This document shows, in pieces, positions 1-64,000 of a stretch of 64,000 nt of DNA. Numbering within the stretch: position 1 is the stretch's first letter; each line of letters opens with the position of its first letter. The position numbers and the translations under genes were made by a program. Source of the stretch: Plasmodiophora brassicae (lineage: Eukaryota > Endomyxa > Phytomyxea > Plasmodiophorida > Plasmodiophoridae); NCBI GenBank assembly GCA_039704465.1, contig JASFAU010000014.1:124001-188000 (forward strand), read 5' to 3'. Below the pieces are notes generated by a model. That model was not told the DNA's origin. It worked only from the letters and a program-made list of their open reading frames with translations, and made no database searches.

Positions 1-338
1 TCATCGCTGGCCGTCGCCAGCATATGCGAATCCGACGACCAGCAGACGTCCGACAGGCCCAGTGCATGGCCCTTGAAGACCTGCAGGCAAGCACCGGTCG
101 CCACGTCCCACGTCATCGCCAGCGCATCCGATGCTGAACAACGCGTCACAACCGCGCTCGCGCGCCCGCGTGTACGCTCCGCTTACAAGAGGTCGCTAGC
201 GTACGGCCGTCCGGCGAGAACTTGACGCTGGGCGGCGCGGGTCAGTGCTGGCGAGGACGCGCGCTGGACGACGACCGCCTACCTGGATACGGCACGGCCA
301 TGGCCGGTGATCCGTCGCACCTGCCTGTACGACGGCAT
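1..338 (-). CDS. WDR5: WDR5-like WD40 repeat protein, 5' part only
   Basis: This is the 5' end of a WD40 beta-propeller gene that runs off the left edge. Exons are 338-283, 227-187 and 133-1, with GT-AG introns of 55 and 53 nt whose phases match. The joined reading starts MPSYRQVRRITGHGRAVSS, continues VKFSPDGRTLATSSSD, and goes on with GHALGLSDVCWSSDS. That order and wording match the first propeller blades of WDR5, the scaffold of SET1/MLL histone H3K4 methyltransferase complexes. The ATG at 338 was chosen because it precedes the first blade at the expected short distance. The remaining blades lie outside the window, so a related WD40 protein cannot be fully excluded. Confidence 0.85.
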
Positions 339-616
339 TGCGATGCGCACGGCGCACCGCGTACACCAACTGCCGGATTCGGGCGTCCCGCTGCACGCGT
401 CCTGCCAACCCGATGCTACGAATGTGCATCCTGGTCGTCCTGTACGACGCAACATCGGCGGCTGTTGGCAGCTTCGGCGTTCGCAGTCGGTCAGCGTTGC
501 GAGCTGCACGCAATCGGTGGCTGACGACAGCGTCGGTGTTCGCAGCTGGGCAGCATCGTCACTACGCGCAGTCTTGCGAGCTGCACACACGCGCAGGTCG
601 AATGCAATATGTTCCA

Positions 617-2719
617 TTAGGTACAGGCGACCGAGCTGCGCATGGCCGATTGGCATTGCGCGGACAGCTCGGCGAACACGTCGGCAGCAGCGTCGTCGAG
701 TTCCTTCTGGGCGCGAGCCGAGACGCGATTGACCAGGAGACGGGTCGACCGTGACGCGGCGTCCCTGTTGACGAGGTCGCGGAGCGCCGCGAGGAACGCG
801 TCCCGGTCGCTGCGGTTGCGCGCCCAGTCGCCTCCGGACTCCAGGGCCAAACAGCGTTTCCGCAGGGACTCCAACGCCTTCGCGTCGTCGCCCGTACGGT
901 CGTAGAAGCGCAACGCCACGTGGAACAGCGGGGCACAGCTGGGCAGCGCGCACGACAACGACCCCAGCAGGTCGACGGTCTTCCCGCGTAGGAATTCCGA
1001 CGGGTCCTCGGTGACGGCGTCGCAGAACACGCCCAGCAGGCCCATATCGATCATCGGGGCCTGCTGCAGCTCGGCCAGCTTCGCGAACGCCTTCACGGCG
1101 CTCTGCAGGTCGCGAACGCCCATGGACGCCGTCAGGAAGTTGTCCCAGACCTGCCAGTCGTCCGGTTTCAGGCGGATGCACTCCTTCAGCGCGTGGAACG
1201 CTTGCGGCAGGGCGCGGGTCTCCAGGTACGCGGCGGCCAGGTTGTTCTGCGCGTCGCCGTTCTCCGGCGTCAGCTTCACACATCGGGCGAACGCCGTCAC
1301 GGCCGTCGGGAAGTCCTTGACCTGCATGGCGGCGTACCCCATCGCGTACCACGCCTTCGGGAACATCGGGTTGATCGCCAGCGCCTCCCGGAAATGGTCG
1401 ATACACGCGCGCCAGCGGCACGCGCCGAAATCGATCTCGCCCAGGGCGCGTTTGGCGCGCGCGTACCGGCGCTCGCTGAGATCCCATGCGCGGTGGTACC
1501 ATTGCGCATCCATGGTCACATCGCCAAGAATGCATGGCAGGCGCGGCGTGGGGCCGTACGCCTCCATGCGGGCCTCCAGCATGGCCTGCGCCTCGGCCCG
1601 GCGACCTAACCGGACGTGCAGGCGCATCATCGGCTCCCAGACGTCCAGGTCGGTGTAGATCGACAGCGCAGCGGCGTGCAGGGCCATGCGCTCCAGGTGC
1701 TCAGCGTGCATCAGTCGCAACGAGTAGAGCGGGATCGGCTGCGCCAGGAAGAAGCCGCCATGAACCAGGTCCTTCGCGGCAGTGCTCGCCGCCGAGGCCA
1801 CAAGCGCCTCGAATTGCGATAGGGCGCGAGCGCACGTGTGCGGGTTACGACAGTCGAGGATGGACCGTCGCGCCAGGCCTCGAAGGCGGATGCTCCAGGA
1901 GCAACAGGGAACGACGTGGTCGATGTACGCCAGCTGCTCGATGCGCTTGATGTCGTCCAGGACGTTCTCGGCGTCAACGAGGTCGGCAAGAACGAGAAGG
2001 ACGGCCCGATGGATCGGGAGCATGCGAGTGGGGAACAGGGCGTCGCCTGCGGATGACAGCGCAACGCGCTCCAGCAGCAGGTCGTCGTCGAGTGGCACAT
2101 CAGGCATCAATTCCGACACCCGTTCGTTATCGTCGTCGTCCACAGGGCGGACGTCGTCATTCAGCGTGACCTGAAGGACAAGCTGGGCACGATCTTCCTT
2201 CTGGAATTTGGTGCGTTTGCCCATGGACCCGGTGAGCGACACCGCCATGCCAAGCGTTGCCTGCGCGCGCTCGATCCACCTGCGGGCTGCAGGGTGCATT
2301 CCGAACCCCATAAACCCGACCGCGATTTCCGCCTGAAGGTTGGCATCGGAGTCGCCGATGTTCGCGACGGGGATAAGGTCCTCGAAGCGTTTCGCCAGGG
2401 TCGGCGAAGGTCCCGTAAGCAACGACTGATGCACGACCAGAGCGTTCATGAGCTTCCGGGCCGCAACATGGTCGTCAGTGGCGAGTGCATCCAGCGACGT
2501 CTGGCAGAACAGCAGCAGCGCCGGGTTGACAACGTGCCCCACGGCTTCCTCGCCGTCAACGTCCAGCGATCCGGCAGCTAGATCGACCTCGTCGGGTGCG
2601 CCGCCGGTGAAATTCGCCGCCAGGAACAGGTCCAGCGCATGCGAGGCGGCATCGCAGAGCGTGCCAGCCTGAGGAGCGCACAGTTCCCAGATACGCTGGC
2701 GATGGTCCGCGGACAGCAT
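617..2719 (-). CDS. TTC27: TTC27/Emw1-type TPR protein
   Basis: A single 700-residue open frame with no visible intron. The middle carries the family signature ATLGMAVSLTGSMGKRTKFQ, which aligns with the conserved GKRTKFQ block of TTC27 (yeast Emw1). The second half contains tandem tetratricopeptide repeats, for example AWYAMGYAAMQVKDFPTAV followed by AQNNLAAAYLETRALPQAF. TTC27 is an essential TPR protein linked in yeast to cell-wall integrity and elsewhere to folding or biogenesis of a GTPase factor; no enzymatic activity is known. The ATG at 2719 gives a length somewhat shorter than the roughly 840-residue human protein. Nearby genes do not inform its role. Confidence 0.88.
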   Translation of the reverse strand: MLSADHRQRIWELCAPQAGTLCDAASHALDLFLAANFTGGAPDEVDLAAGSLDVDGEEAVGHVVNPALLLFCQTSLDALATDDHVAARKLMNALVVHQSLLTGPSPTLAKRFEDLIPVANIGDSDANLQAEIAVGFMGFGMHPAARRWIERAQATLGMAVSLTGSMGKRTKFQKEDRAQLVLQVTLNDDVRPVDDDDNERVSELMPDVPLDDDLLLERVALSSAGDALFPTRMLPIHRAVLLVLADLVDAENVLDDIKRIEQLAYIDHVVPCCSWSIRLRGLARRSILDCRNPHTCARALSQFEALVASAASTAAKDLVHGGFFLAQPIPLYSLRLMHAEHLERMALHAAALSIYTDLDVWEPMMRLHVRLGRRAEAQAMLEARMEAYGPTPRLPCILGDVTMDAQWYHRAWDLSERRYARAKRALGEIDFGACRWRACIDHFREALAINPMFPKAWYAMGYAAMQVKDFPTAVTAFARCVKLTPENGDAQNNLAAAYLETRALPQAFHALKECIRLKPDDWQVWDNFLTASMGVRDLQSAVKAFAKLAELQQAPMIDMGLLGVFCDAVTEDPSEFLRGKTVDLLGSLSCALPSCAPLFHVALRFYDRTGDDAKALESLRKRCLALESGGDWARNRSDRDAFLAALRDLVNRDAASRSTRLLVNRVSARAQKELDDAAADVFAELSAQCQSAMRSSVACT

Positions 2720-3178
2720 TCGATGTCGTCGCGGACACCGTGACGGACTCCGCGATGAAGCGACGAGTCACGAGAAGAGCCAGCAACGACGTACTGCTGA
2801 GCAAGACCCGTGCAGGCGCGGACGGAACACAGCAAACAGACCGCCCCAGGCGGACGCTAACACCGGCTACAATGTAGTTCGGACGCAGGTGGGGCCTGCA
2901 TATCGGACCGCGCCGTCCTCGGCCAAAGAGCCGGGTGGTGACCTCCTCGTTGGGGTGACCGCATTCGTCGCCACGAGATACTATGCCTTAAGTGAAACGA
3001 TACAGGAAGCATGGCCTCGCTCTCGAGCAGGCACGATGACTACCTACGGAGGCGGATACGACGTTTCGCTCGAAAGCGACCGAACATGACGACAGATGCC
3101 GGTTCAAGTGTCAGCACCAGAGTACCCTGTTGCAACAATGAACATGTATGAGACAACCAGTTGATGCTCTGCGATCAG
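2720..3178. other. Intergenic region
   Basis: No frame here has the coding character, homology or splice structure of the neighbouring genes. It is the upstream region of TTC27 and the downstream region of the small membrane protein. Confidence 0.5.
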
Positions 3179-3484
3179 CTAGGCCGAACAGCAGCCACAG
3201 AGGCCACAGCAGGTGACGCACTCGACGACCGCCTTCACGCCACTGCAGCAGATCGTCACAACGCAGCAAACTGGGATTGCAATGATAAAGACGATAACGA
3301 CCAGCAACACAGAATTATTGTCGATCGACAACGAGAATCCGCCAGAACCATCGCTGACATCCGCCTTCACATTCGAAATGCGGTCAGGGATTTCTGAGAC
3401 CGTCTGGTTGTTCGCCTGCGCGAAAACGGCAACGAGGCACGATGAAAACGACAGCCACAAAACGACCTGGCCTCGAAGCGGCAT
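3179..3484 (-). CDS. Small secretory-pathway single-pass membrane protein
   Basis: I do not recognise this family. Starting at the internal ATG at 3484, the 101-residue product begins with a textbook signal peptide (MPLRGQVVLWLSFSSCLVAV then FAQ). A short luminal segment with an NQT glycosylation sequon follows, then a strongly hydrophobic helix (VLLVVIVFIIAIPVCCVV) and a tail very rich in cysteine, ending CGLCGCCSA. The predicted topology is type I with a cytosolic Cys-rich tail that could be palmitoylated. The frame extends further upstream to 3571, but that extension would bury the signal peptide, so the internal start is preferred. Confidence 0.6.
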   Translation of the reverse strand: MPLRGQVVLWLSFSSCLVAVFAQANNQTVSEIPDRISNVKADVSDGSGGFSLSIDNNSVLLVVIVFIIAIPVCCVVTICCSGVKAVVECVTCCGLCGCCSA

Positions 3485-3601
3485 TGTCAGACGCCAGGAT
3501 AACTTATCGAAGTGACTCCAGCGACACGAACGGCGTGACGCAACTTGCGATCCCGAGGATAGGAGTCGCACGTTACATATCAGAACAGGTCCATTATTAA
3601 T

Positions 3602-4628
3602 GACCGGCAGTAATCCACCACCGACATCGCATCACACGGCAGGACAACGTTGAAGAAGAAATCGCCCGCACCGAAATAGTGAACCTGCGTACAATAAACG
3701 CGAATGAGGCTGCCATTGTGCGAACGTTAACGATATGTTCGTACAGAGTACCGCCTCGTAGCATCGCAACGACGCACCGTCCAGATCTGGGTGGCGATGT
3801 GCGATGAGCCGGGATCACTGATCCTATAGAATGCGCGTAACCACGCGGGCCCCGGCACGTTCTCCACCTGCGTCACGCTGGACGTCGGGCACGACCTCCT
3901 CCGGCACGCCGCCTCGATGCCCGCGATCCGCCGCTCCGCCTGCCCGATCAGCGTCCGCTTGATCGACGCGATCGCCTGGCGACGCCGCGCCGGGAACATC
4001 TGCGCCCGCTCGTACGACGCCAGCCGGTCCGGCAGCATGTCCATCTCGAAATCCGCCTCGGCATGCCGACCCAACCCCATCCCCCCAACACCAACCAAAT
4101 AGACCAAATGGCGACGTCGACCGCGCGCCGCCGTTCCGGCGACAGCTCTCAGCTCGGCGGCTCCATACGTCGTTTTTTGCCACCGCTGCTGCCGTCGCCG
4201 GCGCCCGCAACAGCCGCTGTATTAACGCACATCAAGTCAGCGTACGTGGGATGCAGCTCGGCGTGGTCGACAGTTGCAGCTGCAGGACGACGCGCCGTGA
4301 CGTTCCCGTTACGACTGATCGGGAAGATTAATCTGCGGCTACAAGCTGACGAATGGGACTGCACGGATTGGCGGAAATAGCGCGTCCAGAGCGATAGCGG
4401 CCGATTGAGCGAGACAAGGTGATGTCGTCGTCGTCGAGGCGGTGTTATTTGTGGTGGTGGTGGCTCGTCGTTGTCGTGTGTGTTGGGCTGATTGCAGAAA
4501 GTGATGCTGGCGCCGGTGACGGGTACCACCGACATTTCCATCGGTTCCGGCATACCCGTCGTGCGGCGGTCCCGCCGCAAGACCAAGGTCGATAGCGGCG
4601 TACGGACTCGGTCGTCTGCGTTCGACAT
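3602..4628 (-). other. Unresolved region with possible small spliced gene
   Basis: Minus-strand open frames at 4149-4628 (ATG at 4628, proline and arginine rich, ending GGKKRRMEPPS) and 3727-4107 (containing MDMLPDRLASYERAQMF and a basic helix-like stretch) lie head to tail. They could be exons of one nuclear protein, joined by an intron ending ATGCCGAG near 4052. No family was recognised and no unique splice solution was found. This is a candidate locus rather than a gene call. Confidence 0.25.
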
Positions 4629-4748
4629 TATTCTATAAAGCGGTCCTGGAAAGGCGATTGGTCATCCCATGGCGGCAGCTGGTGGAACTCGTGCACAATA
4701 ATCTCCGCGCATTCCCGATATTACTGTTCGCGGCTCGACGTCCACCGG

Positions 4749-5346
4749 ATGTCGCATCAGCAATCGTCATCCAAGGAACGGCGCTATGAGTGTATGGCAA
4801 TGGAGTCGATCTGCAGTGCGCCGTTGCTGGGTGATACTGACCCGCGGTGTCGAAAGATCTGCCGCATACAGCCGATATTCGATTCCATTCCTGGGGTGCG
4901 ACTACGGAGGAGGCGTTCGGCAACATGGCCGCCTGCATGTTCTCGTACATGACCGATATCGATAGCATCGATATCGACGCGCGGTACACGTATGAATTTG
5001 AGGTGCGCCCGCCCGTGTGAACATGGCATCCCTGATCAACGCTGACTGGGGTGTGATGAAATAGGTCGTCGGGGACGACGAATCCGAGGCCTTGTACAAG
5101 TTCCTGGACGAGCTGCTGTACCGGTTCTGGACTGGTGACCGAATCGCCTGCCGAGAGGTTCAAGTCACCGTCGTGGGCGAGGACGGCGAAAATCGCAACG
5201 TCCGCGTTCGTGCACGCTCGCAAGGTGAACCGTTCGACGTGAAGAAGCATCCCCAGGGCACGGAAATCAAAGCCATAACGCTGGAAGATCTCTCTGTCCA
5301 GCACGCAGAGAGCCGTGTCGATGCGTTCGTTCTCGTGGACATTTAG
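4749..5346 (+). CDS. ZBTB8OS: Archease, activator of the RtcB RNA ligase
   Basis: Three exons (4749-4791, 4857-5002, 5065-5346) with 65- and 62-nt introns encode 156 residues; human archease has 167. Splicing restores the conserved opening RRYEYLPHTADIRFHSWG. Further diagnostic blocks are EEAFGNMAACMFSYMTD, ALYKFLDELLYRFW and KHPQGTEIKAITLEDLSV, and the protein ends in VLVDI as archeases do. Archease promotes guanylylation and turnover of RtcB and is needed for ligation of tRNA exon halves. Its target ligase is the convergent neighbour. A 276-codon open frame on the opposite strand is an antisense shadow. The start is supported because the first intron splits the Tyr codon of the conserved YEYL motif. 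Confidence 0.93.
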
Positions 5347-5514
5347 AGCCATGGAGGCGCCAACTGGAAATGAAAAGCGTACCAAGAAACCCTGCAACAC
5401 ATGAGCGTAGCGGTTGTCGTCGTTTAATGATTCCGAAAGCTGACACCAACCGGCATGATACATGAACGCGAGTTTATGGTTGTGCCTTCGCCGAAACGCG
5501 GAAACTCGGGCGAC

Positions 5515-7194
5515 CTAACCTTTCGTAACGATCATTGGCACTAAGCGAACGACGCGTTTGGAGATGTTGGCGGCCTCGCACGTATTGACGACCTCGTCGA
5601 CATCCTTGTACGAGCGCGCGTCTTCCTCTTGGACCAGCTTCGGGTTGCCGACCTTGATAGTGACGCCCATGCGCTTCAGGGATTCGAGCGTGTCCTTGGA
5701 TTTGATCACATCACGAGCATGGTGCCGACTCAGAAGCCGGCCGGCACCATGACAGGTGCTCCCCCACGTTGTCGACATGCCTTCCTTGGTACCCGTCAGA
5801 ACGTACGACGCCGTCCCCATTGATCCTCCAACAAGAACAGGCTGCCCAATCTCCTTGTAATCGTCAGGAATGGATGGGTGCCCAGGTGGGAACGCTCGCG
5901 TGGCACCCTTGCGATGAACGAGCAGGTCTCGCTCATACCCGTTGACCATGTGCTTCTCGGCTTTGGCCGTGTTGTGCGCCACATCGTAGATCAAAGACAT
6001 GCCCATCTCTGCTGACGACTTCTTCATCACCGTTGCGAACGCCGTCCTGACCGCATGCGTTATTGCCGACCGGTTCGCGAACGCGAAATTGCTGGCACAC
6101 GCCAGCGCAGACTGAGACGTGAATTGGGTCTTGGCGAAGACACGTTCAGCGTGCTGCCAATACGTACGAGGTACTTCTGACCGATCTGCGATTTGATCGG
6201 GGCGCACATCAGCTGCCGGTCGTTGAGCGCGATCGGCTGTTTCGCCGACTTCATCATCATCAGGTAATCGGAGCACACCTGGTGCCCGAGCCCCCGAGAC
6301 CCTGTATGGATCATAATGCAGACCTGCCCTTCACGTTCCAGCCTGACGTCGTTTCTAAGTTAGTGATAAGAAGCACATGCATCGGCTGTCGCATACCCCA
6401 TCGCCCTGGCAGCTTCAGCATCGTAGATCTTGTCGATCTTCTGGACTTCGCAGTAGTGGTTCCCGGCACCTAGGGTGCCAACCTGATCGCGACCGCGTTC
6501 TTTGGCGCGTGCGGACACGTCATTCGCATGCCCACCCGGCACACGTCCTTTCTCCTCACAGTGCAGTCGGTCGTGTTCGGTCGCATGACCTTTCTTCACA
6601 GACCAGGCCATGCCAGTTTCGAGAATCTCCTCCAGTTCCTTCTTCGAAAGCGACAGATAGCTTCGCCCGCCAACGCCACTTGGGATCCCATCCATCAGAT
6701 GCTGTGCCAGGCGTTCCTGAACTGGGGTAATGTCTTCTGCCATCAGATTCGTGCGGATCAGTCGCACGCCACAGCAAATGTCTGATATCGTGGTCAACCG
6801 CATGGTCTGTAGCCTCCTCGAGATAACGTTTACCGAAGCCAACGCCGCCAGGGGAAACAACCGCTTCCGGATCGTTCATGTCCATAGCGGCAACGTTTCC
6901 AATGGCGAACCCGTACCCAGCATGGCAATCAGGCAGGCCAATGGATTCTTTAACGATTCCAGGCAGGGTAGCCACATTGGCGATCTGGCATACAGCGGGT
7001 AGGAACCCACCCCCACCGTGGCCGGCAAGCTCGTCCAGCAACGCCGGGCGAAGCTTATCGTTGGCGTAGAACACGCCAGGGACGCGCATGTTCGGCACGA
7101 ACCCTTTGGCGATTGTGTTCCGCACCGAACCACCTTGTTCATCGGCTAACGTCAGATACTGCAGCTGCTGCTCCTGGCAGGAACGGCCCGGCAT
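5515..7194 (-). CDS. RTCB: RtcB-type RNA-splicing ligase (HSPC117)
   Basis: Four exons (7194-6834, 6781-6397, 6342-6168, 6111-5515) with introns of 52, 54 and 56 nt give 505 residues, the same length as human RTCB. All functional blocks are present: [42 protein letters not shown] with the metal-binding Cys, [39 protein letters not shown], and TCHGAGR with the His that carries GMP. The end (VPMIVTKG) matches the conserved C-terminus. The enzyme joins 2',3'-cyclic phosphate and 5'-OH RNA ends using GTP and Mn2+, and acts in tRNA splicing and in XBP1/HAC1-type mRNA splicing. The ATG at 7194 was chosen because the frame upstream has no other ATG. Its cofactor archease is convergent, with the stop codons 168 bp apart. 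Confidence 0.97.
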
Positions 7195-7474
7195 CGTCAG
7201 GTGTGACTTCCAGCGGCCCGGACGCACCAATTATATTCCTGGACCGCTGCGTTGCATCCACTAACCGTGATCTGCCCGACGGGCGCACTATCGAAAATTG
7301 CGACTGTGCCCCCCCCCGACATGTGCGACTTTTGGGCCCTCGCCACGCCGTATGTTATGGCACGGCCGCGACGGGGGTCGCGCAGCCGCGCAGTTTGAAT
7401 AAACGTCCACGGCAACCGACGGCTTCGGCAGTCCAAATACACGATAGATTTGATGTCTTAAAATGCCTATTACT

Positions 7475-7917
7475 CCCTAATTGTCACAGCGCACGTTCCC
7501 TAATTGTCACAGCGCACGTTCCCTAATTGTCACAGCGCACGTTCCCTAATTGTCACAGCGCACGTTCCCCTAATTGTCACAGCGCACGTCCCCTAATTGT
7601 CACAGCGCACGTTCCCCTAATTGTCACAGCGCACGTTCCCCTAATTGTCACAGCGCACGTTCCCCTAATTGTCACAGCGCACGTTCCCCTAATTGTCACA
7701 GCGCACGTTCCCCTAATTGTCACAGCGCACGTTCCCCTAATTGTCACAGCGCACGTCCCCTAATTGTCACAGCGCACGTTCCCCTAATTGTCACAGCGCA
7801 CGTCCCCTAATTGTCACAGCGCACGTTCCCTAATTGTCACAGCGCACGTTCCCCTAATTGTCACAGCGCACGTTCCCCTAATTGTCACAGCGCACGTTCC
7901 CCTAATTGTCACAGCGC
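7475..7917. repeat. Tandem satellite, 19 copies of a 23/24-bp unit
   Basis: Nineteen head-to-tail copies of CCCTAATTGTCACAGCGCACG plus TT, with units of 23 or 24 bp differing by one extra C or one missing T. There are no spacers, so it is not a CRISPR array. Frames running through it simply encode a period-8 artefact. It lies downstream of the RtcB 5' end and upstream of the first tRNA-Phe. Confidence 0.97.
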
Positions 7918-8201
7918 CAGTGTCTGTTGGGCAGTTACGGACTGCGCCAGTCGGGCAGTTCTGGGGCAGCTGCGGGGCGGCTGATCGGTTATATACCAGT
8001 AAAAATTCCCGGCCCAACGGAGTGCGCCTGCTGAGGGATGCACATCTGATGCCGCACCATGTAAGCGAGGCCACGGGAACGAGACGTGGGTCGATGCTGC
8101 TGCCGCCGCGGAAAACAGGAGGTGTTGCATGCCGGAAAGGTTCCAGCCCGCCATCGTTTAAGACCAAGGGCGAGCGGCGTTCAGGTCGGACAAAAACAAC
8201 G

Positions 8202-8274
8202 TGTCCTCTTCGCGGATCGAACGCGAGACCTTACGATCTTCAGTCGTACGCTCTCCCAACTGAGCTAAGAAGAC
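8202..8274 (-). tRNA. trnF-GAA: tRNA-Phe (GAA), copy 1
   Basis: The 73-nt gene folds as a standard cloverleaf: acceptor GTCTTCT pairs with AGAGGAC (one G-U), a D-loop with GCTCAGTTGGGAGAGC, anticodon loop CTGAAGA (anticodon GAA), and a T-arm TCGCG-TTCGATC-CGCGA. The discriminator is A, as expected for Phe. There is no intron and no encoded CCA. A run of five T on the minus strand just downstream (8192-8196) is a Pol III terminator; A and B boxes lie in the D and T arms. Confidence 0.96.
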
Positions 8275-8793
8275 CACAACCTGCTGGTGCTCGGCGTTGC
8301 TAACAAACATGTTAATTACCCCACATTCGTTCTGGTATATGCAAACGCCTCCTGTCGAATTCAAGTGATCATTGGTCCAGAGCGGCACATTGTCCCAGGA
8401 GACCGGCCAGACGTATCAAGGGCACAAAGACCGCATATGGTCAATCCCCGGTTATGACAACTGAGCTGCGAAATGATAACCAAATGTGAACGGAAGAGAT
8501 CGTATGAGGTCGATCATTGCCGGCAGGAATGCGAATCCGGACTCAATGTCGTGGTCCCCATGGACGAATTTAGGTTGTAAACGCGGTACATCGTGGAACA
8601 GAGAAGATCGGAGTTGCTGATGCCCTTGCAAGTTCCATGCAAAACACCAGGCACCGTCCTATGGGGACGATCTGGAACCCGATTCGCTCGTCAGGCGTGA
8701 GGCACTAACGGAGACTGGCATTGGCGTCATTTAACAAAACAGATCGCAGCTACGGCTGGCCAGTGGGCAGTGGTGGCACCCGACAAAAGAAGA
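8275..8793. other. Intergenic region between tRNA-Phe copies 1 and 2
   Basis: No coding frame, RNA gene or repeat could be supported. The flanks of the tRNA copies do not look alike beyond the T-runs. Confidence 0.5.
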
Positions 8794-8866
8794 TGTCCTC
8801 TTCGCGGATCGAACGCGAGACCTTACGATCTTCAGTCGTACGCTCTCCCAACTGAGCTAAGAAGAC
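8794..8866 (-). tRNA. trnF-GAA: tRNA-Phe (GAA), copy 2
   Basis: Identical in sequence to the copy at 8202-8274 over all 73 nt, with the same anticodon loop and A discriminator. The minus-strand sequence just after the 3' end contains TTTT (8786-8789), a minimal Pol III terminator. Confidence 0.96.
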
Positions 8867-9668
8867 AGCGACGTGTATTGCGACGGTTCATACTGTACTC
8901 GGATATGGATCCGACACCTACCATAGGTTAACTGATTTGGTAGTTGGACGCCTGATTGTGACATTGCAATTCCCGCGTCGAGGTGGTCAACAGCATCTGC
9001 CCCAGGGAACGACAAACGAGGAGGTGTATAGACACAGACCAAGCGCGGCGGTCGCATGACGCCTCGATCGACGACACTGTTGTTGTGCAGCATCCCTCCA
9101 AGACTGTTTCTTCATATTCCGATCAGCATCGACACCGGTTGCCCTCTGATCCCCGAAGAAGTTATCGCTGCCGGCATCCACGAAGCAGCACCCTTGGCAG
9201 CCGTCATCGTGTGACGGAACACCCCGCTTCGGCGCCACGAATGCGAACAGAGCAGGTTAGTCGCCAATGGCGCCGAACTAACCGACACGCCAGCTGCGAT
9301 CTCACTCATCCCAGGACCGCCCAGTCACCGATAGTGGCCGGGTACAGAGGGTCGACGCCTCGGTAGGCGGACGGATGCGTCTCGTTGCGTTCAGTTTGCC
9401 AATTGTCTCGTGTGAGCGCGATAGCCGACGTCGCACGGAATCGCGTGATCCTGAGATGTTGCCCAACTCGGACGATGCGTCGCCAACGTCGGTTCTATGC
9501 CTCCGAATGGGTGGCCAGTCCATTCGCGCCCGCTCGCTCCGATGCAGGCCCAGCCTCCGAAACCAACGGAGAGTATCTCACGTTCGGTCGTCGGGGACGT
9601 AGTGGTAGCAGAGCGTTTGTCGCGTAGAGAGCGCTGGCTGTCGATTGCGGTAGTTGCACGTCCCAGGC
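8867..9668. other. Intergenic region upstream of chitin synthase
   Basis: About 800 bp without a supportable gene; the frames present are short and overlap in both strands without homology. It probably carries the promoter of the chitin synthase gene. Confidence 0.45.
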
Positions 9669-11510
9669 ATGACGACGACAACGCTGGTGGAGGCCGCCGG
9701 GTTCTTCTTCGACGACTATGGCACGTGCATCGTGTACGCCATCGTCTGGTTCACCCTGCTGATCGCGTTCCTGCACGCGACCTGCTACATCGTGACGTAC
9801 TCCGTCACGCTGGGCAACGTCGCCGTCTACGGCGAGAAGAACCAGGACCACCCGGTCCTGACGCGACTCGTTGCCGGCACGTTCCTCGTGCTGTACACCT
9901 GCTACAACGCTGGCATCTACGGCCTGTTGGTCATGTCGATGGACTTCGGCCACGCGTTCTGGCGGTCGCCTTGGGGCATCCTGGACCCGACGCTCACCGT
10001 GATACTCATGCTGGAGCCGCTTGCGCTAGTGATCGTCACCTGGCTGAAGATCAAGTGTGCGATCGACTCGTGGCGACGTGCACCCAACGAAGAGGAGGTG
10101 CTGGAGGCGATCGCCCAGCGGGAGGAGAACAAGAGGGAAAGCAACAGCAACCCGTACGTCACGGTCGTCATGCCGATCTACAACGAGCCGATTGAGTCGC
10201 TGATGATTGCGATCAACTCGGTGACGGAGGTCCAGTACCCGTTGCACCGCCTGCACCTCGTGCTGGCGTTCGATTCCGACCACGTGTCGACGCTGTACCG
10301 GGCGGTCATCTACTGCCTCCAGGCGAACAAGGCCGATATCGACTACGTCGCGCTGTCGACCAGCAAAGGCATGGACGAGATCGGCGACATCGGCAACGAC
10401 TTCCCTGCCGTCGGCGACATCATGTACCGGGGCCTGATGGTGACCCCATGCCGGTTCGTGCACGGCGGCAAGCGGCACGCGCAGATGTGCGCCTTCCGCT
10501 ACCTGTCGGACGTGTACGCGGCGCAGGCGACGAAGCCGCTGCTCCTGTTCATCGACTCGGACATTGAGCTGGACGAGTTCGCCATCGCGCACTTCACCTA
10601 CGAGATGACGGGCCAGACGGGCGTCTACCGCGAGGCGCTGACGGGGCTGATCACGTGCAAGACGGCCGGCACGTACAGCTTCCTGAAGGTACTGCAGGAC
10701 ACCGAATACGTTGAGTCGCAGATGCTGCAACGCAACGCTGAGGATTACCTCGGGTCGGTGTCCTGCCTGCCGGGCGCCCTGACGATGGTCCGGTTCGAGA
10801 CGCTGGCCAGCGTCGCGTCCATCTACTTTGGCAACATGGACGCCGTCGACCCGTTCGACTTCAACCGGACGCACCTGGGCGAGGACCGCTACCTGACGCA
10901 CCTGCTGATGGAGAAGCGTCCCGAGAGGTACCGTATCGGGTTCTGCCCGTCCGCCCGCTGCAAGACGGAAGGGTGCGACTCGTTCCGATCGCTGCTGAAG
11001 CAGCGCCGGCGATGGTACCTGGGGACGCTGATGAACGAGGTCTACCAGCTGGCGTCGCCGATCCTCTGGCGGCAGTACCCCGGCCTGAACGGTCTGATTG
11101 GTCTGTCCGCCCTGCGCAACGGCCCGCTGTTCGTCTACGTCCTGTTCCTACAGCTGATGCACGGCCAGGGCACGTGGTATTCGTACGCGTACGCCGTAAG
11201 CGTCTTTGGTGCCATTTGGATGTTCGTGATCGCCGCCGGCTTCAAGATTGGCCGACTGAAAATCGCCTGGTTCTACCCGGTCGTCCTGGTCTGCCTCCCC
11301 GTCATGGCCGCCGTCTTCCAGGTCTACGGGATGTTGACCTTCAACGTACGTACGTGGGGCGGGCCGCGTACCGCCGCTGACCGGGCGAGCGAGAGTGCTC
11401 TCGATGAGGTGGTCATTATGCCAAAGCACGACCTCCCACAGGCAATCGCAGATGATCAGGAGCCGATCGGTGATGGCGACCATGCCGCGATGATGGGCAG
11501 CCCCATGTAG
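9669..11510 (+). CDS. CHS: Chitin synthase (GT2 family)
   Basis: An intronless 613-residue integral membrane glycosyltransferase. Three hydrophobic helices precede the catalytic domain, which opens with PYVTVVMPIYNEP. The GT2 chitin synthase signatures follow in order: the metal-binding LLFIDSDIE (about residue 295), CLPGALTMVRFE, GEDRYLT (about 403) and LLKQRRRWYLGTLMNE (QRRRW near 445), the acceptor/processivity motif. At least four C-terminal helices form the translocation channel. It would polymerise UDP-GlcNAc into chitin at the plasma membrane, as in walls of resting spores or cysts. The ATG at 9669 begins MTTTTLVEAAGFFF; an in-frame TTG upstream was rejected. Cellulose or hyaluronan synthases lack this exact motif set. 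Confidence 0.9.
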   Translation: MTTTTLVEAAGFFFDDYGTCIVYAIVWFTLLIAFLHATCYIVTYSVTLGNVAVYGEKNQDHPVLTRLVAGTFLVLYTCYNAGIYGLLVMSMDFGHAFWRSPWGILDPTLTVILMLEPLALVIVTWLKIKCAIDSWRRAPNEEEVLEAIAQREENKRESNSNPYVTVVMPIYNEPIESLMIAINSVTEVQYPLHRLHLVLAFDSDHVSTLYRAVIYCLQANKADIDYVALSTSKGMDEIGDIGNDFPAVGDIMYRGLMVTPCRFVHGGKRHAQMCAFRYLSDVYAAQATKPLLLFIDSDIELDEFAIAHFTYEMTGQTGVYREALTGLITCKTAGTYSFLKVLQDTEYVESQMLQRNAEDYLGSVSCLPGALTMVRFETLASVASIYFGNMDAVDPFDFNRTHLGEDRYLTHLLMEKRPERYRIGFCPSARCKTEGCDSFRSLLKQRRRWYLGTLMNEVYQLASPILWRQYPGLNGLIGLSALRNGPLFVYVLFLQLMHGQGTWYSYAYAVSVFGAIWMFVIAAGFKIGRLKIAWFYPVVLVCLPVMAAVFQVYGMLTFNVRTWGGPRTAADRASESALDEVVIMPKHDLPQAIADDQEPIGDGDHAAMMGSPM

Positions 11511-11689
11511 GGTACCCCTGCCCACGAAGCGTTCCAATCCTGGCCTCATTGTTCCTTGTCATTCATAAACGTTCCCCCTCCGCCTGTTTACTTGGGCCAA
11601 TCGCGTTCAAACCAGGATGCCGTTTCCCGCTGGCTCTTGAATGGCCCGATGCCGCTCGTGGCCCCGATGGCGCCGGCAGCAACAAAAAA

Positions 11690-11762
11690 TGTCCTCTTCG
11701 CGGATCGAACGCGAGACCTTACGATCTTCAGTCGTACGCTCTCCCAACTGAGCTAAGAAGAC
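11690..11762 (-). tRNA. trnF-GAA: tRNA-Phe (GAA), copy 3
   Basis: A third 73-nt copy identical to those at 8202 and 8794. On the minus strand a run of six T directly follows the discriminator region and serves as Pol III terminator. The chitin synthase gene separates it from the other two copies. Confidence 0.96.
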
Positions 11763-12042
11763 AGCCACGCTGCGCACAATCATGAGGCGACCCAATGTGC
11801 GGGCACGGCCATGAACACGGGACAGTGCAGTCCCTCTCGCTCTCCTGCAGCATCCTACCGCGCCAATCGGGGCGTTTATTATCGTTGGGGCTCCAGCGCG
11901 AACGTCTTGGCGGCGACTTTCCAGTCGAGGTCGTTGACGTCGCAGGAACCTTCGCCGTACGGGTCCCAGCTCTTATCGAATGACCCCAGGTTCCTAGGGT
12001 AGCCAGGTTTAGATACCTAACGTCTGCAGCGTACGCCATTGC

Positions 12043-12978
12043 CTACAATGTGGACGCGGGTGAGAAGTGGCTGTGGTAGACGTGACCTTCGCCATGGTTC
12101 ATGTGGATGGTGTCGACGCTGGGCGTCAGGTTGATGGTGACAATCTCCTTGTTAGCCTGTGCGTACGCCACGATCCAATTGTCGAAGCCGGTCCCGCCGA
12201 TCAGGAACGGCGGCAACGCCATCCAGTCGATCGCAGCGTCCCGGTTCCAGAAGAAGAAATCCGCTGTGATGTCCTGGAATTTCTTCCCGTTCGCACGAAC
12301 GAACGCCGTCCAGTTCCGCCACGTCCCATCGTCGATATCGCGATCCATTGGCATGATCTCATCCGGCACGTCCACGTTGTATCTGACGCCAGTGATGAAC
12401 ACGGATTGCCACCCGTGCTCGACGATGCCGTTGGCGATCGCCTCCAGGGCCGGAGGCAGCGTGTCCAGGAAGATGATATCACTGTTCGTGAACCCAAGGA
12501 TAGGGCCCGTTCCGATCCGTGTCACCGTCTCCATGACGTGGTTGTACGTCTGGTCGCCGATAGCGCTACCGCTAGCCGGGTGCATGGTCGGCAACCCGAG
12601 GCGATGCGCCACCTTCGCCGTCGGGCAATGCTTCGTCATCACGATGAAATTCACGCGGTCCAGGATCCGCCGCGAATGCAGCATGAACTTGAAGTGGTTC
12701 ATCCCACCAGCGTTGTACGTGTTCTTTGCAATCGGTTTCGGTGTCAGGATGATCGTCGCCAAAGCGTCCGGGTTCAACGGACGCGACAGGCCCAGTTGCC
12801 CGCATTCGAAATCAGGTTCGTCGTCGACGGCGAACACGGCTGCCGGCGGCGACACCCGCCAGCAGGACGACACCAACGCGGCCACAATCACAACGATCTG
12901 GAACGCGGCGACGATGCAGGCGCCGATGGCCAGGCGCTGTTTGGCGGGGTCGTACCCAGGCCAGCGACGACACAACAT
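12043..12978 (-). CDS. Type II membrane glycosyltransferase-like protein
   Basis: An intronless 311-residue protein. A cytosolic tail of about 13 residues is followed by one hydrophobic anchor (LAIGACIVAAFQIVVIVAAL), giving the topology of Golgi glycosyltransferases. The luminal part contains AKNTYNAGGMNHFKFMLHSR, GPILGFTNSDIIFLDTLPP and PMDRDIDDGTW; the NSD motif resembles the nucleotide-sugar/metal site of GT-A folds. An LIGGTGFDNWIV block and a C-terminal IHMNHGEGHVYHS with clustered His also fit such an enzyme. The sugar and acceptor cannot be told from sequence. A secreted or plasma-membrane protein of another kind is possible. Confidence 0.55.
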   Translation of the reverse strand: MLCRRWPGYDPAKQRLAIGACIVAAFQIVVIVAALVSSCWRVSPPAAVFAVDDEPDFECGQLGLSRPLNPDALATIILTPKPIAKNTYNAGGMNHFKFMLHSRRILDRVNFIVMTKHCPTAKVAHRLGLPTMHPASGSAIGDQTYNHVMETVTRIGTGPILGFTNSDIIFLDTLPPALEAIANGIVEHGWQSVFITGVRYNVDVPDEIMPMDRDIDDGTWRNWTAFVRANGKKFQDITADFFFWNRDAAIDWMALPPFLIGGTGFDNWIVAYAQANKEIVTINLTPSVDTIHMNHGEGHVYHSHFSPASTL

Positions 12979-13687
12979 CGTTGCTTGCCTGTCCCTGGCA
13001 CTGCCTGCAAGCTCTAGGCGGCTCTCGGCGCGCTAATGTTACACATGCCCTAGCCGGTGCTCAGCGTGTTAGAGGGCCTGGGCGCCTGTGCATCAGACGA
13101 CGACTTGCACCTGTGCTGAAGGTGCAGGGAGTTCACCCATACGGGTCGGGCACGTCGGCAGGCGTCCAGCAGGACGCGCTGTGCTCGTCGTGGGTCGTGC
13201 AGCTGGTCTACGGCGACGTCGGCGCTGGCGCAGGTAGACGCGCCATGGCGTTGACGACCCGCGACGTGCGATGTCGAACACAGCGACATGTACCTGTTGT
13301 TGCAGTCTTGCAGACAGGCCCAGTTCAGCGGACGCTCACCACAGGGCTCGCACAGATCAGATGCGGCGCCTCTCCGACGTCAGGTGTCGCCGCCGGACCA
13401 TGTACTGCCGTTGCCGGCGCATCGTGCCCAAGACCCTGACTGGAAACGCGGAAGCAATGAAGCGCGCGGATTAGCCATGGTTGATCATACAGGGCGCAGG
13501 TCTGCTGGAGAACGAGACGCCAGGCGGTGTTATCTATGACTTGCAGGCAGGCTACATTCTTGGCGATACAGAAGAACGGTGGCACATGTGCCAACGCACA
13601 CTGCAAGCTGCCTCTGATTTGTCCGATGGGGTAACAAGGTGGAGATGCTCTGCGCGCACTTTCCAGCGACTGATTCTAATTTCAGAG

Positions 13688-15142
13688 ATGGCCGAATACG
13701 ACGTGGACTGTGACAGCGAGGACAGCTGGGGTTCGTGCCTATTTGACGCCGACGACGTGATCGAGATCGACGACGATTTTTTCCAGCAATATGACGTCTC
13801 AGCCGACGTGCCCGATACGGAGGAGACCCCTGCCATCGATATTCGACCTGATCGACCGTCCGTGTCCGACGTCGCCGATCCGAGGTCGGCCGAGTTCCTC
13901 ACTGTCCACGATATCTGCCGTTCCGTGTTCGAATTCCTCGACCTTCGTTCGCTTATGCCCTGTCGATACGTCAGCAAGAAGTTTGGGGCGCACGCCAGGC
14001 ACTCGCTCCTGCACCGATTCGTGCGTTACGCGAAGCGCACGCGCGAATCGCCGATCGGGGTCGCCGTCCGATCCGATAATCCGTTCATCATACGCTGCAT
14101 GTTGAACGACCCGAGAATGCAGGAGTGGATCAATGCCGATGTGCGCATCGGGCCGGTCGACACCGGCACGCCGCTGATGCTCTGCGCCATGTTGGAGAAC
14201 GCGCGAATGATGCGCGCCCTGCTCACCCAATCCGCCGTCGACGTCAATGCCATCAACGAGCATGGACAATCTGCCCTCTACCTAGCAGCGCTCTACTCCC
14301 TCATGCACGTCCAATGCGTCGACCTGCTCCTGGCCGACCCTCGCACCGACATCAACCTGCGCGTTGGCCCTAAACGCGAACCGATCCTGTCGTTCGCCAT
14401 CGAACACAACCGCAACGATTTCGTCGACAAGTTCCTCCAGCACCCCCGGGTTCAACTGTGCGGTCTCGGCACGGACGACCACCCGACCGCATTCCACCTG
14501 GCGCGTTACCCGGAAACCTTGTCGCTCCTCCTCCGGAACATCACTGTTCCGATGCTCAGCATTGCCGATACGTCCGGGTCCACGCCTTTGCACTGCCTGC
14601 TGAAGGCAAAGGGCGCGAAGCTGCGTCACCTCTTTGACGTCGAACGCCGTGTTCTCGTGTTGATCCGGGACCAGGTCCCCGACGATGTCCTTCATCGAAT
14701 CGATGCGCGGCGCTCGCTATTCGCTGATTTCGTCGCGTACTGTCGACCTGGACCTCTCCTCGACTACCTCCTGCTGTGCGGGCGTATCTCGCTGGACCTG
14801 CAAGACACAACGCTGGCCGCCATCGTCAACAACGACATGAGCTGGAACCGGATCCTATCGCATGCTGCCATCGAGCAGCAGCTGCTATCGAATCCGTACC
14901 TGGTGCAAGTGTGCCTGGCGCGTGCAATCCAGGCCTGGTACAATTGCGATCGTGTCCGATTCGTCTGTGACCGATTCCGACCCGACCTGAATGCATTCCT
15001 GCCGACCGCGGCGATCGATGTCAGGCACAGGGTGCATGGACCTGTTACGTCCTTCATGCTGGCGGCATGCGTCTTCGACCCGGGCGCGTTACACGTTCTC
15101 GTCCATCGGCGCGAGCACCAACTTCACCATCCGCAACGTTAA
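13688..15142 (+). CDS. F-box/ankyrin-repeat protein, copy A (frameshifted near its end)
   Basis: From the ATG at 13688 the product has an acidic N-terminus, an F-box-like helix set (TVHDICRSVFEFLDLRSLM and CRYVSKKFGAHAR) at about residues 75-105, then ankyrin-type repeats such as TPLMLCAMLENARMMRALL and GQSALYLAALYSLMHVQCV. Such proteins usually recruit substrates to SCF ubiquitin ligases. Compared with copy B (17318-18880), one extra base near 15110 turns VDRRGIDFTIRN into an out-of-frame tail ending at 15142. The original reading would continue to 15251. So copy A lacks its last repeat unless the extra base is an assembly error. The open frame also extends upstream, but without an ATG that copy B shares. 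Confidence 0.75.
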   Translation: MAEYDVDCDSEDSWGSCLFDADDVIEIDDDFFQQYDVSADVPDTEETPAIDIRPDRPSVSDVADPRSAEFLTVHDICRSVFEFLDLRSLMPCRYVSKKFGAHARHSLLHRFVRYAKRTRESPIGVAVRSDNPFIIRCMLNDPRMQEWINADVRIGPVDTGTPLMLCAMLENARMMRALLTQSAVDVNAINEHGQSALYLAALYSLMHVQCVDLLLADPRTDINLRVGPKREPILSFAIEHNRNDFVDKFLQHPRVQLCGLGTDDHPTAFHLARYPETLSLLLRNITVPMLSIADTSGSTPLHCLLKAKGAKLRHLFDVERRVLVLIRDQVPDDVLHRIDARRSLFADFVAYCRPGPLLDYLLLCGRISLDLQDTTLAAIVNNDMSWNRILSHAAIEQQLLSNPYLVQVCLARAIQAWYNCDRVRFVCDRFRPDLNAFLPTAAIDVRHRVHGPVTSFMLAACVFDPGALHVLVHRREHQLHHPQR

Positions 15143-16321
15143 CGGATTCATGTCTGTGCACATGGTCCCTAACCATGACTTGCATCGCACACAACGCCAA
15201 TATCTGTGGTGTATGGTCACCCCCGAGTCGCTCGTTGAAGTCGGGTGGTAGACAGGAACAAAACTGATTCGCTTATTCTCGTGCAAATAGCAGCATTTAC
15301 TTCTTGGCTACGATTTTAGTCTGAAATCGGTTCAACCGTTTCGCAGGACCAGTGTCAGGATCGCCGTTATCGCGTTGATGTTTTGTTCAATCTGACGCAG
15401 AGCGACGTCGAGCACCTGCCGATCGAACTGATCCCGGCACAGATCGCGAACGGCGCAAATCAGGTCCCTGGTAGGTGGAAGACGAGATAGGACAGGGCCC
15501 GCGGGAGCGATGCGCAGATTCGTTGGGCGGCGGCGACTTGGAGGAACGATAACCGGCGCGGCTCTTCATCACCATCAGATCTGGGTGGAACCGCGATGCG
15601 TGAGCCTGGCTGAGGATGCGGCGCACGAACTCTACAAAGACGGGGCGGAACACGGTTCGATGCAGAGGTGACCATCCCCACCCGTCGTTGAACGTCGTAC
15701 GAAACACACGTCCGCCGTCGAAACGAATCAGTGCATGGACCGGTCGGGAGAGCGGTTGATCATCGCACTCATAACATGAGCGGCGATGACTCTGGGACCC
15801 CAGTCGTCGAAGGTCGCGTGAGCAGCAGATCGGGATATCGATGGAGGTGATCTGTCGATGGAGAGAGAGAGGGAGACATGCATGCTCTGGTGGTTCAGCC
15901 AGTAGTCGAAGCAGTGCAGGCGCGTGGGCACCGTCCGCCTCGCCTCCAAGCGGGCCTTCCAGGATGGATACAGGTACTACTCACTTACGGCCCGATACCC
16001 TACCGCCAGACTACGATCGGTCGGTTGCTGGCTTCTGCAAGGCAAAGCGCTCCTGTGTGCACATCACGGAATGGCTTGCCGACCAATTAGGCTTGCAGCT
16101 TGACCTGTCGTGGACGGCCAAGCACGTCGCTGCCGACGCCCTCGATGACCGCGCGCGACCCGTCTGCGCCGGCCGCCGAGACCACGTCCCGCATGCCTAG
16201 TGATGAAGCGCTCGCGGTAGATCGGTTCGTCACAGATCCACGCTTTGCATCAGCCATAAAGGGCGAACGAACGATTGAAACGACGCCTTGTTGGGAGTGC
16301 ATTTATTTCCCGCTCCGGGTG

Positions 16322-16717
16322 TTACCAAGCGATCCCGTCACAAGTCCCGTCGAATAGCCACGTGCCGATGGTGGCGTTCCGGACGGATTGCAACTGCTGC
16401 GACAGCCGCGTGGATTTGGATCGTTCGGCCTCCCGATCCCGATTGGCGTCGGCCAGCTGTCGGGAGAGCCGTGCATTGTCCCGTTCCAGATCCGCGACGC
16501 GTCGCTCTAGGTCGGCAACGACCTGTCGATGCTGTTCCCGTTCCGGGTCGACATCGACAGGCGACACCGACTGCTCCTCCTGACGTCGAGCGGCTTCCCT
16601 TTCGATCTGACTGGTCATGTCCGCCAGTTGCATCTGTAACCTGAGCAGAGCGTCTGAGAACGACGTCGGCGGTGTTGACGTTGATACCAGGGCTGTGTGA
16701 CCTGACGTTCTCCTGGG
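16322..16717 (-). pseudogene. Truncated 3' fragment of coiled-coil gene (copy A)
   Basis: This matches exon 2 and part of the intron and exon 1 end of the intact gene at 19406-20105, including the coiled-coil block LERRVADLERDNARLSRQLA and the C-terminus GTWLFDGTCDGIAW. It stops being homologous at about 16717, where the start of duplication copy B begins. Exon 1 and the promoter are therefore missing. The reading frame runs on into the joined sequence by chance up to 16786. Confidence 0.82.
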
Positions 16718-19700
16718 CCTGTGCATCAGACGACGACTTGTACCTGTGCTGAAGTTGCAGGGTGCCCACCTGAACGGGTCGGGCACGTAGGCAGGCGTCT
16801 TGCATCATGACGCGATGTGCTCGTCGTGGGTTGTGTCGCTGGTCCGCGGCGACGTCGGCGCCGGCGCAGGTAGGCGCGCCATGGCATTGACGACCCGCGA
16901 CGTGCGATGTCGAACGCAGCGGCATGTACTTGTTGCTGACGACAGGCCCAGTTCAGCGGACGCTCACCACAGGGCTCGCACAGATCAGATGCGGCGCCTC
17001 TCAGACGTCATGTGTCGTCGCTGGACCATGTACTGCCGTTGCCGACGCATCGTTCCCAGACCCTGACTGGAAACGCGGAAGTAATGACGCGCGCGGTCTA
17101 CCCATATGGTGGATCATACAGGGCGCAGGTCTGCTGGAGAACGAGACGCCAGGCGGTGCTATCTATGACTTGCAGGCAGGCTACATTCTTGGCGATATTA
17201 GAACGGTGGCACATGTGCTAACGCACACTGCAAGCTGCCTCTGATTTGTCCTATGGGGTAGCCGGGTGGAGATGCTCTAAGTCGCGCACTTTCCAGCGAC
17301 TGATTCTATTTTCAGAGATGGTCGATGACGGCGTCGACTGTGACAGCGGGGACAGCTGGGGATCGTGCCTATTCGACGACGATGACGTGATCGAGATCGA
17401 CGATGAGTTTTTCCAGCAACATGACGACCCAGGCGACGTGCCCGATACGGAGGAGACCCCTGCCGTCGATATTCGACCTGATCGACCGTCCGTGTCCGAC
17501 GTCGCCGATCCGAGGTCGGCCGAGTTCCTCACTGTCTACGATATCTGCCGTTCCGTGTTCGAATTCCTCGATCTTCGTTCGCTTATGCCCTGTCGATACG
17601 TCAGCAAGAACTTCGGGGCGCACGCCAGGCACGCGCTCCTGGACCGATTCGTGCGTTACGCGAAGCGCACGCGCGAATCGCCGATCGGGGTCGCCGTCCG
17701 ATCCGATAATCCGTTCATCATACGCTGCATGTTGGACGACCCGAGAATGCAGGAGTGGATCAATGCCGATGTGCGCATCGGGCCGGTCGACACCGGCACG
17801 CCGCTGATGCTCTGCGCCATGTTGGAGAACGCGCGAATGATGCGCGCCCTGCTCACCCAATCCGCCGTCGACGTCAACGCCATCAACGAACATGGACAAT
17901 CGGCCCTCTACCTAGCAGCGCTCTACTCCCACGTGCACGCCCAATGCGTCGACCTGCTCCTGGCCGACCCTCGCACCGATATCAACCTGCGCGTTGGCCC
18001 TAAACGCGAACCGATCCTGTCGTTCGCCATCGAATACAACCGCAACGATCTTGTCGGCAAGCTCCTCCAGCACCCCCGGGTTCAACTATGCGATGTCGGC
18101 ACGGACGAACACCCGACCGCTTTCCACCTGTCGCGTGACCCGGAAACCTTGTCCCTCCTCCTCCGGAACATCACTGTTCCGATGCTCAGCATTGCCGATA
18201 CGTCCGGATCCACGCCTTTGCACTGCCTGCTGAGGGCAAAGGGCCTGAAGCCGAATCACGTCGCCGAGATCGAACGCCGTGTTCTCGTGTTGATCCGGGA
18301 CCAGGTCCCCGACGATGTCCTTCATCGAATCGATGCGCGGCGCTCGCTATTCGCTGATTTCGTCGCGTACTGTCGACCTGGACCTCTCCTCGACTACCTC
18401 CTGCTGTGCGGGCGTATATCGCTGGACCTGCAAGGCGCAACGCTGGCCGACATCGTCAACAATGACAGGTGCTGGGAAAGGATTCTATCGCACGCCGCCA
18501 TCGAACAGCAGCTGCTATCGAATCCGTACCTGGTGCAGGTGTGCCTGGCGCATGCAATCCAGGATTGCAAGAATGGCAAACGTGTCCGATTCGTGTGTGA
18601 CCGATTCCGACCCGACCTGAATGCATTCCTGCCGATCGCGGCGATCGATGTCAGGCACAGGGTGCATGGACCTGTTACCTCCGGCATGCTGGCCGCATGC
18701 GTGTCCGACCCGGGCGCGTTACGCGTTCTCGTCGATCGGCGCGGCATCGACTTCACCATCCGCAACGGTAACGGACTCACGGCTGTGCACATGGTCCCTA
18801 ACAATGCCTTGCATGACACACATCGCGAATATCTGAAGCGGATGGTCACCTCCGAGTTACTCGCTGAAGTCGGGTGGTAGGCATGAACAAATGTTGATAC
18901 TCTTTACTCTCCTTCAAACCGCAGCATTTACTTCTTGTCTCTTGACTACGACTTTAGTCTGAAACCGGGTTCAACCGTTTCGCAGGACCAGTGTCAGGAT
19001 CGTCGTCATCGCGTTGTTCAATTTGACGCAGAGCGACATCGAGCACCTGCCGATCGAACTGATCCCGGCACTGACCGCAGATGTCGCAGATCAGGTCACC
19101 GGATACGCGTAGGTCGAAGACGAGATAGGATAGGGCCCGCGGGAGCGATGCGCAGACTCGTTGGGCGGCGACTTGAAGGAACGATAACCGGCACGGCGCT
19201 TCATCATAGATCTGGGCGGAACCCCGATACGTGAGCCTGGCTGAGGATGGGGCGCACGAATTCTACAAAGACGGGGCGGCATACGGACCGGCGCGGTCGC
19301 GGTGGGTCGGTTCGTCATAGATCCACGCTTTGCAGCAGCGATAAAGCACGAACGAACGGTTGAACGACGCCTTGTTGGGTGTGCATTTATTTCCCGCTCC
19401 GGGTGTTACCAAGCGATCCCGTCACAAGTCCCGTCGAATAGCCACGTGCCGATGGTGGCGTTCCGGACGGATTGCAACTGCTGCGACAGCCGCGTGGATT
19501 TGGATCGTTCGGCCTCCCGATCCCGATTGGCGTCGGCCAGCTGTCGGGAGAGCCGTGCATTGTCCCGCTCCAGATCCGCGACGCGTCGCTCTAGGTCGGC
19601 AACGACCTGTCGATGCTGTTCCCGTTCCGGGTCGACATCGACAGGGGACACCGACTGCTCCTCCTGACGTCGTGCGCCTTCCCTTTCGATCCGACTGGTC

Positions 19701-19804
19701 ATGTCCGCCAGTTGCATCTGTAACCTGAGCAGAGCGTCTGAGAACGACGTCGGCGCTGTTGACGTTGATACCAGGGCTGTGTGACCTGACGTTCTCCTGG
19801 GCGA
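16718..19804. repeat. Segmental tandem duplication, copy B
   Basis: Head-to-tail repeat of 13078-16717, carrying the intact F-box/ankyrin gene and the intact 3' part of the coiled-coil gene. Its right edge continues smoothly into exon 1 of that gene, so this arm is the ancestral junction. Confidence 0.88.
17318..18880 (+). CDS. F-box/ankyrin-repeat protein, copy B (intact)
   Basis: A 520-residue protein about 90% identical to copy A by eye. It has the acidic leader (SWGSCLFDDDDVIEIDDEFF), an F-box-like segment (TVYDICRSVFEFLDLRSLM), and then about ten degenerate ankyrin-type repeats up to the final RRGIDFTIRNGNGLTAVHMV and a C-terminal EVGW. The ATG at 17318 follows a TTTTCAGAG stretch and is conserved in both copies. 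It is probably a substrate adaptor of an SCF ligase; the substrate is unknown. The paired-gene arrangement is typical of a lineage-specific expanding ankyrin family. Confidence 0.8.
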   Translation: MVDDGVDCDSGDSWGSCLFDDDDVIEIDDEFFQQHDDPGDVPDTEETPAVDIRPDRPSVSDVADPRSAEFLTVYDICRSVFEFLDLRSLMPCRYVSKNFGAHARHALLDRFVRYAKRTRESPIGVAVRSDNPFIIRCMLDDPRMQEWINADVRIGPVDTGTPLMLCAMLENARMMRALLTQSAVDVNAINEHGQSALYLAALYSHVHAQCVDLLLADPRTDINLRVGPKREPILSFAIEYNRNDLVGKLLQHPRVQLCDVGTDEHPTAFHLSRDPETLSLLLRNITVPMLSIADTSGSTPLHCLLRAKGLKPNHVAEIERRVLVLIRDQVPDDVLHRIDARRSLFADFVAYCRPGPLLDYLLLCGRISLDLQGATLADIVNNDRCWERILSHAAIEQQLLSNPYLVQVCLAHAIQDCKNGKRVRFVCDRFRPDLNAFLPIAAIDVRHRVHGPVTSGMLAACVSDPGALRVLVDRRGIDFTIRNGNGLTAVHMVPNNALHDTHREYLKRMVTSELLAEVGW

Positions 19805-20105
19805 TCGCCATCAGGCTATCGAGGTCGAGATCAATTTCAGGTCGCGGCGACAGGTCAATCAAAGCATCGTCCGAATGGCGCAGCGGATGGCCGGCACCCT
19901 CGCCTTGTGTCTGCGTTGACGCCTCCGTTAACGTCCGCAATGGCGTCGACGTCGGCGAGTTCGACACATGGCGACCGGCCAGTGCTGGCGACGCCAGCGC
20001 CCTGTTATACCGAACCGTCGGCGTCCGGACACCCGACGCAGATGACGACAGGCGGCGGCGCTCGCGTTGCGCCCCCTCGTGCGGCGATGATGACGTCGAC
20101 GGCAT
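19406..20105 (-). CDS. Coiled-coil protein with disordered N-terminus
   Basis: Two exons, 20105-19786 and 19724-19406, with a 61-nt intron, give 212 residues; an alternative 73-nt intron would change only one or two residues. The N-terminal half is Ser/Thr/Arg rich and unstructured. The C-terminal half forms a heptad coiled coil (RQEEQSVSPVDVDPEREQ, then LERRVADLERDNARLSRQLA) and ends GTWLFDGTCDGIAW. I do not recognise a family. A 3' copy sits at 16322-16717 because of the duplication, and only this version has exon 1. Confidence 0.6.
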
Positions 20106-20266
20106 CGCCCACGCCCCCCTCAGCGGACAATGTGCGCCACCTGGCAGTCAGTGACGATCACCGAACGGCTGTCACACATATAGGCGTCGACTGATACAGG
20201 AGGCGGCATTTTCGTCCGTGACTGCAGCTGGGGAAACTGCGCCACTGGAACTGCAATCCCGCAGCA

Positions 20267-22849
20267 ATGGGCGCCGGGTCCGTCGTGGCTGCTGCCCGGA
20301 CAGCGCCGCCTGCACGGGCGACTACCGACTCCTCATGCGGGGGAAGCGACCCCGTTCTTCGTCATCGGCGTCGGTTCGCCGGTCCTGGTCGTCGTCAGAA
20401 CATGGGGGACCGTGACGCCCCCGCCGCACCCGGCTATCGACCGCCCCTATTCTTGGATGCGGCTGGCTGGATGCTGATCGGTGCCCGTCGAGCCGCTGGA
20501 TGGCGGGTCATCAGGCGATCGGCATCCAGCTCTGCTGTGACGTCGTCGGCGCCGCATGACGTCGACGACGACGCAGCGGGCACCTGGCGTATCGTGCGGC
20601 GAAACGCGCAGCTGGACGCGTCGTTCCGCCTGCAGGAGTTCATGATGTCCCCGACGGTCCCCGGCGCCGTCCGCCTGCTGAAGGAACTGGTGGACGCCGA
20701 CCCGTACGGCGGCTGGGCCGTATTTCAACGCGTTCTGACGTCGTCGCGCCGCCTGGCGCCCTGTGTCCCGTTCTTCCAGGCGATGATGTCGTTCTGCCAC
20801 CGGTGCATACCCGGGAAAGGCCCGCACGTCTTCGAGGCGGCCAGGTCGCGCGATGTCCCCGGCTGGGAGACCCTGTTCGGCTCGTTCGTCACCCTGTGCC
20901 TGGGCACGTCGCCGCCCATGGTCGACGAAGCCTGGGCGGCGTACCGGTCGTCAGGCATCCGCACCCATGACGCCATCTACAGCATGGCGCACATCAGCCG
21001 AGTCGGGCAGCGGCCGCGCGCCGCGCGCCGCCTCGTGCAGGACGCTCTGGACGGCAAGGTCGCGTTCACCGAGAAGCTCGTCTCGACGTTCGCCGCGTGC
21101 TGCATCGACGACGCCGAAGTCGCCGAGCGGCTCCTCGACGTCACGCTGCGGTCGCGTATCAACAACCAGCCGCTGGTTGCCAACCTCGTCAAGGCGTTGG
21201 TCGCGGGCGGCCGGTTCGGGCGCGCCATCCACGCGATGCAGCAGGTGGAGGCGGGCGGCGCCCCGCCTTCGGAGCACGCGTACAACCTTGTGGTTGGCGC
21301 GTACACGAGGGCGGGGCGCCTGGCGTCGGCGATCGACCTCGTCCAGCGGATGCTGGACCGGGCGGTGCCCGTCTGCCTGCCGGTCCTCTGCGCGTTGATC
21401 GTCGCCTGCCGTCACGACGCGCCTGCCGTCCGCCGATTGCACGACGTCGTCGTTGTGCGTCGCCCGCTGCTGGACGAAGACGTCGTCGTCTGCGCCTTCA
21501 TATCCGCGTTTGGCCATTGCGGCGACGTCGCATCCGCCGAGAACGTGTTCCGGTCCTGGACCGGGCGCCCGTCCATCACCGTCTTCAACGCGATCATCGG
21601 CGCGTACAACCGCAACAACGCCCTGCTGAAGGCGATCGAAACGTTCGACGCCGTGCGACGCGCCGGCCTGCACGTCGGCCCGCCGATCCACGCCAGCATG
21701 CTCGCCGTCTTCGCCAAGGCGAACCGGATCCCGCAAGCGCTGGCCCTGCTGCGCTCGTCGGCGCGCGACGCTGTGGACCGCGACCCGTCCCTGTTCGCGA
21801 TGCTGGTGGCCGCCTGTGCGCGATGCTCCGACCTGGCCGCCGTCCACGAATTGCACAGGTACGCGCGCGCCAGCCCGCCGGCGCCGCCTGTCGAGGCGGC
21901 CCTGATCGCCGCCTACGCCGCCTGCGGCCAGCTCCACGACGCGCTGAACGTGTTCCAGAGCGGGAAGTGGCCGCCAACGCTGGCGACGCTGAACGCCGTC
22001 ATCGACGCGTACGCCGACCATGGCGTGCTGTCGTCCGCCATGGGCCTGTTCGCCCGCATGAAACGGGCGCGTCTGCGACCGGACCGTTCCACGTTGCTGT
22101 CGCTCCTGAAGGCCTGCAGCAACAGCCGCGACCTGGAGGCGGCCGTCGCCATCGTCGCCGAGTTCGCGGGCGCCTGGCGGGTCCGTCTGGCGTCGGACCA
22201 CGTCCGGCACCTCGTCGATCTGTACGGGCGCACCGGCGACCTGGACACGGCCGAGCGCCTCTGCCGCACCTCGGTGCACGCGCTGTCCGCCCTGCGCGCG
22301 TGCCGCCGGCACCGCGACGTGCCTCGTGGCGCCCGCGTCTTTGCTCGCCTGCAACAGCCAGCTGACGACGTCGCCCACGCCCTGCTGTCCGACCTGTACG
22401 CCTCGGTGGGATGCGCCACGAAACGCGCGACGACGTCGCAAGGGCCGACGACGCTGATGCTTCCCGGGAGCGCGCTGCGTTTCGCGACGAACGATCGGCG
22501 GCTGCAGACCGATGGGAACCTTCGGCAACAGCATCGGAGCATGCTGGCCGACCTGCGGGATCGCGGGTACCAACCCGACGTGTCGGGCGTCGACGGCGAC
22601 GTCCTGGACGACGCCCTGCAGGCGAGCTGCGTCCACAGCGAGAAGATCGCGCTGGCGTACGCGTTGCGCGTCCTGCCACCGGGAGCGCCCGTCTTCGCGT
22701 CGAAACCCGACGGCATCTGCCCCGACTGCCACGACGTCCTGAAGCGCGTCTCGGCGCTGTACAGGCGCGACGTTGGCGTCCGCGATCGGAACGCGTATCA
22801 CCGTTTCCGCGATGGGCGCTGCTCCTGCGACGACTACTGGTGTATATAG
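20267..22849 (+). CDS. PPR protein with DYW cytidine-deaminase domain
   Basis: An 860-residue intronless protein. A basic, Ala-rich leader suggests mitochondrial import. About 15 pentatricopeptide repeats follow (for example AYNLVVGAYTRAGRLASAID, VFNAIIGAYNRNNALLKAIE, TLNAVIDAYADHGVLSSAMG). The C-terminus is a complete DYW domain: HSE at 790-792 and CPDC at 818-821 form the zinc-dependent deaminase site, and H845 with CSC at 852-854 form the second zinc site, ending DDYW. Two residues (Cys-Ile) follow the DYW tripeptide, where plant proteins usually stop. DYW proteins convert C to U in organelle transcripts, and the repeats specify the site. This predicts C-to-U editing in this organism's mitochondria. 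The stop codon lies 6 bp from that of the convergent gene. Confidence 0.92.
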   Translation: MGAGSVVAAARTAPPARATTDSSCGGSDPVLRHRRRFAGPGRRQNMGDRDAPAAPGYRPPLFLDAAGWMLIGARRAAGWRVIRRSASSSAVTSSAPHDVDDDAAGTWRIVRRNAQLDASFRLQEFMMSPTVPGAVRLLKELVDADPYGGWAVFQRVLTSSRRLAPCVPFFQAMMSFCHRCIPGKGPHVFEAARSRDVPGWETLFGSFVTLCLGTSPPMVDEAWAAYRSSGIRTHDAIYSMAHISRVGQRPRAARRLVQDALDGKVAFTEKLVSTFAACCIDDAEVAERLLDVTLRSRINNQPLVANLVKALVAGGRFGRAIHAMQQVEAGGAPPSEHAYNLVVGAYTRAGRLASAIDLVQRMLDRAVPVCLPVLCALIVACRHDAPAVRRLHDVVVVRRPLLDEDVVVCAFISAFGHCGDVASAENVFRSWTGRPSITVFNAIIGAYNRNNALLKAIETFDAVRRAGLHVGPPIHASMLAVFAKANRIPQALALLRSSARDAVDRDPSLFAMLVAACARCSDLAAVHELHRYARASPPAPPVEAALIAAYAACGQLHDALNVFQSGKWPPTLATLNAVIDAYADHGVLSSAMGLFARMKRARLRPDRSTLLSLLKACSNSRDLEAAVAIVAEFAGAWRVRLASDHVRHLVDLYGRTGDLDTAERLCRTSVHALSALRACRRHRDVPRGARVFARLQQPADDVAHALLSDLYASVGCATKRATTSQGPTTLMLPGSALRFATNDRRLQTDGNLRQQHRSMLADLRDRGYQPDVSGVDGDVLDDALQASCVHSEKIALAYALRVLPPGAPVFASKPDGICPDCHDVLKRVSALYRRDVGVRDRNAYHRFRDGRCSCDDYWCI

Positions 22850-22855
22850 CAGCAG

Positions 22856-24205
22856 TCAACGTGACGTCGCCAGGTTGTGATAGTACGACGGGACCGTGTT
22901 CTTCTCCGCCTGGACGGCCTCGAGGATCTGCCGCCGCTGGAACGCGGCGCTGATGCCGATGCACTGCAGGTCGGCGTCGTCGCATCGGACCAGGGCGGCG
23001 CCGTCGACGCCGAACTCCTCGATGCGCTTGACGGCGCCCGACCCGATATGCCGCTGGCGCAGCCAGGCGGCGACCTGTGCGCGCGCGCGGCGTCAGCGAT
23101 GACGGTTCGTTGCGGGTGCAGCTCCGCGCAGTCCGTGGCCTGACCTGTGCGCAGGACCACGACTGCATCGTGTCGGACGCGGCGACGCGCACGCGCCACG
23201 TGATGGCGGCGCGCAGTTCGTGCTCGACGAGCTGCGCCGCCTGCTGCGCGATCGTCAGCTGCGGGTCCAGGGCGCACGCCTGGCGGAAGTTCGCCAGCGC
23301 CTGGCTCGGCAGGTCCAGCTGGCGGTACGCGCGCCCTGTCGACACACGAAGGCACGCGTCATCGCCACAGCAGTATGATGGCGCCCCCACCTACCGCGGA
23401 CGTATAACAGGACGGCGCAGGTCGGCGATTTGATCAAGGCACGGTTGACCGTGTCGAGCGCGGCTCGCGGGCGGCCTGCACCTAACAGCGCTACCGATTG
23501 CGCCATACAGAGGGCGGTTTCGTCCGCTTCGTTATGCTCCGCATCCGGTTCCAGCGCCTTGACGTAGTCGTTCGAGATCACGGACGCCCAGGCGCGGTGC
23601 GCGTGACGCCCGGCCGCATGCGGCAGGGCCACGCGCGTGGCGTCGTCGCTCAGCATCGCAGCGTATTGCTCCAGGTCCAGCAACGTTGGGTTGTCCGGGT
23701 CGCGTTCGGCGACCCATTCCAGGTCCGATCGTGCTGGGGCCAGCTGCCCGAGCTGGCAGTGGACCCCGGCCCGGGACAGCCGGTACTCGACGTCGGCCTC
23801 GTTGTCGAGTTGCACGGCCCTGTCCAGGTCGTCAAGGGCGCCCTGCAGGTTCCCCTGGCGGCGCAGCGCGACCGCGCGCAGCCAGTACGCGAACGCGGGC
23901 GCGTCGTCCTCCCCCTGCGACGAGATCGCTGTCGTCAGGTCGCGGACCGCCATCGGCATGTCCTGTCGCTGGACATGCGTCCAGGCGCGGTCGATCAGGA
24001 CGGTCGGGTCCGCTGGGCGCTCCTTCAGGCACTCGCCGTAATCCGCCAGTGCTAGCGCGAACGCGCCCGACGCCATGTGCGCCCAGGCGCGGAACTGCCT
24101 GGCGAACGTGTTCGTCGGGTCGGCGTCCAGGGCCGCGTCGGCGACGCGGACCGCCTCGGCATACCGCCCGTCGGACAGCAACCGCTCGGCGCTGGCGATC
24201 GCCAT
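22856..24205 (-). CDS. TPR protein with C-terminal SAM domain
   Basis: Three exons (24205-23395, 23335-23145, 23074-22856), with introns of 59 and 70 nt, encode 406 residues. The N-terminal part is a run of tetratricopeptide repeats (YAEAVRVADAALDADPTNTF, WLRAVALRRQGNLQGALDDL, YRQLDLPSQALANFRQACAL). The last exon adds a sterile alpha motif: VAAWLRQRHIGSGAVKRIEE, then LQCIGISAAFQRRQILEAV. Splicing is supported because the SAM domain is only complete when the second intron is removed. It is probably a scaffold that pairs TPR peptide binding with SAM oligomerisation; partners are unknown. Its ATG lies 49 bp after the stop of the upstream gene on the same strand. Confidence 0.82.
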
Positions 24206-24254
24206 CGCGTACCACGCGCTTGTGATTCATTCGTATCTGGACGACGTGCCTGTA

Positions 24255-24545
24255 TTACGGGCCGGCAGGGACTTCGACTTCTTCGATGCCCGGATGGGGC
24301 TTCAAGGACGACCTGCCGAGCAGGGCGTCGGTGGCCCTAGCGACATGGTCCGGCTGGACGTCGGGCTGCGCGTCGAACACGCCGACCATCAGGTCCATGT
24401 CGATGGCGCGCGATTCGGCGTCCTCCAGCGGCAGCTCCATTCGGTCCTGGTCGCCCAGCAGCTCGTTCGCCTTCTGGATCTTGGGCAGGAAGTGTCGCAC
24501 GCGTTCCAGCAGCGTCGCCGTCGACGTGCCCTCGCTGGCGGACAT
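24255..24545 (-). CDS. NOPCHAP1: NOPCHAP1-like (DUF4598) box C/D snoRNP assembly chaperone
   Basis: A 96-residue intronless protein. The core (TLLERVRHFLPKIQKANELL followed by LEDAESRAIDMDLMVGVFD) matches the conserved DUF4598 block of NOPCHAP1/C12orf45, in which a LLxRxxxFLPxxxxANExL helix precedes an IEMDV segment. NOPCHAP1 helps deliver NOP58 to the R2TP/RUVBL machinery for snoRNP assembly. The ATG at 24545 (MSASEGTSTATLLERV) was chosen; an upstream extension is basic low complexity. It is very short, so the assignment rests on one motif. Confidence 0.65.
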   Translation of the reverse strand: MSASEGTSTATLLERVRHFLPKIQKANELLGDQDRMELPLEDAESRAIDMDLMVGVFDAQPDVQPDHVARATDALLGRSSLKPHPGIEEVEVPAGP

Positions 24546-25009
24546 GGCCGACGCCGTCAGCGACAGGTTGCTGAGCGAGACGGACGGTCTGACAGGTTCG
24601 TGAGCGGTCAGAAACGAACGCGAACGAGCGCGCGCGCGCACTGCTTACACGTTGGAGTAGACGGCCGGTGACGAGAACGGCGTCCGGCCGGGGTTGGGCG
24701 ACGCGATCGCCGCGGGGCGCCCGTTCGAAGATGACATGCGTGCCCCGCGTAGCCGCACGGGTCGCTGCGCTGACGCGGATGAACGGCGCAGCCCCTTCTG
24801 TCTGCTGCCGATAATGTCCTCAATCGGCCGAAACTCCGTACGGACACCGTGGCGGCCCCCGGCCGTCGCCCCTGTGCCCCGTACCCGAAATAGCCGCCCA
24901 CCACGGCTGGTGGCGCTGCATGCGGGCCGTGACCAGCGTATGGACCTATGCCGGCCCCGGATGCGCTAGTCAGGTACATATACACCCGTTATATTATGTC
25001 TTCGGAAAT
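24546..25009. other. Intergenic region
   Basis: Between the NOPCHAP1-like start and the F-box gene stop. No frame or RNA gene could be supported. It should hold the promoter of the two tightly spaced genes to its left. Confidence 0.5.
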
Positions 25010-27193
25010 TTACAGGTCTGCTGCCGAGGCGCAGTGGACGCAAGGGCACCAGCAGTCGATCCGGTAAATGGAGCAGGACGTCGTCGCGTCCTGGATGAGC
25101 ATCTGGCAATTGCAGAGCCATCGGACCTCGCGCGGGCTGCCCAGCGTGCGGATCTTCGCCAGCGATTGCCTGCAGCCGTGCACCAGGTCCCATATTTCGA
25201 CCCGGATCGTGACCGGCGACTCCATCGACAGCGGCTCCTCCAGGAAGTCGTCCGACTCGTCCGAGTCGAAGTCGCGGTCCGAGTCGTAGTCGAACGTGAT
25301 CTGCTGGCGTAGCGTCAGCACCGCCAGCCGGATCCCATCCGGCGACGCAGCCAGGATCCAGTCGCTGGTTCGCGACCGCGCCTCGTACGGCACTGTGTAC
25401 AGAGCGGACCCATCGCAACGGTAGGCGACGAGCTCGAACGTGCTGGGCGACAGCGTTTTCCGAATCGAGTACATAAATCGGCCGTCGCGCGCGATCGCCA
25501 ACGGGTTATCAACACTGGGATCGCCCGGGTCGCGAACCACCGCCACGTTCCGCCACTGGAGCGACGCAAACTGTGCCGCGTCGAGCAGCGCGGGCGGGTC
25601 ATCGGCCCTGCAGACGGCAACCCGGACCTCGACGTCGAGGTCGTAGATCGACCCGACGCCGGCCAGCCGGACCAGGCCGCCGTCCGGCGTGGCGACCACC
25701 TGGTAGGTGCCACCGTACCGCAGCCCGTTGCTGGGCCCGGGCAGATCGAGGCGCTTCACCGGCGAACCGTCCGGTTCCAGCTCGTACAGGGCATTGTCTG
25801 ACAGCACCGACAGGCGGCGCCCGTTCACAGAATAGCACGCGGCGCGGAACGGACCCGGATGGTACCGGTGCGACCCGTCGGCGAGGCGCACGACAACGAC
25901 GCCGGCCGGTTCCGGCCACACCTGGTTCCCGTTCGCGTCGAACGCCGTTGCTGACGCGCCCCCGTTCGGGTCGCCGGCGTACGTCTCGACGGCGACGGCG
26001 ACCTGCGTCCCGTCCGGCGACACGCTCGTCCCGCCGTGGACGACGACGTACCGGTGCGCCGGCAACGGGTCCAGACAGTTCCTGGCGACGATGACGCGCG
26101 GTTCCAGGCGCAGGTCGGTGCGCAGCATCGTCAGCGAGCGGCTGTCGCTGCGGTAGACGACGAGGCGGCCGCAGGTCGAGAACACGGCCGACCGTGGCAC
26201 GTCGTCGATCGTGCCGTACAGCGACAGCGCCGGCGACCGCAGCGCGACCCGCGATCGCACCACCGAGTGAAGCCGGGCGCGCTGTACAGAACGCAGGTCG
26301 TCCAGATCCAGGAACCGGGCGACGACGACGAGGACGTCGTGGGGCAGGCGGCTCAGCGCCCCGAGCGGCGGATCGTGCGGGCCGGCGTCGTGCTCCGGTC
26401 GGGCACGCCCCGGATCTGGGAACCCCCAGCGGGACAGCGGGATGCGGACGTCCCTGCCGACGTCGTCGTAGGCGCACAGGCAGAACCGGTCCATGTCGAA
26501 CCGCGGGCGGAACATGCCCAGGCCACAGAAGACGTAGCGCGACGCCGACGACGTCGTGACGACGACGACGCCGCAGACCGCGCTGCGCGTGCTTCTGTTG
26601 ACGAGGTCGACCGCCAGGAGACGATCCGCGCAGGTCGCCACCGATCGGATCCCGAGGCAATGCGCCTTGTGCGACGGGGCGTCCAGCACGGACGGCAGGC
26701 GCCACTGCCCGGCCGGTTTGGGTCGGGTCGACGCGCGCTGCGGGTCGACGAGCTCGACGACGACGGAGCAGCCGGCGTCCAGCGGGCCGATGCAGACGCG
26801 GAACCGGCCGCATGACGATCGCGTCCATTTGTGCTTCCGGTCGCGACGTTGCTCGTCGCGGGGCGATACGAGAACGTCGTCGTCATCGGCGACGGCGTCG
26901 ACGCGTTCGGCGCGCGACACGCAATCCTGGCACCTGCTGACGGCCGGGTTTCGACGCCACTGGTTGTTGCTGTACCCGGTCCGGTCCACCGCCTGCCGGC
27001 ACTGCGAGCAGACGCGCGACGGCACCCGTCGCGGCCCGTGATGCACGGGGGCGCCGGGCCGGGCGGGCACGGCCGTCCCCCCGACGCACCGCCGGCATCG
27101 CCCTGCGTCCGCCGGCCGCTGCCATTGCGTGTAGCTGAAGCCGGACCGAGGCACCGTCGCCCGGCACTGCGAGCAGACACGCGTCGATGGCAT
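25010..27193 (-). CDS. F-box/beta-propeller protein with two Stc1-like zinc motifs
   Basis: A 727-residue intronless protein with three parts. At the N-terminus are two similar zinc-binding repeats: RVCSQCRATVPRSGFSYTQW with a CRRC at residues 33-36, and RVCSQCRQAVDRTGYSNNQW with a CQDC. Their CxxC...FS..QW...CxxC pattern resembles the Stc1 zinc domain. Around residues 285-320 is an F-box-like segment (LSRLPHDVLVVVARFLDLDD). The rest is beta-rich with WD40/propeller-like strands (GTSVSPDGTQVAVAVETY, WILAASPDGIRLAVL). The likely role is substrate recognition in an SCF ubiquitin ligase. The ATG at 27193 is the only one preceding the first zinc motif. Confidence 0.62.
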   Translation of the reverse strand: MPSTRVCSQCRATVPRSGFSYTQWQRPADAGRCRRCVGGTAVPARPGAPVHHGPRRVPSRVCSQCRQAVDRTGYSNNQWRRNPAVSRCQDCVSRAERVDAVADDDDVLVSPRDEQRRDRKHKWTRSSCGRFRVCIGPLDAGCSVVVELVDPQRASTRPKPAGQWRLPSVLDAPSHKAHCLGIRSVATCADRLLAVDLVNRSTRSAVCGVVVVTTSSASRYVFCGLGMFRPRFDMDRFCLCAYDDVGRDVRIPLSRWGFPDPGRARPEHDAGPHDPPLGALSRLPHDVLVVVARFLDLDDLRSVQRARLHSVVRSRVALRSPALSLYGTIDDVPRSAVFSTCGRLVVYRSDSRSLTMLRTDLRLEPRVIVARNCLDPLPAHRYVVVHGGTSVSPDGTQVAVAVETYAGDPNGGASATAFDANGNQVWPEPAGVVVVRLADGSHRYHPGPFRAACYSVNGRRLSVLSDNALYELEPDGSPVKRLDLPGPSNGLRYGGTYQVVATPDGGLVRLAGVGSIYDLDVEVRVAVCRADDPPALLDAAQFASLQWRNVAVVRDPGDPSVDNPLAIARDGRFMYSIRKTLSPSTFELVAYRCDGSALYTVPYEARSRTSDWILAASPDGIRLAVLTLRQQITFDYDSDRDFDSDESDDFLEEPLSMESPVTIRVEIWDLVHGCRQSLAKIRTLGSPREVRWLCNCQMLIQDATTSCSIYRIDCWCPCVHCASAADL

Positions 27194-27786
27194 TCGACAG
27201 CCACCGACCAGCGCCGCACCACGCCCGCCAAATATAATAATTCGGCTGCAAATGCAATAATATCCAATTGCCCATCAGTGAACGTCCAGAACAATTTTGC
27301 TGGCTGGTACCGAGGCGGAGGAAATGGGGTTCGAGCACCTTTAATTTGGAAATCGTCACCCAAACGTTGGAGTTGAGCACCTACGCCACTGACGCTCACC
27401 ACCTACCAGTTTGGGACATACCGGGAGTGGGCATTCTGTAATAATTTCGTCTACTGGTGGCCAACGCAGGCGGACTCCAGTAGACGAAAGTAAAATTTAT
27501 ACTTCAGTCCTTCGTCGCCCCACGAAGCACGATCTGCTTCCATCACTTCGGCAGGACGGCGCCAGCCGTCGACACGGGGAACAGTCGACGTGGCGGCGTC
27601 CGCATTCGCCAGCCGGCGCCGGCGACCGCCCGCGGCATACACAGTTCGCGCGTGCCATCTGTTGACGATCATAATTTTAGGGGAATGGCGAATGGGCGGA
27701 ATGGCGCGGGGCGCCGACGACCCTCTGTTCTATTTTCGTGACCGTGTGCGTCGGCGGTCGTTGTACCGAGACGAGGGTCGCGGCGG
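27194..27786. other. Intergenic region, relatively AT-rich
   Basis: Divergent promoter region between the F-box gene and BRK1. It contains AT-rich stretches near 27230-27300 and 27470-27520, unlike its surroundings, and no supportable gene. Confidence 0.5.
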
Positions 27787-28070
27787 ATGGGGACGGAGGA
27801 TTCCGGCGACGGCGACCACTACGAGGTCAACGATGCCGTCCAGGCCGACTGGCAGCAGCGCGAGTTCGTCGAGATGCTCAAGATGAACATGGTCAAGATC
27901 GTCGCCGTCCTGAACCGATTCGGTACGATCGTTCGTGGGTTGCGCACTGCCGCGACGTCAACTGCTCACGTCATCGTCCAGATGCGTCCGCGCGGGAGCG
28001 CTTGTCCAAGATCAACGATCGGATTGGCACGCTGGAGAGAAATATCGAGTACGTGCCCGCTGTGGAATAG
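27787..28070 (+). CDS. BRK1: BRICK1, subunit of the SCAR/WAVE complex
   Basis: Two exons (27787-27922 and 27982-28070) with a 59-nt intron encode 74 residues; human BRK1 has 75. The protein follows the family along its whole length: VQADWQQREFVEML, KIVAVLNRFDASARERLS, and the C-terminal heptads INDRIGTLERNIEYV. BRK1 is the small helical subunit that trimerises with WAVE and Abi in the complex that activates Arp2/3 actin nucleation. This implies actin-driven protrusion or trafficking in the organism. The intron splits the Asp codon of the conserved FDAS motif, which fixes the boundary. Confidence 0.95.
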
Positions 28071-28181
28071 CCACCAAAACCCGACTTGCTCATGCTGGTT
28101 CTGTTCAGGTATCTCGAGGTTCTGCTCGGCAGCGACAAAGGACAATAAACACCGACCTCCACGATTGTATACGCTGTTCGG

Positions 28182-28456
28182 TCAGCACCGGTCGATGCCT
28201 TCAGTGGTCGCCACCGGTCGCCGCAGCTCGCAAACAACCATGGCGAGGGCCTCCGGGTTGACGCCAGCCTCGCATAGCGACACCAGTATGGACAGCGTCT
28301 CCCGATCCAGGCCCGTGTTCAACGCCTCCGATATCTCGTGCAGCACTGCCGGCAACGTCAACGCACGCCCCCCGACGAGCCACGCCGGTGCCACGACTCA
28401 CCGGACAGCGCCTCCCGGGCCTGCGCATCCGCCGCCTTCGCCTGGCCTTCTTCCAT
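28182..28456 (-). CDS. MZT1: MOZART1, gamma-tubulin complex subunit
   Basis: Two exons (28456-28402, 28345-28182) with a 56-nt intron encode 72 residues. The core [20 protein letters not shown] followed by [20 protein letters not shown] matches MZT1 almost residue by residue (human: LLEISRILNTGLDMETLSIC). MZT1 binds the N-terminal helices of GCP proteins and is needed to recruit and activate gamma-tubulin complexes at microtubule-organising centres. The gene converges on BRK1, with 111 bp between the stop codons. Confidence 0.95.
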
Positions 28457-28724
28457 CGCGGACGCCGCCGCACTTGTTACGAACGACGACGGCCCGCCGA
28501 GCGCCCCATTTGGAACATGGACCCACAACAACGTCCCCCTTTATTTCGTCCACTAGACCCGCAGCTGCACCGGAGCCATCGGGACGTCTCCGAGGTTTCA
28601 CCCACGCGCGTGCAGACAACCAGCCGGGCTGCAGTGCACGCGTTTTGCTGACGACGTGGGGAGCTGCAGCACGTCGGCCGGAACGTTCCCGGGGGGCGGC
28701 AGCGGCGCTATTTAAATTATAAGG

Positions 28725-29606
28725 TCAGATTGCGAAGGTTATGGTGACGACGACGGCGATCGTGCCGACGAGGTGGCAGGTCTGGGGTGGCGACCGGGAG
28801 CAGGCGGCGGCGGCGCTGCCGCGGCGGTCGGGCTCGGTGGCGAACCCGAAGCGCGGGTCGGTGAGGACCCAGGCGGACGCGCTGCCGCCGATCAGGCCCC
28901 CGATCAGGATCGCGGACGATGGCGACATGGTTGTCGGCCGAGGCGCCGCCGCACGTGGCAACGGGCGCCTGTGGGCCGACAAGGCCGTCGCACGAAGTCG
29001 CCTGACAGCTGCCGCGCCGTACTTCCTGGCCAGCAGCCCCAGCGCTAGAACGCTTCCGGACGCGACCAGGGCACGCCGGGTTAATCGTCGTCGTCCGACC
29101 TCGTTCCGGTTCGGGCGCACGTGCTCGTCGTGCCATGGTGCGAACGGGGACACGATGGGCGGGAATCGGATGTCGAAGGTCATCTCGCTGTCCAGGGTGG
29201 CGACGGTGACCTCATCCTGCAGCGCCCGCACCGGTGCGCCCCCGCTGAAACGACGGGCACTTTCCGGTAGGAGGATCCGGCGCGTTGCCGTCGTGGTGAC
29301 GTTGCCAAAGATGCCGTTATCCGGGCGAACCATCCTGACCAGGTCGACGGACGGGGTGACGTGCGGCGTCCGGACCCAGATCGTAATCACGTACATCTCG
29401 AAGTCTTCGTCATCCTTGATCTCTATCGTACGGTAGGAGCCTCGCGGCCAGGGAACCTCGCAGCCGTCGCTGTCGAAGAATTGCGTCAGGTCCACCTTGG
29501 ACAGCACTACGAGCGCTCGGCTCCGGAACGTGAACTCCACGACTGTTTCTGCTGCCGCTGCTACGACGGCCATGCACAGGCAGGCAACGGCAACGTGCCA
29601 GGGCAT
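28725..29606 (-). CDS. Orphan secretory/membrane protein
   Basis: A 293-residue intronless frame beginning with a clear signal peptide (MPWHVAVACLCMAVVAAAAE). A beta-rich luminal domain follows (VVEFTFRSRALVVLSKVDLT, YVITIWVRTPHVTPSVDL), then a basic stretch. Three hydrophobic segments come last (LVASGSVLALGLLA, SAILIGGLIGGSASAWVL and the C-terminal VGTIAVVVTITFAI). No family was recognised. The position between well-supported genes and the long uninterrupted frame argue that it is real. Confidence 0.5.
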   Translation of the reverse strand: MPWHVAVACLCMAVVAAAAETVVEFTFRSRALVVLSKVDLTQFFDSDGCEVPWPRGSYRTIEIKDDEDFEMYVITIWVRTPHVTPSVDLVRMVRPDNGIFGNVTTTATRRILLPESARRFSGGAPVRALQDEVTVATLDSEMTFDIRFPPIVSPFAPWHDEHVRPNRNEVGRRRLTRRALVASGSVLALGLLARKYGAAAVRRLRATALSAHRRPLPRAAAPRPTTMSPSSAILIGGLIGGSASAWVLTDPRFGFATEPDRRGSAAAACSRSPPQTCHLVGTIAVVVTITFAI

Positions 29607-29745
29607 CCCGCGTCGTTCGACGACTGCCCGTGCGGCGGCACAACGGCGGCGCCTGCCAAAAATAGCGAATTGCGGCGCATATTCCGTATCGCTGCATGTT
29701 CAGTCCGACGGTCGCATGTCCAAACCAACCGTCGACGTGGCGGCT

Positions 29746-30673
29746 TTACTTTGATTGCCGGTACATCCGCGACTGGACGATGATGAGAACGTCGAAGGCG
29801 AGCGTGCCGATGCTGCCGAGCAGGTACGGGAGCTTCTTGACGCAGAACTCGGCCCAGAAGTTGTCCGTGACGACCGGCGCGGCTTGCTCGATGACGGCGT
29901 CGACGATGATCCGCAGGCCGTACGTCGTGTTCGCCGCCACGAACAGCATGAACATGGCCGGGGACAGGTCGTCGCAGCGCTTCTCCTGGTAGTTCTTGAC
30001 GACCTGAGGGATACGCGCGAAAAAGAACAACGCATTGCCGAGCCAGGCCAGGACGGTCCCGGTCGTCGTCACCCAGAACGCCAGATTCTCCTCGGGAACG
30101 CAGAGCACCTTGTTGTCTTGGAGCAGCGTCCTGGACGCAGCCGATGACGGTACGGTCGTGGACGTGAACGACGACAGGGTTCCCGTGGTGAACAGCGCAA
30201 CGCCGAACAGAGCAACAGCCGCCTTCCTCGTCGCCGACGTCCTCGCGCCGTATCGCTTCGGGTAGACGCGGTTGTAGTAGTACATCTGCGACAGCATGAC
30301 GGCGTCATCGAACAGGAAGTACCCGCCGAGGACAACCATGGTCAGCGGCTGCTGCAACAGGACACTTGATATGAAGTTCGAAATGTCAGCGACGGCGCGG
30401 ACGACGATGAACGCTGCCGATAGCGATTCGCAATGCTTGTTGCGGTAGTTGCGCCAGTACTGAGGCAGGCCTGCCGTCATCCATGCCAGGATGGACAATA
30501 CGCCTGCAAGGTGACGTCAGGACGCGGCGTACGGCACAGACGGGGAACGACGAACCCAGCATTGACGGGACATATTCGAGCGGCGTGTAGACGCATTCGC
30601 CAAAGACGGTCCCCATGAACTGAGAGTACCGGTACCCATTCTTGTAGATCGGTTCGCATTCACACCACGCCAT
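29746..30673 (-). CDS. PQ-loop membrane transporter (SLC66/YPQ-like)
   Basis: Two exons (30673-30556, 30503-29746) with a 52-nt intron encode 291 residues. Two PQ-loop motifs are present: AGLPQYWRNYRNKHCESLS and ARIPQVVKNYQEKRCDDLS, each followed by the usual helix pair. The splice restores SMLGVLSILAWM directly before the first motif. Seven or so helices are visible. The arrangement fits lysosomal/vacuolar cationic amino-acid exporters of the SLC66A1/Ypq1 group, though cystinosin- or MPDU1-like PQ-loop proteins cannot be excluded. The ATG at 30673 (MAWCECEP) was chosen because the further upstream start codon is TTG. Confidence 0.8.
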
Positions 30674-31638
30674 CGCGGACGCTTGCAACGGATTTGCAAT
30701 TGGGCGCTCCCGTCAGCGATCAGGTCACCCCGAAGCAACAACGCAAAAGAAAGTCCGTGGCTGACTGGCCCTACAGCTCGGCCGACTGTAGCAGCAACGC
30801 CTGCGCCCAGCACCGCTGTGTCGGCCGCCTGTGGCCGGTGCACTCCGTAGCCAGCAGCCCGCTCACGAACGAGGTCGCTTAAGGTTGGCCCGTTTCAGGA
30901 TCCGAAACGTCAGCTTCTGATTATTAGGTAGACTGATCGGGACGTTCTTTCCGTTGCACCGTTTTAATGGTTCCCTGGAGAGTCGTTACGTACTATGACG
31001 TTGCCAAAGAGTTCGGGATGAGGGCGCTACCAGCCAACGGTTCCGGGCGCTGGTTAACCACCTTCGGCGGTTCGAGACCGTTTTGCGATCGGGTCTCTGC
31101 AACGTTTCGTATCTGGGCAATATAGGCTATATACACCCAAGTGTCGCTTAGTTAAGCGAGCGAGTTTCGGGGCCTCGTAACAACACGACAAGCTGGGTTG
31201 GTCGTGTCACGATCGGAGAGTGTTGAGGTATTCGCAGACAATATGAACATGTTGAGTTATTCTCCACCGAGCTACGCTGCAGCCGCGTACGACGGGGAAA
31301 GAAGGCGCGTCCTGTGATCAAAGTGCCGAAACGATTACTGGCGCATCGGGACCGCTGCGCTGCGGCCAAGAGCAGCTATCGAAGACGATGACTGTTGTTG
31401 AGCATAATGCTGCACAGTATAGATATTCTCGAATGCTGAACTCGTTCGGTTACGGTAACTTAAGACAGAAGGCACAACACCCCAGATGTTGTTCAGTTCC
31501 TAGCGGAAAAGTAACATTTCCACTGGCAGTAACAGGTCCTGTGCATCTGATCTGACGGGTTGATCCCAGTACAGTATGTTTGGTTCAAACGTGCTCAGTG
31601 ATGTTGTATTTGTCAGGAATCCACAGCGTGCTGCCAAG
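30674..31638. other. Intergenic region
   Basis: Almost 1 kb without a supportable gene. TATA-like ATATAGGCTATATACA lies at about 31119-31134. It separates two minus-strand genes. Confidence 0.45.
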
Positions 31639-33918
31639 TCAGAGGACGTCACCATTGTGGCAACGCTGTTGGATGAACGTAGACATCTCGGCGTGGCGCG
31701 CGCTGACGACTTCCATGAAAAGCCTTTCGACGGTTCGGATACAATCATTACTGCCATCATCATCAAGGACTTGCCACAAGGTGACCTCCGACAGCATGTT
31801 CAAGAACGTGCGGTTCTTGAACTTGTCACGAGCGTCCACCAACCGGCAAAAGTCGTCCAACGACGCCAACCTGATGTGTAGAGAAATCACCATCTGGGAC
31901 AACTTCTCCATCAGACCGTCTAGGTGCTGGCGCCAACGGTGGAACACGTCGACGTCTCTGACGTGAACGGCGTAACGAGTCGCTTCGTAAACAGTATGCG
32001 CAGCCGTATGCAGGATCGTCCAGCCAGCAGGAACGTCTCGGTGCACTACAACCTCATTCAGAATGCCCAGGCGTTTCCCTTGTGCCAGGACAATCTCAAC
32101 AGCAGGAAGACCCATCATGACCGCCCAGTGGATCACTGACAAACCGTCATAGCACCCGAGAAGGAATCTCTGAAGGACCCCGTCGCCCCTACGATTCCGA
32201 ATCAAGTTCAGCGTTGTGGCGAGCGGTTCGGCGCGAGCTTTGGAAAACAAGATGGCCGCATGGTGGCGGTTCACGCGGGATGGAAGAGGCGGTGCCAGAT
32301 GGGAGATGATCAAGGTCGTCGAAGGGGGCCGCGACAAGAATGCGACTTTGCCTCGAGGACTGCCCGCACAAGCCACCATCGCGACTTCGTACGAAGACAT
32401 GGTCCTATTGGCGGCTGCCAGCACTGCCACGATGGGTACGACGTGTTGTTCGTGACTGGGGCTCCGCATCCAGAATTCCATGCAGGAGTCGCCTTTGACA
32501 ACGCGTTGCAACGCTCCCCAGATCCAGTCCCGGCTTGATGCACGACGCAGGATCCATTTAACGATGTGGCCCGTCATGCACTTCTTATGGAAGATTGTGT
32601 ACCCGTCTTCGTTGACGTGACGTAAAGCCGCCTGGACTTGGTCGTCGGTCGCGTGTCGCACTAAGCGATCCAGCACGGTCACGGGATCAGCTATGCCGCA
32701 CACGAAGAGATTGGTAAGTGCAGAGACACCAGGGCCACTGAGGATCACAGTGTCATCATCGAACATGGCCAGCAGCTGGCGAACAGGGAGCCGGTTGGAG
32801 AATTCATCTCCAATCGCGAGGGCAAGAACGCGACGCTTCCAGTTACGCTCGTCAAACCCGTCCCCGAATCGTCGGCGAAGAGCGCCCAAACAGGTTTCCA
32901 GCAGGACCGGTTTGTTGTCATTCGGCAGTCTCAAACGCCGTCTCAGGGGCTCGAAATGGAGCGCAAGTCCCCAGTAGGAGTAAGCGAGGAAGTCATCGTC
33001 TGCCTCCAGAAACGTCATCAAATGCTCCGCGAACGTAAATGCCTCGTCGCTGCCCGCGGTGTACCCTCGAACGCCACCGCTGTAGGAATGTGGGTTCATG
33101 TCAGAACCCAGCATTATGAGCAGGTTCGCCGCGCGGAAATAGCCTTCAGTTGTGGCTGTGTCCAGGAGACCGGTAATATCCATTCCGTGTGCCACCATGA
33201 CCTTCAGTAGGTCAAAGTCCAGGTCGCCATTCCGGATCTGCTCCTCAATATCGCAGTACGCCAGACCAGATAGGGCCATTCGCACCAAGTTGCGGTGGTG
33301 TTCAGGAAGCAGTTGCAGCAGAGCAGACGTAATACTGTCTCGTTCGTCGTACGGGACGGGGAATTTGTCAGACGCGGCAATTCGTTCGGATGCTGACGCC
33401 GCGTAGGCGTCAAAGCCTGCGACATCAAGAAAAGAGATAGAATGTTGGCGAAGGAACTGAAAGGCGCGCAAAGCTCGTTCCCGGTGCTGGATGTCAGCAC
33501 TCCGTTGCGATGTGTGTCGTATAGCAACTCCAAGGGCATATCCGTCAGCCAATCGCCAATCGACGACAATCGTCTTGAGCATCATCCGGAAATGGCCTGC
33601 ATCAATGTCATGGTCACCGTTGAGCAGATGGTCAGGGAGTAGGATCTGGGGGCGCAACGGCACCCGGCGATGGAGACATTCATGGATCCATTCCGCAGAT
33701 GGATCGCGAAGATAGTCGATGGCGTGGGGATCCTCGAAGTACGACAGAAGCGTCGTAAGGTTGGCTTCCGGTTTGAACAGCATCTCCCACTGACGCCTCG
33801 AGGTCAGGTCGGGTTCAAAACATGTCGTGAAACGATCGTGGGTGTCATCATCAACGCGGGCCGTGCGTCCAATTGCCACCACGCTGAACGCAAGAACGAT
33901 GACGCGAGTGAACGCCAT
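31639..33918 (-). CDS. Secreted protein with degenerate ankyrin-type repeats
   Basis: Starting at the ATG at 33918 the product has 759 residues and opens with a signal peptide (MAFTRVIVLAFSVVAIGRTA); the frame allows 11 more N-terminal residues from 33951. There is no transmembrane segment later. Helical repeat pairs resembling ankyrin units are scattered through it, for example LLDTATTEGYFRAANLLIML, DGLSVIHWAVMMGLPAVEIV and AGWTILHTAAHTVYEATRY. A secreted ankyrin protein could be an effector acting on a host or a surface protein. No catalytic motif was seen. The family is unknown, but the signal peptide plus long open frame make the gene itself likely. Confidence 0.65.
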   Translation of the reverse strand: MAFTRVIVLAFSVVAIGRTARVDDDTHDRFTTCFEPDLTSRRQWEMLFKPEANLTTLLSYFEDPHAIDYLRDPSAEWIHECLHRRVPLRPQILLPDHLLNGDHDIDAGHFRMMLKTIVVDWRLADGYALGVAIRHTSQRSADIQHRERALRAFQFLRQHSISFLDVAGFDAYAASASERIAASDKFPVPYDERDSITSALLQLLPEHHRNLVRMALSGLAYCDIEEQIRNGDLDFDLLKVMVAHGMDITGLLDTATTEGYFRAANLLIMLGSDMNPHSYSGGVRGYTAGSDEAFTFAEHLMTFLEADDDFLAYSYWGLALHFEPLRRRLRLPNDNKPVLLETCLGALRRRFGDGFDERNWKRRVLALAIGDEFSNRLPVRQLLAMFDDDTVILSGPGVSALTNLFVCGIADPVTVLDRLVRHATDDQVQAALRHVNEDGYTIFHKKCMTGHIVKWILRRASSRDWIWGALQRVVKGDSCMEFWMRSPSHEQHVVPIVAVLAAANRTMSSYEVAMVACAGSPRGKVAFLSRPPSTTLIISHLAPPLPSRVNRHHAAILFSKARAEPLATTLNLIRNRRGDGVLQRFLLGCYDGLSVIHWAVMMGLPAVEIVLAQGKRLGILNEVVVHRDVPAGWTILHTAAHTVYEATRYAVHVRDVDVFHRWRQHLDGLMEKLSQMVISLHIRLASLDDFCRLVDARDKFKNRTFLNMLSEVTLWQVLDDDGSNDCIRTVERLFMEVVSARHAEMSTFIQQRCHNGDVL

Positions 33919-35041
33919 CGGAATTCCGGAATGAAGCAGCCTCCGCCACATGCACGCGCGCCGACCACTGCGGATCGGGTCGAACTTCGGTGCCCCGAAA
34001 TAGAATCCGGGGTCGCGGACTTCCGTGGACGGCGCGACTCACGAGGTGGAGAAAGGTTGGGCCCGAGACGCGGACGCCCGTTTTGTCCGCCCAGCGCAGA
34101 GGAGACCAATGATGCAGTACGTAGATCGAATACATTGACGACATACGAAGGATGGCAGTTCCCTACAGGCCGCCGGCAGGTACGACCGCATCGACAGGGA
34201 CGCGGTCGCCCGATCCGATCTGGCCGACGTGCCGGCCGACGCGCTCCGCCCTTGCGACCCACCAACAGCGCCCGTCAGATCAGGGCAGTGGGCGTTGGCG
34301 TCCGTGAGCAAGCTGACAACCGACCACGTGCGGCTGGTCCCCAGTGCTCGTACTTTACCGCCATCCAGTCTCGTTCAGGATGCCCTGTCCCGGACGCGAG
34401 TTCAAACCCGGAAAGGCGTCCGAGCGGTCGTGTCCAGGCGGTAGGCGGCATCCGACATAGGACTGCTGGGGAGGACTTGTTCTGCAGGCGCGGGTCGTGA
34501 ACGACAACGACAGGAGGGTTCGACTCGGCCTGGCACCTGCCGCAATCGGCAACGGCTACCGCGAGATCATCGTGGATGCGACTGCCGTACATGCGGGCAC
34601 CTTCCGATGGGGAAGTGCCTCGGGACGACTCGGCAATGTCGAATTGTAAACGCCATCGCTGACGAACTAGTATTCAACAACTGTACATTCTGGTGGTTCG
34701 ATGGTGGAACAGTACACAACGACAGCCACAGTTCGGTGCCCCTCGATTGTCTAATAGCCCCGCAGTCTCAACCGTTCTTCCACATGAATGAATGGCTGTC
34801 ATCAACGCGACAAGCATCAGGAGGCTGCTCGACAATATCCGATTCGACGTCGGGACAGCAGGAGGGAAGTGGTATCCCGACAGTGTGCACTATCAGCTGA
34901 CCGATGTGCATGTTTTCTGGGCGTGTACAGGGTTGTGTGCACCAATGGTCACCTTGACCGTTGGAGATGGCTGGCAATACCTGGGACCACGACTCGAAGG
35001 ATTGCCCGCCTCTGCTCCGCATACAAGAACATTGTCGTGCA
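33919..35041. other. Region without a confident gene
   Basis: Several plus-strand frames read through 34160-34660 (containing DVPADALRPCDPPTAPVRSG and REIIVDATAVHAGTFRWG) and 34690-35030. They cannot be joined into a convincing protein and match no family I know. A small spliced gene is possible. Confidence 0.3.
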
Positions 35042-38000
35042 TTATTCTAGTAGAAGTCTCGCCGCCTCATCCTGGTCGGCAAACGGGTCCTCGAGCGGGA
35101 CCACCGGAGGCGATGCCGCTGGATGCTGCTCCTGCGGCTGCTGCTGCTGCTGGTCGTGATGGCCCACCGCGAATCCATCCCAGGAGGGCATTGCCGCAGG
35201 GGCCGGCACCACCGGGTCGTCTTTCCCGTCGGTGTCGCTGTCGCTCGTAGCGTTGCCCGAATCCCTCGTCGACGACGACATGCCGGAGCCGACCCCGGAC
35301 CCAACGACGACGTCGTCGGAGGCGTTGGCGAGGACCGCCATCGTGACCTGCCCCAGGGCGACGCCGCCGGCGTCGTCCGTGCCGACCTGCTTGGGCGACG
35401 ACTCGATCGTGGCGCCCGACTGCCGCACGAGCCGTTTGGCGAACAGCGACCCGCGCCGGATGGCGGTCGGGGGGACGCCCCCGGGCAGGGCGTCCTGGCG
35501 GTCGTCGCCGTCCGCCTCGTCGTTCTGCTCGTCGACCTCGGCGACGAGGTTGTCGGCCTCGGCGCCCAGGCCGCTGCTCGTGCGGCGGTGCCGGACGGCG
35601 CCGCTGCCGACGCGGCGGTGCTGGCCGATGGCGGCCGTGAAGCGCTTGGCGGCCGACGCCGCCTTCATCAGCCCGTTCACCGAGTTGATCGCCGTGCTCG
35701 ACGGCGTGTCGCGCGTGAACTCGGACGACGGGAACGGGTCCGTCGCCAGCCGCACGAAGTAGGTGACGTCCGACGGCAGCAGCGCGATCGTCCTGGCGAA
35801 CGCCAGCAGCGCCTGCTGCCGGCCGACCGCCCGCTTGACCTGGTTGCTGCAGTGCAGCAGGTTCGGCGGGCACGACAGCGCCAGGCGCGCCGCCGAGTCC
35901 ACCTGCACACGCGCACGCGTCTCAGACGTCGTCGTCACGCCCGTCTCCGTCTCTCTCTCACCGTCCCGCCGAACACGGAATGGCGCAGGCGCATGCCCGG
36001 CAGGATCGCCGACAGCAGGCCGCCGACGTCCATGCCGCCGGCCACGTCGAGGCAGCGCTCGGGCAGGTCGCCCCTGGACGCCTGCAGGTCGCCCGCCCGT
36101 TTGATCATCCTCAGCGCCGCCTGCCGCATCGTCACCAGCTGGCACACACACACACCGCACACACCGCACACAGACCTGGATCGTGCTCGTCAGGCGCATG
36201 CGCCGGTCGGTGTCCACGTCGGCGTCCGGCTTCGTGGCGCCGCCCGCGTCGTCGTCGTCGAACTCGAACTCCTCCTGCGCGTGCCGGAGCCCGCACACGA
36301 AGACGAACGACCCGCCGGCACTGGTTCGCAGGGCGTCACCGGTGAGGGGCGGGCGGTTGCACCGGCCGCGCGCGCACACGTACCTCAGGACGTGGATGCA
36401 CGAGTACTCGTGGCAGATGGAGACCCAGTCCTCGAACAGGAGCGAGATGATGCTGATGGCCTCGTGCGGCGCCGCCCGGAACCGGTCGATCAGGGCGGGC
36501 AGGCCGACCAGCTCGACCTGCGCCACCGACACGTTGTTGCAGAGCCAGCCGCGCGGCTCGAACGACGTGTCCAGCGCGCTGGCGATCGGCCGGGGCACCA
36601 GCCTGACGCGGAGAGAAGTTAGGCTGGCGCGACACGCGTCGGACGCGCGACCCACCTGGGAAGGATGCTCTTCACCGTCTGCCTGTGCTCGTTGCCGAGC
36701 CACTCGAGGAAGAAGTGTTGGCGGACGGTGCGCTCGCGAGCGTAACTGGCGACGACGCTACAGGAGACGGCGGCGAGGTACACGCCGAGGTACAGGGCGG
36801 TCAGCGGCCAGGCGAACCGCAGGACGACCAGGTAGTCGAGGACGAAGACGACCGCGAACGACAGCCCTGGACGGCGACACACACACACACACAACGTCAG
36901 CGTGGCGGCGCAAGGCGGCGACACAACAGCGGGAGGGCCCCCACCTAGGACGGCGCATTGCACGAACCTCAGCCCGTCCACGTCGAGCGTCGCCGTGCAA
37001 TGCGCGACGGCCAGCAGCGTCGTGACGAGGTTGGGCCGCGCGTACCGGTTCCGGCTGGTCAGCAGGGCAATGTACCCGAACGCCTATACGACCGTCAAGA
37101 TCGGGCGCGCCCCACCCGGCCCTTCCTACGTTAATGGCCTGCAGGGCGATCTGGAACACGTAGACGCCGGCCGCGAACCGGCCCTGCTCCAGGAACCGGG
37201 TCAGGCGGGCGCTCCACACCGGCGACTGAATGAGGGCGCTCAGGCCGCCGCCCATCACCTGCACAGCACGCGCGGTCAGTCGACCTCGATGAGGGCGCGC
37301 GCGTGCCAGGGCGCCCGACCAGGTACAGGAACAGCAGCGTGAACCCGGCGGCGTCGAACCCGAAGAACAGGTTCGTCAGCAGCTCGATGACGCCCAGCGC
37401 CAGCGCCTTGTCGTACCCGGCCGCCAGGCGCTTCACCAGGCCGTTCCCGACGTACCTGCCAAAGTCGTCCTCCAGCGTGGCCCTTTACGCGGGCGGTCAA
37501 CGCGGGCACACACACACGTACGACGACACGGGCACGCACCATGGCATCGTCTTGAACGCGCTCGACTCCACGATCTGGTTGACGTCGTACCGCAGCGTCC
37601 ATCTGTGACACCGCTGCCCTGGTCAGCATTGCGACAGCGCGGGCGACGAACGCACGTCTGCCCCCGACCGGTGCAACGGGACGTCGATCGCCTGCAGGCT
37701 GGCCTGTCGGGTCGGGGTCAGCGAAGGGTGCACGTCAATCGACAATGGGAGCGCCACCATACGTCTTGTTCCTCGAGGCGGACGTGGACGCCGAGGTGCT
37801 TGACGTACCCGTCCGTGTCGATGGCGCGCTCGATGTGGTCGAACTCGGCCTTGACGGGTCCGACCAGGCGGTAGACGTGCCGGTGCCCGTCGGTGAACGC
37901 CAATCGCAGCGACGCGCGCTTCGCGTCCTCGTCGTTGTTCCCGTCCACTGTGTGGCAGGGGCGGCCATCAGCGAGCGATCAGTGAACCGCCAGGCGCCCC

Positions 38001-41000
38001 CGGGGGGCGTACCGTGCGCCAGGCGGTACGGGTCGTTCGTGTTCATCAGCGGCAACGACGGGTTCTGCGCGTGGTGCAGGCGGTCGAGCGACTTGAGGTA
38101 GTTGCCAAAGTCGAGCGCCTGCGCCACCGAGTTGGCCAGGCCCGCCTCGATCATGAAGGCGACGGCGTCCCGCCCCAGGAAGCAGTTGTCGAAGGCGGCC
38201 CCCTTGTACAGGCGCGTCTCGAAGCGCAGGTTGTTCTGCAGGCCCAGGGCGAGCGCCTGCGCGTCGACGCGCTCGGCGCTGTTCAGGCGGAACAGGGCGC
38301 GCCGGCCGTCGCGGAACGGGCGGCGCGGGTCGATCGCGTCCTGCAGGAAGCTCCTGGCCGTCAGGTAGGACGCGATCTCGACCGCCTCATCGCGGCTCCC
38401 GGCGAGCTTGTGCGCCAGGATCAGGTCGACGCAGGCGGCGCCGGTGAACGTCTTCGGGTAGGCGCGGCACCAGCGCTGGTGCGTCGCGACCGGCAGCGCC
38501 CGGCGGATCGTGCGCACGACCCGCTTCAGGTCGACGTCGGGCGCGATCCGGAACCGGTACCACTCGCTGGCGCTGTCCACGAAGTCGCGGTCGGCGTCGA
38601 CGGCCCCGACGATCACGTTGTGCATGCGCAGGGCGCTCCCGAGCCGCACCGCATCGAACCTGTGCGACACGCGCGTCACGTGCGTTCGTCGACGAAGGGC
38701 GGGCGCGCGACGCACCTGCTGACGCAGGCCTCGTTGCTGACCAGCAGGTCGACGACGTCGCTGCCGGTGAAGCATCGGCGAACGGTGCGCAGGCCCAGGC
38801 AGCGGCGCCGGTCGGCGATGGTCAGCCGCGAGCGCAGCATGGCGACGACGGCCTCGCTGAACGGCTCCGGTTCCGGTTCGGTCGGGCCCGCCGCCGCGTC
38901 GGTCGTCGTCGTCGTCGCGCCCGACCCGCTGTCATGCGACGACAGGCGCGTCAGCGACGGCGCTGGCTCCCGGTTCCTGGACGACGCGCGCTGCTCCGAC
39001 TCGGACCCGCCCGCCTTCTTCGGGAACGACACGGGCCGGGCGACGTACGCGTGCCGGACGAGCTGGTAGGTCGTCGCCGAGATGAAGATCTGGCCGGCGC
39101 CCGCGATCGTCTGCAGGGAGCGGGCGCCGCGCATCGCGTCCCCGAAGACGGACGTGTAGATCCTCGGGGGGATCGCGTCCGTGTCGGCGACGTCCCACTC
39201 GGGCAGGGCCGCCCGGGCCGCCCACCCGCTGTGCACGCCCATCGCCAGCGTCAGCATGACGCCGAACAGGGCGTGCGAGACGCGCGGGTCGTTCAGCTCG
39301 GCGAGTTGCACGGCGACGCGCGCCATCTCCACCGCCTGCGATGCGGTCAGCAGCCGAGGCAGCAGCAGCAGCATCACACGCGCCCCTGACCGAGTCGGAC
39401 GGCGATTCGTTGTGCCCAGCGGACGCGACGAGCAGGGCGCCCTGGCCGGCGCCCATCACCGAGCAGTGCGCCTCGATGCGGGCGACGTTGCGCTTCAGGA
39501 CCGTCTCGATGATGTCGTGGACCTTGCTGAGCAGGGCGATCGCCTGCGACGGCGTCCGGTGCTGGATCAGCCGGGGCAGGTTGTCGATGCCAACGACGAG
39601 GACGGTGACGTTCGGCGACACGATCGTTGGGGCGCGCGACAGGACGCGCGCGACGTACTCGCGGAACTCACTGATCATGCGAGCGGAGAGCAGCGCCGCC
39701 CGCTTCTCCGACACGGTCGTCATCGTGTGGCCCGCGTTCGGCACCATGTCCTGGACGACGGACGTCGACAGGTGGAACGCCAGGCGGTACCGGCGCTCCT
39801 GCAGGAACAGCAGGCGCTGGCGGCGCTCCCACGCGTAGCAGGTGGCGCCGCCAGCGACGGCGACGATCGCGTACATCAGGTCGAACAGGACGGCCTGGAC
39901 GGGCGTGACCGCGAAGTACAGGTCGGACCAGGCCATGCCGATGAACGCGGCGTTCATCGTGACGGCGTCGAACGCGACCAGGGCGACGCCGTCGACGAAG
40001 GCCAGCGCGAACTGCGTCAGGACCAGGAACGGGTACAGGAGCGCCGGCAGCAGGCCGACGAACGCCGGCAGGGTCAGGTCGCTCTGACGCCGGGCGGCGT
40101 CGTCGCCGATCGCCGCCGCCGTCGGCCACATCGTCAGCGTCTTGATGACGGACAGGCCCACGAGGAGCAGGGCGACGTTCAGGCGCGTGGGCCCGCCCGA
40201 CCGGAACCTGGACAGAGGGGCACAGGCAGGCCACGTCAGCAGCCAGCAGAGCGGCCCGCTCGAGCGCGCGCGCGCACCGGTCCAGCAGGGTGACGATGCC
40301 GCCGATCCAGCCGACGACGAGCAGGGCGCGGGGCGTGGCGAGCGGCGCCCCCTGCAGCATCTCGAACGGGCACTCGGCGAGCAGGGCGACGGCTAGCAGG
40401 AACAGCTTGACGCGGACGACGGCGAACAGGCGTCGCTCGCTGATGCACCGGAACGACGCCTCGCGGTCGTCGCAGTCGGCCCGGGCCCGGGACGCCATCA
40501 GCGGGTCGGCGCCGTCGCCGACCGCCGCCTGGAACCGCAGGGTCGCCCTGGCCAGCCGCATCGTGTAGACGGTCAGCGGCTGGGTGGACGGCGCCGCGAA
40601 GTTCTTCACGGACGCGCGCCTCGTCGACGCCTCGTTCGTCGACGCCGACGGCGACTGCATCATGAAGAAGGTGGCGATGGAGGAGCGGCGCCCGGTCGAG
40701 TCGGTCGTCGTCGCGTTTGACATCGTGCTCGTCATCCGCTGCACGATCGACATGCGACGGGCGGGCGCGTCCCCCGCGGCCGCCTGCGTTGCCGCGCCCG
40801 CTAGGCCCTTCAGCGCCGTCGTCGTCGTCGTCGTCGTCGACGTCCGGCGGCCGGCCAGCAGGTCGCGACGGGACTGGGCCTGCACCGACAGCCGCCGAAC
40901 CGAGATGTTGTCCGCCGTCCGCTCCACCGCCTCCGTGATCGTCGTCGTCGAGCTCGACAGCGACGTGTTCCGGTGGTGCTTCGGCTCGGGCGACGCGGTC

Positions 41001-44000
41001 GGCGGCGGCGGCGCCTGCCCCGTGATCCCGTGCCAGACGCGGTCGTTCAGCAGGGTGAACGCGCCGGCGATCCGGTCGGCGATGCAGGCGCTGACGGCCA
41101 GGCGCGTCTCCGCCTGCGGGATCAGCCGCATGCGCAACGTGGCGTAGACGTCGGCGAACGTCACCGACGGGTCGATGGCCTTCGCCAGCACCAGCGACAG
41201 GCGCAGGCGCCGGGCGCAGTCCTCCAGCGACTTCACCTGCCAGGCGACGTCGTCAGCGGTGCGGGCGCGGGGCCGGGCGCCGCCCCCCGAACCTTCTCGA
41301 TGAACGACGGCGCCAGGTGGTAGCGCAGGCGCGCGAACGTCCCGTCGATGACGAGCGTGGCGGCGACGACGAGCGCGGCGATGGCGGCGAAGTACAGTGT
41401 GTTGCGGCCCTCGATGGCGTCGCCGTAGAACCGCACGTCGAGCGACCCGGCGACGGTCAGCCACAGCGTCATGATCGTGATGGAGACGCCGGTGATGAAC
41501 AGGTAGTTGAGCGAGAACGTCCCCGACTGCTGCATGACCTTGAAGTTGGCCGTGCAGGTCGCGGCGACGTACACGAGGATGCCGGTGGCGTACAGGCTGC
41601 CGACCGTGTTGTTGTCCAGGGCGGACGTCTGCAGCAGCGCGGGCGTCTTGGTGAACCCCATCGACTCCAGCGCGTTGATCGACGCGAAGCACAGGACGAA
41701 CACGACCATGCCGTGCAGGATGCCGTTCGCGACCGCGCGCAGCGTGTGCCCGATGCCGAACTCGCTGCGCTTCGTGCCCTGTTTCGCCACGTTAGCCTGG
41801 GGCATGGACGATCCCGACACACGTACGCCATAGAAGTAGACGCGCGCGTCCGCGTCGCACGTGTCGTCCTGGACGTCGCGGTCACGGGCGCCCAGCACCA
41901 GCAGCGTCAGCGTCGTCATGAACAGGTTGAACACGTCGACGAGGACCTCGGGCATGTAGAAGACGCCGCTGAACCCGTCGAACAGGCCGTGGACGAACAT
42001 GCAGATCGGGACCAGCATGACCTTGTAGGTGCAGATGCGGGCGACGAGGCACAGCCGATGGTAACTCCAGTGGCCGTGCACGAGCACGAGCCGCGGCAGC
42101 ATGTGGAACCGGGGGATCGTGTAGTCCGCCATCAGCACCGCCTCGTTCGCGTTCGTCAGCGACACGTTGCCGACGGCGACGCCGACGTGCGCCTCCCGCA
42201 TCATGGCGATGTCGTTCGCCGACCTGGCGACGCCCAGCGTGATCGCCTGTGGCGCTCCCCGGTTAGAACGTCAGCGGGCCAGCGCGCGTCAATGCGCACC
42301 TGATCGGCGACGATCCATCGCAGGCAGTAGACGACGCGAGCGAGGTGGGCGCGCAGGCGGGCGATGTGCAGGCGGGCGCGGGCGCGTACGCCGACGCCAG
42401 GCTGCTGCAGGGCGTCGTGGACGTCGCGCAGGGTCTGCTCGGCGATGTCGACCCGCAGGTGGCCGCCGCGCGATTTCACGAACCGGATCATGCGGCGCTT
42501 CTGGGCGGGCGAGCACGACCCGACAATGATGCATTCGCTGCGGTCGCACAAGGCGAACATGATCGGCGACATGACGCTGTCGTTCAGGACGAGGTCCATG
42601 GCCGTGCTGTCCATGATCACGGCGGTCGGCTCCGCCTTGGGCTGGTTCAGGTACCTGGCCGCGTAGTCGTTCAGCTCGACGCGCAGCCGGTCCGACACCC
42701 GCTTCATCTTCTTCAGGTACGCCTTGTCGGACAGCTCGGTGGCGGCCCGGTCCGCCATGGCCGCCGCGTGGATCTCGTCGAACGTCTTCTCCGGGGCCGG
42801 GTTCCTGGGGTCCACGTCGGGGTCGTCGGGCACCGGGTCGCCGACGCGCCTCTCGTTGCGCAGCGTGGCGCTGACCTTCCCCGGGGCCGCGTCCAGGTCG
42901 CTGAACAGCGTCAGCTCGTGCATCGACGGGCGCACCAGCCCGGTGGCGTACGCGGCCGACGCGGCCATCTCGGTCGAGTCGCAGCTGGACACCCAGATCT
43001 TGATCCCGGACGACTGCAGCCGGGTCAGGGCGGGCGGCACCGCCGCCGGGATGACCTCCTCGAAGGCGACCAGGCCGACGAACCTCAGGTTGCACTCGAT
43101 CGTGTCGGCCAGGTACTGCAGTGTGGACAGGACGGGGCTGGCGTCGACCTGCAGGAGGCGCTCGCGGGTCATGGGGTCCTCGTCGGCCCACTGCGGGTGC
43201 TTCTGGTCCAGGTTGCGCGCCTTGAGGTACAACGGGTACCAGACGTTGTAGAAGAAGCAGAGGGGGACCTTGCGTTTGGCGAAGACCATGGTGCTGAACC
43301 CCTGCTGGCGGTACCGCTCGATGGCACCGGTGACGTCGTACGGCTGGCGGTGGACGTCCACGCACCGGTCGATCATGTCCCGCGCCCAGCCTTTGCAGTA
43401 CACCCAGACGTCCTCGTGGCCGTACCTGACAACGACGGACGACCGCCCGCGCGACGATATCGAACTGATGGCCAGGACCTCGATTTCGGCCGACGTCTTT
43501 GCGATACGATGCCCCTGGTTGATCGGGACGATCGCCAGGTGGATGACGGGGCCTTTGCGCGCCTTGAACTCGTACCCGAACGACTTGGCCGATTCGACCA
43601 TGGCGACCTCGTACGGCGACGACGACCGGTACGAGAACTCCTTGTTGTAGAAGTGCTCGTCGCGCTTGATCTTCGCCTCCAGGTCGAGCTTGTCGCGCGG
43701 CAGCTTGATCCTCGACGTCGCCGAATGGCAGATCGCCATCAGCGTCAGCATGAATTTCGCGTTCGCCGAACGGGCGTCGTCCCCATGCCAAACGTCGTCC
43801 ACAATGTCGGCGAACTGCTGGTTCTCTGCGACGACGTGTGAGCGCACGACGGCACACCCGCCCAGGACGTGCAAATGACGTACCTCTGACGAACGTGTGC
43901 TTGCCGGCGTACTCGAGGCCGTTGACGTTGATGCGGGCCACCTGGACGTTGCCGGACGTCATCAGGCCGTTCTTCTCGCAGAAGATGTGCTCGACCTGGC

Positions 44001-46373
44001 CGAGGTCGGCGCTGACGTTCGAGTTGATCATGCTGGCCTTGTTGGTGAGCTTGTGGGCAATCTCGCGCATCTTCGCGTCGAGCGTCACCGAGACGCCCTG
44101 CGACGTGGCGACCAGTTCGAGGATGACCCAGACGGAGACCTCCAGGACGCCGTACATGAAGAACCACCAGCTATATGGGATCAGCAGCTGACTGGTTTCG
44201 CTCGCGCCCAGATCCATGTGCCAGAAATTCACAAAGTTGACGGGCTGCGACAGGCCCAGGAACTCGATCCACGACGGCAAGTTGATGAAGAACTGGCCTT
44301 GCGAGAACAGCGTGTTGCCAACGACGCTGAACGCGGCGAAGAACGAGGACAGGCCCAGAAGGAACACGGCGACGCGATCCAGGGCTTTCATCAGGTGCGA
44401 ACGTTTGACGGGGCACCACCCGTTGATCCAGTTCTGGGCGACCTTCGTTTCGTGGCCGGCGTACACGATGACGCCAATCGCCGACGCCGTGTACGCCAGC
44501 TTCGTCCCACGAAGCACCAGGTTCATCATCGACAGTTTCTCCACGTGCGAATACGGCTTCCCCGGGTCTCGCCCCAACTCCTCCTTCAGCACCCGCTTCA
44601 CCTGCCCCGGGACGTTCATTCGATGTGCACCAGTACAGATTCCGCCTTCCACAGAACCTTTGGCAGCTGCTCTAACGGCATGCCTTTGCAGCGTTCCGTT
44701 TCTTCCCGTTGCATCTGACCGGCCGCTTCTCGGACGTCGACCCCGATCGACCCTGTGAAGGTCTCCAGATCCGGACCAGGTCTATCGCATCTCAGCGCGC
44801 CTGTTGGACACGTGAGGTGAACAGCACGGGCAACGACATTCGGCTTGGACCGACCTTTCAGACGGCGCAGGCAGGTCCCCGTTTTGAAGATCGACGTGAT
44901 GTCCACCGTGCGCTTCAGTTTGTAATTGCAATCCCTAGAAATCCAGCGGCGGCCGAGTGAGTACGCTGCCACAACCCGGACAGAGTCGGTACCCGTCAAT
45001 GTTGGAAGTGTCGACGAAGCATTCGCTATCGTGCTGGCCTTCGAGAGGTTCGGTTGCGAGCAGGATCATATCGGCCGGGAAGCTCTCGCCGTCGAGGACT
45101 TTGACAATGTCGCCAACGACCATGTCGCCCCAGGCCATCAGGACGAAGCTGCTCTTCGTGGACACCGCCCGCAACTGATTCGGGTCCAGGACCAGCGAGC
45201 GCTTCATGTTCTCTTGTCCGTCTCCCCAGGCACGCTTCAGGTCTTCCGACAGCTCCTTGACCATGCGTACGCCGACCCAGATCAGAAACTGGTATTCCAG
45301 CGACAGGAACGACGACTGGTAGGACACGGGATTGTACATCTGCAGAGGACGTCACGGGCGATTCCTCAGGGGATGGCCCTGCCGACCGCTGCTTACGTTC
45401 ACCAAGATCAGGACGATGAAGATGATGTTGATGGGTAGCAGCATCTGTTCTAGGAGACACAACGGGACGAACGTCGCCACGCTATACCTCGCCGTCTGCA
45501 TGGAGTTCCGCGCGAACCTGTCACGAACGTAAATCGTACTGGCCCTGGATAGATGAGCGTATTGTGGGTACCCCTGGGCGCCGTTCCGCAGCCTGTCATC
45601 AAGCATGACGGTTCTCACGGCTGCCCCGTTCGCTTGCAGGATCGTGTCGTCGAATTTCGGCTTCTTCCTAGCGTTCAGCACCATTTTCTATCCCGGCGAG
45701 TCAAGAAACGGTGAACGGACGAGATGAACGCCGGCGCCCCCCGACCTTCTCGAACGCGATCATTCCCTTGGCGTGGCTCTCCTCCAGATCAAGGTAGCTG
45801 AAGCTGCCGTCGGACTCATGGCCGCTCTTCCTATCCAGAGAGATCAGAGAAATGGGCATTCACGACCACCGGATCACGTCCTACGAGTGTTCGGTAAGCG
45901 TGTCGTGCTCCACCGAATCATGGCCGCCACCTCCATGACGCGTTGACTGATGATCGCCACCGCCATGCTGCTGGGGGTGGCGGTTTCCACCACCGTGACG
46001 AGTCGATTGCTGGTTATGCTGTTCGACGTGTTACACGTCGCTGTTCGGAACCGTCTTCTCGTACGTACCTGGGCCTCAGAGTCACGCCCGCCTTGACCTA
46101 CGCATCCGTATCAGCAACCGGGTTACGGGTGATCTTGGCCAAGATCGTACCATGGGCCTTGTAAACGCTGCGGGCATCGGCAGTGGATCGCAATTGGTCG
46201 CTTCGGCTCTGGAAGGCGTGGGCGTTGCTGTTGCCCGTGGTAGATGCTGTGTCGGTGAGCCGTGACTTGATGCCCTTCGTCCGATGCTTGAACTGTTGCG
46301 CGGCAAGTTGAGCGATCGATTCGCTTTTCTTCTTCGCCGCCTTGGCGGTCACGTTCGCGCTTGCATTGGACAT
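35042..46373 (-). CDS. P4-ATPase-like / triple DEP / tandem cyclase-like fusion protein
   Basis: Twenty-four exons keep one frame open for 3,338 codons: 46373-46151, 46097-46069, 46018-45885, 45830-45746, 45687-45397, 45339-44993, 44934-44658, 44601-43884, 43825-42300, 42246-41293, 41236-40278, 40207-39391, 39335-38716, 38659-38013, 37947-37763, 37703-37669, 37602-37540, 37482-37320, 37258-37130, 37083-36945, 36866-36656, 36602-36176, 36138-35962, 35902-35042. Domains: His/Gly-rich leader (1-157); P4-ATPase module (about 190-1500) with NSMQTARYSVATFVPLCLLE, TSNIDGDCNYK, VEHIFCEKNGLMT, GIKIWVSSCDS and LVHGHWSYHRL; helices (about 1700-2000); cyclase-like 1 (from 2047); DEP1-3 (about 2280-2545; FTGSDVVDLLV, TFTGAACVDLIL, CFLGRDAVAFMI); second helix cassette (about 2640-2810); cyclase-like 2 (2873-3090); acidic/polyQ tail. 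Alveolate P4-ATPase-guanylate cyclases share the core order without the DEP insert. Catalytic motifs are degenerate throughout. Confidence 0.88.
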
Positions 46374-46724
46374 TAGAGACGACCGAGCCCGCCCTTAGCC
46401 GGATCCGGGTGGGCCACGACGGCCTAGGGCAGCGTGTTCCCGGCCAGAGTGATGTCGTCGTTGTTGAACAACGGGACTGTGACTGGTGGCATTTCTGGCG
46501 AGTCTGACGAAGACCATTATTCCATAAGACCCGGTCACCCGAGGCGCTGACCGGCGCCTGAACCCGCTGAACCAGTCCAAGGATCCGAGAAGACTCACCC
46601 CATTCCGCTAACGCACTCGCATTGCTCGGCTGTGCCTGACAGAGCGCGAAGACGAAAACCGACGCTCGATGATGACACGTTGCAGCAAACATGGGGCGAT
46701 TCGCACGCAAATTGGATTGCTCCT
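46374..46724. other. Intergenic region
   Basis: Lies between the start of the P4-ATPase/cyclase gene and the stop of the PQ-loop gene. Only shadow frames are present; it probably includes the promoter of the giant gene. Confidence 0.45.
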
Positions 46725-47732
46725 TTATCCCGACGGCATGGGATCGTTGGAGACGGCCGTGGACTTCCAGAACCTCTCGAGAACGTAGTACAGTATGACG
46801 AGGAGCAGGTCGCAGACGACAACCATGAGGTATGTGGACGCAGCCAGCGCCTCAAACGGCGGACATCGAAAGCCTAATCGCAACACCGGTCAACGCGAAA
46901 CCGGTGCAGACGAGACCTGTCCTCGCAATGCCCCGTACACAGTGATATCGTGGACAAGACGCCGCCGAGAATGTCGAATGCTAGAAACGTTATCGACAGA
47001 CCAATAACGCGACGAGTTTCTGCAGACGTCGGGAAATAAGAGCAGTCGTGGCAGGGTGCGTCGTGCCTCCTCCTTACGGTAGATTTCCCAGTACTGGGGC
47101 ACAAAGCCAATAAAGATCAGCGCGGTCGATGTATACCCTGGCACATTGACTGGCCAGGTGACGCCCGACCGCCTTGCAGCCTGAGAGTCACTGTCAGCAA
47201 CAGCGCGTGCGATCCGACCCCACCAACATCGATAAAGTAGGTGGCCAGAGTGACAACCGCTGCAGACGCCAGGACAGCGGCGACCCCGACCAGCGCCGAT
47301 AAACGCGCTCTGCGCTTGTCGGCAGGGAGGGCATCAGTCCGCCCGTAATACAGCGCCTGCAGGATGCAGACGAGGGAGAACACGGAGAACAGCACTGGCT
47401 GCGTTTTCAGCGGCCACGCCAGGCCGATGAGGATGGCGAATACGAAATAAACGAGACCGGACATGTACTGTCATGCGCACAACAACGTCGGATGACCAGA
47501 TCCTGTTATAGGTCGTGGACTACATTACCCAGAGTGTCAACATGCCTTGCGAAACGCCTACACGCGTCGATTATGAGGCCAACCCCGTATCCGCACGCGA
47601 CCTGCCTTGCGCGGTCTTGTTCCTGTACGTCTCCAGGGCCTGCGGCACGAGCTGGAACGACCAGAACACGGTGCCCACCAGACCGACGACCGTCTCCAGG
47701 ACCGGGAAGGACGGCGGCAGGTCGCACGACAT
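46725..47732 (-). CDS. Two-PQ-loop membrane protein (SLC66-like), one junction unresolved
   Basis: Exons 47732-47602, 47467-47224, 47137-47078, 47019-46939 and 46873-46725. The first exon carries PQ-loop 1 (VFWSFQLVPQALETYRNKTAQ); after three well-phased introns (86, 58 and 65 nt) the protein reads PQ-loop 2 (GFVPQYWEIYQTRRVIGLS) and further helices ending YYVLERFWKSTAVSNDPMPSG. The junction between the first and second exon does not keep frame with simple GT-AG sites. A 34-nt mini-exon around 47528-47561 would repair it. Alternatively translation starts at the ATG at 47464, giving 176 residues with only the second motif. A vacuolar amino-acid or sugar exporter is likely. Confidence 0.65.
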
Positions 47733-47901
47733 CTGTCAGAGGCGCCCCCCTCGCCGTCGCTCCCCCACTTACGGCCGACCTTCGTCACGAAAAACGACGA
47801 CAATAAGTTACAGTGAAATTTCATGAATTGCGGAAACTCTCTAATGGCAGCTACGGCACGTTTCTGCCTTCGCCGGATTCGTTCTGCGCGCCGTATCCTT
47901 T

Positions 47902-49321
47902 TTACTGGACAAGCCGCTTGTGGCAAAGGCTGGACACGGCGAGGGCGAACGCCGTCATGACGGAGAACGGCGCGGCGAAATCGATGTGGTATGCGCCTGC
48001 GCGCGTGTGCATTAGTGCACACGTGACGGGTGCCGACATCGTGTGATGGGTCATCACCTTTGGAGAGCTTGCCGAACTGCAGCAGGATCGAATCGGCTAT
48101 CGATGGGCAGGGTGTGAGTGCGACGAACCGGTGAGATTGCGGGTGACGTACGCGTGTGGGTTCGAATCATCTGGAAGTTCTTCTTGCTGGCCGCCTTGAC
48201 GTACTGCCCAAAGTCGAGGCAATGCCCGCCGATGGCTGACGAGAGCGCTGTCAGTGTATCTGTGGGTGAACGAGCGCCTAAAACCATCACATCACCATGG
48301 TTCCAGACGGGAGGCTTGTTGACGATATGGCATTCCGGACGACGCGTCCTTTCGTTCAGTGTCCGGTCCAGATCGATTGTGAACTGCCTCGGCTCGGCAC
48401 CCATCATGTTCGTTTGGTATGAGATCACGCAGAGTTCCACACGCCGGTGCACGGGCACGGGGACCTCTTCGCCAGCAACACGGACACCATCATCGTACAA
48501 TGTGAACATCGTCCCCGACAAGTTCCCGACGAGGCTCCCAGCGTAACTCGCACCGTGTCGCTCGCATCCTTCCGTCCCTGCGCTGAACACGAGCTCGGAT
48601 GTCGTTGTACTGTACGTGGCAACCAACAACGGGTAATCGTTCTGGGACAGCGTGTACGATAGGCGGTCCGGGGAGCGCTCCACACGCCCGAAGAACCGTT
48701 CTTTCTGTTTCCTGGCAGGAGATCGTTGGCGAACAGATCCACTTAAGTCGAGAATGCCGCACGACGTACTGTGTCAGTAGAACCGTCCTTGCATGGGACC
48801 TGGTACCGGCCAGGAGGATAGACGAGTACGGGATCGAGAACGCGCCTTGTTTCAACGCATCGCCGGTGGCGATGATAGAGTTGGTATCACCCCGCTCAAC
48901 ATAATGCAAGGCGAGCCAGCGATAGCAATGCTCCAGTAGGTCAACGTCGTTCCACAGGCTGGCATAGTGCCCAACCTGCATTATGGTCGACCTGGATAAC
49001 CTGTCGATGACTGCCTTTCTATATTCGGCGAACAGCGCATCCAGACCGAGCAGACGGCTCGTGATCAGGGCGGGCAACGCATCCGCGTCATGGTCGACCT
49101 TGAAACAATGGCACCGATCAAGATCTGCACATCGTTCGCGACGTAAGCGAAGAGATTGGCATTGCTAACGACAGAAACATACGGCTGGCGATGCTCAGAA
49201 ATACGAAGAACGCTCGATGTGAAGGAACGAAGACGTCGAATGTGCCCCGGGGGATACCCGGCATGTCTCGAAGCACGTTATCGCGAATGGCAATTCTGGC
49301 TGCGCGTGAGAATGTCGCCAT
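47902..49321 (-). CDS. Tubby-domain protein
   Basis: Five exons (49321-49205, 49164-48770, 48711-48152, 48096-48058, 47996-47902), with introns of 40, 58, 55 and 61 nt in matching phase, encode 401 residues. The C-terminal half is a Tubby domain: YAGSLVGNLSGTMFTLYDDG, CVISYQTNMMGAEPRQFTID, HIVNKPPVWNHGDVMVLG and AASKKNFQMI. The last two small exons supply the closing SILLQFGKLSK and the hydrophobic central helix PFSVMTAFALAVSSL. Tubby domains bind phosphatidylinositol 4,5-bisphosphate and act in membrane trafficking, often to cilia. The N-terminal half is unfamiliar, with helical SLWNDVDLLEHCYRWLALHY resembling a BACK-like stretch. The start at 49321 is the weakest part of the model. Confidence 0.82.
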
Positions 49322-49951
49322 TTGTACGCAAGTGTCACTGATTCCCGACACGCTCGACTGTGTTCGGCGTGAGCGGGAGATCAGGGCAGACGGGGGCGAT
49401 CACGAACCAACGCCTTTCCTGGCTGGGCTCGCCGCCGTCGCGTTCTCAAGTTGATCACCGTCGGACACCCTTCGTCATGTCTCTCCTGTTCGCCCTTCCG
49501 AACCAGGAACCGGTAGTAGACCGGCTCGCCTGACGCCATCTCTGTAGCAGCAAGAGTAACCCGACGAGTGCCCCAACGCGGGGACCGTCCCAGAAAAGGC
49601 CAGCAGAACCTGCAGTCATAAACGTCGAACCAAAATGGAACAACCCGAGGCTGCACTCGCGGCTCGCGTCGACCGTAGCTGCAGTTGGCGAGCTGCACCC
49701 CCTCAGCGCCTGACGTGGCCACGTAGCTCCACGGCATGTTGCAGCAGTGGACTTGCAGCTGCAGTCACGTTCACTGGGTCTACAGTGGTGAACTGCACCC
49801 CCACCCTGGTGAACTGCACCCCCCACCCTAGTGAACTGCACCCCACCCTAGTGAACTGCACCCCCTACCCACAGCGCCGCGTGGCCCGTGGGCGTCTTCA
49901 CGGAGGGCACTGCGCGCGACAATGCGCCACGGCGACAAGCGCCATGCCGTC
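49322..49951. other. Intergenic region with short tandem repeats
   Basis: No supported gene. It contains the direct repeats listed separately and several GAGCTGCACC or GCAGCTGCAG elements that also occur at about 490-600 in the window. Confidence 0.5.
49786..49870. repeat. Four direct repeats of about 20 bp
   Basis: Four tandem units GTGAACTGCACCCC followed by ACCCT or a variant (starts near 49788, 49809, 49831 and 49852), directly upstream of a PPR gene. Units vary in the number of C. Confidence 0.85.
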
Positions 49952-51409
49952 ATGGCGCGACTGCTCGTCGTTGCGTCGCGACCGTTCCACGCGACGGCAC
50001 GACCATCGTCGATGGTGGACGATTTCCTGCGCAGGCCCTCGATCGGGCTGGCCGCCCGGATCCTTCTGCTCCGGGATGTCAGGCCGGATGACGGATGGAC
50101 GGTGTTCTGTCGGGTGATCGATTGCCGACTGGGCCCGCGTGCGCCGTTCTTCCAGCGCATGATGGAATTCTGTAAACGAGCGCTACCCAGCAAGGCGCCC
50201 GACGTAATGCGCGCCGCCGTCTGTAATGGCATTCCTGTGAGAAGAGACGAAACGCTGTTCATGACGTTCCTGGCGGCGTGCAAACTCGCGAACCCGCCCG
50301 CTATGAAAGAGGCCATCGACCTGTACCGACAGTGCGGCCCTCGATCGCGTAACGTCATCAACAACCTCGCCGTGATGTGCCGCGCGTCCAAGCACCCGGA
50401 ATCGGTCATGTTCCTTTTGTCCGACGCCATTGACAACAACGTTCAGGTCGACGCTCCCCTATTCTCCATGTTCGCGGCCGCTTGCGCTGAAGAAGAACGG
50501 CTCAGTTTGTCGGCCGGGGACGCCGCCGAACGCCTTCTCGGTCTGGTTCTTTCCAAGGGTGTTGCTATGCCCAACATCAGGGCGCACGATCTCGCCAGTC
50601 TCATGCAAGTGCTGCTGCGCCAGGATCGGTTCGACGCCGCCATCAAGGCGTTCCAACTGACGAACGCGCTGGATCGCCCGCCGTCGAAGCAGATGTGCAC
50701 GGTTCTCGTCACCGAGTTAACCAGAGGCGAATGCGTTCCAGAGGCCATGGCCGTCGCTGATCTCATGTCTGGACGAGGCGTCCCTTTCACCGAGGGTGCA
50801 TTGACTTCGTTGGTTGTCGTTTGTGGCAGTCATGGCGCCTTCGCTTCACTCCAGAAGCTGCACGAATACGCAAGCGGGGGCCATGCGTTGTCGAAGAACG
50901 TTGGTGTCATCAATGCGTTCATCGCCGCCTATGGCAGATGTTGCCATCCGAACGAGGCGTACAAGGTGTTCCGGTCCGTTGCCATGCCAGACCCATCCAC
51001 GTATGAAGCCATGATTACGGCGTTCGTCAGGAACGGGATGGCCGACAGAGCTGACGAGGTCCTGGACGAATTCGAGTCGACAACTGGCGCGGTGACGAGG
51101 GAGGCGCTCGGCAACATAATATCAGCGTTTGCCGAAGCGGATCTCGTTGCCAGCGCCATGCGGCTGTTTGTCGAGTTGGTGGAGCGTGACCTGCGTGCGG
51201 GCACTGCCGAGCTGGTCTGCCTTGTATCTGCCTGCGGCCGTAATCGCGACCTGGACACTCTCCACAAACTGCGTCAGTTCGCCAAGCAGAACGGCCTGTT
51301 ATCGGGCGAACCGGTCGCCTCTGCTTTCGTCTCCGCGTACCACCAGTGCCATGGCTCCACACCATCACGCGACGCGCCCGCGTTCGTTCGCGATCAGGAA
51401 GTCCCGTGA
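49952..51409 (+). CDS. Mitochondrial PPR protein without DYW domain
   Basis: An intronless protein of 485 residues if it starts at the ATG at 49952, where MARLLVVASRPFHATARPSS looks like a mitochondrial presequence (an ATG at 49922 would add ten residues). Helix-turn-helix PPR units fill the rest, for example VGVINAFIAAYGRCCHPNEA and TYEAMITAFVRNGMADRADE. Its first 150 residues align with those of the DYW protein at 20267-22849: WTVFCRVIDCRLGPRAPFFQ against WAVFQRVLTSSRRLAPCVPF. The protein ends shortly after the last repeat (DAPAFVRDQEVP) with no E or DYW extension. It may bind organelle RNA for stability or translation, or need a partner deaminase supplied in trans. Confidence 0.82.
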   Translation: MARLLVVASRPFHATARPSSMVDDFLRRPSIGLAARILLLRDVRPDDGWTVFCRVIDCRLGPRAPFFQRMMEFCKRALPSKAPDVMRAAVCNGIPVRRDETLFMTFLAACKLANPPAMKEAIDLYRQCGPRSRNVINNLAVMCRASKHPESVMFLLSDAIDNNVQVDAPLFSMFAAACAEEERLSLSAGDAAERLLGLVLSKGVAMPNIRAHDLASLMQVLLRQDRFDAAIKAFQLTNALDRPPSKQMCTVLVTELTRGECVPEAMAVADLMSGRGVPFTEGALTSLVVVCGSHGAFASLQKLHEYASGGHALSKNVGVINAFIAAYGRCCHPNEAYKVFRSVAMPDPSTYEAMITAFVRNGMADRADEVLDEFESTTGAVTREALGNIISAFAEADLVASAMRLFVELVERDLRAGTAELVCLVSACGRNRDLDTLHKLRQFAKQNGLLSGEPVASAFVSAYHQCHGSTPSRDAPAFVRDQEVP

Positions 51410-51794
51410 CTGTTATCCGCGCTGCCGTGAACACATACTGGGACAGGGAAGAGCCTGGAAACGGGCGCGCGAATGGCGCCGTCCAGGCGGTGACGGTCTC
51501 TCGTGTGCACGTCACTGCGTCTCTTGCTTCTGCAGTGCTCCGACAGTCGAAGTTATGTACCAGGAGAAACCTTGAACAAGGGAAGGCCGATAAGAGAAGC
51601 CGGGCTGTAATCGAGGCACGTGATAATTCACTTGTGCCGTATTCGGGACCAAATTCGTTACTACAACTTGATGATCAGCGACGCCTGCGAAATCGTTTGC
51701 GGGTCGAGCGTGTCTTTCCTTAAACAACCGGACTTTATCTAAAATTACGTTTGACCTGCGACATCGGCCGGATTGGACCAAGCCGGCAAATTCT

Positions 51795-51864
51795 GTAGAC
51801 CAGACCGCCCAACTAGGCCACGGGAGCAGCTGCTCTCGTGGCCTAGTTGGGCGGTCCGGTCTAC
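51795..51864. repeat. 70-bp near-perfect palindrome
   Basis: The sequence from GTAGACCAGACCGCCCAACT to the mirrored AGTTGGGCGGTCCGGTCTAC is an inverted repeat with 35-nt arms and no spacer, centred on CAGCTG at 51827-51832. Only three position pairs mismatch (for example CCAGACC against GGTCCGG). It would form an uninterrupted hairpin in RNA or a cruciform in DNA. It lies in the 660-bp gap between the second PPR gene and TyrRS, both on the plus strand; the rest of the gap (51410-52070) shows no gene. Confidence 0.95.
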
Positions 51865-52070
51865 AATTCCCTCACGACGAACGGATTGCCAGCCGGGGAA
51901 GCACCGCAACCGGCGCAACGGCAAGCATACGAGACATCGCACGCCAGTTCCAGACCGACGAACGGAGGCTGCTGCTGGACTATTTCTGGTTGTCCCGGTA
52001 GCCCGGTACCGGTACCGGAGCTGCAGTTCGTCACTGTCCACGGAGTTGTATAGTCCGACGCGTTGTCGCG

Positions 52071-53339
52071 ATGGTGCACGAACCGTTGTCGGGTGGCCTG
52101 GCGAATATGTCGCCGGACGACAGGTTCGACCTGGTTCGGTCGATCGGTGAGGAGTGCGTCCAGGAGGACGAGCTTCGCGAACTGCTCAAGACGCGAACGT
52201 CCTTCACGGCGTACGACGGGTTCGAACCGTCCGGCAGGATGCACATCGCGCAGGGCATTCTGAAGGCCATCAATGTCAACAAGCTGACGCGTTCGGGGTG
52301 CACGTTCAAGTTCTGGGTCGCCGATTTCTTCGCCAAGTTGAACCTGAAGATGGGCGGCGACATTGAGAAGATTCGCGTGGTCGGACGCTACTTCATCGAG
52401 ATTTGGAAGGCGGCCGGCATGGACATGACGAACGTGGAGTTCCTGTGGGCCAGCGACATGATCAACGCGGACCCGGAGAAGTACTGGCTCCTGGTCATGG
52501 ACATTGCCACAAAGTTCAACCTGACGCGCATTAAGCGCTGCTGCACGATCATGGGTCGGGATGAATCGGACGAGATGCCCGCGTCCCAGATCCTGTACCC
52601 GTGTATGCAGGCCGCCGACATCTTCTTCCTCAATGTCGATATCTGCCAGCTCGGAATGGACCAGCGCAAAGTCAACATGCTCGCCAGGGATTACTGCAAC
52701 CTGCCCAGTATCAAGGTAAGGCCCCTCTTCCTCGTTCCTTCCGTTGACGTTAGTCTAAGTCGAGTCTGATCTCCCAGTATAAGAAGCCCATCATCCTGTC
52801 GCACCACATGCTGATGGGTCTCAAGCAGGGCCAGGCGAAGATGAGCAAATCCGATCCCGATTCCGCGATCTTCATGGAGGACACTGTCGAGGATGTCAAC
52901 CGGAAGATCAAGAAAGGTATGACGTGCAACTCGCTTCGGTGTGCGTTTCTCATGGGTGTACACAGCGTTCTGTCCGCCGGCGCCTGCGCCGATCGATCGG
53001 ACGACGGCGAGCGAAGAGGAGATCGCCGCATGGGAGATAGCGGCTGAACTGTCGATCACGACGAACCCGTGCCTGGACTACGTGAAGCACCTGGTGATCC
53101 CCCGGTTCGGGGAGTTCGACGTGCAGCGCCCCGAGAAATACGGCGGCAACAAGACGTACACCGCGTTCGACGACGTCGTTGCCGACTACAGATCCGGCGC
53201 CCTGAACCCGGCGGACGTCAAGGACAACCTGAAACGCCTGATCAACGTCATGATCGAGCCTGTTCGCGTCCACTTCCAGACCGACCCAGGCGCCAGAGAC
53301 CTGCTGGCTCGCGTGCGCGAGATCACCGGCAAGAAATAA
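52071..53339 (+). CDS. YARS: Tyrosyl-tRNA synthetase, eukaryote/archaeal type
   Basis: Three exons (52071-52715, 52778-52916, 52966-53339) with 62- and 49-nt introns encode 385 residues. Class I landmarks are present: the HIGH-like PSGRMHIAQGILKA, tyrosine-pocket segment ILYPCMQAADIFFLNVDICQ, GMDQRKVNMLARDY, and the KMSKS loop in GQAKMSKSDPDSAIFMED. After the second intron comes KKAFCPP, the eukaryotic form of the KIKKAYCPP block, then NPCLDYVKHLVIPRFGEF. It charges tRNA-Tyr in the cytosol. The protein ends at ITGKK and lacks the EMAP-II-like extension of animal TyrRS. The start ATG at 52071 sits 206 bp after the palindrome. Confidence 0.96.
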
Positions 53340-53565
53340 CTGCTACCCCTACATCGGTTCATAAACGGGCGCCTACTGTCCTATGAGACGCTCCCCAGTG
53401 AAGGATCACCACTGGATGGTTGTTCATGTCCTAGTCGGCACACCTAATGACAACGGGTGAACTTGAAACCGGTCATGTTAACCATTTAAAAGTGTCGACC
53501 ACTGCAAGAGCGCGATCAACGCAGGTGCAGGTGCGATGAAGAGTGTACACAATAGCAATAGTTCA

Positions 53566-55493
53566 TCACGATAGGGAAAAGTACATGGTCGGGAGGCGCG
53601 ACCGCCCGTTAATCTGCAGGTCGAACGTGATCTCGTAGTCGCGTCGCGTGGATGCGAGTCGCGTTGCGCGGAACGACCCGGATAAGACGTCGCCCGCCGA
53701 GACGCCAACGGGCTCGTTGAGCATGAACACGGTCTGGCGCCAGTGCGTGTACGGATCCGAACACGATGTCCCGAGCTGAACCGGCACGTCGCAATGCGCT
53801 TCGAAGTAGACGGAGAAGGCGACGACGAGCGCGTCGAGCGTGTCGTCACGAAGGGCGCGGAACTCGAAGTCGGTGGTGAAGTCGAGGTCGCTGTCCACGA
53901 CGGACGACATGCGGATCTCGCGAAGCAGGCACTCGTCCGTGATGACGCAACCGGGGGACAGCATTTCGATGGTGGGGCGTCCGGTCCCTCTTAACGACTC
54001 CAGGCTTCGGCTCGTGTCAGCGATGTCGGTCATGTCGAACCTGGACGAGGCGTGAGAAACGGGCAGCTGAACGCGATCAGCGAACGCGTTACCCGTAGAG
54101 GTCCTTCCAGAACGACAGGGACCGATCCTGGAACGACGACGTCTCGACACCGCAGATGGACAGTGTAGCACGATCGGGGTACACCATCGTCTTGTCCACC
54201 AGGAAGCGGTCCCGAGCGACAACGACAGTGGACAGCATGGACTCGAACCTAACGAAGCCGTTGAAAATCAGCGGGCGTGGAACGGGCAGGGAGGTACGGT
54301 ATCATCATCTTACAGCAAGAAATATCCCATCCATTCGGAGATGATCATGTCCACCTTACAGTCCAGCTCGACGTCCTCGACCTTGCCCTGCCGCGGCAAC
54401 GCATTAGTTGACGAGAAATTAGCAATACGTTGAGGCGCTTTCCGACCTGGATCAAAGTGATGACATGGTCATATCCGTTTCGCTTAACGGCGGCGCGTGC
54501 CTTGACAATGATGTCGGCGTTATCGATCCCGATAACGCGTTTGGCTCCGCATCGCGCCGCGAAGAGCGACAGGATTCCAGAGCCACATCCAACATCCAGG
54601 ACGACCTGTTCGGCGCGATTTTCAGATTCCAACTTCGGAATATCAGATGCTTTCGTCACCTTGTCCTTGAACAGGTCCTTGTTCTTCTCGCAGAACGACA
54701 TGTAGGCAACCGTTCGCGGGCGATCACGAAGCATCTCCTCATGGATGTCGACGCAGCTATACCCATCAAAATAGGATCTGTCGCGGTCAGCGATTTGACG
54801 CTATCGAAGCACGTGTCAGGTCGAGCAAGGAATAGAAGCACACGATAGCGCGTACTTGTACGACGGTCTTGACCTTATCGTCGTCCTCCAGATCCAGCGC
54901 TCTCCGGAACGTCGTCCTCATTTCAGCAATCTACCTCACGTAGTTAGCAGGTGAAGGTGGACAGCGAATTGCTCAGCCACACCTGTGAACGAAGCTGTGC
55001 GTTCTCGGCTTTGAGAGACTCCAGCGACACCAGTTCCGAATCGGAATCACTGGCCTCATCGAAGCAGAACAGCAAAGCATCGTTCTCTACGACAGGCGAC
55101 ATGTACTTCTGGTCGTCCCAGAGAGCACGGCCATTATCAGGGACAGATTGCTGGAGAGTCTCGATGATGGCCTGGGGTGTGCAACCATCGCCAGTGCAGG
55201 ATCGGATATAATTAATCAATTTGACAGTGCCGTAAAAGTCCAACTCTGCATCAACGATCAGCAAACACGGATAGGAGAGCGGAACCGCGATGGGGCGTAC
55301 CGCGTTCACGGCAGAATCCACGAAAGTCAAACCCCGTTTGCTGGTGATCGTACGAGAACACCTCATCAGCACTGGGAAACGACACATCTGGGAACAGAAG
55401 GCTCTTGCACAACTCGTCATTGTCCATCATGATATCATCATCGGATGTGAAACTGTCATCGGACGGGCAGTTATCAGGGGTGGGCGGCATCAT
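53566..55493 (-). CDS. PRMT3: Protein arginine methyltransferase 3
   Basis: Seven exons (55493-55301, 55245-54983, 54930-54856, 54800-54447, 54387-54314, 54248-54093, 54040-53566) with introns of 52-65 nt encode 529 residues; human PRMT3 has 531. The N-terminal part matches PRMT3 specifically (SADEVFSYDHQQTGFDF, ELDFYGTVKLINYIRS). A helical linker follows, then the methyltransferase core: YFDGYSCVDIHEEML, the SAM loop VLDVGCGSGILSLFAARCGA, the double-E loop ISEWMGYFLLFESML, and THW loop DPYTHWRQTVF. PRMT3 dimethylates ribosomal protein uS5 (RPS2) in the cytosol. The zinc-finger Cys and His ligands expected around residues 28-60 are not all present. The gene converges on TyrRS, 226 bp between stops. 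Confidence 0.95.
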
Positions 55494-55798
55494 CGTCAAT
55501 GTCACGCGGGTTCCCAGTCGTGGGATCAGCGGCGGACTCCGCCACGGACTCCGTGGGCGACCTGTAGGCTGTACCTACTGCACCGCGATGATGACGGCGA
55601 CGAAGTCCGAGGCCATGTTTGTACGCGCGTATGTTCTATTTAAGTCGCCCTTAAGGCATAGAGAAACGATGGTGATGCCTTTTCGAACCTTTATGGGCGG
55701 CTGACTGGATCCCACCAAGGTGTCTCCGTGGAACGAGCCAGGGTGGTGGCCGGTGGCCCAATCAATTTGCGCGTCACTTGGGGTTTTGCTTCCGCACG
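55494..55798. promoter_or_regulatory. Divergent promoter region of PRMT3 and PSAT
   Basis: About 300 bp separate the two start codons, which point away from each other, so both promoters must lie here. No clear TATA or other motif stands out. Confidence 0.45.
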
Positions 55799-57303
55799 AT
55801 GGGGATGGGCGATGCGGGCGCCAAGGCGCGTCGCGTGGCGAACTTCCAGGCAGGGCCCGCCCAACTGCCCGTGCCGGTGCTGGGGCAGGCGGCGCGCGCG
55901 ATGACGGACGTGACGCCGGACGGCGCCGGCGTGTCCATTGCGGAGCTCGGCCATCGCACGGAACAGTTCGAACGTAACGGGCGGGGGGCTGCCGTGTCGC
56001 GTCCAGAAATACGTCTGACAATTCGTCGCTAGGCATTATGGATCAGACCTGCGCCGACATTCGCCGCCTGCTTCAACTGTTCGTCGGCGGCTGGCTTACT
56101 GACGAATCCGCCCCGGCTGATCTGGCGTAACCCAGGCCCGATACCCATTCGATTCTGTTCATGCCGGGTGGCGGGTCGGCTCAGTTTTCAGCTGTCCCGT
56201 TGAACCTGCTGGGCGCCACGGGCAAGGACACGGCCGATTACATTGTCACCGGGTCCTGGTCGGAGAAAGCGGCCACCGAGGCGAAGAAGTACTGCAACGT
56301 CAACGTTGTCTACTCGGGCAAGGCGCAGGGCTATACGGACTGTCCCCAGCAAGGGCAGGCGCTGTCGTTCTCGCCCGATCCAGCGTACGTCTACTACTGT
56401 GCGAACGAGACCGTTAACGGTTGGTTACGACGCCGGGGCCGAATGGGCGGAGCCGATATTCATGGGCCTTGTTATCGCCGCAGGTGTTGAATATCCCGGC
56501 GTGCCCGACTGCCCCAACGGCGTTCCACTTGTCGGCGACTTCTCGTCGACGTTCATGTCGAGGCCGTTTGCGGCCGACGATTACGCGAAGTTCGCCGTCG
56601 TCTTTGCTGGTGCCCAGAAGAACGTCGGCCCGCCTGGCATTACCATTGTCATCGTCCAGGTTGGTCGTCGTTTGTGTTCCTGCGTGTCTCCCACGGCTGA
56701 CTCTTCCATCAGAACGACATGATTGGAAAGGCGCTGGGCATTACGCCGTTGATGCTGGACTACCGAACGTTCTCAGCGCATAAGTCTTTGTACAACACGC
56801 CACCGACGATCAGGTCGCCAGGAGTATTCGCTGCCGCGCCTGCCTGCCGATGTTCTGACACCGATCTGGATCGTCCAGCGTTTACATGGTCGGCCTCATG
56901 ATGCAGTGGATCGAATCCATGGGCGGCGTGGACGCCCTGGGCAAGATTAACGACGCCAAAGCGTCGGCGCTGTACGACGCCATCGACGGGTCGCGCCTGT
57001 TCAAGTCGGTCCTGTCACCTGCATCACAGATGGTACCTGGCTTACGATTTCGGTGCCGCCAGATGCTCTGTCTCCAGAAACTGCCGAAGCCGAATGAATG
57101 TCGTCTTCACTATTAATGGCGACTGCAGCGGCGAACTGCTTCGCTCATTCCTATCCGAGGCGGAATCGAACGGCATGGTCGGCCTCGCCGGCCACAGGTC
57201 GGTTGGCGGCGTTCGTGCCTCGTTGTACAACGCCGTCTCGAAGGACAACGTCGACCAGCTCATCCAGTTCATGAAGGACTTTGAATCACGTCACCTCCCG
57301 TGA
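55799..57303 (+). CDS. PSAT1: Phosphoserine aminotransferase
   Basis: Seven exons (55799-55973, 56033-56078, 56136-56419, 56484-56659, 56713-56813, 56879-57004, 57078-57303) with introns of 53-73 nt encode 377 residues, the usual family length. Recognisable blocks are [55 protein letters not shown], the PLP-lysine segment [52 protein letters not shown] and the C-terminal [16 protein letters not shown]. The enzyme converts 3-phosphohydroxypyruvate and glutamate to phosphoserine, the second step of serine synthesis. Each intron interrupts a conserved block, so the splicing is well supported. Confidence 0.95.
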
Positions 57304-57578
57304 CGTTCTTCGGTTCCCGTAATATAGCACCGCGTGCCTGTTGTCGTTGATGCTGTAAGCCCGGAAGTCAAACGATCCGCTCTGCAACCTCTGCACCGCT
57401 CTCGTTGCTCCCTGACTGATCAGCTGAGGCGTGGGCGACATCACCCGACCGCATTTGCGAGATTCTTCACAGGTCGCCACCAGATCGTGAATCATGCATG
57501 GACGTGTGCCAGGGTGGATCGAGGCGCGTCCACATTATCTGTCAGGTTGCGCCTGGCGACGTCGGTCGCCCCTCCTGC

Positions 57579-60182
57579 ATGGACGCCGACGCCATCGGGA
57601 AATCGAAATCGGCCAACAGCGGCCTACCGATCCTGAAGCGCCAGGGGACGTTCGTGCAGAAATCCGGCGGGAAAACGGAACAGTTATCCCTGGCCGATGT
57701 CCCACGTCGCCGCGGCAGTGCCGACGCATCGCCCAGGGCCATCCTGGCCAGCCTGCAGAACCGCCCAATGCCCGAGAAGGCCGACATCGTCACCGAAAGC
57801 GACGAGGAAGCCGCGCAAGACACATTCGTGATGCCAGCGGCGCCGGTCCGCATGAAGAGCGGCCCGCCCATGCTGAAACGCCAGGGGACCTTCGTCCAGA
57901 AGTCGGGTGGCGCCTCCGAAGAGGTCGACCTGTCGGAGACGCCCAGGCGACGATCGTCCTCTGGCAACGACGAAGAAGCCAAGGCCATCATCGAGCTGAA
58001 GCGCCAACGATCGCATGGCCTTGACGACGCGCAGACCGATCAGCAGCAGCAGCAGCAGCAGCAGATGCAGGACGATATGATTGCCGAGGCCGATGAAGAA
58101 GAAGAACCAACGGCGGGCGCTGATGCGTTCGAGATGCCGGCGCCGAGCCGCGCCAAGAAAGGGCCGCCCGTCCTGAAACGCCAGGGGACGTTCGTCCAGA
58201 AATCCGGGGGCGGCTCCGAGCAGATCGACCTCACCGAAGCGTCGCCCAGGCGGCGGTCGTCTTCGGGCAGCGACGACGAGACGAAGTCCATCCAGGAGCT
58301 TAAGCGGCAACGATCGCAGGGCCTGGACAAATTGGATGACGTTGTCCAGGAGAGCGACAGTGACGAGGCGGAGGAGGAGCAGGAACAGGTTGAATTGGTG
58401 CGCCCCAGGCCGACGGAGCGGCCTGTGCCGAGGCTGCCGCTCAAGCCAGCACCGATGATGAAGCGTCAGGGAACGTTCATCCAGAAGAAGAACGGCGCTG
58501 CCGAAGCGATCGAGATCCCGTTGTCGCCGACGCATGCGAGCGACAGCGTCGAGGTCGTCGCCGATATTCGACGCCGTAAGGACAGCAACAACAGCGTCGT
58601 CGATGCCGTCGAGGAGGCCGATAGCGAAGAAGACAACGATGGACCAGCGGATTCTGCCCAGGAGGTGCCGCCAGCAGGCGCAGCTACTGACGGTAAGATC
58701 GGACATCCGGCAACGATGAACCGAAAGGGGACGTTCTTCCAGTCATCATCGGGAGTCAGTTCTGCGATCTCGCTCTCGATGGACCTGCTCGTTGCGCACG
58801 ACAGTCGACGACTGTCCGCTATTGCTGACAGCGAGGCCGACGGAGACGAAGACGACGCCGACGCGGGAACGCGAACCCCAGATGACACCGGATCGGACCA
58901 CGAGACGCGCCGTCGGTCGCTAAGCGATGCGGAGACCGGGGCGTCAAGTACGAGCCCAAAGTCGTCGCTGGGGAGCAGCGCGGGTGGCGCCGACCTGACT
59001 GCCACGGTCGTGGAGTCCATGGCATTGAACCATTCGACGGCCCGGCCAGCAGCAGCCTCCGCGTACCAGCGTAAGGGCACGTTCGTCCAGACGGCGAACG
59101 GCGCTGCCGGTGCCATTCTGCTATCAAAGTCGGCGCCAGTCGGGCTCTCTGCAATGAACCTGGACACGGCCTGCGATGCGATCGCCGAGGAGGACGCTGC
59201 GGAACAGCACCCACCGTCTGCAGAACAGCCGCTGCCATCAACAACAGAACAGCAGCTGCAACCTGCGAAACCGTCACCTGCCCCGACAAATGGCGTGAAC
59301 GATGGCGTCACAAACCGGCGCAGCTCCTTAACCAAGAGTCATCCTTCGGTGCAGGATCCGCCCCGTGGCAAGGTTGACAAGGCGAAACGAGCGGCGTACC
59401 TGTCCAACAGAAAAGGGACGTTCGCGGCCAACGAACAGGGCAAGATGATCAAAGTCGCGTTGCAGGACCAAGATTCTGACATGATGGTGAAGAAGCGCGC
59501 GGGTGGTGCCGGGCTCGGGCGCGTTGTTGAGCAAACTGCTGGGGACACGGAGGAGGAGATTCCGCGGCCGAAGGCGCCGAGTGTGATCGTTACGAAGAGT
59601 GAGAGCCGGCGGCTCGTCGCCAGCGCCCGAGGCCCTACGCATGATCGGCAGCACACGTTCATGATGTCGAGTCATGGGTCGATGTCGAAGATAACGCTCG
59701 GGAATGCAACAACGGAAGCTGGCGATCTGACGAACGTACACGGGCTGGAGGAGGATAACGACGTGGCACCGTCAGTCTCCCAGACGGCCAGGAAGCCGCT
59801 GACATCACCACGGCCGGTTGCCGAACCCATACTCAGGATGTTCGAAGAGGCGGACAGGGACCGGAGGGAACGTCAGACCGAGTTGAGAAGAGTGGATCGT
59901 CACCGCCGCCGAAGCGTACACTCGGCGCATTGCCGCAAGTTATCGTCGCCATCGTCGCTGAACGTGCAGGGCAAACACCTAATGTCGCCGAAGGCGTTGG
60001 ACCCAGCGGAATACCTGTCACGGCCGACCAAGGCGGAACGATTCGTCCAGACGTACAACGTGTATGCGACATCGGCCGTCGACATGGAGAAGCGCATCGT
60101 GCAACGGCATGCCCGGAACCCGTCCAAGGTCTCAATAACCGGGCACGCGCTGGCCGCGAAACCGCGGCGAGGCACGAACTAG
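57579..60182 (+). CDS. Disordered scaffold with about eight RQGTF repeats
   Basis: Starting at the ATG at 57579 this gives 867 residues; an in-frame ATG at 57498 would add 27. The protein is acidic/basic low-complexity with a poly-Gln run near residue 160. A short motif recurs about every 80-130 residues: ILKRQGTFVQKSGG, MLKRQGTFVQKSGG, VLKRQGTFVQKSGG, MMKRQGTFIQKKNG, MNRKGTFFQSSSG, YQRKGTFVQTANG, SNRKGTFAANEQG and DRQHTFMMSSHG. Each is followed after about six residues by a beta-like ILL, IDL or VAL. Because a basic pair precedes the Thr, each could be a site for a basophilic kinase such as PKA or PKG. No known domain was found. Linkers between repeats vary and repeats decay toward the C-terminus. 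Confidence 0.75.
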   Translation: MDADAIGKSKSANSGLPILKRQGTFVQKSGGKTEQLSLADVPRRRGSADASPRAILASLQNRPMPEKADIVTESDEEAAQDTFVMPAAPVRMKSGPPMLKRQGTFVQKSGGASEEVDLSETPRRRSSSGNDEEAKAIIELKRQRSHGLDDAQTDQQQQQQQQMQDDMIAEADEEEEPTAGADAFEMPAPSRAKKGPPVLKRQGTFVQKSGGGSEQIDLTEASPRRRSSSGSDDETKSIQELKRQRSQGLDKLDDVVQESDSDEAEEEQEQVELVRPRPTERPVPRLPLKPAPMMKRQGTFIQKKNGAAEAIEIPLSPTHASDSVEVVADIRRRKDSNNSVVDAVEEADSEEDNDGPADSAQEVPPAGAATDGKIGHPATMNRKGTFFQSSSGVSSAISLSMDLLVAHDSRRLSAIADSEADGDEDDADAGTRTPDDTGSDHETRRRSLSDAETGASSTSPKSSLGSSAGGADLTATVVESMALNHSTARPAAASAYQRKGTFVQTANGAAGAILLSKSAPVGLSAMNLDTACDAIAEEDAAEQHPPSAEQPLPSTTEQQLQPAKPSPAPTNGVNDGVTNRRSSLTKSHPSVQDPPRGKVDKAKRAAYLSNRKGTFAANEQGKMIKVALQDQDSDMMVKKRAGGAGLGRVVEQTAGDTEEEIPRPKAPSVIVTKSESRRLVASARGPTHDRQHTFMMSSHGSMSKITLGNATTEAGDLTNVHGLEEDNDVAPSVSQTARKPLTSPRPVAEPILRMFEEADRDRRERQTELRRVDRHRRRSVHSAHCRKLSSPSSLNVQGKHLMSPKALDPAEYLSRPTKAERFVQTYNVYATSAVDMEKRIVQRHARNPSKVSITGHALAAKPRRGTN

Positions 60183-60375
60183 GCAGGACGTTGATAACCA
60201 TTAAAGTACAACCATATTATGTTGACGCATCGAAATGCATCAGGTGCCCGCGCAGAAACAGGACGGCCCCGAAAACGTTTACGGCCCAGCGCAAAAACGT
60301 CCTCACGTTTTGTCGTTATTTTTTGTCGCGAAGCAGCGTTACTTTACATTTTTTGGGGTCGTTGTCGTTCGCCGA

Positions 60376-61972
60376 ATGGACGACGCGGATGATGATTTCC
60401 GCGACATCCAGGTGAATGCGGCCGCGGTGAGCGTCCTGCAGCGGCGGCAATCAGGCGCGGCCGCCAACGCGCGCCCGGGCGGGACCGACGACACCGAGTC
60501 GGATCGGTGTTTCGACCGGACGTCGGATTCCGAGGGCATATCGGACAGCAGCCACGGGCCGCGGTCGACGTCGTCGTTCAACAGCGCGTCGACGAAGGAG
60601 CTGGCGGCGTTGAACGTCACGCTCAGCGATGACGATGACAGCGTTGCGAAACTGTCGCTGAACGACAACGCGTTGAACTCGTTCGCCGTGAAGCAAATGG
60701 CGGCTGCGTCCGCGGCGACCGCCGACGCCGCCGACGTTGACGCGTTCTCGAGCGGCGACCCGTTCGACAACCTCACCGATTCCGAATCAGGCGCCGCCAG
60801 GAGCGTGGCCGCCGCCGACGATGACTCGCGGATGATCCACAGCCTCGCCGAGCGCGGCGAATTCCTCCTCGACGACCTCGTCGACGGCTTCGTTCAGGTG
60901 CGGTCCTCGTTTGATGTCGTTTCTCGAACGTTCGCTGTTCAAAACTGCGAAGCTGCACACGCAGCAGCGCGGTTCACCGGTTCGTTCAAATACCGTTTTC
61001 GCGTTCCGTCGCGCTTTGCATCTTCGGTATCCGAACACGAAACCGGAATACTGAGTGACGCTCTCGTGCGTAGGCGGAGGCGCGGTACAATGACTATTTC
61101 AAGGGTGTGCTGGGCACCGGTCGCGTGCAGGCGCTGCTGGCGCCGACGACCAAGGTTGTGATCCCGGAGCAGCTGCAGGTGGATTTCATAAGGCTGAGGT
61201 CATCGACGACGACGACGACGACGACGACCGGGGACGACTCGCTGGTGGATCAGTACAAGGCGATGCTGACGGCCTGTATTGAGCAGCACGTTGATGGGAT
61301 CAACGCCAGTGCGAATCGCCGAAGGTCGATGGGGCGGAGACGGCCTCGTCGGGAGGAGTTTGATCATTCGCCGCACAATGCCGACGTGCATAACAGTGTG
61401 CAGGCGTTCCTGGGAGCCGTCACGTCGTCATTCGCCGAGCTCGTTGCCCGTCTGGAATCGAATCGCACGATGAAACTCGTCGACGAGCGCCTGCAGTCGC
61501 TGCAAGACACCGTTGCCGAGCACATCCATCACGAGGCGTATTCCGGGGACGCGTCATCACCGAATTCCGTCGAGCATCGCCTAGCAACACTGGGTACGCC
61601 TGCGGTCCGGTCGTGATCCGGGGGGCGCTGACTGATTGCATGAGGGCAGCTCAGGTCGTATCGGGAATGGAAGCCCAGGTCGTCCGCTCCGTGAAAGCCG
61701 AGATGGCGACCGTGATGGCTGGCCACGATCAAATGATTCGCGACCTAACATCCGCCATGAAGGAGATGACGGCGGCGACCGGCGAGGTCGCCAAAGGGTT
61801 CAGCAGGGCTGCCCGTGGCCGCGTGCAGGCCTGCGATGACCGGTCCGGCAGACCCAGCTGGTTCCTCTTCGTTCTCCTTCAGGTTCTCCTGCTCGTTGCC
61901 CTCTGGTTGCTATTCTTCGATGATCGCTTCATGTCCACCGTCCAATGGCGATTACATCCCTCCCTGTCATAA
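60376..61972 (+). CDS. Coiled-coil protein with C-terminal membrane anchor
   Basis: Three exons (60376-60897, 61074-61593, 61650-61972) with introns of 176 and 56 nt encode 454 residues. The N-terminal third is acidic and Ser-rich. The middle and last exons form long amphipathic helices (LVARLESNRTMKLVDERLQS, MEAQVVRSVKAEMATVMAGH, IRDLTSAMKEMTAATGEV). Near the end is one hydrophobic helix (WFLFVLLQVLLLVALWLLFF) followed by a short tail, the layout of a tail-anchored tether or SNARE-like protein. No family was recognised. The first intron is the longest placed in this window. An upstream ATG at 60235 would add 47 residues that look non-coding. Confidence 0.6.
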
Positions 61973-62200
61973 ATTATCGTTGTCCCACCTGCTGCTCTTA
62001 CCCGTATGCACGACAGAGTGTGCTGCACCATGACGACTGAAGATTGGCGGGGAGCCCGGGAATGGTGACTGGGGCGTTGGACGGGGAGAGGGGACTGGGG
62101 CGGCGATCTGACTCGCAAAACTTGTATGCGCAGTCAATCGCACAAACTTGCGCCAGTTGCGCACTTTGTACTGTGCGAGCGGCTCCCAAAGGTCTCCGGG

Positions 62201-62322
62201 GGCCGGTTACCTAACCGCGGTTGACTGGTCCTGCTCTGGAGCTTAACCGGTTAGCCGTGGTCTTCGGTTAACCGGTTAACCGGTAACCGGGACCGCAAAA
62301 TGGGCATACCTACCGGTAGGTA
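62201..62322. promoter_or_regulatory. Cluster of GGTTAACC / ACCGGT palindromes
   Basis: Within 120 bp are CCGGTTACCTAACCGCGG (62202-62219), TTAACCGGTTAG (62243-62254), CGGTTAACCGGTTAACCGG (62265-62283) continuing into TAACCGG, and the perfect palindrome TACCTACCGGTAGGTA (62307-62322). The cluster lies 130-250 bp upstream of the Myb/SANT-like gene, in the gap 61973-62454 that otherwise holds no gene. Repeated TAACCG cores resemble Myb-type target sites, so a regulatory role is inferred only. Confidence 0.5.
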
Positions 62323-62454
62323 CAGCGCACTGTTTGGGCACGTCGCATACAATCATACAGAAGGGAACGGTCCCGCGCCGGACCCGCAAAGCCACTAATT
62401 TGGACTGGGACGTCGGGGGGCCACGCCGTCGACGCGGCTACACGCAGGTGACCA

Positions 62455-63101
62455 ATGGCGTCGCCGTCGGAGCCCGAACCCGGTCAGCAGGTTTGCGAGC
62501 AGAGGCCGACGAGGAAGCGCGCGTTCCGGTTCAAGGTGCATCATGATGTGCATCTGCTGAAGGAGGTGATGGTGCACCAGCCATGGGCGGCGTTGCCGCA
62601 TAGAGACATCAAGGCGAAATGGAAGATGATCGCCGACGGCGTATCGAATTACGCCAAGTGTCCGGCCAGGCCGGTTGCTACGAGGCGTCGGTTCGACGCG
62701 TTGATAGCTGCGTTCCGCAACAAGCAGATGGACCTGCTCCGCGCTGCCGGGGCGGAGGAGGAATTCGACGAGCGAGCGCGCCTTCTGGCCAATGTAGAAC
62801 AGCAGGTAGGCGCAGCATTCATTCGTGATCGGTTCGATACGATTCCATATCATGCGTTCAGGTCAGTGACGCCGAACGCAAACCGGTTGTTCTCATATGG
62901 GGATCGGCGACGCCGACCATGGGCGTCACCGTGGCACATGCGGCAACAGGCGAAGCCCCTGGGACCAGACCGGACCGGTCGAGCACATCGACGAATGACA
63001 GTGCACCAGCCAAGCGACCTAGGGTGGATGATGGCTCTGCACCGGGCAGCAGGGCAGACGTCAACGCGGACGTGGACGACCGCTGCAACGCCTGTCCCTG
63101 A
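62455..63101 (+). CDS. Myb/SANT-like DNA-binding protein
   Basis: Two exons (62455-62805, 62862-63101) with a 56-nt intron encode 196 residues. After a Pro-rich leader comes a three-helix SANT/Myb-like unit: FRFKVHHDVHLLKEVMVHQP, WAALPHRDIKAKWKMIADGV, then RRRFDALIAAFRNKQMDLL, with the spaced aromatic positions typical of such domains. The second exon is disordered and includes a likely nuclear localisation signal (PAKRPRVDDG). Without splicing the frame would run to 63162 with a less plausible sequence. It is probably a transcription factor or chromatin protein. An unusual palindrome cluster lies upstream. Confidence 0.7.
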
Positions 63102-63292
63102 ATTGGAGGACCCGGCCATTGTGATTCGGTCCCGATCATCAGCAGGTGGTGGTCGGGAATAAAGAACCCGCGCGTTGTAACTGGAGCTGCACACGCGTGC
63201 AGAGTCGCAGCGGCCACTGACGTAACGCTGAACGATGTCCACACCAGTTTATATCCGACGACGACGACGACGAACGATCCCGCTTGTGGGCA

Positions 63293-63870
63293 TCATTTGC
63301 CGGATTTGGATTTGCCGGGGACCCGGTGGCCGAGGTCTTCGAGGCAGCCGGCCAGCGTACTCAGGTCGGGCCTGCCGGTCGTCCGGGAGCGCCGATGCTC
63401 GGCGATCCGCTGATCCATGGTCTTCATCGCCTCCGCGATCATCTCCTTTCTGCGTGGTGATCTGTCACGATGTGAACGGCAGCGGGAACGAGCCGGACGC
63501 ACCGTTTCTCAATGGAGGCGTGCCGTTTGTGGCCCTTGAGCGCCTGCGGGACCCATTGCGACGGCGGGTTCGTCAGCGGCTCCCAGGGCCACGGCTGCCC
63601 AGCCAGGATCGTCTCCTTGCGAAGGTCGGCGATGTTCCGCCTGGACAGCCGGGGCTTCCGCCATCGTCCTTTGACCAGCGTCGGCTTCTACGCCCGGGGG
63701 CCAGCGCGTCAGAATCCGCAGTAACCCCCACGATGCGGGCCTGCCCCTACCATGTCGTCCGGCATATTGTACTTCTTGCCGGACACGGACAGCCATTCGG
63801 CGAAGCCTCGCCCGCCCGCCGATGACGCCCGCCCCGCACGGATCGGCGTGGACAGCGCCCTGATCATCAT
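63293..63870 (-). CDS. mL59: Mitochondrial ribosomal protein mL59 (MRPL25-type)
   Basis: Three exons (63870-63751, 63687-63503, 63449-63293) with introns of 63 and 53 nt encode 153 residues; yeast MRPL25 has 157. The product starts with a mitochondrial presequence-like MMIRALSTPIRAGRASSAG. The core KPTLVKGRWRKPRLSRRNIA and ADLRKETILAGQPWPWE correspond to the W/F-x-x-P-K-x-S-x-R-R block of mL59. The later KGHKRHASIEKRKEMIAEAM matches the [20 protein letters not shown] region of MRPL25 in position and character. mL59 is a large-subunit protein of the mitoribosome. The family assignment is by eye over a short protein. Confidence 0.7.
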
Positions 63871-64000
63871 CGACGGCCACGGCGTTAGTATGAGGCGCGC
63901 ACGCGCCGGCCACGGCCTGTCGGGCACCGCCGTGCCCCGAGTCGTTCGTACACCCGGGCCACGATGCAAACAACGTCACCCGCAACTCTGTGGTACAACA
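63871..64000. other. Right edge of window, upstream of mL59
   Basis: No feature could be supported in the last 130 bp; it is the upstream region of the mL59 gene. Confidence 0.4.

Follow-up and report, generated by a model that had tools for sequence, protein, structure and literature searches.

Does a single gene of the plant parasite Plasmodiophora brassicae join a flippase-like P4-ATPase to two cyclase-like domains and three DEP domains, and could such a protein still carry out either chemistry? The question arose from a first-pass annotation of the window (64,000 nt of contig JASFAU010000014.1), which had joined 24 exons and 3,338 codons into such a fusion and taken its modules as working domains. 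We asked how much of this gene is borne out by splicing, coding signal and profile searches, and what its catalytic motifs look like.

Gene structure and reading frame

A splice-aware search with coding scores placed the predicted core gene on the minus strand at 35042..45859, with 21 exons and 3,220 residues. The exons are 45859-45746, 45687-45397, 45339-44993, 44934-44658, 44601-43884, 43825-42300 and 42246-41293 (exons 1-7); 41236-40278, 40207-39391, 39335-38716, 38659-38013, 37947-37784, 37703-37669 and 37602-37516 (exons 8-14); and 37482-37320, 37258-37130, 37083-36945, 36866-36656, 36602-36176, 36138-35962 and 35902-35042 (exons 15-21). GT-AG joining yields one open frame of 3,220 codons that stops at 35042. 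This chain is the output of a Viterbi search with four places changed by hand (the first exon, the 45687 exon, the 44934 exon and the last exon). A 30-nt stretch that Viterbi proposed as an intron is read through as coding. The best chain scored 1273 on the strand of the gene, against 292 on the other strand and 3.6 to 7.4 on 12 dinucleotide shuffles. When each exon was left out of its own scoring, the chosen frame topped all six frames in 21/21 exons, and reading through the introns gave a negative coding score in 20/20. Intron sizes range from 33 to 80 nt, with 14 of the 20 at 53-66 nt.

The annotation had argued that every splice either completes a conserved block or bridges a stop. This holds in large part: an in-frame stop lies inside 10 of the 20 introns, retention of nine others would shift the frame, and four profile matches (PF16209, cyclase 1, DEP1 and cyclase 2) span splice junctions. 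Intron 36944-36867 (78 nt) is the exception, as it has no stop and its retention would leave the frame unbroken.

The remaining exons of the annotation formed a possible His/Gly-rich leader (45860..46373, minus strand). Within the limits of the script, 335 joins from 46373-45860 stay open, and the three candidate exon stretches, two of them overlapping, were negative for coding in all three frames. Of the original chain, the 21 exons at 45859..35042 thus stood and the leader is unsupported as coding exon(s). Its scores amount to absence of support rather than disproof, because one accepted 5′ exon also scored clearly negative (-29.5).

Frame, coding signal and profiles support a single gene whose product runs from the ATPase through helices and cyclase 1 to the three DEP domains, and on through more helices to cyclase 2. 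That order had been proposed before. In the two helix sets, five and four hydrophobic peaks pass the threshold, not six in each.

Modules and their catalytic motifs

The P4-ATPase module (41308..45540, minus strand; residues about 88-1404) was confirmed by a profile search of the spliced protein. The subfamily profile TIGR01652 matched at E 4e-130 with 435.4 bits, above its cut-off of 431.25, together with PF16212 (E 1e-32) and PF16209 (E 2.9e-8). Solved flippases in the PDB align with the module at E 5.5e-63 (HMMER), and 6k7g, which we take to be ATP8A1, is among the best matches. In these alignments, CEKNGLMT stands for the phosphorylation motif DKTGTLT (43957..43980), SNIDGDC for the actuator motif SNxDGET, split by an intron (44928..45006), YCKGWA for YCKGAD (43383..43400), VSSCDSTE for xLTGDKxE (42969..42992) and GVARSAND for xIGDGAND (42211..42234, all minus strand); the helix-4 motif of P4-ATPases is likewise replaced. 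All six motifs inspected are therefore altered, the phosphorylated Asp included, and none of DKTGT, DGET, TGDK and GDGxND (0/4) is kept. By comparison, at seven other P4-ATPase loci of the same genome, the stretches inspected contain DKTGT in 5/7 and GDGxND in 7/7. The module thus appears to be without the residues by which the aspartyl phosphate is made and later cleared, and should not work as an ATPase.

A Ser/Thr/Arg-rich linker (40484..41236), joined to the ATPase by intron 41292-41237, leads to the first helix cassette (39814..40441), with five hydrophobic peaks over threshold; the second cassette (36748..37517) has four (all minus strand). Each precedes a cyclase-like domain. The two cyclase-like domains of the annotation were recovered by PF00211, but both fall under its cut-off of 21.9 bits. 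Degenerate domain 1 (39054..39615, minus strand; residues 1927-2095) matched with 21.7 bits (E 1.7e-4) and aligned to soluble guanylate cyclase at E 0.057. Domain 2 (35750..36553, minus strand; residues about 2750-2985) is strongly degenerate: it reached 14.5 bits (E 0.027) in the full protein and 17.9 bits (E 0.0025) alone, and the match covers its C-terminal half only. Its N-terminal half resembled domain 1 in BLASTP at E 0.099. With a profile built from eight cyclase domains of the same genome, domain 1 scored E 0.00086, and domain 2 scored E 1 and was outscored by 1 in 2,000 shuffles. A search of solved structures with domain 2 returned no cyclase among six matches up to E 10. The last part of the protein also matched Peptidase_C33 (E 0.038 and 0.012), near the score of the cyclase match; we took this as chance.

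In the soluble guanylate cyclase alignment, domain 1 carries Arg and Ser where the Asn/Arg pair is expected. A by-eye reading anchored on the domain 1 alignment puts Glu and Gly at the two metal Asp positions of domain 2, of which Asp to Glu is a conservative change; the residue losses in domain 2 are to this extent inferred. All four catalytic positions thus differ (4/4; domain 1 by alignment, domain 2 by alignment plus by-eye reading), and at seven other cyclase loci of the genome both metal-site motifs are present in the stretches inspected of 5/7. The pair would therefore lack its ligands for the two metal ions as well as the residues that stabilize the transition state, and should not work as a cyclase.

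The three DEP domains were confirmed (PF00610; spliced protein, three stretches, 115.5 bits, 1e-33, cut-off 32.7). DEP domain 1 (38551..38825; residues about 2173-2244) is split by an intron and matches after splicing; its first exon part alone scores 24.0 bits, under the cut-off. DEP domains 2 (38287..38496) and 3 (38023..38229, all minus strand) score 46.2 and 34.6 bits on their own. The exon with DEP2 and DEP3, taken alone, gave no confident fold (mean pLDDT 38.7).

With the residues for the aspartyl phosphate, the metal ions and the transition state replaced, neither enzyme module should work, which sets aside the earlier assumption of working domains. Absence of both ATPase and cyclase activity is thus inferred from the predicted protein.

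Relatives, rival explanations and a proposed scaffold role

No second ATPase-cyclase fusion was found in the genome: P4 matches outside the core gene share no locus with cyclase matches (match counts being lower bounds), and the helix-cyclase part, searched against the genome, matches only itself. The genome also gave 22 phosphodiesterase and 70 cNMP-binding exon-level matches, and CDC50 matches at three places. In protein searches that depend on shared exact words, none of the 2,306 candidates scored for residues 60-2450 reached E ≤ 0.001, and exon 7 drew nothing from 8,000 candidates, a weak null since the gene's own copy was not returned either. The same kind of search with the cyclase-DEP part covered 7,994 candidates and retrieved two proteins, each a fragment of the same gene. 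Across 592 residues (1410-2001), the core protein agrees with P0002, which lies on three contigs from a different source, except for five substitutions besides the start residue of P0002; the metal-site stretch of domain 1 is identical in it. A predicted intron within the matched region seems, from the protein letters, to differ in length by a non-multiple of three.

The locus could instead hold two or three adjoining genes: one for a P4-ATPase that stops near 41233, one for the cyclase/DEP part and possibly another that encodes cyclase 2 with the helix set before it. ATPase and cyclase are linked by just one 56-nt intron (41292-41237), with a stop soon after on read-through, and three short exons (164, 35 and 87 nt) connect the DEP array to the second helix set. 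However, that intron is of the usual size, the three short exons top all six frames (the 35-nt exon by a small margin, 3.3 versus 2.4), and a separate start in exon 8 is unlikely because the 102 nt upstream of the first ATG there (41236-41135) carry a coding score of +18.3. The module order also equals that of the alveolate fusions (PMC6592433, PMC7858053), and we regard separate genes as improbable. We give still less credence to a working, if unusual, P4-ATPase-guanylyl cyclase that tolerates altered residues. Its fold is kept, with TIGR01652 over the cut-off, and motif changes also occur in TgATPaseP-GC and PfGC-alpha (PMC6592433), but here 6/6 inspected ATPase motifs and 4/4 catalytic cyclase positions differ. 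Loss of every catalytic motif inspected would suit a decaying pseudogene; yet the frame stays open across 3,220 codons, the chosen frame is best in every exon, and P0002 is nearly unchanged where an intron length seems to have shifted, which makes decay very unlikely. The gene thus does not look like an evident wreck.

An independent fusion in Rhizaria, merely resembling the alveolate proteins, is rather unlikely but deserves more weight. The DEP insertion and a host outside the alveolates favour it, whereas the five-part order is the same and, as Rhizaria are usually placed in one group with the alveolates, a single ancestral fusion would be a simple account.

We favour, as the probable reading of the sequence, a pseudoenzyme, both pseudo-flippase and pseudo-cyclase. 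That it acts as a membrane scaffold or sensor, steering signalling by binding and not by catalysis, is a more tentative proposal, in which function is deduced from what is missing. The flippase-like part would serve as a membrane anchor that perhaps still binds lipid or a CDC50 subunit; the cyclase-like domains would come together as a binding platform; and the DEP array would bind acidic lipid or some partner in signalling. In this way the protein might direct cyclic-nucleotide or lipid signals that intact enzymes encoded elsewhere in the genome produce.

Why a flippase was welded to a guanylyl cyclase is an open question in the field. If the pseudoenzyme reading is true, the fusion is useful for something besides making cGMP or flipping lipids, and a member in which the weld persists but both chemistries are lost would allow structural coupling to be told apart from catalysis. 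The architecture would also gain a place outside the alveolates, and its DEP domains might serve to read out the state of the membrane.

Comparison with known systems

In the open-licence literature we found no DEP-bearing P4-ATPase-guanylyl cyclase, as the first-pass annotation had supposed, no paper that connects guanylyl cyclase and P4-ATPase with Rhizaria, and none on guanylate cyclase in Plasmodiophora. P4-ATPase, guanylate cyclase and DEP domain came up together in one paper, on C. elegans. By sequence, the solved structures nearest to the DEP array are those of DEPTOR (E 4e-7) and P-Rex1 (E 0.0017), tandem-DEP proteins that are not known to carry these membrane modules; here, three lie inside a multi-pass membrane protein. 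Compared with P4-ATPases such as ATP8A1 and DRS2, the P. brassicae protein scores over the subfamily cut-off and has flippases as its best PDB matches, but its phosphorylation, actuator, nucleotide-binding, hinge and helix-4 motifs are replaced.

The alveolate fusions (TgATPaseP-GC, PfGC-alpha, PfGC-beta and the Paramecium and Tetrahymena GCs) consist of an N-terminal P4-ATPase, a helix set, cyclase 1, a helix set and cyclase 2, with the two metal Asp in domain 2 and the Asn/Arg pair in domain 1 (PMC6592433). Common to them and our protein are the P4-ATPase and two cyclase domains in the same order on one very long polypeptide (PMC6592433 and PMC7858053); in our protein both cyclase domains fall under the Pfam cut-off and domain 2 is weak. 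PMC6592433 also describes motif changes that include GDGxND of PfGC-alpha, and a degenerated ATPase domain in PfGC-beta, a feature shared with our protein. PMC7858053 reports that Plasmodium cyclase domains retain the residues for cGMP synthesis, which are lost here, and that the ATPase part acts upstream of cGMP synthesis.

Our protein differs in its triple DEP array, placed after cyclase 1 and ahead of the second helix set. Six helices come before each cyclase domain in the alveolate type; the helix sets here show five and four hydrophobic peaks over the threshold. The host belongs to Rhizaria, outside the alveolates, so membership would extend the family beyond them, or else the fusion is parallel. 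With somewhat better than even confidence, we regard the gene as a non-alveolate P4-ATPase-guanylyl cyclase architecture, intact and bearing a triple DEP array, in which, in contrast to the alveolate fusions, the residues of the flippase and of both cyclases would have been lost together.

Gene model and coding signal

The first-pass annotation had proposed one gene at 35042-46373, and its core was recovered on the minus strand at 45859..35042, where 21 exons encode 3,220 residues in a single open frame with no internal stops. A possible His/Gly-rich leader (45860..46373, minus strand) was left out of the model because 335 joins were possible upstream of 45859 and because the three stretches considered as exons there, of which two overlap, scored negative in all three frames. 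The model came first from a splice-aware Viterbi chain, after which local choices were set by homology and frame. By hand, we extended the 5′ end to the ATG at 45859, kept 45687-45397 and 44934-44658 each as a single exon (the automatic chain had removed flippase-like sequence there), read through a 30-nt 'intron' at 41826-41797 and extended the last exon to its natural stop. Ten of the 20 introns contain an in-frame stop and nine others would shift the frame; the intron at 36944-36867 would do neither if kept, and was removed solely on coding score and splice sites.

The trained model scored the region at 1273 on the minus and 292 on the plus strand, as compared with 3.6 to 7.4 for 12 dinucleotide shuffles. 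Because this model had been trained on the very gene under test, the held-out tests carry more weight. A coding model derived from the ATPase half scored the other half at 570, and the reverse gave 360, with splice matrices still taken from all 20 introns. When each exon was left out in turn, the chosen frame ranked first of six for 21/21 exons; exons 1-4 scored near zero or negative (-1.6, -3.0, 5.9 and -29.5 respectively), yet also ranked first. Reading through scored negative for every one of the 20 introns. The most serious rival to a single fusion is that separate genes lie here, since the link between the ATPase and cyclase parts depends on one intron.

P0002, a 768-residue reading from three contigs of other origin that represents a fragment of the same gene, matched residues 1410-2001 with six mismatches in 592, one being its own start residue. 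At the exon 8/exon 9 junction P0002 reads 24 residues through in frame, and the 70-nt intron of the window would break that frame. Judging from the protein letters, the P0002 intron would differ from this intron by two bases, a length change tolerable for an intron but hardly for coding sequence. The match stops before the second half of cyclase domain 1, and the transition-state pair lies outside the covered part.

On the minus strand, the gene is adjoined by an open frame of 799 residues (31642-34038) that matched ankyrin profiles weakly and below cut-off, and profile matches marked a PQ-loop repeat protein (29749-30516; 1.4e-28) and a Tubby-like domain (48057-48773; 6.8e-15). A PPR-repeat protein, also matched by profile, lies at 49838-51409 on the plus strand, and three tRNA genes of equal Rfam score are on the minus strand at 8202-8274, 8794-8866 and 11690-11762.

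Domain profiles and active-site residues

Pfam searches of the spliced protein bore out the proposed P4-ATPase and DEP parts, with matches to PF16209 (2.9e-8), PF16212 (1e-32) and DEP (1e-33, three stretches). The cyclase parts matched weakly: PF00211 stayed below its cut-off of 21.9 bits both on domain 1 (21.7 bits) and on domain 2 (14.5 bits in the whole protein, 17.9 bits when searched alone). PF00122 and PF13246 also matched the ATPase part below their cut-offs, and NCBIfam TIGR01652 exceeded its own by 4 bits. In the genome profile search, DEP2 and DEP3 exceeded the DEP cut-off in unspliced exon sequence; an intron interrupts DEP1, which matched at full length once spliced. The ATPase part gave 13 hydropathy peaks, nine of which were assigned to the ten expected helices (helix 2 stayed under the threshold), and the two helix cassettes gave five and four.

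PISL is the helix 4 motif of the ATPase. Alignment to the solved flippase 6k7g placed EVSV at this position, EKNGLMT at DKTGTLT, SNIDGDC at SNLDGET, YCKGWA at YCKGAD, SSCDSTE at LTGDKQE and ARSAND at GDGAND. DKTG, DGET, KGAD and GDGxND are described as signatures (PMC6592433).

Cyclase domain 1 has Gly in place of both metal Asp residues when aligned to soluble guanylate cyclase (E 0.057), and Arg-Gly-Ala-Arg-Ser at Asn-Thr-Ala-Ser-Arg when aligned to a nucleotide cyclase (E 0.09). Domain 2 was aligned by reading, with its BLASTP alignment against domain 1 (E 0.099) as anchor; its first metal position is Glu and its second Gly, Asn is replaced by Asp, and Arg is retained. TgATPaseP-GC is described as drawing its metal Asp from domain 2 and its transition-state pair from domain 1 (PMC6592433). 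All four positions of this type appear changed here, a reading only as good as its weak alignments, that of domain 2 especially. With the frame intact and the chemistry apparently lost, a non-catalytic role would be the most economical reading of the protein; a specific scaffold role is our proposal.

Own-genome controls and comparable proteins

A genome search with the ATPase part returned 20 matches, seven in the gene and 13 in seven other loci. DKTGT was visible in five of these loci and GDGxND in all seven; the loci were covered as partial gene stretches, so the absence of DKTGT from two of them does not indicate that it was lost. PF00211 gave ten genomic matches in seven loci, none in the gene; both metal-site motifs were present in the stretches read for five of the seven, the remaining two being covered in part. 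CDC50 matched seven times at three places, and the genome held 22 exon-level phosphodiesterase matches and 70 cNMP-binding matches. Contig 21, with a bacterial-type small-subunit rRNA and ten tRNA genes in the 3 kb examined, is probably mitochondrial. At C5:1184230-1190955, one 2,902-residue open frame seemingly encodes a phosphodiesterase domain together with a pair of soluble-adenylyl-cyclase-like domains, a possible cyclase-phosphodiesterase fusion. On contig C13, a cyclase pair (1088732-1090015) lies near a phosphodiesterase domain (1093175-1093864) in a different open frame. At C4:1533516-1534118, a cNMP-binding and a DEP domain lie in one 600-residue open frame. At C14:401361-401906, a class III cyclase domain whose metal-site motifs are intact seemingly has a PH-like domain ahead of it, assigned by reading rather than by profile.

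In the portion of PMC5447177 consulted, about ten two-domain membrane cyclases are described for a stramenopile, with no mention there of a fused ATPase. The open-licence literature yielded no report of DEP domains in P4-ATPase-guanylyl cyclases, and as far as our searches reach, the DEP-bearing architecture is a new variation on that of these proteins.
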